Program-made: the position numbers and the translations under genes | From: Acidimicrobiia bacterium | GTDB lineage: Bacteria; Actinomycetota; Acidimicrobiia; Spongiisociales; UBA11373 | Direction of reading: 5' to 3' | DNA: 40,416 bases | Assembly (NCBI GenBank): GCA_016932695.1 | Contig: JAFGCH010000025.1 | Coordinates: forward strand, 1-40,416 | Notes under the pieces: model-generated | The model's database searches: none | What the model saw: the letters and a program-made list of their open reading frames with translations, nothing else | What the model was told of the DNA's origin: nothing | Shown here: one piece after another, positions 1 through 40,416 of the stretch | Numbering within the stretch: the stretch's first letter is position 1 | Layout: each line of letters opens with the position of its first letter

Positions 1-389
1 CAGCCGACGGCACAACCAGCCGAAGCCACCGAAGGGCAGGGTGAGGGAGAGCCAACCGGCTGCACCCCCCCAGCATGACACTGAGGGGTGAGGGCGAAGG
101 CGCGACGCAGGTCTGGTTGCTGTTTGCCCTCACCGCTCGCCGCCGCTGGCGGCTCGCGCCTCTCCCGCGTAGCGGGAGAGGCAGTGTTCACTCCCTCCCT
201 CGGGCGATCGGCCGGGGATCCCCGGGCAATTCGACCCTCCACGCCCACCCCCGAAACCCCTAGGGTGGTGGGGGCGCGGCACCTCGGCCCGCCTCCGGGC
301 CGTGCCCGGCAGTGCCTTGCCCTCGAAGAGGGCCCCATAGGGGATGGGCGACGCCGCCCTTCCCGTCAACGCGTGATGGAGGAACCGGA
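1..389. other. Intergenic region at window start, no convincing gene
   Basis: No open frame here has a recognisable protein. The stretch holds the two-hairpin repeat at 87-182 and a GC-rich run up to the lysine aminotransferase start. A TAGGGT box at 261-266 could be a -10 element for that gene, but no matching -35 is visible. The first 80 bases may be the end or downstream flank of a gene outside the window. Confidence 0.5.
87..182 (-). repeat. Intergenic two-hairpin palindromic repeat, copy 1
   Basis: Two inverted repeats lie side by side. The first has 9-bp arms GGTGAGGGC (87-95) and GCCCTCACC (126-134) around a 30-nt spacer. The second has 11-bp arms at 158-168 and 172-182 (core CTCTCCCG/CGGGAGAG) around a 3-nt loop. 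Read on the minus strand the order is short hairpin then GTGAGGGC hairpin, the same architecture as the copy at 22772-22848. It resembles REP-type intergenic palindromes; function unknown. Confidence 0.75.
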
Positions 390-1703
390 ATGATCCGCCC
401 GGATGCCGTGCATGAGACCCTGCGGAAGTACCAGCTGGCCGATGGCATGGCCATCGTCCTCGATCTGGAGCGCTCCGAGGGCGTCTGGATGCACGATGCC
501 CTGACCGGGAACCGCTACTTGGACGCCTTCTCGTTCTTCGCCTCCTGGCCCATGGGCTTCAACCATCCCAAGCTCCAGGACCCGGCCTTTCAGGCGGAGT
601 TGCTGCGGGCCGCCACCACCAACGTCACCAACTCGGACATCTACACCCTCGAGATGGCGGCCTTCGTGGAGGCCTTCGGCTCCCGGGCCACCCCTCCCGG
701 CTTCCCCCATCACTTCTGGGTCGCCGGCGGCGCCCTGGGCGTGGAGAACGCCCTGAAGACGGCCTTCGACTGGAAGGCCCGCAAACTGGGCCGGACCAAC
801 CTCGAAGACCCGGTCGAAGACCTGGTGGTGATCCACTTCCGCCAGGCCTTCCACGGCCGCTCCGGCTACACGCTGAGCCTGACCAACACCCGCCTCGACA
901 AGATCGGCCTCTTCCCCAAGTTCCCCTGGCCGCGCGTCCACAACCCGGCCATCGAGTTCGACCTCGACGGGGGCATCGCCAACGACATCGAGGCCGAGGA
1001 GCAGCGCGCCGCCGCTCAGATCGAGGCAGCCTTCGCCGCCCACCCGGGGAAGGTGGCCGCCATCATCATCGAGCCCATGCAGGGCGAAGGGGGCGACAAC
1101 CACTTCCGCGGTGAGTTCCTCGCCCGCCTGCGCCGCTTCGCCGACGAGCGCGAGGCGATGCTGATCTTCGACGAGGTGCAAACGGGGTTCTACGGGTCCG
1201 GCCGGGCCTGGTGGTGGGAGCACTTTGGGGTCGCGCCCGACATCGTGGCCTTCGGCAAGAAGACCCAGGTGTGCGGCATCTACGCCTCCCCCCGGGTGGA
1301 CGAGGTCAAGGACAACGTCTTCGCCCTCCCCAGCCGCATCAACTCCACCTGGGGCGGCAATCTGGTCGACATGGTCCGCTGCCGGCGCTTCATCGAGATC
1401 ATCGAAGAAGACGGCCTGGCCTCCCACATCGCCGCCATGGGCGACCGCCTCGTGGCCGGCCTGCGCGGCATCGCCCGCCGCACCGGGGCTTTCACCAACC
1501 CCCGGGGCCGGGGCTCCCTGGTGGCCGTGACCCTGGAGTCCGCGGAGGCCCGGGGCCGCATGCTCGCCGACATGTTCGCCCGCGGACTCGTGGCGCTGCC
1601 TTCCGGGCCCACCTCGGTGCGCTTCCGGCTGCCGTTGATCATCAGCGCGGCGGAGATCGATGAGATCCTGAACCGGGTCGAGGCGGCAGCCACAAAGGAG
1701 TAG
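390..1703 (+). CDS. lat: L-lysine 6-aminotransferase (class III PLP aminotransferase)
   Basis: A 437-residue cytoplasmic enzyme that moves the epsilon-amino group of lysine to 2-oxoglutarate, giving aminoadipate semialdehyde (piperideine-6-carboxylate). It has the class III fold signatures: the IFDEVQTGFYGSG block and the PLP-lysine region FGKKTQVCG, whose KKTQVCG form is typical of the lysine-6-aminotransferase branch rather than ornithine or GABA aminotransferases. The length matches the family (about 440-450). I chose the ATG at 390 because GGAGG lies just upstream (378-382) and the protein then begins like its relatives; an in-frame extension to 312 lacks family sequence. The gene stands alone; no dehydrogenase for the semialdehyde is adjacent, so a role in lysine catabolism or in a compatible-solute or secondary product is inference. 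Confidence 0.9.
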   Translation: MIRPDAVHETLRKYQLADGMAIVLDLERSEGVWMHDALTGNRYLDAFSFFASWPMGFNHPKLQDPAFQAELLRAATTNVTNSDIYTLEMAAFVEAFGSRATPPGFPHHFWVAGGALGVENALKTAFDWKARKLGRTNLEDPVEDLVVIHFRQAFHGRSGYTLSLTNTRLDKIGLFPKFPWPRVHNPAIEFDLDGGIANDIEAEEQRAAAQIEAAFAAHPGKVAAIIIEPMQGEGGDNHFRGEFLARLRRFADEREAMLIFDEVQTGFYGSGRAWWWEHFGVAPDIVAFGKKTQVCGIYASPRVDEVKDNVFALPSRINSTWGGNLVDMVRCRRFIEIIEEDGLASHIAAMGDRLVAGLRGIARRTGAFTNPRGRGSLVAVTLESAEARGRMLADMFARGLVALPSGPTSVRFRLPLIISAAEIDEILNRVEAAATKE

Positions 1704-1794
1704 AGACTGAACGCGCAGAGGGTGGCGGCGTTCTCGGGACGCGGAATCTCACCGGCCGCCTAGGCTGCGTGGCGAGGCCGACCCAGGAGGTCAC

Positions 1795-2190
1795 GTGGCC
1801 ATTCAGGACAGGATCGCCGCCGCCGCCGCCGCCTTCTTGGAGCCGGGGGAGATGGTGCAGACCGCCTTCGTGGCCCAAACCGCCAGCAGTTGGTGGGTAC
1901 TCCTCGGCTTCGTGCCCTTCCTCCTGTTGAACCAGTACCGCTGCGTAGTGGTTACCGACCGCCGCATCCTGGTGCTCGACAGCGGCCGTCTGACCAGCAC
2001 CAAGCCCAAGGCGATGATCCGCGCCCTCTCCCGATCCACTCGCATCGGCCCGACCCAGGGCCTCTGGTACGTCACGACCAACCTCGGCGAGACTCTGCGC
2101 GTCCACAAGCGCTTCCACAGGGACATTGAGGCCGCCGACGCCGCAGCCGGGGCGGCGGGCCCGCCGCCCCCTCCGCCTCCGCCGGCGTGA
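1795..2190 (+). CDS. Small membrane-associated protein with proline tail, function unknown
   Basis: A 131-residue protein starting at GTG 1795, with AGGAGG a few bases upstream and a TAGGCT -10 box at 1762-1767. After an amphipathic Ala-rich N-terminus there is one hydrophobic hairpin (WWVLLGFVPFLLL, about residues 33-46), then a beta-rich stretch containing VVVTDRRILVLDSG. That pattern is reminiscent of bacterial PH-like (bPH/SHOCT-neighbour) proteins, in which TDRR-type motifs recur; I do not claim a firm family. The last ten residues are a polyproline run. It lies between the aminotransferase and the metal transporter on the same strand, but has its own apparent promoter. Confidence 0.75.
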   Translation: MAIQDRIAAAAAAFLEPGEMVQTAFVAQTASSWWVLLGFVPFLLLNQYRCVVVTDRRILVLDSGRLTSTKPKAMIRALSRSTRIGPTQGLWYVTTNLGETLRVHKRFHRDIEAADAAAGAAGPPPPPPPPA

Positions 2191-2213
2191 GGCCTAGACG
2201 GCGCGCCTCACCG

Positions 2214-2219
2214 TAGACT
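2214..2219 (+). promoter_or_regulatory. -10 box (TAGACT) for VIT1-type transporter, leaderless geometry
   Basis: TAGACT lies 7 nt before the ATG at 2227, so transcription would begin within a base or so of the start codon. No clear -35 is visible. Confidence 0.45.
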
Positions 2220-2226
2220 CGCCGTG

Positions 2227-2955
2227 ATGACCGGCCCACCGGGCTATCGCCACAGCCCCTCGTTCACCGAGCACCTGGGGCGCAACCGGCCGTACCTCCG
2301 GGACGCCATCTTGGGGGTGAACGACGGCCTGGTGTCGATGCTGCTCCTCGTCGCCGGCGTCGTGGGCGGCGGCCTCACCGCGCGCCAGGTCCTGCTCACC
2401 GGGATTGCCGGGGCCATCGCCGGGGCCGTCAGCATGGCCGCCGGAGAGTACATGGCCACCAAGTCCCAAGACGAGCTGTTCGAGGGAGAGATCGCCCTGG
2501 AGCGGGCCCACATACGAGAGCATCGTGAGGCCGAGTTGCACGAGTTGCGCGACCTCCTCGGCGGCATCGGCTTGGAAGGGGAGTTGCGGGACCGGGTGGT
2601 GGAGCACTTCGGGCGGGACGACGAATCCCTCCTCGGCGTGATGACGGCGCTGGAATTCGGTGTGGTGGAGACCGAGCGGCGCAAGCCGCACACGGCCATG
2701 TACCTGTCCGGGCTCCTCTTTTCCGTCGGCTCCCTGCCCGCAGTCCTCCCCTTCGCCTTCGTGCACAGCCCCGGCTTCGGTCTCATCCTCGCCGCGGCCG
2801 GCACCATTCTGGGCCTGCTCATCGTCGGAGCGGTGAAGACCTGGGCCACGCGGGGCCGGCCGGTGCGCGCCGCGTTGGAGAACCTGGTCATCGCGGCGCT
2901 CGGAGGCGGTCTCGCCTACGGAGTAGGCCTGCTGTTCGATCACCTCGTCGGCTGA
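2227..2955 (+). CDS. VIT1/CCC1-family iron/manganese transporter
   Basis: A 242-residue inner-membrane protein of the vacuolar iron transporter/CCC1 family, which exports or sequesters Fe2+/Mn2+. The N-terminal signature RDAILGVNDGLVS is followed by TM1-TM2, the GEYMATKSQDEL segment, a Glu-rich cytoplasmic metal-binding helix region (about residues 90-150), and three more hydrophobic segments to the C-terminus. The length fits family members without the ferritin-like domain. The GTG at 2224 directly precedes the ATG; I use the ATG because the TAGACT -10 box (2214-2219) would put the transcript start at about 2226. It is convergent with kdpE, with only about 25 bp between the stops. Confidence 0.88.
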   Translation: MTGPPGYRHSPSFTEHLGRNRPYLRDAILGVNDGLVSMLLLVAGVVGGGLTARQVLLTGIAGAIAGAVSMAAGEYMATKSQDELFEGEIALERAHIREHREAELHELRDLLGGIGLEGELRDRVVEHFGRDDESLLGVMTALEFGVVETERRKPHTAMYLSGLLFSVGSLPAVLPFAFVHSPGFGLILAAAGTILGLLIVGAVKTWATRGRPVRAALENLVIAALGGGLAYGVGLLFDHLVG

Positions 2956-2980
2956 GCCCACCGGGAAGGCCCGTGTCTGC

Positions 2981-3679
2981 TCAGCTCGTACCGGACTCCG
3001 GCAGCTCGAAGCGGTAACCCATCCCGGGCTCGGTGATGAAGTATCGCGGGTGGGCCGGGTCCGGCTCGAGCTTGCGCCTTATCTGCGCCATGAACACCCG
3101 CAGGTAGTTGGTCTCAGCCTCGTACTGCGGGCCCCACACCTCCTGCAGCAGGCCGCGCTGGGCGACCAGCTTTCCCGGATGGCGCACCAGCGCCTCCACG
3201 AGATGCCACTCCGTCGGCGTGAGCCGCACCTCGGTACTGCCCCGAAAGGCCCGCTTCGCCGCCAGGTCCAGCCGGAAGTCGGGGGTTTCGAGGAGGGCAG
3301 GCAAGCCCGTCTCGGCGGGATCGGCGCGTCGCAAGGCCGCCCGCAGGCGGGCGAGCAACTCGCCCATCGCGAAGGGCTTGGTCACGTAGTCGTCGGCCCC
3401 AGCGTCGAGGGCGGCCACCTTGTCGCGTTCCTGGTCGCGCACCGACAGCACGACCACCGGCACCCGGCTCCATCCCCGCAGGCCGCGGATCACCTCGACG
3501 CCGTCAATGCCCGGAAGGCCGAGGTCGAGGATCACCACGTCGGGCACCCGCGCCGCAGCGCGCTGCAGGGCCTCCTCGCCCGAGGCAGCCTGCTCCACCT
3601 CGTAGCCGCGCGCTCGCAGGTTGATGGTCAGCGCGCGCCTGATCTGCGGCTCGTCGTCCACGACCAGCACCCGGGTCAT
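2981..3679 (-). CDS. kdpE: KdpE-type OmpR-family response regulator
   Basis: A 232-residue two-component regulator. The receiver domain (about 1-115) has acidic residues D8/D9, phospho-acceptor D52 (ILDLGLPG) and the conserved KPF; the C-terminal winged helix (about 130-228) is OmpR/PhoB type, with RRKLEPDP and the ITEPGMGYRF ending characteristic of KdpE. Its ATG overlaps the kdpD stop by 4 nt (ATGA), so the two are translationally coupled. Its classical target is the promoter of a K+ uptake operon. Here the probable target is the upstream KimA-like transporter gene, because no kdpFABC is nearby; that is inference. Longer in-frame starts upstream lie inside kdpD and were discarded. Confidence 0.92.
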   Translation of the reverse strand: MTRVLVVDDEPQIRRALTINLRARGYEVEQAASGEEALQRAAARVPDVVILDLGLPGIDGVEVIRGLRGWSRVPVVVLSVRDQERDKVAALDAGADDYVTKPFAMGELLARLRAALRRADPAETGLPALLETPDFRLDLAAKRAFRGSTEVRLTPTEWHLVEALVRHPGKLVAQRGLLQEVWGPQYEAETNYLRVFMAQIRRKLEPDPAHPRYFITEPGMGYRFELPESGTS

Positions 3680-6180
3680 GCCGCCTCCAGCGAGATGCAC
3701 ACGGTGAGGCCCCCACCCGGCGTGTCCTCCAAGTCGATCGTGCCGCCCATGGCCTCGACAAACCCCTTCGCCACCGCCAGGCCGAGCCCGATGCCCTCGC
3801 CCCACGGCCGGTCGCCGAACCTCTGGAAGGGCTCGAAGGCCCGCTCCCGGACCTCCGGGGGCAGGCCCGGCCCCTGGTCCACCACCCGCAACTCGACGCG
3901 CCCGGCCACTTCGAAAGCCCCAATGCGCACGGGCTGTTCGGCGGGGGACCACGCCAAGGCGTTGTCGGCGACGTTGGCTATAGCCCGTTCGAGTAGGGCG
4001 GGGTCGGCGTTGACGCGCGGCAGGGTCTCGGGGACATGCACCTCGACGCGGCTTTCCCCCCGCTGGACGTAGCGCAGGGCGCGCGGGACCACCTCGTCAA
4101 ACCCGATGGGCCGCAGCACCAGGGACAGTGCCCCTACCTGGAGCCGGCTCATGTCGAGCAGATTGCCCACGAGGGCATTCAGCCTGTCGGCCTCTTCCTC
4201 GATGGTCGCCAGCAGTTCGCCCCGGTCGGTTTCGCTCCAGGCGACATCGGTCTGGCGAAGACTCGACACCGCGGCCTTGATGGAGGCGAGCGGAGTGCGC
4301 AGGTCGTGGGAGACGGCGTTGAGGATGGTGGAGCGCAACTGGTTGAGGGAGGCCTCGCGCGCCGCCGCGGCCGCCTCCTGCTCGAGCTGCCGGTTCCGCA
4401 CCGCCGCCGCCAGGTGAGCGGCGAAGGCGCCGAGTACCTCCCGGTCCTCAGCAGCCAGCGGCCCGCCCCGCAGCGCCAGCACGGCATCCTCGCCCAGAGG
4501 GAGGGTCGTGGTCGCCGTCGCCGGTTCGCCAGGGGGTTCACTGCCCGAGCCGGCCAGCACCTGCCACGCCGCTCCCGACCGGACCAGGACGGTGACGGCC
4601 TCGGCACCGAAGGTGGCCCGCAGCCGGTCCACGAGAGCCGGCAGCGGATCCCGCTCCTCGAGAGCAACGGCGGCCATCCGGGTGAGCGCCTCGGCCTGAG
4701 CCCGCGAGCGCCCGGCCTCCATCCTGAGCCGGGCAGAGCGCGCCATGAGGAGGCTCACCAGCCCGCCGACGGCGACGAAGGCCCCCAGAGCGAAGGCGTT
4801 CTCAGGCGAAGCCACGTCCCACTGGTGCAGGGGAGGCACGAAGTACCAGTTGACCAGGAAGAAGGCGGCCACCGCGCCCGCCGCGGCGGGCCACCAACCC
4901 CCCAGGGCGGCGATGGCCGCTACCACGCAGAGGTACAGGAGGAAGACCGTCGACAGAGCCACCCGATCGCGCACGACGACCAGGATGGGAGTCAAGCCCA
5001 CGAGGCCCACCATGCCGGCGAGCGCCCCGAGCACCTGGCGTCGGCGCGGGACGGCCGGCAGGCGGCGCGTGCGCGGCAGTGCCGCCCCGGCGCCCGGCTC
5101 GTCCTGGGAGATGATATGCACGTCGATGGGCCCAGCGTCACGCACCACCCGGGTCACCACGGAACCCCGGAGGATCTCGGCCAGCCGCGAGCGGCGGCTC
5201 GCTCCCAGCACCAGTTGCGTGGCGTTCTCGGCTCGGGCGAACTGCAGCAGGGCGCGGGGAACGTCGCTGCCGACCACTTCGTGGAACGTGCCGCCGAGGT
5301 CGCTCACCAGGCTGCGCAGGCCCTCTAGCTCCCCCCCGCCGCTCCCCACCAGGCCGTCGTCGGAGACCACCAGTACCCCGATGAGATCCCCGCCGCGGCG
5401 CGCCGCCATGCGCGCCGCCCGGCGGACCAGGTGCTGGTTGGAACCCTGCCCCGACAGGGCAACTACCACTCGCTCCCGGGTCTCCCAGGGCCCGCGAATC
5501 TCATGGCGCGCCATGTAGGTGAGCAGTTCCTCGTCCACGCGGTCGGCGAGCCAGAGCAGGGCGAGTTCCCGCAGTGCAGTGAGGTTGCCTTCGCGGAAGA
5601 AGTGGGCCAGGGCGGCATCGATCCGCTCCGGAGGGTAGATGTCGCCCCGTGCGAGGCGGCGGCGCAGCTGCTCGGGGGCCACATCGACCAGGTCGATCTG
5701 GTCGGCGGCGCGCACTGCCGCGTCGGGGATCGTCTCCCGCTGCGCCACTCCGGTGATGCGCTCGACGGTGTCGTTGAGCGACTCGAGGTGCTGGATATTC
5801 AGGGTGGTCAACACAGTGATGCCGGCCGTCAGCAGTTCCTCCACATCCTGCCAGCGCTTCTCGTGACGCGACCCGGGCACGTTGGTGTGCGCCGGTTCGT
5901 CGACCACGGCCACCTGCGGATGACGGGCCAGCACGGCGGCGACGTCCATCTCCTCCAACCAGGCGTCCTGGTGGCGCATGCGCCGCCGCGGCACCACCTC
6001 GAGGCCTTCGAGGAGCGCTGCGGTGGGTGCCCGCCCGTGCGTCTCGACGAACCCGACCACGACGTCCTGGCCGCGCTCCCGCAGCCGGTGGGCTACCCCC
6101 AGCACGGTGTAGGTCTTGCCCACCCCGGCGGCGTAGGAGAGCCACACGTGAAGGCGCCCGCGAGGTGGCGTATCACTCAC
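3676..6180 (-). CDS. kdpD: KdpD-type osmosensitive K+ sensor histidine kinase
   Basis: An 834-residue membrane sensor kinase. The N-terminal KdpD domain has a Walker A (AAGVGKT), the GFVETHGR block and a DEPAHTNVPGS block (about 1-210). A USP-like domain follows (about 245-370), then four closely spaced TM segments (about 400-500), a GAF-like segment, and the HisKA/HATPase core with H-box AVSHDLRTPLASIK, an N-box with DNALAWSP and G-boxes DQGPGLP and GEGIGLGLAVAKGF. E. coli KdpD is 894 residues, so no domain appears missing. I chose GTG 6180 because VSDTPPRGRLHVWLS matches the family N-terminus; the open frame to 6336 overlaps the upstream gene. It begins 32 nt after the transporter stop and overlaps kdpE by 4 nt. 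Confidence 0.92.
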   Translation of the reverse strand: MSDTPPRGRLHVWLSYAAGVGKTYTVLGVAHRLRERGQDVVVGFVETHGRAPTAALLEGLEVVPRRRMRHQDAWLEEMDVAAVLARHPQVAVVDEPAHTNVPGSRHEKRWQDVEELLTAGITVLTTLNIQHLESLNDTVERITGVAQRETIPDAAVRAADQIDLVDVAPEQLRRRLARGDIYPPERIDAALAHFFREGNLTALRELALLWLADRVDEELLTYMARHEIRGPWETRERVVVALSGQGSNQHLVRRAARMAARRGGDLIGVLVVSDDGLVGSGGGELEGLRSLVSDLGGTFHEVVGSDVPRALLQFARAENATQLVLGASRRSRLAEILRGSVVTRVVRDAGPIDVHIISQDEPGAGAALPRTRRLPAVPRRRQVLGALAGMVGLVGLTPILVVVRDRVALSTVFLLYLCVVAAIAALGGWWPAAAGAVAAFFLVNWYFVPPLHQWDVASPENAFALGAFVAVGGLVSLLMARSARLRMEAGRSRAQAEALTRMAAVALEERDPLPALVDRLRATFGAEAVTVLVRSGAAWQVLAGSGSEPPGEPATATTTLPLGEDAVLALRGGPLAAEDREVLGAFAAHLAAAVRNRQLEQEAAAAAREASLNQLRSTILNAVSHDLRTPLASIKAAVSSLRQTDVAWSETDRGELLATIEEEADRLNALVGNLLDMSRLQVGALSLVLRPIGFDEVVPRALRYVQRGESRVEVHVPETLPRVNADPALLERAIANVADNALAWSPAEQPVRIGAFEVAGRVELRVVDQGPGLPPEVRERAFEPFQRFGDRPWGEGIGLGLAVAKGFVEAMGGTIDLEDTPGGGLTVCISLEAA

Positions 6181-6212
6181 GACTTCACAGTAGGCATCCG
6201 AGCCCGACCGGC

Positions 6213-8735
6213 CTAGCGGCCGGGGACAGCCCGCACTGCGACGAGATCGCCTGAGCACGGCGCGCTGCGGGCGGAGTCGGCCGTCGCGTGCCCGGCGAAC
6301 CGACCAGCCTCCTCGTCGAGATCCTCGAGCACCCAAGGCACCGAGGTGACCGCCACCCGGGTGTCCGCATAGAGCGCGGCCCGAATCCAGAGAGCCGACT
6401 GGTTGTGCAGCAGTGCCCCGGCGGCCGATCTGACCACGAACTCCGGAACCACCACGTTGAGCAAGGTGCCCATCTCCGCCCCACGCTCGGCAGCCTCCAA
6501 GTACTCCAACACCGAGCCGGTCAGGTCGCGGTAGGGGCTCTCGATTACCTCGAGAGGGACGCCGACCTCCAGGCGGGCCCAGGCCTCCTCAACGCGGGCT
6601 CGCTGCTCCGGTTCAATCTCGACGTGAAGGGCTCGGACCGCCCCCGGGCAGGCTTCGCAGGCGTAGCGGACTGCTCGCAGGGTGGGCACCGTCACCTCGC
6701 TCACCAACACGATCGCCTCCACGCGATGGATCACGCCAATGCGTGGAGGCCGCAGGTCGAGGGAGGTCCCGGCCATCCGCACAAGCCGCCGACCTACCTG
6801 AGTCACCAGCGAACCCACGCGCCGACTGTCGTGGCGGGTTGCCGGCGCGCAGTTCAGGTCGGTGACGGCGATTCCCGACTCCCGGCGCAGGGCCCAGAGG
6901 ATCGAGGGGGCCCCGTTGCGATGCGACAGGAGATGCTGCCAGCGCCCGGTCCTCACCTCCTCGGCCACCACCACCGTCACCAGGGCTCCGGGATCGGCCC
7001 CCCGTACCCGGCGTATCTGCCGCCGTAGCGTGGCGGCGATCCCATTGCGGCCCGACCGCAGATAGGTCAGGGGGGTTCCGGGGTGGCGTTGATTCCACTG
7101 CGCCAACAGACGGGCGTCTCCGGGTTCCTGTACATGCCAGACTTGCAGGCAGTCTGGGTGCAGCAGACGGCCGAAGCGAAGCGCCTGTTCGAGGTGCCGG
7201 CCCGAACGTGACGCCAACACCACGACGCGGTGGCGTCCCGGCTCTTTGCCGTTGGCGGCATCGGGTGGCCGCAGGTGAGAAGCGATCCACAGGTAGTGCC
7301 GACGGATTCCTGCCATCCCCAGTACGAATACCGGCACGGCGATGAGGATGATCCAAGCGCCGTGGAGGAACTTCATCCAGGCCACCACCACCAGCACGAC
7401 ACCCGTGGTGACTGCGCCCACCGCGTTGATGACGACCGAGCGCCGCCAGCCCCGTTCCTTCACCCGGAGCCAGTGGCGCACCATCCCGGCCTGGCTCAAC
7501 GTGAAGGAAGTGAACACCCCCACCACATACAACTGAATCAGCCGGCTCACCTCGGCCCCGAAGGCCACGATGAGCACTGCGGCGAGAACGGACACAGTGA
7601 TGATTCCGTTGGAGAAGGCCAGCCGGTCGCCCCGGTTGCGGTACTGGCGAGGCATCAACCGGTGGGCCGCGAGAATGGCTGAGAGGCGCGGGAAGTCTTG
7701 ATACGCCGTATTGGCCGCCAGTATCAGAATGGCCGCGGTGGCCGCCTGCAGGACCCCGAACCCGACTCCGGTGCCGAACACGGCTCGACCGATCTGGGAA
7801 AGCACGGTGCCGAACTCGTCGATGGTGGCCTCGCTGACCCTGACGTTGAACAGCCGGGCCTGTGCGCTGATCCCCAGGAACATGCTCACCGCCAGGGTCC
7901 CCATGATCCCCAGGGTCAGCGCCGCGTTGTGCGACTTGGGGGTGCGAAAGGCCTGCACCCCGTTGGCTATGGCCTCGGTTCCGGTCAGGGCACTGGCCCC
8001 GGAAGCGAAGGCGCGCAGCACCAGGAACACCGAAACACCGGCCGCCACCGGCAACTCCGCCCCCGCCGGCGTGGCCTGGGGACAGGAGCCACCCATGCAA
8101 CGAATGAACCCGGTCCCCAACATCACGAACACCACCACCACGAAGATGTAGGTGGGCGCGGCGAAGAGAGTGCTCGCCTCACGAACACCCCGGAGATTGG
8201 CCAGAGTCAGCAGCAGGAGGGCACCGAGGGCCAGGGGAACCCGGTAGGGCAACAGCGCCGGGACGGCGGAAGTGATGGCGGCCATCCCGGCGGAGACCGA
8301 CACCGCCACGGTCAGCACGTAGTCGGTGAGCAGTGAGGCCGCGGCCACCATGGCCGGACGCAATCCGAGGTTGTCGTTGGCGACGATAAAGGCTCCGCCG
8401 CCATCGGGATAAGCCCGCACCGTCTGCCGGTAGGAGACCACCACAATCGTCATCAGCATGGCGATGCCCAGAGCGATCGGGAAGATCAGGCTCAGGGCGA
8501 CCGTCCCGGCGAGCGCCAGGACAAGGGCTATCTCTTCGGTGGCGTAGGCCACCGAAGAGAGCGGATCAGAGGCGAAGACGGGCAGGGCCAGCACCTTGGG
8601 GAGCAACTGGTGCTCGTGCTCGGCCGAGGCGATCGGGGATCCGATCAGCCGTGTCTTGGCTCGCCCCCAGACGGTCGTCCTCGCCGGACTGGGGGCCGCG
8701 AGCCGCCTGTTCGCGACAGAGCCGAGCCGGTCCAT
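6213..8735 (-). CDS. KimA-like APC-superfamily K+ transporter with C-terminal USP-like region
   Basis: An 840-residue protein. The first ~490 residues form an APC-superfamily transporter of about 12 TM segments with KimA/YdaO-type signatures: LPVFASDPLSSVAYATEE near the N-terminus, AYPDGGGAF, and SGASALTGTEAIANGV. Relatives are K+:H+ symporters. The remaining ~350 residues are soluble and read as nucleotide-binding (USP-like) alpha/beta halves, longer than the B. subtilis KimA tail (607 residues in total), so a different ligand or an extra sensory role is possible. The ATG at 8735 is fixed by a TACCTT box ending 6 nt upstream. kdpD and kdpE follow at once, suggesting one K+-responsive operon. 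Amino-acid transport is the main alternative for an APC protein, but the N-terminal motifs and neighbours argue for K+. Confidence 0.82.
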   Translation of the reverse strand: MDRLGSVANRRLAAPSPARTTVWGRAKTRLIGSPIASAEHEHQLLPKVLALPVFASDPLSSVAYATEEIALVLALAGTVALSLIFPIALGIAMLMTIVVVSYRQTVRAYPDGGGAFIVANDNLGLRPAMVAAASLLTDYVLTVAVSVSAGMAAITSAVPALLPYRVPLALGALLLLTLANLRGVREASTLFAAPTYIFVVVVFVMLGTGFIRCMGGSCPQATPAGAELPVAAGVSVFLVLRAFASGASALTGTEAIANGVQAFRTPKSHNAALTLGIMGTLAVSMFLGISAQARLFNVRVSEATIDEFGTVLSQIGRAVFGTGVGFGVLQAATAAILILAANTAYQDFPRLSAILAAHRLMPRQYRNRGDRLAFSNGIITVSVLAAVLIVAFGAEVSRLIQLYVVGVFTSFTLSQAGMVRHWLRVKERGWRRSVVINAVGAVTTGVVLVVVAWMKFLHGAWIILIAVPVFVLGMAGIRRHYLWIASHLRPPDAANGKEPGRHRVVVLASRSGRHLEQALRFGRLLHPDCLQVWHVQEPGDARLLAQWNQRHPGTPLTYLRSGRNGIAATLRRQIRRVRGADPGALVTVVVAEEVRTGRWQHLLSHRNGAPSILWALRRESGIAVTDLNCAPATRHDSRRVGSLVTQVGRRLVRMAGTSLDLRPPRIGVIHRVEAIVLVSEVTVPTLRAVRYACEACPGAVRALHVEIEPEQRARVEEAWARLEVGVPLEVIESPYRDLTGSVLEYLEAAERGAEMGTLLNVVVPEFVVRSAAGALLHNQSALWIRAALYADTRVAVTSVPWVLEDLDEEAGRFAGHATADSARSAPCSGDLVAVRAVPGR

Positions 8736-8756
8736 GCTCCGAAGGTATTCCGGAGC
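8736..8756 (-). promoter_or_regulatory. Leaderless promoter and overlapping palindrome of the KimA-like/kdpDE operon
   Basis: On the minus strand TACCTT (8742-8747) lies 6 nt before the ATG at 8735. The box sits inside an inverted repeat: GCTCCG (8736-8741) and CGGAGC (8751-8756) around 9 nt, with the inner bases also nearly paired. An upstream TGGAAC at a 17-nt spacing is a weak -35. A palindrome over the -10 box is a natural operator for a repressor or roadblock; KdpE itself is a candidate, by inference only. Confidence 0.5.
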
Positions 8757-8867
8757 GTGCCGCCGTTCCAGGGCCCTAACGCGGACCTGACGCGCCGCGC
8801 AACGATCCTGATGCGTTCATGACGCCAGCCCGGCCCCGGCGCTCGTCGGCTCGCCCCGCCGCCGCCT

Positions 8868-9881
8868 TCAGATCACCAGTTCGGCGATCTGCACCGCGTT
8901 GAGCGCGGCCCCCTTGAGCAGGTTGTCCCCCACCACCCACAGAGAGATGCCCCCCGGCCGGCCCACCGTTTCCCGCACCCGCCCGGCGAGGACTTCGTCC
9001 TTGCCGGCACAGTCGAGGGGGGTGGGCACCCGATCCCGCCACAACGCGACCCCGGGCGCCATCTGGATCAAAGCCTCCGCCTCCTCAGCGGCTAGGGGCC
9101 GGGAGAACCAGCAGGAAGCCGCCAGGCCGTGGCCCACCATCACCGGGACCCGCACGCAGGTGGGCTCCACCGCCACCGACGGGGCATCGAGGATCTTGCG
9201 GGTCTCGTTGACCAGCTTCCATTCCTCGTCGGTGTAGCCCTGCTCGGCCGGGTTCCCGGCGAAGGGCAGCACGTTGAAACCGATGGGCCGGGCGTACAGC
9301 TCGCCGCCCGGATCGGCCCACCCACCGTGCTGCAGGGCCCCCAGGTCGCGGCGGAAGTGTTCGATCTCCGCCGTGAGGGTGGCCATGCCCTTCTGCCCGC
9401 TCCCCGACACCGCCTGGTAGGAGGCGACCACCATTGCCTCCAGGCCGGCGGCGCGGTGTAGCGGGGCCACCGCCATCAGCAGCACCATGGTGGTGCAGTT
9501 GGGGTTGGCGATGATCCCCTGGTGGGCGCGGGCGGCCTCGTCGTTGACCCCGGCCACGACCAGAGGCACCTGCGGGTCCATGCGCCAGGCCGAGGAATTG
9601 TCCACCACCACCGCCCCGGCGGCGGCGAAGCGGGGGGCGTGCTCCTTGGCGCGGGCCCCGCCCGCCGAGAACAGGGCCACCCGGATCCCCGTCGGGTCGG
9701 CGGTGGCCAGGTCCTCCACCTGCACCTCGCCCCAGGGCGTGGGCAGCCGGGTGCCGGCCGAGCGAGCCGAGGCCATCAGGCGGATCTCGCCCACCGGAAA
9801 GGCGCGGCGTCCCAGCGTGGCCAGCATCTCGCGCCCCACGGCGCCCGTGGCCCCGACCACCGCGACGCTCAGCCCGCTCAT
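8868..9881 (-). CDS. asd: Aspartate-semialdehyde dehydrogenase
   Basis: A 337-residue cytoplasmic enzyme reducing aspartyl phosphate to aspartate semialdehyde with NADPH, at the branch point to lysine/diaminopimelate, methionine and threonine. The N-terminal Rossmann motif [11 protein letters not shown], the catalytic cysteine in NPNCTTM, and the [12 protein letters not shown] block are all present. Family length is about 335-345. The ATG at 9881 has GGAGG upstream and overlaps the lysC stop by 4 nt (ATGA), so aspartokinase and this enzyme are coupled. A longer open frame reaching into lysC is an out-of-phase artefact. A 132-bp gap separates it from the KimA-like gene, which has its own promoter. 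Confidence 0.94.
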
Positions 9882-11068
9882 CGGCCCTCCTCGGATCCAT
9901 AGGAGAAGAACTCGCGATGCAGCAGCCTTACCGCCTCGTCCAGGCGCGGGCTCGGCACCAGGCAGGACACCCGCAAGGGGGTCGTAGCGGTGAGCCGCAC
10001 CTCGATGCCGCCCCGCCCCAGGGCCCCGGCTACCTCCGCCGCCGCCCCGGGACGGTCGCGCAGGCCCGCCCCCACCACGGACACCTTGCCCACCTCCTCC
10101 TCCAGCAGCACGGTGGCCGGCCCAGCGGCCGCCGCCAGCGCCGCCACCGCTGCCGCGGCCTGGTCGCGGGCCACCGCCGCCGCCACCCCTTCCGGCCCGG
10201 TACCCACAGTCTCCGCGGCCACGCCCGCCGCTTCCAAAGCCTCCACCACCGCCGCGGGGCCGCCCCCGCCGGTCAATCCAACGAGGGCCTGATCCGGGTC
10301 GTGAGCTATCCCCACCAGTGCCGGCGGCCCGCCCACCGCCTCCCGCACCCAGGTGCCCTCCCCGTCGTGGAAGGAGGACCGCACGTGCAGCGGCACTCCC
10401 CACCGGCGTCCCAACTCCACCGAGCGCAGCATGAGGACCCCCGCCCCGGCGGCCGCCATCTCTCCCATCTCGTCGAAGGAGACCTCATCCAGCTTGCGGG
10501 CTTCGGGGACCACCCGGGGATCGGCGGTGAACACCCCGTCGACATCGGTGTAGATCTCGCAGGCGTCGGCCTGCAGGTAGGAGGCGATGGCCACTGCGGT
10601 GGCGTCCGAGCCGCCCCGCCCCAGGGTGGTGATCTCCTTGTTGACCGCGGACACCCCCTGGAACCCGGCCACGATGACCACGTGGCCCTTGTCGAGGTGT
10701 TCCTTGACCCGGAACGCCCGCACCTCCTCGATCTCGGCGCGCCCGTGCACCATGCTGGTCAGGATGCCCGCCTGCGACCCGGTGAGGCTCACCGCCTCCA
10801 CCCCCAGGTCGCGGATGGCCATCGCCAGCAGCGCCATCGAGATCCGCTCCCCGGCGGTGAGCAACATGTCCATCTCCCGGGGATGGTCGTTGGGGCTCAC
10901 CTGCCGGGAGAGCTCCACGAACTGGTCGGTGGTGTGGCCCATGGCCGAAACCACCACCACCACGTCGTTGCCCGCCAGCCGGGTCACCGCCACTCGCCGG
11001 GCGACGGCGCGGATGCGGTCGGCATCGCCCACCGAGGTGCCGCCGTATTTCTGGACGATCACCGCCAT
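9878..11068 (-). CDS. lysC: Aspartokinase with C-terminal ACT domains
   Basis: A 396-residue kinase phosphorylating aspartate, the first step of the aspartate-family pathway. The kinase domain (about 1-245) carries [22 protein letters not shown], the TAGERIS block, GFQGV and [14 protein letters not shown]; two ACT domains follow (about 260-396), the usual feedback-inhibition module for lysine/threonine. The length is slightly short of typical actinobacterial LysC (about 420); the loss is within the Ala-rich ACT linker. The ATG at 11068 is set by the family N-terminus [10 protein letters not shown] and by a TACACT -10 box 9 nt upstream. It overlaps asd by 4 nt. An open frame extending upstream to 11839 covers the divergent cyclophilin gene and is not coding. 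Confidence 0.94.
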
Positions 11069-11110
11069 GGCCCGGAGAGTGTACCGACGGCCCCCTATAG
11101 TGCCCGGGCC
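11069..11110. promoter_or_regulatory. Divergent short-leader promoters of lysC and the cyclophilin gene
   Basis: Only 42 bp separate the two start codons. On the minus strand TACACT (11078-11083) lies 9 nt before the lysC ATG. On the plus strand TATAGT (11096-11101) lies 9 nt before the cyclophilin ATG. Both predict leaders of a few bases. Each -35 position falls over or near the other promoter, so the two polymerases probably compete. Confidence 0.5.
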
Positions 11111-11818
11111 ATGCCCAGAAGAACCCTCATCATCATCGCCCTCGCCCTGCTCCCGGCGGCCGCTGCCGCCTGCGGGGACGACGACGCCGCCACTACCTCG
11201 GCGGCGGGTGGCCCCGCCATCGACACCCCGGAGTACCAGGCCTTCCGCGCCCAGCCCACCGCCTGCGGGGCGGAGGCTCCCGCCCCGGCGGTGGCCCTGC
11301 AGTTCGCCGCCCCGGACGACGCCGGCATCACCGGCCCGGTACGGGTGGTACTCCACACTTCTTGCGGCGCCATCACCCTCGAACTGGACCCGGCGCTCGC
11401 CCCGGAGACGGTGAACTCCTTCGTCTTCCTGGCCCGGCAGGGCTACTTCGACGGCACGGTGTCCCATCGCGTCCTGCCCGGTTTCGTTTTCCAGGCCGGC
11501 GACCCCACCGCTTCGGGCACCGGCAGCCCCGGTTATCGCCTCCCCGACGAATTCCCGCCGGACGGCTTCGCCTACACCAAGGGGGTGCTGGCCATGGCCA
11601 ACACCGGCGCCCCGGAGAGCGGCGGCAGCCAGTTCTTCATCGCCCTCGACGACATCGACCTGCCTCCGGCCTATACGGTGTTCGGGCGGGTGATCGAGGG
11701 GTTCGAAACGCTGGACCAGATCGCCGCCCTGCCCCTGGGGCCCAACCCGGGCGACCCGGCGCCCAGCCGGCCCCTGGAGACCGTCTACCTGGAGCGGGTC
11801 GAAGTCGTCGGCGGCTGA
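11111..11818 (+). CDS. Cyclophilin-type peptidyl-prolyl isomerase lipoprotein
   Basis: A 235-residue exported cis-trans prolyl isomerase. The N-terminus has a basic start, a hydrophobic core and a probable lipidation cysteine in [10 protein letters not shown] (about residue 21), followed by a low-complexity linker; the cyclophilin domain runs from about residue 75 to the end. Catalytic and binding signatures are [15 protein letters not shown] (the catalytic Arg follows the His) and [10 protein letters not shown]. It probably folds proteins at the outer face of the membrane. ATG 11111 is fixed by the signal peptide and the TATAGT box upstream. One base after its stop the PHP phosphoesterase begins, so the two are probably cotranscribed. 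Confidence 0.9.
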
Positions 11819-11819
11819 G

Positions 11820-12656
11820 GTGGCCGTAGACCTCCACACCCACAGCCTCTACTCCGACGGCACCGACACCCCGGCCGAACTAGTCCGCCTGGCGCGGCGA
11901 GCCGGGCTCACCGCCCTGGCCCTGACCGACCACGACACGCTCGACGGCATCCCCGAAGGCCGGACGGCCGCCACCGGGGCGCCGCTGCAGTTCGTCCCGG
12001 GAGTGGAGCTCTCCGTGGACTGGGAGATGGGGTCGGCGCACCTCCTCGCCTACTGGATCGAGCCGGGGCCCGGCCCCCTCCAGGACCGACTGGCCGACCT
12101 GGCCGAGGGCCGGGAACGGCGCAATCGCGAGATCCTCGCCGCCCTGGCGGGCCTGGGACTCGACATCACCGCCGAGGAACTGCGCCCCACCCCCGGCGTG
12201 GTGGGCCGCCCGCACATCGCCGCCGCCCTGGTCCGCCGGGGCCTGGTGCCTTCGATGGAAGCCGCCTTCGACCTGTACCTAGCCCGGGGCCGCCCCGCCT
12301 ATCGGCCCCGGCTACGCCTGCAGGCCGCAGACGCCGTGTCCCTGGCCCGGCGCTCCGGCGGCGCGGCGGTCCTGGCCCACCCGCACACCGTGGCCGCCGG
12401 GGCCTCCGACTACGCCGCCGCTCTGGAAGCCTTCGCCGCCCTCGGGGGCGCGGGCATCGAGTGCCACTATCCGGACTACCCGCCGGAGCTCCAGGCCCAC
12501 TTGGCGGCCGTCACCCGTCGTCTGGGCCTAGTCCCCACCGGCGGTTCCGACTACCACGGGACGCACCGGCCCCGCGTGGCGCTCGGCTGGGGCACGGGGA
12601 ACCTCGAAGTGCCCGACGGCGCCGTGGAGGAGCTGAGTCGGCGGGTCGGTAGCTGA
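11820..12656 (+). CDS. PHP-domain metal-dependent phosphoesterase
   Basis: A 278-residue cytoplasmic hydrolase. The N-terminal [11 protein letters not shown] and LTDHDTLDG motifs, PGVELS, AVLAHPH and the C-terminal GGSDYHG supply the His/Asp metal ligands of the PHP family. Relatives of this size include the RNase AM/3',5'-nucleoside bisphosphate phosphatase group (YciV/TrpH), so removal of phosphates from 3',5'-bisphosphonucleotides or 5' trimming of RNA is likely; the exact substrate cannot be read from sequence. The GTG at 11820 is one base after the previous stop, and starting there keeps the DLHTHS motif at residue 4 as in the family. A hairpin right after the stop may be the operon terminator. 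Confidence 0.86.
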
Positions 12657-12673
12657 CTCCCGGGCACCGGGAG
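12657..12673 (+). terminator. Candidate terminator after the PHP gene
   Basis: The 7-bp arms CTCCCGG and CCGGGAG surround a 3-nt loop, directly after the stop codon and followed by a short T-containing run (GCGCTTTCTG). It is GC-rich with a weak U-tract. Confidence 0.5.
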
Positions 12674-12712
12674 AGCGCTTTCTGAGGCTTCAGTCGCCCC
12701 AGGGGCTGCCGA

Positions 12713-12718
12713 TACCTT
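12713..12718 (+). promoter_or_regulatory. -10 box (TACCTT) of the orphan histidine kinase, leaderless
   Basis: TACCTT ends 7 nt before the ATG at 12726, so the predicted transcript starts at or next to the A of the start codon. There is no Shine-Dalgarno sequence between the box and the ATG. Confidence 0.5.
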
Positions 12719-12725
12719 TTCTGGA

Positions 12726-14003
12726 ATGATCAACCAGGAAGGCCCGCCGGCCAGGGTGCGCCCGAGCGCCGCCATCCACTATTCGGAGGTGCGCACCGCG
12801 GCGCGCCTGTCTCGCATCGCGATCGCCGTGGCACTGGCCGTCCTCGCCGTGACCGGCTGGGTGCTGGGTATCCCGGGGACTCCCCTGAAGCTCGGGGCAG
12901 CGGGCCTGGTGCTGCTCCACGCCGCCGCCAGCGCCCGCACTCGCACCCCGCTTCTCCCCCTCACTCTGGACGCGATCCTCCTCTGCGGCACCGCTGGGCT
13001 GGGCGAGGAGATCCACGGGGCCCTGGTGGGAGCGGTGGCTTACGTGCTGGCCGCGGCCGTCCTGCTCCTCCCGCGAGCGCGCCTGCCGATTGTGATCGCC
13101 GGCCTGGGGACGGGCACCGTCCTTCGCCTGCTGGTGCTGCCCACGGCCCCGCCGAGCGCTCCTTCTCCGGCGGCCGCCCTGGCCGGGATCGAGAGCGCCA
13201 CCTACCTGATCGCCCTCGGTCTGCTCATCCTGGGCGCCAGTCAGACCGTCGGCCGGAGCCGGCGGCGACAGGCCGAAGCCCTCCAAGCCGAGCAACGGGC
13301 TGCCGCCATCAAGAACGAGTTCGTCTCCATGGTGAGCCACGAACTGCGGACTCCGCTGACCAACATCGCCGGCTTCGCCCTCGCCCTCAGGGAATCCTGG
13401 CGCACCTTCGACCCGATCGAAGTGGACGAGTTCCTCGATTTGGTGTGCGGCGAAGCCGAACACCTCCGCGCCCTGGTGGACGACGTGCTGGTGGTCCCCC
13501 GCCTCGAGGCGGGACGGCTTCCCCTGGAGCCCGCCGACTTCTCGCTGGGCCCGGCCGCCTATCGCATCGCCAACCTGGTGTTTCCTCCCGGCGGGGGGAA
13601 ATCGGTCACGGTGGCGGTGGGCGGCGGCACCGTAGTGCACGCCGATCCCAACCGGGTCGAGCAGGTCTTGCGCAACCTGCTGGAGAACGCCGCCCGCCAC
13701 GGCGGGGCCCAGGTCAGCGTCGAGGCCGCCTACCTGGACGACGCCTGGCAAGTGACCGTGGCCGACGATGGGCCGGGCATCGCCCCGGAGCATCGCGAGC
13801 GCGTCTTCGCCGCCTTCGAGCACGCCGGGACGACGGGGAACCCCGGCCAAGGCCTGGGCCTGGGACTCACCGTGAGCCGGGTCCTAGTCGAGGCGATGGG
13901 AGGGCGCCTCTGGTACGAGGCCGGCTTCCCCACCGGTTCGCGCTTCTGCTTCACCTTGCCGGCGGCCGCCCGCAAAGGCGCGCCCGCGCCTACCCGCGCT
14001 TAG
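12726..14003 (+). CDS. Orphan membrane sensor histidine kinase
   Basis: A 425-residue two-component kinase. An N-terminal membrane region of about five hydrophobic segments (residues 25-175) has only short loops, so it likely senses within or at the membrane. The HisKA domain carries the phospho-acceptor His205 in VSHELRTPLTN; the HATPase domain has the N-box NLLENAARHGG and G-boxes DDGPGIAP and GLGLGLTVSRVLVEAMGG. No response regulator is adjacent, so its partner must be elsewhere. The leaderless -10 box at 12713-12718 supports the ATG at 12726. It is convergent with, and overlaps by 4 bp, the small gene at 14000-14245. Confidence 0.88.
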   Translation: MINQEGPPARVRPSAAIHYSEVRTAARLSRIAIAVALAVLAVTGWVLGIPGTPLKLGAAGLVLLHAAASARTRTPLLPLTLDAILLCGTAGLGEEIHGALVGAVAYVLAAAVLLLPRARLPIVIAGLGTGTVLRLLVLPTAPPSAPSPAAALAGIESATYLIALGLLILGASQTVGRSRRRQAEALQAEQRAAAIKNEFVSMVSHELRTPLTNIAGFALALRESWRTFDPIEVDEFLDLVCGEAEHLRALVDDVLVVPRLEAGRLPLEPADFSLGPAAYRIANLVFPPGGGKSVTVAVGGGTVVHADPNRVEQVLRNLLENAARHGGAQVSVEAAYLDDAWQVTVADDGPGIAPEHRERVFAAFEHAGTTGNPGQGLGLGLTVSRVLVEAMGGRLWYEAGFPTGSRFCFTLPAAARKGAPAPTRA

Positions 14004-14245
14004 CCGCTTCCGCCCCTCCGCGGCGCGCCGGGCCTTTCGTTCTCCACATGCGCCGGGCGGCTCGGCCTTCCCGCCACCGCCCACGCCGGCGGCACGGCCG
14101 GGCCCGGGCCCGCGCCCGCCGCCTCCTCTTCTGCGGCCCACGCCTGGACCGCGGCCAGCACTGCAGCCACTTCCTCTGCGGAGGCGGGGGCGGCTTCCTG
14201 GGGGCGCAGACCCGGTGCCGCCTGCCGGCGGGAATCCCCGCTCAC
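14000..14245 (-). CDS. Small acyl-CoA carboxylase epsilon/OadG-like subunit candidate
   Basis: An 81-residue protein starting at GTG 14245, whose start overlaps the epimerase stop by 4 nt (GTGA); this coupling is the best evidence it is real. Its first half is an Ala-rich helix with SAEEVAAVLAAVQAW, followed by an Ala/Pro/Gly linker and then AWAVAGRPSRP. A PTxEExAALxAVL-like helix followed by a Trp-containing basic tail is the layout of actinobacterial acyl-CoA carboxylase epsilon subunits, and W-x-x-AGR endings also occur in small proteins beside decarboxylase/carboxylase genes. With methylmalonyl-CoA epimerase upstream, a role with a propionyl-CoA carboxylase is plausible inference. No carboxylase alpha or beta subunit is in the window. 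Confidence 0.6.
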   Translation of the reverse strand: MSGDSRRQAAPGLRPQEAAPASAEEVAAVLAAVQAWAAEEEAAGAGPGPAVPPAWAVAGRPSRPAHVENERPGAPRRGGSG

Positions 14246-14646
14246 GTGCTCTCCACCAACTCGGTCAGGGTGCCGCCGAAGGTGCGGGGGTGAACGAAGG
14301 CGATACGGGACCCGCCCCCGCCGCGCCGCGGCTCCGCATCGACCAATTCCGCCCCCTCCGCCGCCAGATGCGCCAGGGCGGCATCGAGATCCGGCACGGC
14401 GAAGGCCAGGTGGTGGATCCCCTCCCCCCGCCGCTCTAGGAAGCGGGCCACCGGGCTGTCGGGGCTGAGGGGAGCGAGCAGCTGCACCTGAGAGCCCCCC
14501 ACCAGGATCATCGCCTCCTCGACTCCTTCGGACGCAACTACCTCACGCGAGGCGGCGGTGACCCCGTACAAGCGGGCGAAGCGATCCAGCGCCTCGTCGA
14601 GGTCGCGCACCGCCAGCGCCACGTGATCCAGGTTGAGCAGCAGCAT
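14242..14646 (-). CDS. mce: Methylmalonyl-CoA epimerase
   Basis: A 134-residue VOC-superfamily enzyme interconverting (S)- and (R)-methylmalonyl-CoA between propionyl-CoA carboxylase and methylmalonyl-CoA mutase. Two beta-alpha-beta-beta-beta units carry the metal ligands: His8 in LDHVALAV, the His pair in GEGIHHLAFAV and the C-terminal Glu in GGTLTELVE. The length matches the family. The ATG at 14646 has GGGAGGGG just upstream, and a TAACCT -10 box lies at 14670-14675. It is divergent from the thiolase and coupled to the small downstream gene, and points to propionate/odd-chain or branched-chain catabolism. Confidence 0.92.
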   Translation of the reverse strand: MLLLNLDHVALAVRDLDEALDRFARLYGVTAASREVVASEGVEEAMILVGGSQVQLLAPLSPDSPVARFLERRGEGIHHLAFAVPDLDAALAHLAAEGAELVDAEPRRGGGGSRIAFVHPRTFGGTLTELVEST

Positions 14647-14669
14647 GCCCCTCCCTCGGAAGCGGGGCC

Positions 14670-14720
14670 AGGTTACCGGCGGGGCATCCCGACGCCACCG
14701 GCCTCCGCCCTCGGTAGCCT
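14670..14720. promoter_or_regulatory. Divergent promoters of mce and thiolase
   Basis: On the minus strand TAACCT (14670-14675) precedes mce, giving a leader of about 17-20 nt with a strong Shine-Dalgarno. On the plus strand TAGCCT (14715-14720) precedes the thiolase, with AGGAG at 14737-14741. Neither has an obvious -35 consensus. Unlike most promoters in this window, both produce ordinary leaders. Confidence 0.4.
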
Positions 14721-14745
14721 GGGCACCGCGCCAACAGGAGGCTCC

Positions 14746-15927
14746 ATGGGTTCCGTAATCTGCTCCATCGCCCGCACCCCCCTCGGCCGTTTCGGGGGAG
14801 TCTTCGCCTCTGTCCCCGCGGTGCACCTGGGAGGAGTAGCCATAGCGGCCGCCCTAGAGCGAGCCGGGCTGGCCCCGGATCGGGTGGATGAGGTCTACTT
14901 CGGGCACGTGATCCAGGCGGGAGCGGGGCAGATAACCGCCCGTCAGGCAGCTTTTCGCGCCGGCATCCCCATGACGGTCCCCTCCACCACCATCAACAAG
15001 GTATGCCTGTCGGGGATGACCGCCATCGCCCTGGCCGACAAGGACATCCGCCTCGGCGAGGCCACCTTCGTGGTCGCCGGGGGCATGGAATCCATGACCA
15101 CCGCCCCCTATGCCTTCCCCGCCGGGCGCTACGGCGCCCGCATGGGACAGAGCCCCATGGTGGACCTCATGGAACACGACGGCCTCTTTTGCGCCTTCGA
15201 CGACTGCCTGATGGGGGCCACCTCGGACAAGCGCAACGCCGAGCTGGGCATCGGCCGCGAGGAGCAGGACGAGTGGGCGGCGGCCAGCCACCGGCTCGCC
15301 GCCGCGGCCGCCGCTTCCGGCGCTTTCGACGGCGAGATCGCTCCGGTGCCGGTGCCGCAGCGCAAGGGCGACCCGGTGATGGTCACCGCCGATGAGGGCA
15401 TCCGCCCCGATTCCACCGCCGACGCCCTCGCCAGGCTGCGCCCCGCCTTCGCCAAGGAGGGGACCATCACCGCAGGCAACGCCTCCCAGATCTCCGACGG
15501 CGCCGCCGCCCTGGTGGTGGCCGATCGTGCCGCCGCCGAGGCGGCCGGCCTGCCCATCCTGGCCGAGGTCGTTGCCTACGGGCAAGCCGCCGGCCCGGAC
15601 GCCACCCTTCACGAACGGCCGGCCCAAGCGCTGCAGCAGGCCCTGGATCGTGCCGGGCTGACCGTGGGTGACCTCGACCTGGTGGAGATCAACGAGGCGT
15701 TCGCTTCGGTCGCGCTGTGGTCGACGCGGCTACTGGGCCTCCCGCGAGAGAAGGTCAACGTGCACGGCGGGGCAGTGGCCCTGGGGCATCCCCTGGGGGC
15801 TACCGGCGCCCGCATCGTGGTCGCCCTGATCAACGCCCTGCGCCTCAGCGGGGGCCGGCTGGGCGCGGCCGCCCTCTGCGGCGGCGGCGGACAGGGCGAC
15901 GCCCTGATCGTGAGGCTCGCCTCGTGA
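14746..15927 (+). CDS. Acetyl-CoA C-acetyltransferase (thiolase)
   Basis: A 393-residue thiolase that condenses or cleaves acetoacetyl-CoA or longer 3-ketoacyl-CoA. The active-site cysteine lies in NKVCLSGM (about residue 88), the catalytic His in GGAVALGHPLGATGAR, and the second Cys in ALCGGGGQGDA; NEAFA is present too. Family length is about 390-395, with no truncation. The ATG at 14746 has AGGAG five bases upstream. Motifs favour the acetoacetyl-CoA (degradative/ketone) branch, but chain-length preference cannot be settled by eye. Its stop overlaps the GTG of glpX by 4 nt, so lipid or propionyl-CoA metabolism and gluconeogenesis would be expressed together. Confidence 0.92.
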   Translation: MGSVICSIARTPLGRFGGVFASVPAVHLGGVAIAAALERAGLAPDRVDEVYFGHVIQAGAGQITARQAAFRAGIPMTVPSTTINKVCLSGMTAIALADKDIRLGEATFVVAGGMESMTTAPYAFPAGRYGARMGQSPMVDLMEHDGLFCAFDDCLMGATSDKRNAELGIGREEQDEWAAASHRLAAAAAASGAFDGEIAPVPVPQRKGDPVMVTADEGIRPDSTADALARLRPAFAKEGTITAGNASQISDGAAALVVADRAAAEAAGLPILAEVVAYGQAAGPDATLHERPAQALQQALDRAGLTVGDLDLVEINEAFASVALWSTRLLGLPREKVNVHGGAVALGHPLGATGARIVVALINALRLSGGRLGAAALCGGGGQGDALIVRLAS

Positions 15928-16970
15928 GCCTCATCGGCCCCGACCGCAACCTGGCCATGGAGTTGGCCCGGGTCACCGAGGCCGCCGCCCTGGCTGCCGC
16001 CCGCTGGCAGGGCCGAGGCGACAAAGAAGCGGTGGACCAGGCCGCCGTCGATGCCATGCGCGCCATGCTGGCCACCCTGGACATCGATGGGGTGGTGGTC
16101 ATCGGGGAGGGGGAGAAGGATGCCGCCCCGATGCTGGCCAACGGCGAGCGCATCGGCAACGGGCGCGGGCCGCTGGTGGACGTGGCGGTGGACCCGGTGG
16201 ATGGGACACGTCTCACCGCCGAAGGTGGACCCGGCGCCCTGGCGGTGCTCGCGCTGGCCGAGCGGGGCAGCATGTACGCCCCGGGCCGCCTGGTCTACAT
16301 GGACAAGATCGCCGTGGGCGAACAGGGCGCCGGGTCGGTGGACCTCGATGCTCCGGTAGAGGAGAACCTGCGCCGGGTAGCCCGGGCCACCGAGAAGGCG
16401 GTGGACGACCTCACCGTCATCATCCTCGACCGGCCCCGCAACCGGCCTCACATCGAGGCGGTGCGTCGCGCCGGCGCGCGCATCCGTCTGATCCGAGACG
16501 GCGACATCTCCGCGGCCATCGCCGCCGCCGCCGAGGGAAGCGGTATCGACATCCTGCTGGGCATCGGGGGGTCGCCCGAGGCGGTAACCGCCGCCTGCGC
16601 CCTGAAGTGCCTCGGCGGGGCCATGCAGTGCCGCCTGTGGCCCCGCGACGACGCCGAGCGGGCCTATGCCGCCGAGGCGGGCCTGGATCTCGACCAAACC
16701 CTCACCCTGGACGACCTCGTGCGGGGCGAGGCGGTGTTCTTCGCCGCCACCGGGGTGACCCCCGGCGAACTGCTCGACGGGGTGCGCTACGCGTCCGGGG
16801 GGGCCTGGACCCACACCGTCGTGATGCGCTACCGCACCGGGACGGTCCGCTACATCACCGCCCACCACCGCTTCGACCGCCTGTCGCGCATCACCGACAT
16901 CTACGGGGCCGGGACCGTGGGAGCGCCGCCGCCCCCACTGGAGCCGCCCGGAAGGCGAACCGGGAGGTAG
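15924..16970 (+). CDS. glpX: Class II fructose-1,6-bisphosphatase
   Basis: A 348-residue cytoplasmic gluconeogenic enzyme that hydrolyses fructose-1,6-bisphosphate. It has the GlpX metal/phosphate signatures GEGEKDAAPML (about residues 57-67) and DPVDGT, followed by the RLIRDGDI block and the GIGGSPEAV motif. The length is normal for class II enzymes (about 330-360), the main FBPase of actinobacteria. GTG 15924 overlaps the thiolase stop by 4 nt (GTGA), and the protein then begins close to the family N-terminus; an in-frame opening from 15717 lies inside thiolase and is not coding. The C-terminus ends in a proline/arginine-rich tail. Confidence 0.92.
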   Translation: MSLIGPDRNLAMELARVTEAAALAAARWQGRGDKEAVDQAAVDAMRAMLATLDIDGVVVIGEGEKDAAPMLANGERIGNGRGPLVDVAVDPVDGTRLTAEGGPGALAVLALAERGSMYAPGRLVYMDKIAVGEQGAGSVDLDAPVEENLRRVARATEKAVDDLTVIILDRPRNRPHIEAVRRAGARIRLIRDGDISAAIAAAAEGSGIDILLGIGGSPEAVTAACALKCLGGAMQCRLWPRDDAERAYAAEAGLDLDQTLTLDDLVRGEAVFFAATGVTPGELLDGVRYASGGAWTHTVVMRYRTGTVRYITAHHRFDRLSRITDIYGAGTVGAPPPPLEPPGRRTGR

Positions 16971-17051
16971 GGAGCCCCTCGGGATTCCCTCGAAAACCTC
17001 ACCAGGGTGGAGTTCTCGCCTCGCCTCCATCCCGTGCCCGGCCTGTCCGGC

Positions 17052-17444
17052 CTAGGCGGCCGGCGGGCTGATCCGACCTGAGAGCCACTCTGCCACCGCC
17101 GCCTCGCCGACCCCGCCGGCGGCGATCGCCACCATCATGTCGACCGCTTCATCGGCAGGTACCTCAATCCGACGGCCGTTGAGCGCGCAGAACATCGTCA
17201 ACGCCTGCCAGGCCAGTCGCTTGTTCCCATCGGGCAGCGGGTGGTTTCGTCCCAGTCGCACCACCAAGACCGCCGCCTTGTCTACGAACCCCGGGTAGAA
17301 CTCGATATCGCCGAAGCCGGCCTGCGGCGCGTGCAGGGCCGAGTCGAGCAACCCCAACTGGGCAACCTTCGCCAGAGTGCGCGCCCTGGTTCCCGTCACT
17401 GCCTCGGCGATGGTGAGCGCCTCGGCCAGGGTCAGATACCTCAC
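17052..17444 (-). CDS. doc: Doc-type (Fic fold) toxin
   Basis: A 130-residue toxin of the Doc branch of the Fic superfamily. Doc proteins phosphorylate elongation factor Tu and stop translation. The catalytic loop reads HPLPDGNKR, with H68, D72, N74, K75 and R76; the usual Phe after HP is Leu. Other Doc marks are the N-terminal YLTLAEAL and the LAWQALTMF helix. The length matches P1 Doc (126 residues). GTG 17444 overlaps the antitoxin stop by 4 nt (GTGA), the typical antitoxin-first order. Whether the toxin is active is untested; all main catalytic residues look intact. Confidence 0.87.
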   Translation of the reverse strand: MRYLTLAEALTIAEAVTGTRARTLAKVAQLGLLDSALHAPQAGFGDIEFYPGFVDKAAVLVVRLGRNHPLPDGNKRLAWQALTMFCALNGRRIEVPADEAVDMMVAIAAGGVGEAAVAEWLSGRISPPAA

Positions 17445-17653
17445 TCGGCGAGGCGGTCCAGGATCTGCCGGTCGCGTTCGGTGAGAGCGCGCAACTTGCC
17501 CATGAACTCCTCATCATCCTTCACGCGCTCGATCTCAGCCTCCAGCGCTTCGAGCAAGAGGGCGTTGACGCTGAGCCCGCGGCCGCGAGCCACCATCTCG
17601 GCAGTCTCGGCGAGGTCTTCGGGCATCCGGATGGTTGTTGTACGACGCGCCAT
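17441..17653 (-). CDS. Ribbon-helix-helix antitoxin
   Basis: A 70-residue protein. The N-terminal RRTTTIRMPEDLAETAEMVARGRGLSVN is a ribbon-helix-helix (CopG/Arc-like) DNA-binding fold: a beta strand with alternating Thr/Ile/Arg and two helices. The charged C-terminal helix (EIERVKDDEEF...) would wrap the toxin. Doc is usually paired with Phd, so an RHH partner is a less common combination. It is probably also the autorepressor: a palindrome overlaps its promoter (17660-17668). The leaderless -10 box 6 nt upstream fixes ATG 17653. Confidence 0.85.
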   Translation of the reverse strand: MARRTTTIRMPEDLAETAEMVARGRGLSVNALLLEALEAEIERVKDDEEFMGKLRALTERDRQILDRLAE

Positions 17654-17659
17654 ACCATC

Positions 17660-17688
17660 ATAGTACTACGCAATCACCACGCCGACAA
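17660..17688 (-). promoter_or_regulatory. Toxin-antitoxin promoter with palindromic operator
   Basis: On the minus strand a TTGTCG -35 (17683-17688), a 17-bp spacer and a TACTAT -10 (17660-17665) precede the antitoxin ATG by 6 nt, giving a leaderless transcript. The perfect palindrome TAGTACTA (17661-17668) overlaps the -10 box, as expected for autorepression by an RHH antitoxin. Confidence 0.6.
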
Positions 17689-17774
17689 GGCACCACTCGC
17701 AGTGAGGGCAGGCCACCCCTCGGGACCCCTGACCTCTCCAGCCTCTAGTCCGGGAGAAAGCCGCTCGGCCCCCC

Positions 17775-18368
17775 CTACATCTCCTGCCGGCCTACCAGGG
17801 CCCGGCCCAGGGTGAGCTCGTCGGCGTAGTCGAGGTCGCCTCCTACCGGGAGGCCGCTGGCCAGGCGAGTGACCTTGACCCCCTCGGGCTTGAGCACCTT
17901 GGCCAGGTACAGGGCGGTAGCGTCGCCCTCCACCGACGGGTTGGTGGCGATGATCACCTCGGTGATCCCCTCGGTACGCACCCGCTCCACCAGTTCCCGG
18001 AAGCGAAGTCGCTCCGGCCCGATGCCCTCGATGGGGGACACCGCGCCGCCCAGCACGTGGTAGCGCCCGCGGAACTCCCGGCTGCGCTCCACCACCACGA
18101 TGTCCTGCGGCCGCTCCACCACGCAGACCAGCGTGGCATCGCGCCGCAGGTCGCGGCAGATCGAGCACTCGTCGGAGTCGGTCACGTTGAAGCAGCGCCG
18201 GCACAGCCGCACCTGCTCCCGCATCTCCAAGATGGCCCGGCTCAGCCGGCGGGCATCCTCTTCCTCCACGGTGAGGAGGTGGAAGGCCAGCCGCTGGGCG
18301 CTCTTGCGCCCGATCCCGGGCAGGCGCGCCAGCTCGTCGATGAGCCGCTGGATGGGGGGCTCGAACAT
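17775..18368 (-). CDS. recR: Recombination protein RecR
   Basis: A 197-residue protein working with RecF/RecO to load RecA at gaps. It has the N-terminal helix-hairpin-helix [17 protein letters not shown], the four-cysteine zinc finger [16 protein letters not shown] and the Toprim domain (VVERPQD ... [18 protein letters not shown]), ending near [10 protein letters not shown] as in the family. The length is typical (about 198-200). Its ATG overlaps the ybaB stop by one base (TGATG), so it is the last gene of dnaX-ybaB-recR, a widely conserved replication/repair order. Confidence 0.96.
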
Positions 18369-18772
18369 CAGCCGAGAAGCCCCCGCAACTCATCGAGCCC
18401 CAGACCACCCGGTCCGGGGCCCTCGGGGTCCAAGCCCATGGAGGCCGCGGCCGCCTCCTGCATCTGGCGCGTCGCCTGATTGACCGCAGCCACTACCAGG
18501 TCGCCGGCCATCTCGGGGTCGGCGGGATCGAGCACCTCGGGGGCGAAGGTCACCGACTCGAGTTCGCCCGTCCCCCGCAGCACCACCCTGACCGCCCCAC
18601 CGCCCGCCGTCCCGGTGAAGGTCTGCTCGGCCAGAGCGGCGCGCTGCGCCTCGATCTGGGACTGCATCTCGGCAGCGCGGCGCGCCAGGGACTCCAGCGA
18701 CGGCATGCCGCCGCCGGGCCGCCCACCTGCCGGGAAGCCGCCGGGAACGCGTCGATGCGCCTTCTTCGCCAT
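18368..18772 (-). CDS. ybaB: YbaB/EbfC family nucleoid-associated protein
   Basis: A 134-residue DNA-binding protein. After a basic Gly/Pro-rich N-terminus (about 25 residues) the YbaB core begins: a long helix ([24 protein letters not shown]), then a beta sheet with [23 protein letters not shown] and a C-terminal helix. Typical YbaB is about 100-115 residues, so the extra N-terminus is unusual. An internal ATG at 18706 (MPSLESL) would give the usual length, but a TACCCT box (18782-18787) 9 nt before ATG 18772 supports the longer form. It sits between dnaX and recR, the standard context. Confidence 0.9.
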
Positions 18773-18819
18773 GGAAGGGACAGGGTATCAGCGCCCCGGC
18801 CGGGGGCGGCGCCGCCTCC

Positions 18820-20679
18820 CTACCGGCGCCGCTTCGCCGACCCTCTCCCACCCTCCGGCTTCGGCGGGGAAACCACCGTGCCGCCGAGGATCTCCTCGAC
18901 CACGGCCCTCGGGTCGGGGGCGGGCTCGTCTCCCCCCATCAGGTGCTCCTTGTCGGGGGCGCGCCCCGCAGTCTCCAGCGCTCCGGGGCGCTCCTCGCCG
19001 TTCCCGGCGCGATAGACCACGCTCACCCGGCCTCCGAGCAATGCGGAGGCAATCCCCGCGACGATCTCGTCGAGTTGGCGGTCCTCGACCAGCAGGGCGA
19101 GGTGGAAGGTGAGGTTCGCCGGCACCTCGAGGACGACACGTTCCCCTTCGACGGCCGCCGGCCGGCAATCGCGCAGCAAGGCGTGGCGGCGCGGCCCGGC
19201 ATCCCGGCGCACCCGCTCCAGCAACGCCGGCCAGGCGGTCTCTACCGCGGCCAGGGACAAGCCGGGCGGCGGCGGCGCCGGGGGGGCTGCCTCGGCCGGA
19301 GCAGCCTCACCGCTCGGCGGCTCGTCCGGGGCGGCAGGTGCGCCCGGTGCTTCCCCCCGCTTTGCCGCGACCCGGTGGGCCGGTTTGGCCTCGTCCGGGG
19401 CCGTTGGAGCCGCGGCGCGCTCGGGGGACGCCGGCTCCGGGGCCCCCCGCTCTGCAGACGCCTGCCGGGCCGGCCGGCGCGGTTCCGGGACGGGCATGGC
19501 GGGCGGCAGGCTGCTCTCGCCCAGGCGCCGCACCCGCTCTTCGAGACGATCGACCCGCGACGCTAGGGAGGCCGGGTCGATGGAGGTCTCCGGTCGAGCC
19601 AGGCGCAGCAGGGCCAACTCCACCACCAGCCGCTCCTCCCGCCCCTCGCGCAGGGCGGCCAGGGCCTCCCCCAGTACCTCGACGGCCCGCAGCACGTCGC
19701 CCGCCTCGAGAAGTCGCGCCTGTGCGCGCCACTCCTCGATGACCTCCGCGGGCTCATCGACCACTTCCTCGATCTTGGGGGCGTAGCGCGCCAGGAAGAC
19801 GCCGCGGAAGAACTCGATGGCGTCGGCCACGAACCGCCGCAGGTCGGCCCCTTCGGACGCCAGCGAGGCGGCCAGCCCCAGCGCCCCGGGAGCATCGTGC
19901 TCGCTGATGGCTCGCGCCAGCCGCGTGAAAGCCTCACTCGGCGCCAGGCCGAGGGCCCGGGTAACCCCCCGGCCGTCGACCTTGCCCCCGCCCAGGGCGG
20001 CCACCTGCTCGAGCAGACCCAGGGCGTCACGCACCGAGCCCCGGGCGTGGCGGGCGATCAGCGCCAGGCCGTCGGGCGCCGCTTGGTACTTCTCGCGCGT
20101 CGCGATGTCTGCCAGGTAGGTGGCCAGCGCCTCGGAGCCGATGGGGTGGAAATCGAAGCGCTGCGCCCGGCTGCGGATGGTGTCGGGCAGCTTGTAGGGC
20201 TCGGTGGTGGCCAGGACGAAGTAGGCGTGCTCCGGAGGCTCCTCGAGCGTCTTGAGCAGCGCATTGGCCGCCGCCCGGGAAAGCATGTGGGCCTCGTCGA
20301 GGATGTACACCCGGTGGGCGCCGCCGGTGGAAGCCACCGTGCCCACATTGGCCCTGATCTCGCGCACGTCCTCGACCTTGTTGTGCGAGGCGGCGTCGAG
20401 TTCGATTACGTCCAGAGAGGACCCTTCGGTGATGGCCGCGCACGAGGGGCAGCGGTTGCAGGGCTCGCCGTCCACCCCAACGTCGGGGCAGTTGAGCACC
20501 TTGGCGATGATCCGGGCGGTGGTGGTCTTCCCCGTGCCGCGCGGCCCGGCAAACAGGTAGGCATGCACCAGCCGCCCCTGCTGCACCTCGCGAGCCAGTG
20601 TGAGGGTGACGTGGTCCTGGCCGACGATGTCGCCGAAGCGTTGCGGCCGGTACTTGCGGTAGAGCGCCTGGTAAGCCAC
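18820..20679 (-). CDS. dnaX: DNA polymerase III subunits gamma and tau
   Basis: A 619-residue clamp-loader ATPase. Starting at GTG 20679 it begins VAYQALYRKYRPQRF, the family N-terminus. Walker A is GPRGTGKTTTARI, the zinc site is CNRCPSC, Walker B is ILDEAHMLS, and the sensor motif LATTEPYKLPDTIRSR follows. The C-terminal third is a Pro/Ala/Glu-rich linker and a tau-like domain. A longer frame opens at a TTG at 20766, but the -10 box TACGAT 7 nt upstream of 20679 favours the GTG. I did not find a clear A-rich slippage site for a gamma frameshift. Confidence 0.93.
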   Translation of the reverse strand: MAYQALYRKYRPQRFGDIVGQDHVTLTLAREVQQGRLVHAYLFAGPRGTGKTTTARIIAKVLNCPDVGVDGEPCNRCPSCAAITEGSSLDVIELDAASHNKVEDVREIRANVGTVASTGGAHRVYILDEAHMLSRAAANALLKTLEEPPEHAYFVLATTEPYKLPDTIRSRAQRFDFHPIGSEALATYLADIATREKYQAAPDGLALIARHARGSVRDALGLLEQVAALGGGKVDGRGVTRALGLAPSEAFTRLARAISEHDAPGALGLAASLASEGADLRRFVADAIEFFRGVFLARYAPKIEEVVDEPAEVIEEWRAQARLLEAGDVLRAVEVLGEALAALREGREERLVVELALLRLARPETSIDPASLASRVDRLEERVRRLGESSLPPAMPVPEPRRPARQASAERGAPEPASPERAAAPTAPDEAKPAHRVAAKRGEAPGAPAAPDEPPSGEAAPAEAAPPAPPPPGLSLAAVETAWPALLERVRRDAGPRRHALLRDCRPAAVEGERVVLEVPANLTFHLALLVEDRQLDEIVAGIASALLGGRVSVVYRAGNGEERPGALETAGRAPDKEHLMGGDEPAPDPRAVVEEILGGTVVSPPKPEGGRGSAKRRR

Positions 20680-20686
20680 CGGGTCG

Positions 20687-20692
20687 ATCGTA
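20687..20692 (-). promoter_or_regulatory. -10 box (TACGAT) of dnaX, leaderless
   Basis: On the minus strand TACGAT lies 7 nt before GTG 20679, placing the transcript start at the start codon. The -35 match is weak. This box decides between the GTG and the longer TTG start. Confidence 0.45.
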
Positions 20693-20814
20693 ACAACCGG
20701 GGGTGACGAGAACGGAGGGCGGCGCCCCCGGGGACGGAGGGTCACGGTCTCGGGGAAGGCCCGCAAGCCCTCGACCGGGTAACGTCGGCAGCGTCACCGC
20801 GATCGGGGTGGAGC

Positions 20815-21291
20815 ATGGCCAGGCCTAGCTGGGACGACTACTTCATGGGCCTCGTGGACCAGGTGGCCACCCGGGCCACCTGCGATCGAGGCAAGAGTGG
20901 CTGCGTGGTGGTCCGGGACAAACGGATCATCTGCACCGGGTACGTCGGCTCACCGTCGGGGCTGCCACATTGCGACGACGTCGGCCACGATCTGCGTCAG
21001 GTGATCGATGAGGACGGCACCGCGCGCCACCACTGTGTGCGCACCGTCCACGCCGAACAGAACGCCATCTGCCAGGCGGCGCGCTACGGGCTGTCCCTGG
21101 CCGACACCACCCTCTACTGCTCCATGGAGCCGTGCCGGGTGTGCGCCTTACTCATAGCCTCCACCGGGATAACCCGGGTGGTGGCGCGCCGGCGCTACCA
21201 CGCCGGGCAGGACACCCGCCGCATCCTGGCTCAGGCCGGAGTAGAGCTGATCGTGTTGGACGATTCCGTCGAGGGCTACGACGACCAGTAG
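20815..21291 (+). CDS. dCMP deaminase (ComEB family)
   Basis: A 158-residue zinc-dependent deaminase converting dCMP to dUMP for dTTP supply. Zinc and proton-shuttle motifs are HAEQNAI and PCRVC; the GYVGSPSGLPHCDDVGH segment, typical of dCMP deaminases rather than cytidine or tRNA deaminases, is near residue 40-60. Length is normal. GGGGTGGAG precedes ATG 20815, and TAACGT (20780-20785) is a candidate -10. It is divergent from dnaX. Confidence 0.92.
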   Translation: MARPSWDDYFMGLVDQVATRATCDRGKSGCVVVRDKRIICTGYVGSPSGLPHCDDVGHDLRQVIDEDGTARHHCVRTVHAEQNAICQAARYGLSLADTTLYCSMEPCRVCALLIASTGITRVVARRRYHAGQDTRRILAQAGVELIVLDDSVEGYDDQ

Positions 21292-21332
21292 TCAGCCGCA
21301 ACGGGCTCCGCCACCCTGAGCCTGCCGGATCG

Positions 21333-22181
21333 CTAGCAGCCCTCCAGGAACGACAGGATCTGCTCGGCCCGTCCCAGGATCGCATGGCCCTCGCCCTCGA
21401 GCAGGTGCACCTCGGCCTGCGGCGCCACGCGCGCCAGGCGGCGGGCGGAGTCCGCGGCGCGCACAAGGGCGTCGCGCGTCCCGGCGAAGAACTGGATCGG
21501 CATCTGCAGGCGCCCCAGTTCGGGGTCGGTGAACACCCGCGGCCGCTCGAGCGGGGGCCGGTGGTGGCGGGCGACCAGGCGGCCGAACTCCAGAACGGGC
21601 GGCGGGACCTCCCGGCCTCCGAAGACCAAATGCTGCGTGCGATCCGAGCCCCACTTGCCGAGGAGGGACAGGGGGAGCGCCCTGAGCACGAAACTCCCCC
21701 TCACCGGAGCGAGCCCGGCGGGGGCGAGCAACGACAGCCCACGGATGCGATCCGGATGGCGGGTGGCGTAGTCGAGCGCCGCCCAGCCTCCCAGCGACAT
21801 GCCCACCATCCGCACCGTCTCCGCCCCGATCTGGTCCAGGAGACCCTGCAGCCAGGCCGCCGTATCGGGGCTCGACAAAGCCAGGGGCAGTCCCTCGCTC
21901 AGGCCGGGATGGCCGGGGATGTCGGCGGCGACGACTCGGAACGCGCGCGCCCAGACGGGGATGTCCCCCAGCCAGGTGGCGGAGTTGCTGGCGGACCCAT
22001 GGAGCAGGAGCACGACGTCGCCGTCCTCTGGGCCCGCCTCGAGCAGGTGGGTGCGTCCCTCACCGGTCGGAACGAACCGCCTACGCAGCGCGCTCGGCGC
22101 CTCATCCAGTATTCGCCGGTAGAAGCCGGTGACGACCAGACGGCCCGGCTCACTCCGATAGACCGCTCGCCGCGCCGGCAT
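21333..22181 (-). CDS. Alpha/beta-fold hydrolase
   Basis: A 282-residue hydrolase of unknown substrate. It has the oxyanion motif LLLHGSASNS, nucleophile elbow GMSLGGW (Ser as nucleophile), the acidic residue in FAGTRDALV and the terminal His in GEGHAI, so the triad is complete. An N-terminal stretch of about 40 residues precedes the core. Esterase, lactonase or dehalogenase-like chemistry all fit; the sequence does not decide. ATG 22181 has GGAGAGGGG upstream. Its first 32 bases overlap the end of the upstream regulator gene, suggesting cotranscription and a functional link. Confidence 0.85.
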   Translation of the reverse strand: MPARRAVYRSEPGRLVVTGFYRRILDEAPSALRRRFVPTGEGRTHLLEAGPEDGDVVLLLHGSASNSATWLGDIPVWARAFRVVAADIPGHPGLSEGLPLALSSPDTAAWLQGLLDQIGAETVRMVGMSLGGWAALDYATRHPDRIRGLSLLAPAGLAPVRGSFVLRALPLSLLGKWGSDRTQHLVFGGREVPPPVLEFGRLVARHHRPPLERPRVFTDPELGRLQMPIQFFAGTRDALVRAADSARRLARVAPQAEVHLLEGEGHAILGRAEQILSFLEGC

Positions 22182-22656
22182 TCCGACCCCTCTCCATGAA
22201 GCGAACTGTGTCCCCTCCCCGGCCCTCTCCCGGGCCGGCCAGGACCTCCAAGCAGTCGAGGAGGTTGCGGATGAACTGCGGGTTCCCGAAGAGTACGAAG
22301 CGAGCCCGGCGTGTCTCGGGATGGAAGATCAGGTCGTACCGGGCGTCTCCCCAGGCCGGGTCCTTGCCGTTGAGGATGGCGAGGATGCCGTTGGAGATGC
22401 GCAACGTCTCCTCGGACGACCCGTCCTCGAGATCGATCACCGCCGACACGCGAATCCGATCGGCGAGGGGAAGGGCGCTCTCGACCTCGGCCGATCGCCC
22501 GGCAAGCTCCCCGTGGGCGTACTCGCGCAGGTCCTCTTTGCGGATCCGCCACTCCCGGCCGATCTTCCGCGCTCTGATCCGGCCCTCCCTGATGAAACGA
22601 CGCACCGTCTTCGGGTGGAGGTCCAGGATCCGAGCCGTTTCCGTGACCGTGTACAC
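22150..22656 (-). CDS. HTH (excisionase/MerR-like) DNA-binding protein with novel C-terminal domain
   Basis: A 168-residue protein. The N-terminal winged helix-turn-helix (YTVTETARILDLHPKTVRRF ... GREWRIRKEDL, about residues 1-45) is of the excisionase/helix_turn_helix_17 type. The C-terminal ~100 residues have alternating hydrophobic strands (VSAVIDLEDG, RYDLIFHPETRRARFVLFG) and a helix (FIRNLLDCLEVLAG); I do not recognise this domain. I chose GTG 22656 because GGGA lies 8 nt upstream and the HTH then starts at residue 1; a GTG at 22701 is the alternative, adding 15 residues without family sequence. It overlaps the hydrolase start by 32 bases. The upstream DNA is AT-richer than its surroundings. 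Confidence 0.78.
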   Translation of the reverse strand: MYTVTETARILDLHPKTVRRFIREGRIRARKIGREWRIRKEDLREYAHGELAGRSAEVESALPLADRIRVSAVIDLEDGSSEETLRISNGILAILNGKDPAWGDARYDLIFHPETRRARFVLFGNPQFIRNLLDCLEVLAGPGEGRGGDTVRFMERGRNAGAASGLSE

Positions 22657-22725
22657 TGGGCTATTCCCTAATATTCCTTTACTGGGGCCTAATGGTACCA
22701 CGTTAAGGACTAATCAGGAATAACG
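22657..22725 (-). promoter_or_regulatory. AT-rich upstream region of the HTH gene with ATTCC-type repeats
   Basis: This is the least GC-rich stretch nearby. On the plus strand ATTCCCTAATATTCC is followed about 30 bases later by AGGACTAATCAGGAATAAC, so ATTCC/GGAAT and CTAAT/ATTAG words recur in both orientations, along with GGTACC and AATATT palindromes. It could hold operators for the HTH protein itself. I cannot place a confident -10/-35 pair. Confidence 0.35.
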
Positions 22726-22771
22726 GCGATCGAGGCCGGCTGGGGCGCGCGCCGGCCGGGGCGATGAAGCT

Positions 22772-22848
22772 CCCTCTCCCGGCTTGCCGGGAGAGGGTCG
22801 GGGTGAGGGCAAACACGCGACCCGGGCTTCGTTGCTTCTTGCCCTCAC
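22772..22848 (+). repeat. Intergenic two-hairpin palindromic repeat, copy 2
   Basis: The first hairpin has 12-bp arms (22772-22783 and 22786-22797, core CTCTCCCGG/CCGGGAGAG) with a 2-nt gap. The second has 10-bp arms GTGAGGGCAA (22803-22812) and TTGCCCTCAC (22839-22848) around 26 nt. It matches copy 1 (87-182, opposite strand) in order and core words, including GGTGAGGGC. It lies between the nadC stop and the HTH gene start, so it may terminate the nad transcript. Confidence 0.75.
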
Positions 22849-22889
22849 TGCTCCCGGCTGCCGAGGCCGAGACGAGGCCCGAGCGGCCC

Positions 22890-23747
22890 CTACCCCACCA
22901 CCACGTCCAGCGCCACGTCCCAGGCCGCCACGCTGTGGGTGAGCCACCCCAGCGACACCACGTCCACCCCCGTCGCCGCGATCTCGGCGGCGTTCTCGGG
23001 CGTGATGCCCCCCGACGCCTCGGTGACCGCCCGTCCCGCCACCAGGGCCACCGCCTCCCGCAACTGCCCCGGGGTCATGTTGTCGAGGAGGATCACCTCG
23101 GCACCGGCATCCAGTGCCTCCTGTACCTGGACGAGGCTGGTGACTTCGACCTCCACCTTCACCAGATGCCCCACGGCGGCTTTCGCCCGGCGCACCGCCT
23201 CGCCCACCCCGCCGGCCACGGCCACATGGTTGTCCTTGATGAGCACCGCGTCGTCCAGGCCGTGACGATGGTTGCTCCCGCCCCCCACCCGCACCGCGTA
23301 CTTCTCCAAGGCCCGCAGCCCCGGAGTGGTCTTGCGGGTATCGGCCACCCGGGCCCGGGTGCCGGCCACGAGTGCCACCACCCGCCGCGTCTGGGTGGCG
23401 ATGCCGCTGAGGCGCCCCAGCAGGTTCAAGGCCACCCGCTCCGCCGAGAGGATCGCCCGCGCCGGCCCGGATACCACCGCCAGCACCGTCCCGGCGGCCA
23501 CGTCGTCGCCGTCGGCCGCCCGGAACTCCACCTGCACCTGTGGGTCGAGCAGGGTGAAGGCTCGGCAGGCAATCGCGAGGCCGGCCACCCGCCCCTCTCG
23601 GCGGGCCACCAGATCGGCGGTCGCCGCAGCGCCGGCCGGGACCACGGCGTCGGTGGTGATGTCGCCCGCTCGTCCCAGGTCCTCCCGCAGGGCCGCCTCC
23701 AGTACAGGCTCGTAGAGCAGGGGCGGCGGCGGGCGAAGGCCGCTCAT
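22890..23747 (-). CDS. nadC: Nicotinate-nucleotide pyrophosphorylase (quinolinate phosphoribosyltransferase)
   Basis: A 285-residue enzyme that turns quinolinate and PRPP into nicotinate mononucleotide, the third dedicated step of de novo NAD synthesis. Diagnostic motifs are ADTRKTTPGLRALEKYAVRVGGG, HRHGLDDAVLIKDNH, LLDNMTP and EASGGI. The length is standard. ATG 23747 overlaps the nadB stop by 4 nt (ATGA). An upstream in-frame start at 23774 would lie inside nadB. It is the last gene of nadA-nadB-nadC. Confidence 0.95.
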   Translation of the reverse strand: MSGLRPPPPLLYEPVLEAALREDLGRAGDITTDAVVPAGAAATADLVARREGRVAGLAIACRAFTLLDPQVQVEFRAADGDDVAAGTVLAVVSGPARAILSAERVALNLLGRLSGIATQTRRVVALVAGTRARVADTRKTTPGLRALEKYAVRVGGGSNHRHGLDDAVLIKDNHVAVAGGVGEAVRRAKAAVGHLVKVEVEVTSLVQVQEALDAGAEVILLDNMTPGQLREAVALVAGRAVTEASGGITPENAAEIAATGVDVVSLGWLTHSVAAWDVALDVVVG

Positions 23748-25273
23748 GCTCCCACCGGCTCTCGGGCCGCCCATGCCGGGTCGGGCGCCGGGAAGTCCGA
23801 CCGGTAGTGCGCCCCCCGGCTCTCAGGGCGCGCCAGGGCGGCACGGGCGATCAGCCGCCCGGCGTCCACCATGTTGCGGGCTTCCGACGCGCCGAACGGC
23901 AGGAGCAGCGCCAACTCGTCGAGGTGCTCCAGGGCCGACGTGAGGCCGCCGCCATTGCGCACCAGGCCCACCTGGTCCCACATGGTGCGCCGCAGGTCGG
24001 CCACGGGCCCGGACACGTCGCCCGGCGCCGGGCCCGGGTCGGCGGCGGCGAAGGCGGCGGTGGCCTCCACCGCCGGAGCGGCGGCGGCCCGCACCGACTG
24101 CCCCGCCCGGTGCCCGAACACGGTGGCCTCCAGCAAGGAGTTGCTCGCCAGGCGGTTCGCCCCGTGGACCCCGGTGCAGGAGACCTCGCCCACCGCCCAC
24201 AGCCCGGGCAGCGAGGTGCGGCCCTCCAGGTCGGTGGCCACCCCGCCCATGTGGTAGTGAGCGGCGGGAGCTACCGGCACGGGCTGGGTCTGGGGGTCGA
24301 TGCCGTCCTCCAGGCACAGGGAGAACACCGTGGGGAATCGCTCGGGGAAAGAGGCGCCCACCGCGGCGGTGGCGTCCAGGAAGACCCGGCCGCCTGCCTG
24401 CAGCCGGGCCCAGATGGCCCGGGCCACCACATCGCGCGGCGCCAACTCGGCGTCGGGATGAACCTCCACCATGAAGCGCCGGCCGTCGTCGTCCACCAGC
24501 ACCGCCCCCTCGCCGCGCAGCGCTTCGGTCAGGAGCGCCATGGGATCACGCCCGCTGGCCAGGGCGGTGGGGTGGAACTGGACGAACTCCAAGTCGGCCA
24601 GTCGCGCCCCGGCCCGGGCGGCCATGGCCAGGCCGTCCCCGGTGACTTCGGGCGGGTTGGTGGTGTTGGCGTAGAGGCGGCCGATGCCTCCCGTGGCCAG
24701 CACCACCGCCGGCGCCAGGGCGAGCACCTTCTCCCCCTCGTCCGTGCGGGCGGTGACCCCGGCCACCCGGCCCCCGTCGGTCACCAGGTCGGCGGCGAAG
24801 GCGAAGGGGAGGGTCTCCACGTGGTCCGCCCCGGCGGCGGCTCGCACCAGGGCCCGCATCATCTCCGCACCGGTGGCGTCGCCCCCGGAGTGCAGCACCC
24901 GCCGCCGGTGATGCCCCCCTTCCCGGCCCAGCAGCAAGTGGCCCTCGACATCGGCATCGAAGTGCACCCCGATGGCCTCCAGGGCGGCGACCCGCTCCGG
25001 GGCGGCCGAGGTGAGCACCTTGACCGCCTTGGGGTCGTTGAGTCCCCCGCCTACGGACACGGTATCGGCGGCATGCTCGGCGGGGGAGTCGTCGGCGGCC
25101 ACGGCGGCGGCGATGCCGCCCTGGGCCCAGGGGGTCGACCCTCCGCCGGGGTCGCCCTTGGTGATCACCAGGACCCGGCGCGGGGCCATGGCCAGAGCGG
25201 CGGTGAGCCCGCCGATGCCCGAGCCCACCACTACGGCATCGGCCCGAATCAGGCGGTCGAAGGGGTAGCGCAT
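23744..25273 (-). CDS. nadB: L-aspartate oxidase
   Basis: A 509-residue FAD enzyme oxidising aspartate to iminoaspartate, the first step of de novo NAD synthesis. The FAD-binding GSGIGGLTAAL motif is near residue 17; GGGSTPWAQGGIAAA, REGGHHRRRVLHSGGDATG, and ANRLASNSLLEATVFG are family blocks of the succinate dehydrogenase/aspartate oxidase group. The length fits NadB (about 510-540), not SdhA. It starts 4 nt after the nadA stop and overlaps nadC by 4 nt. Confidence 0.95.
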   Translation of the reverse strand: MRYPFDRLIRADAVVVGSGIGGLTAALAMAPRRVLVITKGDPGGGSTPWAQGGIAAAVAADDSPAEHAADTVSVGGGLNDPKAVKVLTSAAPERVAALEAIGVHFDADVEGHLLLGREGGHHRRRVLHSGGDATGAEMMRALVRAAAGADHVETLPFAFAADLVTDGGRVAGVTARTDEGEKVLALAPAVVLATGGIGRLYANTTNPPEVTGDGLAMAARAGARLADLEFVQFHPTALASGRDPMALLTEALRGEGAVLVDDDGRRFMVEVHPDAELAPRDVVARAIWARLQAGGRVFLDATAAVGASFPERFPTVFSLCLEDGIDPQTQPVPVAPAAHYHMGGVATDLEGRTSLPGLWAVGEVSCTGVHGANRLASNSLLEATVFGHRAGQSVRAAAAPAVEATAAFAAADPGPAPGDVSGPVADLRRTMWDQVGLVRNGGGLTSALEHLDELALLLPFGASEARNMVDAGRLIARAALARPESRGAHYRSDFPAPDPAWAAREPVGA

Positions 25274-25277
25274 GGCC

Positions 25278-26291
25278 TCAGCCGCCGCGGCCTCGGCCCA
25301 CCACCAGCATGCGCTCCACCGCCCGGCGGGCCCGGGCGGCGATCTCGGGGTCGACGGTCACCTCGTAGCGCAGGTGGATGAGCGACTCGAGGATCTTGGG
25401 CAGGGTGATGCGCTTCATGTAGGGGCAGAGGTTGCAGGGCCGCACGAACTCGCGGTCGGGGTAGTTCACCGCCACGTTGTCGCTCATCGAGCACTCGGTG
25501 ACCAGCAGCACCCGCGGCGACGGCGCCGTCTCCAGATGGCGCACCATGCCCGAGGTGGAACCGACGTAGTCGGCAGCGGCCAGCACCTGGGGCGGGCACT
25601 CCGGGTGGGCCAGCACCTCGAGCTGCCCGTCGTAAGCGGCGCGGAAGCGGCCGATCTCCTCCGGGGTGAAGCGCTCGTGGACGATGCAGTGGCCCTTCCA
25701 CAGGATCACCTCGACGTCGGTCTGTGAGGCGACGTATCTGCCCAGGTACTCGTCGGGAAGGAAGATCACCCGGGGCACGCCCAGAGACTCGACCACCTCG
25801 ACGGCGTTGGAGGAGGTGCAGCAGATGTCCGACTCGGCCTTGACCTCGGCCGAAGTGTTCACGTAGGTGACCACCGGGGTATCGGGGTAGCGCTCCCGCA
25901 GCAGGCGCACGTCGGCGCCGGTGACGGCGTCGGCCAGGGTGCACCCCGCCGCCGGGTCGGGGATGAGCACCGTCTTGGCCGGGTTGATGATCTTGGCCGT
26001 CTCGGCCATGAAGTGGACCCCGGCCAGGACGATGACTTCGGCATCGGTGGCAGCGGCCTGCTGGGCCAGGGCCAGCGAGTCGCCGGTGAGATCGGCCGCG
26101 CCGTGGAAGATCTCCGGCGTCTGGTAGTTGTGGGCCAGGACGATGGCGTTGCGCTGCCGCTTCCAGTCCTCGATGGCGGCCAGGGTGGGCCGCAGCAACT
26201 CCCACTCGGCCTCGGGCAGCACCCGGAGCAGTCGCTCGCGCCGTGCCTCCAGATCGGGCAGGGTCATCGTCGGGGACGAATCGAGGGCCAC
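25278..26291 (-). CDS. nadA: Quinolinate synthase
   Basis: A 337-residue iron-sulfur enzyme condensing iminoaspartate and dihydroxyacetone phosphate to quinolinate. The three [4Fe-4S] cysteines appear in PAAGCTLAD (Cys117), SDICCTSSN and FVRPCNLCPYM; other hallmarks are VLAHNYQTPEI and GVHFMAETAKI. Length is typical of the shorter NadA type. GTG 26291 has AAGGAG at 5-nt spacing, and its first residues precede an ATG eight codons in, which is the alternative start. The promoter lies in the 78-bp gap after nrtR. Confidence 0.95.
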   Translation of the reverse strand: MALDSSPTMTLPDLEARRERLLRVLPEAEWELLRPTLAAIEDWKRQRNAIVLAHNYQTPEIFHGAADLTGDSLALAQQAAATDAEVIVLAGVHFMAETAKIINPAKTVLIPDPAAGCTLADAVTGADVRLLRERYPDTPVVTYVNTSAEVKAESDICCTSSNAVEVVESLGVPRVIFLPDEYLGRYVASQTDVEVILWKGHCIVHERFTPEEIGRFRAAYDGQLEVLAHPECPPQVLAAADYVGSTSGMVRHLETAPSPRVLLVTECSMSDNVAVNYPDREFVRPCNLCPYMKRITLPKILESLIHLRYEVTVDPEIAARARRAVERMLVVGRGRGG

Positions 26292-26292
26292 C

Positions 26293-26343
26293 GGTTCTCC
26301 TTCTACTCCATCTGAGCATAACCCTGTGGAGAACCCGGCGCAA
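26293..26343 (-). promoter_or_regulatory. nadABC promoter with inverted repeat (candidate NrtR operator)
   Basis: On the minus strand TTGCGC (26338-26343), a 17-bp spacer and TATGCT (26315-26320) form a promoter for nadA. Perfect 8-bp inverted arms GGTTCTCC (minus strand; 26328-26335) and GGAGAACC (26293-26300) are separated by 27 bp. The first arm sits between -35 and -10; the second covers the nadA Shine-Dalgarno. If the transcript starts just after TATGCT, the first arm is not in the RNA, so a DNA operator is likelier than an RNA hairpin. Confidence 0.5.
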
Positions 26344-26369
26344 GAGCGGCCCGCGGCGGTCCTGCCCGC

Positions 26370-27299
26370 TCAGCCGCTGGTGCGCATTCCGGGGAGCCCC
26401 ACTCCGGGCGCCGGCCGCTCCCGCAGCACCTCGCGGCGGAAACGGTACACCGCGGCGGGACGGCCTCCGGTGGAGGCGTCCACCTCCCCGGTGGGCTCCA
26501 CCAGGCCCCCCTTGCCCACCAGGCGGCGGAAGTTCTGGCTGTGCAGGCGCACCCCGGAGAGGGCCTCCACCACCCGCTGCAAGCGCCCCAGGGTGAAGGT
26601 CGGCGGCAGTAGCTCGAAGACCACCGGGCGATAGCGCAGCTTGCCGCGCAGGCGCCCCAGCGCCTGAGCGGCGATGCGGCGGTGGTCGAGAGCCATCGGC
26701 TCTCCCGGCACCGGGCCATCGGGAGCCCCCGCCTCCGAAATGAGCCCGGCCTCGAACAGCAATTCGTAGCGCTCCAGCACCCGCTCCACATCCCAGGGAG
26801 AGCCCCGGCGGCCGAACATGATCTGCACCCGTTCGCGGCGGGCCTCGCCCACCGCCCCTTCCGCTGCGCCGGCAACCCACCCCTCCAGGGCGGGCACCAC
26901 CGCCGACCCCAGGGCCGGGGGCGGCCCTTCCCGGAAGTCCTCCCACGGGAAGAAGGAGTAGAAGTCCCGCCAGCGGGCGCCCGACTGCACCGGCACCGGG
27001 CCTTCCCGGACCAGCGCCAGGTAGGCCACAGTCACCAGCCGCTCCCCCTGGTGGGGCCCTCGGTCCCGGTCGCCCAGGCTGTACAGCTGCTCCACGTACC
27101 CCAGGTCGATGCCGGTCTGCTCCCGCACCCAGCGGCGCAGGGCACGCTCGAGCGTCCGGTCCCCCTCCGGGTCCAGTTGGCCGCTGGGCAGGCCCACCGG
27201 AGAGGTGCCGACGGTAAGCAGCCTGGGCTCCTCCCCGGTGACCGCCACGATCACCGCGCTCAGGCCGAGCACCACGGGCGTGGCCATCCCCGGAATCAT
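26370..27299 (-). CDS. nrtR: NrtR-type Nudix transcriptional regulator of NAD synthesis
   Basis: A 309-residue regulator. The N-terminal Nudix-like domain (about 1-155) has a degenerate Nudix box (GQLDPEGDRTLERALRRWV REQTG), lacking the catalytic Glu pair, as in NrtR proteins that bind ADP-ribose without hydrolysing it. The C-terminal winged helix has the NrtR hallmarks PPTFTLGRLQRVVEAL, LHSQNFRRLV, GGLVEPTGE and GRPAAVYRF. NrtR represses NAD biosynthesis genes and is relieved by ADP-ribose. Lying directly before nadABC with an inverted repeat between, it probably controls them. ATG 27299 is supported by a leaderless TACAGT box 6 nt upstream. Confidence 0.88.
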   Translation of the reverse strand: MIPGMATPVVLGLSAVIVAVTGEEPRLLTVGTSPVGLPSGQLDPEGDRTLERALRRWVREQTGIDLGYVEQLYSLGDRDRGPHQGERLVTVAYLALVREGPVPVQSGARWRDFYSFFPWEDFREGPPPALGSAVVPALEGWVAGAAEGAVGEARRERVQIMFGRRGSPWDVERVLERYELLFEAGLISEAGAPDGPVPGEPMALDHRRIAAQALGRLRGKLRYRPVVFELLPPTFTLGRLQRVVEALSGVRLHSQNFRRLVGKGGLVEPTGEVDASTGGRPAAVYRFRREVLRERPAPGVGLPGMRTSG

Positions 27300-27305
27300 G
27301 CAGCG

Positions 27306-27311
27306 ACTGTA
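27306..27311 (-). promoter_or_regulatory. -10 box (TACAGT) of nrtR, leaderless
   Basis: On the minus strand TACAGT ends 6 nt before the ATG at 27299, putting the first transcribed base at the start codon. No convincing -35. Confidence 0.5.
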
Positions 27312-27384
27312 CCCGCGCGCCGGTCGCGCCGGGGTGGGCCGGCCGCCCCTCCGGGAACCCCCGTCGCGCCGGGGAGCGGCGTGA

Positions 27385-27418
27385 TAGCCTCATGAGAGGG
27401 GGAGAGTGCTACTCCCCC
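27385..27418 (+). promoter_or_regulatory. Promoter and 5'-leader hairpin of the binding lipoprotein
   Basis: TAGCCT (27385-27390) is a candidate -10. The leader of about 65 nt then opens with a hairpin: GGGGGAG (27398-27404), 7-nt loop, CTCCCCC (27412-27418). The gene's own AGGGAGGAAA Shine-Dalgarno lies downstream. The hairpin could stabilise the mRNA or, less likely, attenuate. Confidence 0.4.
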
Positions 27419-27461
27419 CAATTGCGTGGCATTCGAACCGACGACAGCGAGGGAGGAAAGC

Positions 27462-28271
27462 ATGCGCAAGTGGATGTTGCTCGTCTTCGCGCTCGCCCTG
27501 ATCGTGGCGGCCTGCGGTGACGACGACGACACCGGCACCACGGCAGGGGCAATCGCGACCATCGAGCCGGGGATCCTGACGATCGGCTCGGACATCCCCT
27601 ACCCGCCGTTCGAGGACTTCGACGCCGCCGGCAACCCGATCGGCTTCGACATCGAGATCATGAACGAGGTCGCCCGCCGCCTCGGGCTGGAGCCCCGCTG
27701 GGTGGATACCGACTTCGACACGATCTTCACCCAGTTGGCCCAGGGGAACTTCGATGTGGTGGCTTCGGCCACGACCATCACCGCGGCGCGCGAGGAGATG
27801 GTGAACTTCACCACCCCCTACTTCAACTCGAACCAGGCGCTCACCATCAACAGCAACGAGACGCCGGACATCGAGACCTGGGAGGACCTCCAGGCGGGCG
27901 ATGCGGTGGCGGTGCAGACCGGGACCACCGGGGCCATCTGGGCCAAGGAGAACCTGGAGCCGCTGGGGATCGTCATCCGTGAGTTCGTCCAGCCGCCGGA
28001 CTGCTTCGCCGCCCTCGAGGGCGCGCAGGTGATCGCGGGCATCCTGGACCTCGACCCCTCACTCGACGCCGCGGCCACCCGTCCGGGCATCGTCGTGGCG
28101 CAGGAGATCATCACCGGCGAGGCTTACGGCTTCGCGGTGAACCCGGCGAACGAGCCGCTCCTGGCGTCCATCAACGCCATCTTCGCCGACATGCTGGCCG
28201 ACGGCTTCTACCAGACCACTTACGACAAGTGGATCGAGCGGCCGGGAGCCAGTGTGCTCTTCGAAGGCTGA
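27462..28271 (+). CDS. ABC-transporter substrate-binding lipoprotein, amino-acid type
   Basis: A 269-residue solute-binding protein of family 3. A lipoprotein signal ends at IVAACGDDDD (Cys about residue 19). The core has the family pattern LTIGSDIPYPPFEDFD, GFDIEIMNEVARRLG, VDTDFDTIFTQLAQGNFDVVASATTIT and the C-terminal FADMLADGFYQTTYDKW. Polar amino acids (Gln, Arg, Glu) are the usual ligands. No permease or ATPase gene is adjacent, so it either works with a distant transporter or acts as an extracellular sensor. GGGAGGAAAG precedes ATG 27462. A GC hairpin follows the stop. Confidence 0.9.
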   Translation: MRKWMLLVFALALIVAACGDDDDTGTTAGAIATIEPGILTIGSDIPYPPFEDFDAAGNPIGFDIEIMNEVARRLGLEPRWVDTDFDTIFTQLAQGNFDVVASATTITAAREEMVNFTTPYFNSNQALTINSNETPDIETWEDLQAGDAVAVQTGTTGAIWAKENLEPLGIVIREFVQPPDCFAALEGAQVIAGILDLDPSLDAAATRPGIVVAQEIITGEAYGFAVNPANEPLLASINAIFADMLADGFYQTTYDKWIERPGASVLFEG

Positions 28272-28287
28272 TCTACCCCTAGTGCGG

Positions 28288-28319
28288 CCGCCCGCCTCCG
28301 GGCCAACCGGGGCGGGCGG
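28288..28319 (+). terminator. Candidate terminator after the binding protein
   Basis: Nine-base arms CCGCCCGCC (28288-28296) and GGCGGGCGG (28311-28319) flank a 14-nt loop about 16 bases after the stop codon. There is no U-run, so it would be a GC-hairpin type. Confidence 0.5.
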
Positions 28320-28388
28320 TCCCGCGTCCGGAACGACACGCCCGCGCCGCCCGCTGCCGCCGGTCACGCGCCTCCCCTCCCGGCGGCC

Positions 28389-28394
28389 TAGCCT
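28389..28394 (+). promoter_or_regulatory. -10 box (TAGCCT) of the PspC operon, leaderless
   Basis: TAGCCT ends 7 nt before ATG 28402, so the transcript would start at or one base before the start codon. The -35 is weak. Confidence 0.45.
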
Positions 28395-28401
28395 GGCGCC
28401 C

Positions 28402-28866
28402 ATGACCGCCCCGGCCCCCACCCGCCGCCTGTATCGCAGCCGGGGCGATCGCATGCTCGGTGGCGTCGCCGCAGGCCTGGCCGACTACCTGCAGGTCGAT
28501 TCCGCCCTGGTGCGCCTGGCCTTCGTCGCCCTCGTCCTCGCCGCCGGCACGGGCATCCTCCTGTACGTCATCGCCTGGATCGTGATCCCCGAGGAACCGC
28601 TCGCCGCCGGCCGCCCGAGTGAACCATCGGCCGCCGACCCGGGGGCCGCAGGCCCCGCCGAGGCGGCAACGGCCGTTCCCGCCGTCGCGCCCCGGTCGGG
28701 GTCGGCGGCCGGACGCGGCGCCCGGCTGGTGGTGGGCACGATCCTGGTGGCCATCGGGTGCCTGCTGCTGCTCGACTGGGCCCTCCCCGGCCTGCGCCAC
28801 TTCTTCTGGCCGGCGGCGATCATCACCCTCGGCCTGGGACTCCTCCTCTACGGAGCACGTCGATGA
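28402..28866 (+). CDS. PspC-domain membrane protein
   Basis: A 154-residue membrane protein. The N-terminal PspC domain has YRSRGDRMLGGVAAGLADYL and DSALVRLAFVALVLAAGTGILLYVIAWIVIPEE (about residues 10-65). A Ser/Ala/Pro linker follows, then two TM segments of DUF5668 type near the C-terminus. PspC proteins respond to envelope stress. The ATG at 28402 is favoured by the TAGCCT box. Its stop overlaps the next ATG (ATGA); the three genes 28402-29773 form one tight operon. Confidence 0.88.
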   Translation: MTAPAPTRRLYRSRGDRMLGGVAAGLADYLQVDSALVRLAFVALVLAAGTGILLYVIAWIVIPEEPLAAGRPSEPSAADPGAAGPAEAATAVPAVAPRSGSAAGRGARLVVGTILVAIGCLLLLDWALPGLRHFFWPAAIITLGLGLLLYGARR

Positions 28867-29597
28867 CCGACCCCACCGACCCCACCGGCCCCACCGGCCC
28901 CACCTCCGAAGAGCCTACGGCGGAGACCCCCGCCCTGCCGCTGCCCCCGGCGCCGGCCGCCCCGGCCCGGCGCCGCGGCCCCAGCCTGGGGCACATCGTC
29001 CTCGGCGCGGTGCTGGTGCTGATCGGGCTGGGTTGGCTGCTCGAGGCCCTCGACCTGGCCGACGTGCCCTGGCGCTTCCTGCTGCCCTCGGTGCTGATCC
29101 TCGTCGGTGTCGCCCTCGTCCTGGGAGCCCGGACGGGACGGCACGGTGGCCTCATCGCCGTGGGGGCGGTCCTCACCGTCCTGGTGCTCCTCGCCGGCGC
29201 CGTCGAGGTGCTCCTGGACGTACCGCTGGCCGGCGGCGTCGGCGACCAGAACCACGCCCCTACCGCCACCGCCGCCGGCGAGTACCGCTGGGGCCTCGGC
29301 AAGATGACCCTGGACCTCACCCGCACCCCCGGCCTCGCCGGCCGAGACATCGCCGCCAGTGTGGTGGTGGGAGAACTGGTGGTGATCGTCCCCGACGACG
29401 TGCCCCTGGCCATCGAGGCGCGCGTTGGCTTGGGTGAAGTGAACGTGCTGGGCACCACGGAGAGCGGTGTGGATCCCGCTCTCGAATGCACCGGCACCGG
29501 CCGCGCCGTCGAATGCGGAGACCGGTCCCCTCCCGGCGAGCTGTCGCTGCGCCTCGAACTCGAAGTGGCCATGGGCCGAGTGGAGGTGCGGCGATGA
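28863..29597 (+). CDS. LiaF-like membrane protein
   Basis: A 244-residue protein. An N-terminal acidic/Pro repeat (DPTDPTGPTGPT) is followed by three to four TM segments (about residues 45-125) and an extracytoplasmic beta-rich domain with GLGKMTLDLTRTPGLAG, VVGELVVIVPDDVPLAIEARVGLGEV and the closing LEVAMGRVEVRR. That end matches the cell-wall-active antibiotic response domain found in LiaF-type regulators. It overlaps PspC by 4 nt and the next gene by 4 nt. No LiaRS two-component pair is adjacent. A role in envelope-stress sensing is inference from the domains. Confidence 0.82.
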   Translation: MTDPTDPTGPTGPTSEEPTAETPALPLPPAPAAPARRRGPSLGHIVLGAVLVLIGLGWLLEALDLADVPWRFLLPSVLILVGVALVLGARTGRHGGLIAVGAVLTVLVLLAGAVEVLLDVPLAGGVGDQNHAPTATAAGEYRWGLGKMTLDLTRTPGLAGRDIAASVVVGELVVIVPDDVPLAIEARVGLGEVNVLGTTESGVDPALECTGTGRAVECGDRSPPGELSLRLELEVAMGRVEVRR

Positions 29598-29773
29598 AGG
29601 AGCACCCGGGCACTTTCGTGTCGGGCATCGTCTTCGTGGTGATCGGCCTGGCCTACCTGCTCTATGCGCTCAACGTGTGGCAGGTCAGCGTCTGGCGGCT
29701 GTGGCCGGTGTTCGTGATCGCCCTCGGCGTGGTGATCCTGCTGAGCGGCACCCACTTCCGCCGCGGCGACTGA
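29594..29773 (+). CDS. Small two-TM protein of the PspC operon
   Basis: A 59-residue protein with two hydrophobic helices (VSGIVFVVIGLAYLLYAL and LWPVFVIALGVVILLSG) joined by a short loop with Trp residues, ending in basic/acidic HFRRGD. It resembles the DUF5668 module present in its two operon neighbours, so the operon carries three versions of this membrane pair. ATG 29594 overlaps the previous stop (ATGA). Confidence 0.82.
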   Translation: MKEHPGTFVSGIVFVVIGLAYLLYALNVWQVSVWRLWPVFVIALGVVILLSGTHFRRGD

Positions 29774-29791
29774 GGGGCCGAGCCGCCGCGC

Positions 29792-30478
29792 TCACCCGTC
29801 GGGGCCGGCGCCCCGTTCCTCCCCGGCGCCCCGCACCGGCGGGGTGAGGACTTCCGTCCCGGGCGGAGCAGCCCCGCGGCCGGCCCCCACCAGCCACGGG
29901 TCACCCGAGGTGTCGACGGGAGGCCGCACCAGACGCGCCCGCACCGGGGCCACTACCGGGGCGCGCCGAGCCGCCGACCGCCACCCCACCAGCGGCCACA
30001 GGCAGATCCCCGTCCCGGCGATCACCATCAGGAGGCCGAGCACCTCGACGGACCGGGCGATGGCCCCCGCCTTCTCGATGCAGTCGAAGCCTTGCGGCCC
30101 CAGGAGGTAGGCCCAGTCGTGGGTGCCCCCGCCGATCAGGGGAAGTGCCTGTACAGGGGCATCGGCCACATACACCGCCACATCTCGCGCCGAGGTGCCC
30201 GCCCAGGCCAGGCAGAAGCCGGAAGAGGCCCACTCACGGCGCCGGAACAGGAAGTAGGCGGCCAGGCCCACCGGGACGGCCACCTGGAAGACCGACCCCG
30301 CCAGGAACATGATCATCCGCGGCATCAGGGCGGTGACCAGGTGCCCCAGTTCGTGCACCGCCAGGTCGAAGAGGTCGAGGGCGGGCACAGGCTGCTTCAT
30401 GCCGAAGGCCACCACCCCGATGGCGATCGAGGCGGCGGCGCCGAGCGCGTATCGGCCCCAGGCGCGAAAGGCGGCCAT
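29792..30478 (-). CDS. Integral membrane protein with HELGH metalloprotease motif
   Basis: A 228-residue protein. After a first TM segment (about 10-27) comes VHELGHLVTALMP with H42-E43-x-x-H46, then several hydrophobic segments and GGGTHDWAYLLG (about 120-130), whose Asp could be the third zinc ligand as in site-2-protease (M50-like) enzymes. The C-terminal 60 residues are a basic, Pro/Gly-rich tail. I infer a membrane zinc metalloprotease or a degenerate relative; no PDZ or signature NPDG motif is seen. It is divergent from the RTX gene and convergent with the PspC operon. Confidence 0.75.
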   Translation of the reverse strand: MAAFRAWGRYALGAAASIAIGVVAFGMKQPVPALDLFDLAVHELGHLVTALMPRMIMFLAGSVFQVAVPVGLAAYFLFRRREWASSGFCLAWAGTSARDVAVYVADAPVQALPLIGGGTHDWAYLLGPQGFDCIEKAGAIARSVEVLGLLMVIAGTGICLWPLVGWRSAARRAPVVAPVRARLVRPPVDTSGDPWLVGAGRGAAPPGTEVLTPPVRGAGEERGAGPDG

Positions 30479-30640
30479 GGGTACCCATCGGCCCGCCGGT
30501 CCCTGGAATCAAGGGCCTGCAGCCTGCGGCGCCCCGCCGGTCACCGACCTCCGCCACGAGGCACCCTCGCGGCGCCGTGTCAAGCCCTGTGATCGGGCTC
30601 GGCCCCGCCGGATACTGGCCGGGTCCCCGATCGGAGCCTC

Positions 30641-32200
30641 ATGTCGTCCGCCCGACTGCCCCTGACCCTCCCTCTCGCCCTGATCCTCTGCCTCGCCGGA
30701 GTTGCGCCCGCCGCCGCCGACCAGGCCCCACCCCGCCTGGTCGGAGCCGCCGAGGTAGATCCCCCGGGCCGCTACCCCTTCGCCGCCGCCCTGGTCGATC
30801 GCCACCTGGCCGACGCCTGGCGGGGCCGCTTCTGCGACGGCTCTCTGGTGGCCGGCCGCTGGGTGCTCACCGCCGCCCGCTGCCTCGACGATCGCCGGCC
30901 CGCCGACGTGGAGGTGGTGATCGGCCGCCACGATCTCACCACCACCGAGGGGCACCGAGTGGCCGTGGTCGCCTTCCACGTCCATCCTCGGCACGACGGC
31001 GCCGACCTCTACGACGCCGCCCTGGTCGAACTGGCCGAAGCCGTAGCTGCCGACCCCGTCGGCCTGCCCGCCGCCGACCTTCCCCCCGGCCCCGCCGTGG
31101 TGACCGGCTGGGGCGACACCCTCACCCCGAATCGACTGCCTCGCGAGTTGCAACAGGCCGAGGTGCCCCTCCTCCCCGACACCGACTGCGCCCGGGCCCA
31201 CGGCAACGACTTCGCCGCCGGGTCCATGGTGTGTGCCGGAGACCTGGAGCGCGGGGGTGTGGGTGCTTGCCGCGGCGATCGTGGGGCGCCCCTGTTCGTG
31301 GCCGGGCCCGATGGGCCGGTGCAGGTGGGGGTTGCCGGATGGGGGGTGGGCTGCGCCCTGCCGGGGCTGCCGGCGCTGTACACGCGGGTCTCTTCGCTGA
31401 CGCCCTGGGTGCAGTCGGTCACCGGCACCGGCCCTTTCAGCTGCGCCGGCCGCGCCCCGACACTGCTGGGCACGCCGGGAGTCGACGTGCTGGTCGGCAC
31501 CGGCGGCGACGACGTGATCGTGGCCCTGGGCGGAAGGGATCTCATCGACGGCGGCGGCGGCAACGACCTCATCTGTGCCGGGGAGGGCGACGACCAGGTC
31601 TCCGGAGGTGAGGGCCACGACGTCATCTACGGCGAAGCGGGTGATGACGTGCTGCGGGGCGGCTCCGGGGACGATCGCCTCCACGGCGGCGACGGCGCCG
31701 ACGGCCTCATAGGGGAGGAAGGGAACGACCACCTGGAGGGTGGGCCCGGCGACGACACCCTGGTAGGCGGCGGCGGGAACGACCGCCTCGACGGGGGGGC
31801 CGACGCCGACCTCCTTTCCGCAGGGAGAGGCCGCGATGCCCTGAACGGCGGGCCGGGTGATGACGTGCTGCGGGCCGGGCCGGGCCCCGATGTGCTCCGC
31901 GGCGGGCCGGGCCGGGACGTCCTGCACGGCCGGGCCGGCGACGATCGCCTCCACGGCGGCCGGGACGCCGACCGGCTCATCGGAGGCTCCCACTCCGACC
32001 GCCTCTACGGAGGGCCCGGGGACGACTTCCTCGGCGGCGGCGCGGGGAGCGACCTTCTGCAAGGCGACTCCGGGGCGGACGAACTGCGCGGCGGGCCGGG
32101 CGAGGACCTGCTCAACGGGGGCGAGGGGCCGGACCGGGGCGGGGGCGGCCCCGGAGCCGACACCTGCCTACTGGAGCAGTCCCACGGCTGCGAGGCCTGA
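30641..32200 (+). CDS. Secreted trypsin-fold pseudoprotease with RTX repeats
   Basis: A 519-residue exported protein. A signal peptide ends near residue 26 (AAADQAPP). A chymotrypsin-fold domain (about 30-270) has the right layout, but TAAHC is TAARC (R80) and the GDSGGP block is GDRGAP (R214), while the Asp position (YDAAL, D125) is kept. Two of three catalytic residues are gone, so it is probably not a peptidase. From about residue 285 to 510 there are roughly 20 GGxGxDxUx calcium-binding repeats. Cysteines C81, C210 and others suggest a folded, disulfide-stabilised domain. There is no adjacent type I secretion gene, so export is probably by Sec. Confidence 0.87.
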   Translation: MSSARLPLTLPLALILCLAGVAPAAADQAPPRLVGAAEVDPPGRYPFAAALVDRHLADAWRGRFCDGSLVAGRWVLTAARCLDDRRPADVEVVIGRHDLTTTEGHRVAVVAFHVHPRHDGADLYDAALVELAEAVAADPVGLPAADLPPGPAVVTGWGDTLTPNRLPRELQQAEVPLLPDTDCARAHGNDFAAGSMVCAGDLERGGVGACRGDRGAPLFVAGPDGPVQVGVAGWGVGCALPGLPALYTRVSSLTPWVQSVTGTGPFSCAGRAPTLLGTPGVDVLVGTGGDDVIVALGGRDLIDGGGGNDLICAGEGDDQVSGGEGHDVIYGEAGDDVLRGGSGDDRLHGGDGADGLIGEEGNDHLEGGPGDDTLVGGGGNDRLDGGADADLLSAGRGRDALNGGPGDDVLRAGPGPDVLRGGPGRDVLHGRAGDDRLHGGRDADRLIGGSHSDRLYGGPGDDFLGGGAGSDLLQGDSGADELRGGPGEDLLNGGEGPDRGGGGPGADTCLLEQSHGCEA

Positions 32201-32205
32201 GCCGA

Positions 32206-32226
32206 CCGGGCCCCACCAAGGCCCGG
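32206..32226. terminator. Candidate bidirectional terminator
   Basis: CCGGGCC (32206-32212), a 7-nt loop and GGCCCGG (32220-32226) lie between the convergent stops of the RTX gene and the gene at 32256. No U-run. Confidence 0.45.
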
Positions 32227-32255
32227 GATCCTCGACGCGCAAGCCGACGCGTCGC

Positions 32256-33017
32256 TCAGGAAGCGGGCCGCAGCGAGGTGAGCAGCACCTCGAACTGCTC
32301 GGCGTAGTCCACCTCACCGATGCGGCTCTGGGTGGTGCTGGCTCGCTGCTCCACCCAGCGCACCAGCAGGTTGGTTCCGGGGAGGTACCAAATGTCACGG
32401 TTGGCGTACCCCTCGGTGTCGCCCGTCTCCAGAGTGGAGATGCGCACGTGCCGGGTCTCGACTTCTTCGCCGCCCACCACCAGGGTCTCGGTGCCGATCA
32501 CCTCGTAGGACAGGGTGTGGGTCCCCTCCCCGGCCTCCTGGCTGCTCACCCGGAGGCACTCTGCCGTCCAGGTCTCCCCGGGCTCGCCCTGAATCGGCAT
32601 GGGCTCGGGGCACTCGAACACGTCGGTGTTGGCTACCCGGAACCACTCGTGGAACGACGCAAAGCCGGCCAGCGTGCCGTCGGGGCAGATATCCCACTCC
32701 TCGTAGCGCTCCTCCAGGGCCTGCCAGCGCACCAGGCTGCCGCAGCCCCCCGGCTGGATGGTCAGGTAGGTCTGCGTTGGGTAGTCGTGCCGCCCCCCGG
32801 CCAGGGCGTCGGTGGTCTCGTACCCGGTGGTGGCGTAGGTGTAGAGGCCGTAGTCGCCCGGGGCGCCGCCGCCGGTCACCACCGTGAGGCCGATCTCCTC
32901 CTCATCCACCGAGGTCGCGGTGTCGCGGAAAGCGAAGAGGACGGCGCCGACCGCCACCACCAGGGCGAGTGCGATCCCGCCCACGATCATCCATGCCTTC
33001 CGCACCCGAATGCTCAT
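32256..33017 (-). CDS. Membrane-anchored extracytoplasmic protein, function unknown
   Basis: A 253-residue protein with one N-terminal TM segment (about residues 10-32, IVGGIALALVVAVGAVLF) and a large outer domain. That domain is beta-rich, with four Cys residues (CGSLVRW, DICPDG, FECPEP, AECLRV) that may form disulfides, and the TRHVRISTLETGDTEGYANRDIWYLPGTNLLVRW stretch. I do not recognise a family. ATG 33017 is used because the TM segment then lies where a signal anchor should; the open frame to 33068 adds residues with no support. The layout resembles actinobacterial lipoprotein-like outer proteins of unknown role. Confidence 0.72.
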   Translation of the reverse strand: MSIRVRKAWMIVGGIALALVVAVGAVLFAFRDTATSVDEEEIGLTVVTGGGAPGDYGLYTYATTGYETTDALAGGRHDYPTQTYLTIQPGGCGSLVRWQALEERYEEWDICPDGTLAGFASFHEWFRVANTDVFECPEPMPIQGEPGETWTAECLRVSSQEAGEGTHTLSYEVIGTETLVVGGEEVETRHVRISTLETGDTEGYANRDIWYLPGTNLLVRWVEQRASTTQSRIGEVDYAEQFEVLLTSLRPAS

Positions 33018-33144
33018 GCCCGTAGTTTGCCAAGGAGAAGGCCGGTCGCGCCACTCCGGAGGTGACACGGGGCGTGCCGCCGTCTCCGCTCTCTCCCGAC
33101 GGAGGCCCGTCGCGGCCCGGCCGGTCGATCCCCGCCGGTCGGCC

Positions 33145-33921
33145 TCAGCGCTCGAAGAGCGACCCCAGCCCTCCTATGACCGAGCCCTCGTCCTTCCCCG
33201 ACCCTCCCCCAAAGGGAGCAATCCGGTCGGCCAGCCGCGAGAAAGGCAGTGACTGCAGCCAGACCCGGCCCGCACCGCGCAGGGTGGCCAGGAACAGCCC
33301 CTCCCCGCCGAACATCATCGACTTGAGGTTCCCGGCACGCTGGATGTCGTACTCCACCGACGGCTCGAACGCCACCAGGCACCCGGTGTCCACCGCCAGC
33401 GTCTCCCCGGCGAGATGCTTCTCCACGATGGTCCCCCCGGCGTGGACGAACACCCGTCCGTCGCCCTGGAGATCCTGCAGGATGAAGCCCTCGCCGCCGA
33501 ACAAGCCCGCCCCCAACTTGCGGTTGAAGGCGATGCCCACCCGCGTGCCGCGGGCGGCGCACAGGAAGGCATCCTTCTGGCAGATGAGCCTGCCGCCCAA
33601 CGCCGCCAGGTCGATGGGGATGATCTTGCCGGGGTAGGGGGCGGCGAAGGCCACCTTGCGGCGCCCGGAAGCGCCGTTGGTGAAGTGGGTCATGAACAGC
33701 GATTCACCGGTCAAGGCTCGCTTGCCCGCTCCCTTGAGCTTGCCCCACATCCCCTGATCCGGCTCGGCGCCGTCGCCCATGCGGGTCTCGAAGGTGATCC
33801 CCTCCTCCAGGTACATCATCGCCCCCGCCTCGGCGATCACCGTCTCGCCCGGGTCCAACTCGATCTCCACGAACTGCATGTCGTCGCCGTAGATGGAGAA
33901 ATCCACCTGGTCGCTGGCCAC
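33145..33921 (-). CDS. AIM24 family protein
   Basis: A 258-residue protein of the AIM24/TIGR00266 group, a beta-helix-like fold without known enzymology. Features include [47 protein letters not shown], the [13 protein letters not shown] segment and [22 protein letters not shown]. Bacterial members often sit with stress or tellurite-type genes; none is here. GTG 33921 is preceded by AGGAGG, and TAGGAT (33951-33956, minus strand) is a candidate -10. It is probably independent of its neighbours. Confidence 0.88.
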
Positions 33922-33994
33922 CCGGCACCTCCTCGTCGGCTAACCCACCGATCCTACGAGGAGGAGAGGCACCTCGCCGGGCGCCGCGGTGGAG

Positions 33995-34591
33995 TCAGTC
34001 GACCTCGTTGCGCAGCAGGCCGAAGCGAACCGCGTTGATCAGCGCCTCCGATCGGTTCGAGGCGCCCAAGCGCTCGTACAGATCGCGCAACCGGCGGAAC
34101 ATGACCCGCTCGGAGTAGCCGTAGTCGTCGGCCAAGCCCACCACCGTGGCCCCGCGGGCCAGGGCCTCCAGCCACTCGACCTCCTCCTCGTCCACATGGG
34201 GGCGATCGCCGTGCGGGTCGCCGCCCGTCCCGGGCAGTGCCCGAGCCGTGGCGCAGGGCAGCAGGGCGTCGCCGCGCGCCGCGGCCTCCGCCACCTCCAC
34301 GATGCGGCTCGTCTCGGCCCGCCACTCCACCGCCGCCACCGCGCCGTGATGCAGCGCGTGCGCCACCGTCTCCGCATCACCGGGCGCTACCAGGGCCAGC
34401 ACCCGGCCCCGTCCCGACCAGAGATCGAGAGCGGCGCAGTCCGCCGCCGACCTCCACGACACCAGGACCAGGTCGGCCGTCTCCTCCTCACCCGCCACCC
34501 GGTGCCCCGCACCGACGAAGGCTTCTTCCAGGCCGCGCCGGTACGCCGCCGCCTCTTCGATCACCCGGATTGCCAGGCGCTCACCCTCCAT
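33995..34591 (-). CDS. LuxR-type regulator with degenerate receiver-like domain
   Basis: A 198-residue regulator. The N-terminal half (about 1-115) looks like a response-regulator receiver: alternating hydrophobic strands and helices, but without the DD pair and with no clear phospho-Asp. The C-terminal ~60 residues are a LuxR-type helix-turn-helix (WLEALARGATVVGLADDYGYSERVMFRRLRDLYERLGASNRSEALINAV). It is likely a phosphorylation-independent regulator. ATG 34591 is supported by a leaderless TACCCT box (34599-34604). It is divergent from the lysine-rich peptide and heliorhodopsin; whether it controls them is unknown. Confidence 0.78.
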   Translation of the reverse strand: MEGERLAIRVIEEAAAYRRGLEEAFVGAGHRVAGEEETADLVLVSWRSAADCAALDLWSGRGRVLALVAPGDAETVAHALHHGAVAAVEWRAETSRIVEVAEAAARGDALLPCATARALPGTGGDPHGDRPHVDEEEVEWLEALARGATVVGLADDYGYSERVMFRRLRDLYERLGASNRSEALINAVRFGLLRNEVD

Positions 34592-34598
34592 GGCCGCA

Positions 34599-34604
34599 AG
34601 GGTA
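34599..34604 (-). promoter_or_regulatory. -10 box (TACCCT) of the LuxR-type regulator, leaderless
   Basis: On the minus strand TACCCT ends 7 nt before ATG 34591. The -35 is weak. Confidence 0.4.
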
Positions 34605-34689
34605 CGCCGGCCACCACCATCATGCGGGCCGTCGACCCGGCTTCGCCGGCCCATTGCAGTTCGGTTCGATCCCAACGGAGCCTGCCTCC

Positions 34690-34739
34690 CATTTTGTGCC
34701 ATGACGCCCAACCATAATATGGCTGGCAGTACCCTGCCA
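34690..34739 (+). promoter_or_regulatory. AT-rich promoter-like segment with perfect palindrome
   Basis: TTTTGTGCC followed by CATAATAT (34713-34720) is the most promoter-like AT-rich spot before the lysine-rich peptide gene, although the spacing is short. The palindrome TGGCAG-TACC-CTGCCA (34724-34739) directly follows, at the expected transcript start. It would suit an operator. The leader to ATG 34880 would be about 155 nt, ending in a GCCCGGCC/GGCCGGGC hairpin at 34845-34862. Confidence 0.35.
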
Positions 34740-34879
34740 CCACAAAGACGGCCCTGCTACTCCCCGCGTCACGGACCATCATCGCGACCCTCGCTTGAAT
34801 TGCGCACAGCGCGATGGCTTCGGCCTCGCGCCGCAAGTACGGGCGCCCGGCCTGGGCCGGGCCGAGAAAAGGGAAACCA

Positions 34880-34981
34880 ATGCCTGCGAAGAAGGCTCCG
34901 GCCAAGAAGGCCGCCCCCGCCAAGAAGGCCGCTCCGGCCAAGAAGGCTCCGGCCAAGAAGGCTCCGGCCAAGAAGAAGTAG
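34880..34981 (+). CDS. 33-residue Lys/Ala/Pro-repeat peptide (histone H1-like tail)
   Basis: A very short gene: 13 Lys, 13 Ala, 6 Pro and Met, in KKAPA/KKAAPA units ending in KKK, with no acidic residues. The DNA is 15- and 18-nt repeats of AAGAAGGC(T/C)CCGGCC type. AAGGGAAACC precedes ATG 34880 at a good distance, and a strong hairpin follows the stop. Such tails occur in histone H1-like and HupB C-terminal domains, which bind DNA non-specifically; as a free 33-residue peptide it could coat nucleic acid or polyphosphate. That is inference. A homologous fold is not expected. It precedes heliorhodopsin by 116 nt. Confidence 0.65.
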   Translation: MPAKKAPAKKAAPAKKAAPAKKAPAKKAPAKKK

Positions 34982-34993
34982 CCAAGCCGCACC

Positions 34994-35060
34994 GAGGGGG
35001 CCGGTCCACGGAGCGGCCCCCTCATCGCGTCCGGAGGGCCGCTCGACGGAGCGGCCTTCC
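34994..35060 (+). terminator. Tandem hairpins between the basic peptide and heliorhodopsin genes
   Basis: Hairpin 1 has perfect 10-bp arms GAGGGGGCCG (34994-35003) and CGGCCCCCTC (35014-35023). Hairpin 2 has 12-bp arms at 35033-35044 and 35049-35060 (one G-U pair) with a 4-nt loop. Both share an ACGGAGCGGCC word, so they may derive from a duplication. They probably end the peptide transcript before the heliorhodopsin promoter. Confidence 0.6.
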
Positions 35061-35061
35061 G

Positions 35062-35090
35062 TTGTCTGGCGGCGCTCACCTCTCTACAGT
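35062..35090 (+). promoter_or_regulatory. Heliorhodopsin promoter, leaderless
   Basis: TTGTCT (35062-35067), a 17-bp spacer and TACAGT (35085-35090) form one of the best promoters of the window. The -10 ends 7 nt before ATG 35098, so the mRNA starts at the start codon. The preceding hairpins isolate it from the upstream gene. Confidence 0.6.
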
Positions 35091-35097
35091 CGTCGCC

Positions 35098-35895
35098 ATG
35101 GACACTCAACCCGCCATCGCGCCGGCCGCGGAGGAAGCCGGCGCCGAACGGCGCCTGCGCCGCCTCCGCTGGTACAACGTCGTCATGGGGGCCTTCCACG
35201 CCATCCAAGGCGTGGTCATCCTGGCCTTGGCCAACGACTTCGCCCTTCCCGTCACGGCCACCTTCCTGGAGGGCCCGCCGGGAGGCCCGGAGCCGCGCTC
35301 CATCAGCACCCTCTTCGAAATCCGGGTGGCTTGGGGCGTGGCCGCTTTCGTGTTCCTGTCCGCCCTGGCCCACTGGCTGATCGCCTCCCCGGGCATCTAC
35401 CAGTGGTACGTCAAGAACCTGCGGCGGGAGCGCAACTACGCCCGCTGGATCGAGTACGCCTTCTCGTCCTCGATCATGGTGGTGCTCATCGCCCTGCTCC
35501 CGGGGATCACCGACGTCGCCGCCCTGGGCGCCATCTTCGGGGTCAACGCGGCGATGATCCTGTTCGGCCTGCTGATGGAGCACTACGAGAGCCCCGGCAA
35601 GCCCAACTGGATGTCCTTCGTGTTCGGCTGCCTGGCCGGCGCCGTGCCGTGGATCGTGATCGCCGTCTATCTGTGGAGCCCCGGGGTGGCCGCCGAGCCG
35701 CCGGCTTTCGTGTACGGCATCTTCTTCTCACTGTTCGTGTTCTTCAACATCTTCGCCGTGAACATGGTGCTGCAGTACCGCAAGGTGGGGAAGTGGCGCA
35801 ACTACCTGTTCGGGGAGAGCGCCTACGTGCTCCTCAGCCTGGTGGCCAAGTCGCTGCTCGCCTGGCAGGTGTTCGCCGGCACCTTGGCGGGCTGA
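35098..35895 (+). CDS. Heliorhodopsin (retinal-binding light sensor)
   Basis: A 265-residue seven-TM photoreceptor. It follows the heliorhodopsin pattern throughout: LALANDFALPVTATFLEGPPGG in the first loop, E119 in RWIEYAFSSSIMVVLIA as counterion, FGVNAAMILFG, FGCLAGAVPWI, FFNIFAVNMVLQY and the retinal Schiff-base K251 in SLVAKSLLAWQ. H34 and H92 match the two histidines near the retinal pocket described in heliorhodopsins. The N-terminus faces the cytoplasm in this family and pumping is not expected. No retinal-synthesis gene is in the window. ATG 35098 is fixed by the leaderless promoter; a longer open frame from 34795 reads out of phase through the peptide gene. A strong terminator follows. 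Confidence 0.95.
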   Translation: MDTQPAIAPAAEEAGAERRLRRLRWYNVVMGAFHAIQGVVILALANDFALPVTATFLEGPPGGPEPRSISTLFEIRVAWGVAAFVFLSALAHWLIASPGIYQWYVKNLRRERNYARWIEYAFSSSIMVVLIALLPGITDVAALGAIFGVNAAMILFGLLMEHYESPGKPNWMSFVFGCLAGAVPWIVIAVYLWSPGVAAEPPAFVYGIFFSLFVFFNIFAVNMVLQYRKVGKWRNYLFGESAYVLLSLVAKSLLAWQVFAGTLAG

Positions 35896-35919
35896 GTTCC
35901 CGCCGATCCAATACCCCGG

Positions 35920-35949
35920 CGAGGCCCCGGGCACCTGCCCGGGGCCTCG
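35920..35949. terminator. Strong bidirectional terminator hairpin
   Basis: Fourteen-base arms (35920-35933 and 35936-35949, core GGCCCCGGGC/GCCCGGGGCC) form a perfect palindrome, with a CTTT run just after on the plus strand. It lies between the convergent stops of heliorhodopsin and the flavoprotein gene. Confidence 0.75.
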
Positions 35950-35964
35950 GCTTTCCACCTGCCC

Positions 35965-37356
35965 CTACTCCGGCGGAATCACCTTGCCCGGGTTCATGAT
36001 CCCTTGCGGATCCAGCGCGGCCTTCACCGCCCGCATCGCCGCTACGGCGGCCGCCCCTCGCTCGGCCGCCAGGTAGCGCAGCTTCCCGTGCCCGACGCCG
36101 TGCTCTCCGGTGCAGGTGCCGCCCATCCCCAGGGCCCGCTGCACCAGGCGATCGTGAGCCGCCCGCACCTGCGCCGACTCGACCGGGTCCTCGGGGTCGA
36201 AGAGGAGCACTACATGGAAGTTGCCGTCGCCCACATGCCCCAGGATGGGTGCCGGGATCCCCGACGCGTCGAGGTCGGCCCGGGTCTCGGCAATGCAGTC
36301 GGCCAGGCGGGAGAGGGGAACGCAGACGTCGGTGACCATCCCCCGCACCGCCGGGCGCAGGGCGCGGGCGGCGTAGTAGGCCTCGTGGCGGATCTTCCAC
36401 AGCCGGCGGCGCTCTGCCGCGTCGGAAGTCGACCGCCAGTCCTGCGCCCCGTGGGCCGCGGCTACCTCGCCGGCGGCGGCCACCTGCTCCGCTACGGCCC
36501 CGGGGGTGCCGTGGAACTCCACCAGCAGGTGCGGCCGCCGCGGCAGGTCGAGGCCCGAGTAGGCGTTACTCGCCGCCACCTGCACCTCATCGAGCAACTC
36601 CAGGCGCACCGGCCCCAGCCCCCGCTGCATGATCTCGATGGCGGTCTGCACCGCCTGCGCCAGAGCGGCGAAACCGGCCCGTCCTACCGCGCTCGCCTCG
36701 GGGATGCCGTGGAGACGGAGGGCCACCTCGGTGATCACCCCCAGAGTCCCCTCGGAGCCCAGGAGCAGATGGGTGAGGTCGTACCCGGCGGAGGACTTGC
36801 GCGCCCGGCCGCCGGTGTGGACGACCTCGCCGCCGGCCAGGACCACAGTCAGCCCCAGCACGGCCTCGCGCATCGTGCCGTAGCCCACCGTGGTAGTCCC
36901 CGAGGCCCCGGTAGCCGCCATGCCCCCGATGGTGGCGTCGGCCCCGGGGTCCACCGAGAAGAACAGCCCCCGGCGTCCCAGGTGCTCCTCGAGTTGGGTG
37001 CGGCGCACCCCAGCCTCCACCAGGCAGTCCAGGTCGGAGTCGTGCACCGCCAGGATCCGCGACAGGCCCGACAGGTCCAGGCACAGGCCGCCGTGCAGGG
37101 CACCCACTCCGCCCTCAAAGGAGGTACCGGCGCCGAAGGGGATGACCGGCACCCGGGCCTCGGTGCACAGCCGCACCAGGCGGGCAACCTCCTCGGTGGA
37201 ATGCGGGAAGGCCACCGCCTCCGGGGCCGCCGGGTCCTGCCAGCCCTCGTCGGTGCCGTGATGGCGCCGCTCGTCGGGCGAGGTCGTCACCCGCTCGCCC
37301 AGGAGCGCCCGGACCTCGGGGAGTACCGCCTCGATCGACCCGTACCGGCCCGTCAT
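35965..37356 (-). CDS. FAD-linked oxidase of the GlcD/D-lactate dehydrogenase family
   Basis: A 463-residue flavoprotein oxidising a 2-hydroxyacid such as glycolate or D-lactate. The FAD-binding PCMH domain has PVIPFGAGTSFEGGV, SVDPGADATIGGMAATGASGTTTVGYGTMREAVLGLTVVLAGG, and KSSAGYDLTHLLLGSEGTLGVITE; the C-terminal FAD-oxidase domain has GHVGDGNFHVVLLFDP, TCTGEHGVGHGKLRYL and LDPQGIMNPGKVIPP. The length matches. ATG 37356 has GGAGAGG upstream; the TTG one codon earlier is the alternative. No GlcE/GlcF or LldP neighbour is seen, so the electron acceptor and substrate stay open. Confidence 0.9.
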   Translation of the reverse strand: MTGRYGSIEAVLPEVRALLGERVTTSPDERRHHGTDEGWQDPAAPEAVAFPHSTEEVARLVRLCTEARVPVIPFGAGTSFEGGVGALHGGLCLDLSGLSRILAVHDSDLDCLVEAGVRRTQLEEHLGRRGLFFSVDPGADATIGGMAATGASGTTTVGYGTMREAVLGLTVVLAGGEVVHTGGRARKSSAGYDLTHLLLGSEGTLGVITEVALRLHGIPEASAVGRAGFAALAQAVQTAIEIMQRGLGPVRLELLDEVQVAASNAYSGLDLPRRPHLLVEFHGTPGAVAEQVAAAGEVAAAHGAQDWRSTSDAAERRRLWKIRHEAYYAARALRPAVRGMVTDVCVPLSRLADCIAETRADLDASGIPAPILGHVGDGNFHVVLLFDPEDPVESAQVRAAHDRLVQRALGMGGTCTGEHGVGHGKLRYLAAERGAAAVAAMRAVKAALDPQGIMNPGKVIPPE

Positions 37357-37381
37357 CAAGGCCTCTCCTCCGCGCTCTCGG

Positions 37382-38224
37382 CTACGCCCAAGGGCTGAGC
37401 AGTTCGATGCCGGCGAAGGCGGGGCCGTCGTTCATCTTCACCAGGTACTGCTCGGGGTGCATCCAAAGGTCGAGGGAGAAGGTGCCGCCCCCCATGAAGG
37501 CTCCCCCTATGGTGGCCCGCAGTTGCACGGTGGGCCCCAGGGTGCCGGCGGGCACGGTCACGTCCTCTCCCCGGGTGACCACCTCCAGCCGGTAGGTGGC
37601 TCCCTGTGTCATGCCCCCGCCTCCGGCGAACTCCAGGGTGATCTCGGTCTCGACCTCCACGGGCGTATCGGGCAGCAGGTTCACGTCGAAGACCAGAGGA
37701 TCCTCGAACCACTCCACCATCTCGGGGCCGCCGGCCGTCCCCGCGGTGTAGGTCTCGGCCCCTTTCAGCACGACGACCCACGGGTCGCTCAGATCCATGT
37801 AGATCGCCGCTGCGTCGTTGCCCCCTTCCGGGGTGCCGATGACGAACCGGTCCCAGATGCCTCCCTTCCACTCCACCCCGCGCTCGATGGTGGCGGGCAG
37901 GTCGAGAGTGGCGCCGCCGTAGGTCGTCACCCGGTAGGTGGCGGTGGCCCCCTCCGCCGGGATCCCGGCCGACCACGAGTAAGGGACCGCGGGATGGGTG
38001 TCGGTGGGAGCCGCGGTGGTAGTCGTCGTAGTCGTCGGCGCTTCCGTGGTGGTCGGCGCCGCCGTAGTCGTCGGCGCTTCCGTGGTGGTCGGCGCCGCCG
38101 TGGTCGTAGTGGCCGCCGTCGTGCTGGGCGCCGCCGTGGTGGTGGCAGCATCGTCGTCACCACACCCCCCGCCCAGCACCCCCAGTACCACCAGTACCAC
38201 CGAAACCGCGGCGAGCCTGCGCAT
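37382..38224 (-). CDS. Thr/Pro-rich-linker lipoprotein, function unknown
   Basis: A 280-residue exported protein. A signal peptide ends near GVLGGGCGDDD (Cys about residue 19). It is followed by a ~50-residue Thr/Ala/Pro/Glu linker (TTEAPTTTAAPT repeats; encoded by a 36-bp tandem repeat) and a beta-rich C-terminal domain. The linker likely spans the cell wall. Chain VTTYGGATLDLP, GVEWKGGIWDRFVIGTP and GGGTFSLDLWMHPEQYLVK give no family I recognise. ATG 38224 has GGAGAAGTG upstream, and a GTG one codon earlier is the alternative; the longer open frame to 38392 is unsupported. The stop lies 25 nt before the flavoprotein start. Confidence 0.75.
   Translation of the reverse strand: MRRLAAVSVVLVVLGVLGGGCGDDDAATTTAAPSTTAATTTTAAPTTTEAPTTTAAPTTTEAPTTTTTTTAAPTDTHPAVPYSWSAGIPAEGATATYRVTTYGGATLDLPATIERGVEWKGGIWDRFVIGTPEGGNDAAAIYMDLSDPWVVVLKGAETYTAGTAGGPEMVEWFEDPLVFDVNLLPDTPVEVETEITLEFAGGGGMTQGATYRLEVVTRGEDVTVPAGTLGPTVQLRATIGGAFMGGGTFSLDLWMHPEQYLVKMNDGPAFAGIELLSPWA
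38031..38102. repeat. 36-bp tandem repeat in the lipoprotein linker
   Basis: Two nearly identical 36-bp copies (38031-38066 and 38067-38102) encode the 12-residue TTEAPTTTAAPT-type unit of the linker. Copy number could vary between strains. Confidence 0.7.
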
Positions 38225-38300
38225 CACTTCTCCTCTCCCGAAGACAGCAGCGTAGGCCGAGCCGCCCCGGCCGTCAGGCTCCCCCACCTGCGGGACCGGG

Positions 38301-38306
38301 TAGGGT
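38301..38306 (+). promoter_or_regulatory. -10 box (TAGGGT) of the GNAT-like gene
   Basis: TAGGGT lies 12 nt before ATG 38319, predicting a leader of about six bases. It supports 38319 over the ATG at 38340. No -35. Confidence 0.35.
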
Positions 38307-38318
38307 GCCTGCCCAGCG

Positions 38319-39458
38319 ATGCCTCCAGCAGAGACCGGCATGACCCTCACCCACCTCAACCCCACCGTTCGCCGGCAGGTGCGCCGCTTCATCGGCCTCC
38401 CCTTCGACCTCTACCGCGACTGCCCGCAGTGGTGCCCGCCCTTGCGGCGCGACGTGGCGCTGGCGCTCGACCCGGAGCGGCACCCCTTCTACCGGCACTC
38501 GACGGCCGAGTCCTTCCTGGCCGAAGAAGGCGGCCGCCCGGTGGGCCGCATCACCGTAATGGAGAACCGGCGCTTCAACGAGATCCGCCGACGGTGCGAC
38601 GCCTTTTTCTACTTCTTCGAGACGGTCGACGACCCCCGGGTCGCCGCCGCCCTCATCGGCGCCGCCGCCGACTGGGCCCGGGCCCGAGGGCTCGACAGCC
38701 TCATCGGCCCCAAGGGCCTGCTGCCCGGCGACGGCCTGGGGATCCTGGTGGAGGGCTTCGAGCATCCCGCCGCCATGGGGGTCCCCTACCACCACCCCTA
38801 CTACGACTCCCTGCTGGCCGGCTGCGGTCTGACCAAGGAGACCGACTACCTCTCCGGCCGCCTCTCCAAGCCCTACACGTTCTCTCCCCAGATGGCCGAG
38901 ATGGGCGACGCCGCCGCCGCGGCGCTGGGATACGCCCTGCACCCCTTCACCTCCAAGCGGGAGTTGCGCCGCTGGTTCGGCCGCATCGGCGAGGCCTACA
39001 ACCGCGCCTTCGCCGACAACTGGGAGTTCTGCCCGCTGACCCCCGAGGAGATCAAACTCATCGGGGACCGCCTGCTCGCCCTGGCCGATCCCCGGATGAT
39101 GGTGCTCCTCATGCAGGGCGACGCCATCGCCGGCCACCTGTTCATCGTCCCCGATCTGGGCGACGGCTTGCGCCGCAGCCGAGGCCGCTTGTTGCCCCTG
39201 GGCTGGTGGCACCTGCTGTGGGCCTACCGCCGCACCCGGGGGGTGGACTGGTTCGGCATGGGCCTGCTCCCCGAGCACCGCGGTGTCGGGGCCAACGCCG
39301 TCATGTACACCGCCATCGCCCGGGCCATCGACGACTTCCCCTACGACCATGCCGAACTGGTGCAGGTCGAGGAGAGCAACGCCCGCATGCTGCGCAATAT
39401 GAGCGCCGTGGGCGTGCCCTGGCAGCAGCGGCACCGCCTCTACCGCTTGGACCTGTAG
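38319..39458 (+). CDS. GNAT-like N-acyltransferase of unknown substrate
   Basis: A 379-residue protein. The C-terminal third has a GNAT acetyl-CoA-binding pattern (WFGMGLLPEHRGVGANAVMYTAIARAI) and the closing YDHAELVQVEESNARMLRNMSAVG, which reads like motif B. The N-terminal half (VRRQVRRFIGLPFDLY, SFLAEEGGRPVGRITVMENRRFNE, YFFETVDDPRVAAALIGAAADWARARGLDSLIGPKG) looks like a second, degenerate GNAT fold. I do not know the acceptor. ATG 38340 would start MTLTHLNP, close to where the conserved part begins, and remains possible. It is convergent with the SHMT-like gene, 9 nt between stops. Confidence 0.72.
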   Translation: MPPAETGMTLTHLNPTVRRQVRRFIGLPFDLYRDCPQWCPPLRRDVALALDPERHPFYRHSTAESFLAEEGGRPVGRITVMENRRFNEIRRRCDAFFYFFETVDDPRVAAALIGAAADWARARGLDSLIGPKGLLPGDGLGILVEGFEHPAAMGVPYHHPYYDSLLAGCGLTKETDYLSGRLSKPYTFSPQMAEMGDAAAAALGYALHPFTSKRELRRWFGRIGEAYNRAFADNWEFCPLTPEEIKLIGDRLLALADPRMMVLLMQGDAIAGHLFIVPDLGDGLRRSRGRLLPLGWWHLLWAYRRTRGVDWFGMGLLPEHRGVGANAVMYTAIARAIDDFPYDHAELVQVEESNARMLRNMSAVGVPWQQRHRLYRLDL

Positions 39459-39467
39459 TGCGCCCGC

Positions 39468-40416
39468 TCAGAGGGTCTGCACCAGCCTCTCCTCCAGGGC
39501 GGTGAAGTCGCCTCCCCGGAAACAAAAGCGCATCTCCTGGAAGCGGCGCCGGAAGGCGGCCACCGCCGCGCCTACTTCCTCGCCTCGCACCGCAGCGGCG
39601 AAGAGGGCGGCGAACTCGGTGAAGTCGGCCTCCACCATGCCGAAGCGGGTCATCTCGGAGACGCCCAGGCGCAGCGCCGACGAGGCGGTGAAGCCCTCAT
39701 CGCTGGGGATGGCCTGGTAGTTGCAGATGATGTTGCGCTCCTCCAGGGCACGGGCCACCGCGGCCCCCCGGGCATGGCCCACCCGCACGATCACCTGGTG
39801 GGTCTCGGTGTAATCCACCGCCGGGTCGCCCTCCACGGCCAGCCCCGCGGCGGCCAGGGCCCGGCCGAAGGCCTTGGCGTTGGCGATCACCTGGGGCTGG
39901 TACTCGGCCTTGAAGGTGTTCATCTCGATGGCGGCCAGCAGCAGGCCGAGCATGGTGCCCAGGTGGTGGTTGGAGAGCATGCCGGGGAAGGAGCGGCGGC
40001 GCACCGCCTTCCACAGGTCGTAGAGCGGGGTGCCCTCGGCGAAGTCGGCGGCCACGATGCCCCGCTGGGTGCCGAAGAAGGTCTTGTGGGTGGACCCGGT
40101 GACGATGTCGGCCCCGTCGCGGAAGGGCTCTTGGAAGTGGGGCCCCACCAGGCCGAGCACGTGGGCCATGTCGTACATGATCACCGGCCGCTCCTCGCGC
40201 CCCTCGACCATCGCCCGGATCTCGGCCACCGGCTCGGGGTGGAGCACCATGCTCTTGCCGAAGATGACGACCTCGGGGTTCAGGTGCGCCAGCAACTCTC
40301 CGGTGGCCGCCACGTCGATGCGGTAGGGGTTGTCGGGGCAGACCGGGAAGTTAACCACCGCCGGCCGCTCGGTGAGAGGGTCGCGGGCGATGTAGTCGCG
40401 CAGCGCCCCCATGGGC
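39468..40416 (-). CDS. SHMT-family PLP enzyme, 5' end outside the window
   Basis: The last ~316 residues of a serine hydroxymethyltransferase-family enzyme; the frame stays open to the window edge, so the N-terminal third is missing. Visible marks are YDMAHVLGLVGPHF and the PLP-lysine block GSTHKTFFGTQRGI, with a terminal LEERLVQTL. Canonical GlyA has THKTLxGPRGG at the Lys; here it is THKTFFGTQRG, so this may be a divergent branch (e.g. a 2-methylserine or other aldolase-type relative) rather than housekeeping GlyA. The apparent Met at 40412 is internal, because the frame continues past it. The gene is convergent with the GNAT-like gene. Confidence 0.8.
   Translation of the reverse strand, partial: PMGALRDYIARDPLTERPAVVNFPVCPDNPYRIDVAATGELLAHLNPEVVIFGKSMVLHPEPVAEIRAMVEGREERPVIMYDMAHVLGLVGPHFQEPFRDGADIVTGSTHKTFFGTQRGIVAADFAEGTPLYDLWKAVRRRSFPGMLSNHHLGTMLGLLLAAIEMNTFKAEYQPQVIANAKAFGRALAAAGLAVEGDPAVDYTETHQVIVRVGHARGAAVARALEERNIICNYQAIPSDEGFTASSALRLGVSEMTRFGMVEADFTEFAALFAAAVRGEEVGAAVAAFRRRFQEMRFCFRGGDFTALEERLVQTL

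What the first reader, a model, noticed from the sequence alone, without database searches (positions are those of the whole stretch)
35062..35949. Heliorhodopsin with its own leaderless promoter and closed by a strong terminator
Sequence shows a heliorhodopsin with all key positions (E119, K251, H34, H92). Heliorhodopsins are known as non-pumping light receptors whose signalling partners are mostly unknown. Here the gene is transcriptionally isolated: tandem hairpins before, a TTGTCT-N17-TACAGT promoter ending 7 nt from the ATG, and a 14-bp palindrome after. No retinal-synthesis gene is near, so retinal must come from elsewhere. The neighbours (basic peptide, LuxR-type regulator) are candidates for partners.
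Basis: partly seen in the sequence, partly recalled or inferred. Interest (0 to 1): 0.75.

Follow-up and report, generated by a model that had tools for sequence, protein, structure and literature searches.

The report
Stand-alone heliorhodopsin gene, no local partner
This is an ordinary heliorhodopsin (a retinal-binding light-receptor protein) with its own conserved promoter in an uncultured actinobacterium that has no recognisable retinal-making enzymes, and its two neighbouring genes are partners of each other rather than of the receptor.

Summary
Window 35098-35895 (+) encodes a 265-aa heliorhodopsin (Pfam 341 bits) with E119, K251, H34 and H92 matching 48C12 E107/K241/H23/H80. It is flanked by two strong hairpins upstream and one downstream. 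The promoter TTGTCT-N17-TACAGT ends 7 nt before the ATG. In the only other genome of the genus both boxes and the 17-nt spacing are kept while the spacer diverges, and all eight family loci with an upstream region have a TAnnnT box 6-8 nt before the start. Leaderless starts are common in this family, so this is conserved but not special.

The partner idea fails. The LuxR-like gene and the Lys-rich peptide form their own divergent module around a TGGCAG-N4-CTGCCA palindrome. The module occurs throughout the family, unlinked to heliorhodopsin and also in genomes without it; only in this genus are they adjacent. No neighbour is broadly conserved across the class.

No Blh/Brp, RPE65 or CrtI was found genome-wide, so retinal is probably scavenged, as already published for Ca. 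Actinomarinales. The genome also carries a second retinal protein, an NDQ-type rhodopsin (predicted Na+ pump).

Verdict: new member of a known family, autonomous transcription unit, function in trans unknown.

The parts
35098..35895 (+). heliorhodopsin, 265 aa (E119 counterion, K251 retinal lysine, H34, H92)
   Evidence: Pfam 341 bits, NCBIfam 335 bits; alignment to 48C12 and TaHeR
35062..35090 (+). leaderless promoter: -35 TTGTCT 35062-35067, -10 TACAGT 35085-35090, 17-nt spacer, 7 nt to ATG
   Evidence: Boxes and spacing conserved, spacer diverged in same genus; TAnnnT 6-8 nt before start in 8/8 family loci
35920..35949 (.). 14-bp hairpin after the gene, likely terminator shared with the convergent FAD-linked oxidase gene (no U tail)
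   Evidence: a different but equally strong hairpin (-32.1 kcal/mol) lies after the gene in L046
34994..35023 (+). first hairpin after the peptide gene, separating it from heliorhodopsin
   Evidence: stem conserved with diverged loop in L052
35032..35061 (+). second hairpin, abutting the -35 box
   Evidence: less well conserved in L052
34880..34981 (+). 33-aa Lys/Ala/Pro peptide; neighbour, part of a separate module, not of the heliorhodopsin unit
34723..34738 (.). TGGCAGTACCCTGCCA palindrome between regulator and peptide genes (operator-like); separate module
   Evidence: 0-2 mismatches in all nine family copies examined
33995..34591 (-). LuxR/NarL-like regulator (198 aa from the leaderless ATG at 34591); separate module
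   Evidence: weak NCBIfam MadR match, no Pfam match; orthologues across the family unlinked to heliorhodopsin

Best explanation
A canonical, non-transporting heliorhodopsin expressed as a stand-alone leaderless mRNA. SHOWN by sequence: all key residues, the conserved autonomous promoter, flanking hairpins, no broadly conserved neighbour, no recognisable retinal-forming enzyme in the genome. INFERRED: the opsin binds retinal taken up from outside through K251, absorbs visible light, and passes a slow conformational change from its cytoplasmic face to a partner encoded elsewhere (a soluble enzyme, photolyase or transporter, as in the few characterised heliorhodopsins). It is not expected to pump or conduct protons, because the E191/W195 hallmark of the transporting viral heliorhodopsins is L212/F216 here.
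For: Family membership. Non-transport residues: L212/F216 align with TaHeR I199/F203 and so with V2HeR3 E191/W195 (PMC9448325). Promoter footprint. Neighbours change between genera while the gene and its start-proximal -10 box stay. No Blh in own genome and in only 4 of 172 heliorhodopsin-positive genomes of the class; no RPE65; only N-terminal nucleotide-binding-motif matches for CrtI/amino oxidase; the one SQS_PSY hit scores far below every NCBIfam cut-off, squalene synthase best. Published precedent: Ca. Actinomarinales carry type-1 rhodopsin and heliorhodopsin without retinal synthesis (PMC7771536).
Against: No expression, retinal-binding or light data. The assembly is in 161 contigs and 95.5% complete, so a missing pathway could lie in a gap. 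The nearest relative's record is labelled DeepCast_400m, which fits poorly with a light function if that is a water depth.
Confidence: 0.75

Rival explanations
1. The adjacent LuxR-like regulator and/or basic peptide is the signalling partner of heliorhodopsin: light changes the regulator's activity or the peptide relays the signal.
For: Adjacent in both genomes of the genus; LuxR genes have been reported near heliorhodopsin genes in UBA5794 actinobacteria (PMC12008989).
Against: Regulator-peptide module is conserved across the family on other contigs or far away, including in G001 and G309 where no heliorhodopsin was found. The regulator gene is on the other strand with its own leaderless start; two hairpins separate the peptide from heliorhodopsin.
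Confidence: 0.05
2. Heliorhodopsin regulates a conserved metabolic or repair enzyme encoded elsewhere in the genome (glutamine synthetase, photolyase or ABC transporter, as in characterised homologues).
For: Such pairs have been demonstrated for other heliorhodopsins (PMC9529153, PMC9769723, PMC11109279). A photolyase-like gene (my reading of the sequence) lies near heliorhodopsin in L054, L055, L056 and L082.
Against: None of these genes is next to it here; no interaction data. This is a specific version of the best explanation.
Confidence: 0.3
3. It is a light-driven proton transporter like V2HeR3.
For: Same protein family.
Against: Lacks E191 and W195 equivalents (L212, F216).
Confidence: 0.03
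4. The opsin works without light or retinal, or serves as a sensor of environmental retinal.
For: No retinal synthesis found; 108 of 172 heliorhodopsin-positive class genomes have neither a detected type-1 rhodopsin nor Blh; a same-genus record is labelled 400 m.
Against: Retinal lysine, counterion and pocket histidines are all conserved; retinal scavenging explains the data equally well.
Confidence: 0.06

Closest known systems
Heliorhodopsin 48C12 (uncultured freshwater actinobacterium; PDB 6su3, 6uh3)
   Same: Same family, full-length alignment at 254 bits; E107, K241, H23, H80 all conserved
   Different: Sequence diverged (E 1e-74); different gene context
TaHeR (Thermoplasmatales archaeon, PDB 6is6)
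   Same: Full-length alignment, 225 bits; small-aliphatic/Phe pair at the V2HeR3 gate positions
   Different: Archaeal; lower score
Heliorhodopsins of Ca. Actinomarinales (PMC7771536)
   Same: Coexist with a type-1 rhodopsin, no retinal synthesis genes; the streamlined 1-Mb genomes of family f12 in the class search are probably this group (inference)
   Different: There the gene always lies between two nuo operons; here it is not next to nuo. Their type-1 rhodopsin is reported as a proton pump; here it carries the NDQ motif
Heliorhodopsin-partner operons (AbHeR-GS PMC9529153, TfHeR-photolyase PMC9769723, OcHeR-OmrDE PMC11109279)
   Same: Same receptor family
   Different: Those have a partner in the same operon or adjacent; here the gene is alone

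Membership tests
heliorhodopsin | Profile match over the full length (PF18761, NF038020) | tested here: met
   341.3 and 335.5 bits, profile 1-242/242 and 1-244/244
heliorhodopsin | Retinal lysine in helix 7 with SxxxK motif | tested here: met
   S247-LVA-K251
heliorhodopsin | Glu counterion in helix 3 | tested here: met
   E119 aligns with 48C12 E107
heliorhodopsin | Conserved pocket histidines (H23, H80 in 48C12) | tested here: met
   H34, H92
heliorhodopsin | Inverted topology (N terminus inside) | not testable with these tools
   Inferred from full-length homology to solved structures only
heliorhodopsin | Binds retinal, slow photocycle, no ion pumping | not testable with these tools
   Needs expressed protein
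proton-transporting heliorhodopsin (V2HeR3 type) | Glu191 and Trp195 gate | tested here: not met
   L212 and F216
heliorhodopsin-partner operon | Partner gene on the same strand with a very short intergenic gap and conserved in relatives | tested here: not met
   Upstream peptide separated by hairpins and promoter; downstream gene convergent; neighbours not conserved
leaderless transcription unit | -10 box about 6-8 nt before the start codon, conserved in relatives | tested here: met
   8/8 family loci; footprint in same genus; the 5' end itself is not mapped

The most novel reading that the evidence does not exclude
Heliorhodopsin in Acidimicrobiia is typically a receptor that depends wholly on foreign retinal (108 of 172 positive genomes have neither a detected type-1 rhodopsin nor Blh), so it may report the presence of environmental retinal, i.e. 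of decaying phototrophs, as well as light.
Probability: 0.1. Interest if true: 0.6.

Novelty: new member of a known kind. Interest (0 to 1): 0.3.

Why it matters
It removes two attractive but wrong partner candidates, and it shows that in this family heliorhodopsin is a single-gene unit whose start-proximal promoter box is kept while its neighbours change. That points to a partner encoded in trans. It also adds class-wide numbers (4 of 172 heliorhodopsin genomes with a recognisable Blh) to the open question of where such bacteria get retinal.

Tried and rejected
Partner role of LuxR gene and peptide: rejected by distribution. Class-wide conserved neighbour: all-against-all clustering of ORFs within about 9.5 kb in 59 loci found none broadly conserved, apart from spurious antisense ORFs over the gene itself and loosely scattered common families; small clusters only, such as a photolyase-like gene in four loci and one genus-specific block. 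Sigma-70 consensus scan: no hit on promoter or terminator. Rfam: no hit in the window. Viral contigs: no relative. Heliorhodopsin tree: family f1 sequences are not monophyletic, so the shared leaderless start is not simply one inherited copy, or there was transfer within the order. No structure prediction was run because solved relatives at 254 bits make it uninformative.

Full report
OBSERVATION. The gene at 35098-35895 (+) encodes 265 aa. It matches the heliorhodopsin models end to end (341.3 bits Pfam, 335.5 bits NCBIfam). The best solved relatives are heliorhodopsin 48C12 (254 bits) and TaHeR (225 bits). It is the only heliorhodopsin in the genome.

PROMOTER AND HAIRPINS. Two hairpins follow the peptide gene (34994-35023 and 35032-35061) and one follows heliorhodopsin (35920-35949); all fold far better than shuffles. 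None has a U tail and the consensus scan calls no terminator or promoter. The better evidence is comparative. In the only other genome of the genus (L052) the -35 (TTGTCT versus TTGTCC) and -10 (TACAGT) boxes and the 17-nt spacing are kept while the spacer has changed, and the first hairpin keeps its stem with a changed loop. In all eight family loci that include the upstream region a TAnnnT box lies 6-8 nt before a plausible start. Outside the family this is rare: only five of about 50 loci match the TAnnnT-before-start pattern (L058, L081, L094, L096 and AT-rich L103). Leaderless starts are, however, ordinary here: 34 of 135 predicted genes in family loci have the box at 5-9 nt, against 9 of 135 at a control offset. 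That set includes some of the family heliorhodopsins themselves, so it is a slight overcount. The promoter is therefore real in all likelihood but not unusual.

NEIGHBOURS. tblastn of the window's neighbours against heliorhodopsin loci finds the regulator and peptide only in the same-genus locus. In the related genus (L046) heliorhodopsin has the same wider surroundings (hyp29792, trypsin/RTX-repeat gene, hyp32256) but no regulator or peptide; in the remaining genera the neighbours are unrelated. Clustering ORFs around 59 loci found no broadly conserved neighbour.

THE REGULATOR-PEPTIDE MODULE. A profile of the two regulator sequences finds strong orthologues (E 1e-37 to 1e-49) in eight further family genomes (G018, G026, G001, G183, G309, G228, G109, G022), on contigs or positions away from heliorhodopsin; G001 and G309 have no detected heliorhodopsin. 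In the seven of these with upstream sequence a divergent small Lys-rich ORF is present or readable: clean AKK peptides in G183, G309, G022 and G109 from the script, the same read by eye from the printed upstream sequence in G026 and G001, and a more divergent Lys/Arg-rich one (also read by eye) in G018. A TGGCAG-N4-CTGCCA palindrome with 0-2 mismatches lies between the two genes in all nine copies examined, against 0.16-0.59 expected hits at up to 3 mismatches. Between the two genus copies the peptide changes mostly silently, with in-frame indels. My reading: the regulator controls the peptide gene through the palindrome, and the adjacency to heliorhodopsin is a genus-level accident. The regulator itself has only a weak match to a LuxR/NarL family (MadR, 24.6 bits) and none in Pfam.

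RETINAL. Own genome: Blh/Brp family absent, RPE65 absent while two control genomes ring, CrtI and amino oxidase only as short N-terminal nucleotide-binding matches, one SQS_PSY protein far below every NCBIfam cut-off with squalene synthase as best match. Lycopene cyclase was not searched. In the class, Blh was found in 5 of 395 genomes, which also shows that the profile can be detected; 4 of those are among the 172 with heliorhodopsin, and 108 of 172 have neither Blh nor a detected type-1 rhodopsin. The same lack was published for Ca. Actinomarinales (PMC7771536). Limits: incomplete genomes, profile sensitivity, no class-wide RPE65 search.

MECHANISM. The gate residues of the proton-transporting viral heliorhodopsins (E191, W195 of V2HeR3; PMC9448325) are L212 and F216 here, matching TaHeR I199 and F203, so transport is unlikely. 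The best-supported model is a light receptor using scavenged retinal and acting on a partner encoded in trans. The partner is unknown; glutamine synthetase, photolyase and ABC transporters are the characterised precedents.

TAXON.

VERDICT. Observation confirmed; heliorhodopsin and isolation supported; proposed partners not supported. A new member of a known family.

Noticed in passing
L066 348-1160 - (own genome, contig C136): The genome also encodes a type-1 rhodopsin with an NDQ motif (N97, D101, Q108), the Na+-pump signature. The closest solved structure is 8qle (230.7 bits); from memory this is the NDQ subgroup with an extra Glu (PMC11006869), and that Glu appears to be present. It is 83-86% identical to proteins in two genomes of the same order and was not found in the other 13 genomes of the family, so it may have been transferred.
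   Followed up: partly
window 33995-34981: Conserved divergent module: LuxR-like regulator, TGGCAG-N4-CTGCCA palindrome, and a roughly 30-aa Lys/Ala/Pro peptide (histone H1-tail-like). Present across the family and independent of heliorhodopsin.
   Followed up: partly
window 34698-34820: Stretch upstream of the peptide gene that is unusually conserved in the same-genus genome, around and beyond the palindrome; could be a long leader or regulatory region. No Rfam match.
   Followed up: no
window 30641-32200 +: Trypsin-like protease fused to RTX calcium-binding repeats (PF00089, PF00353), probably secreted, with an orthologue upstream of heliorhodopsin in L046.
   Followed up: no
L174 (same-genus locus, record VGBK01000025.1): The record is labelled DeepCast_400m; if this is a water depth of 400 m, a light receptor there is puzzling.
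   Followed up: no
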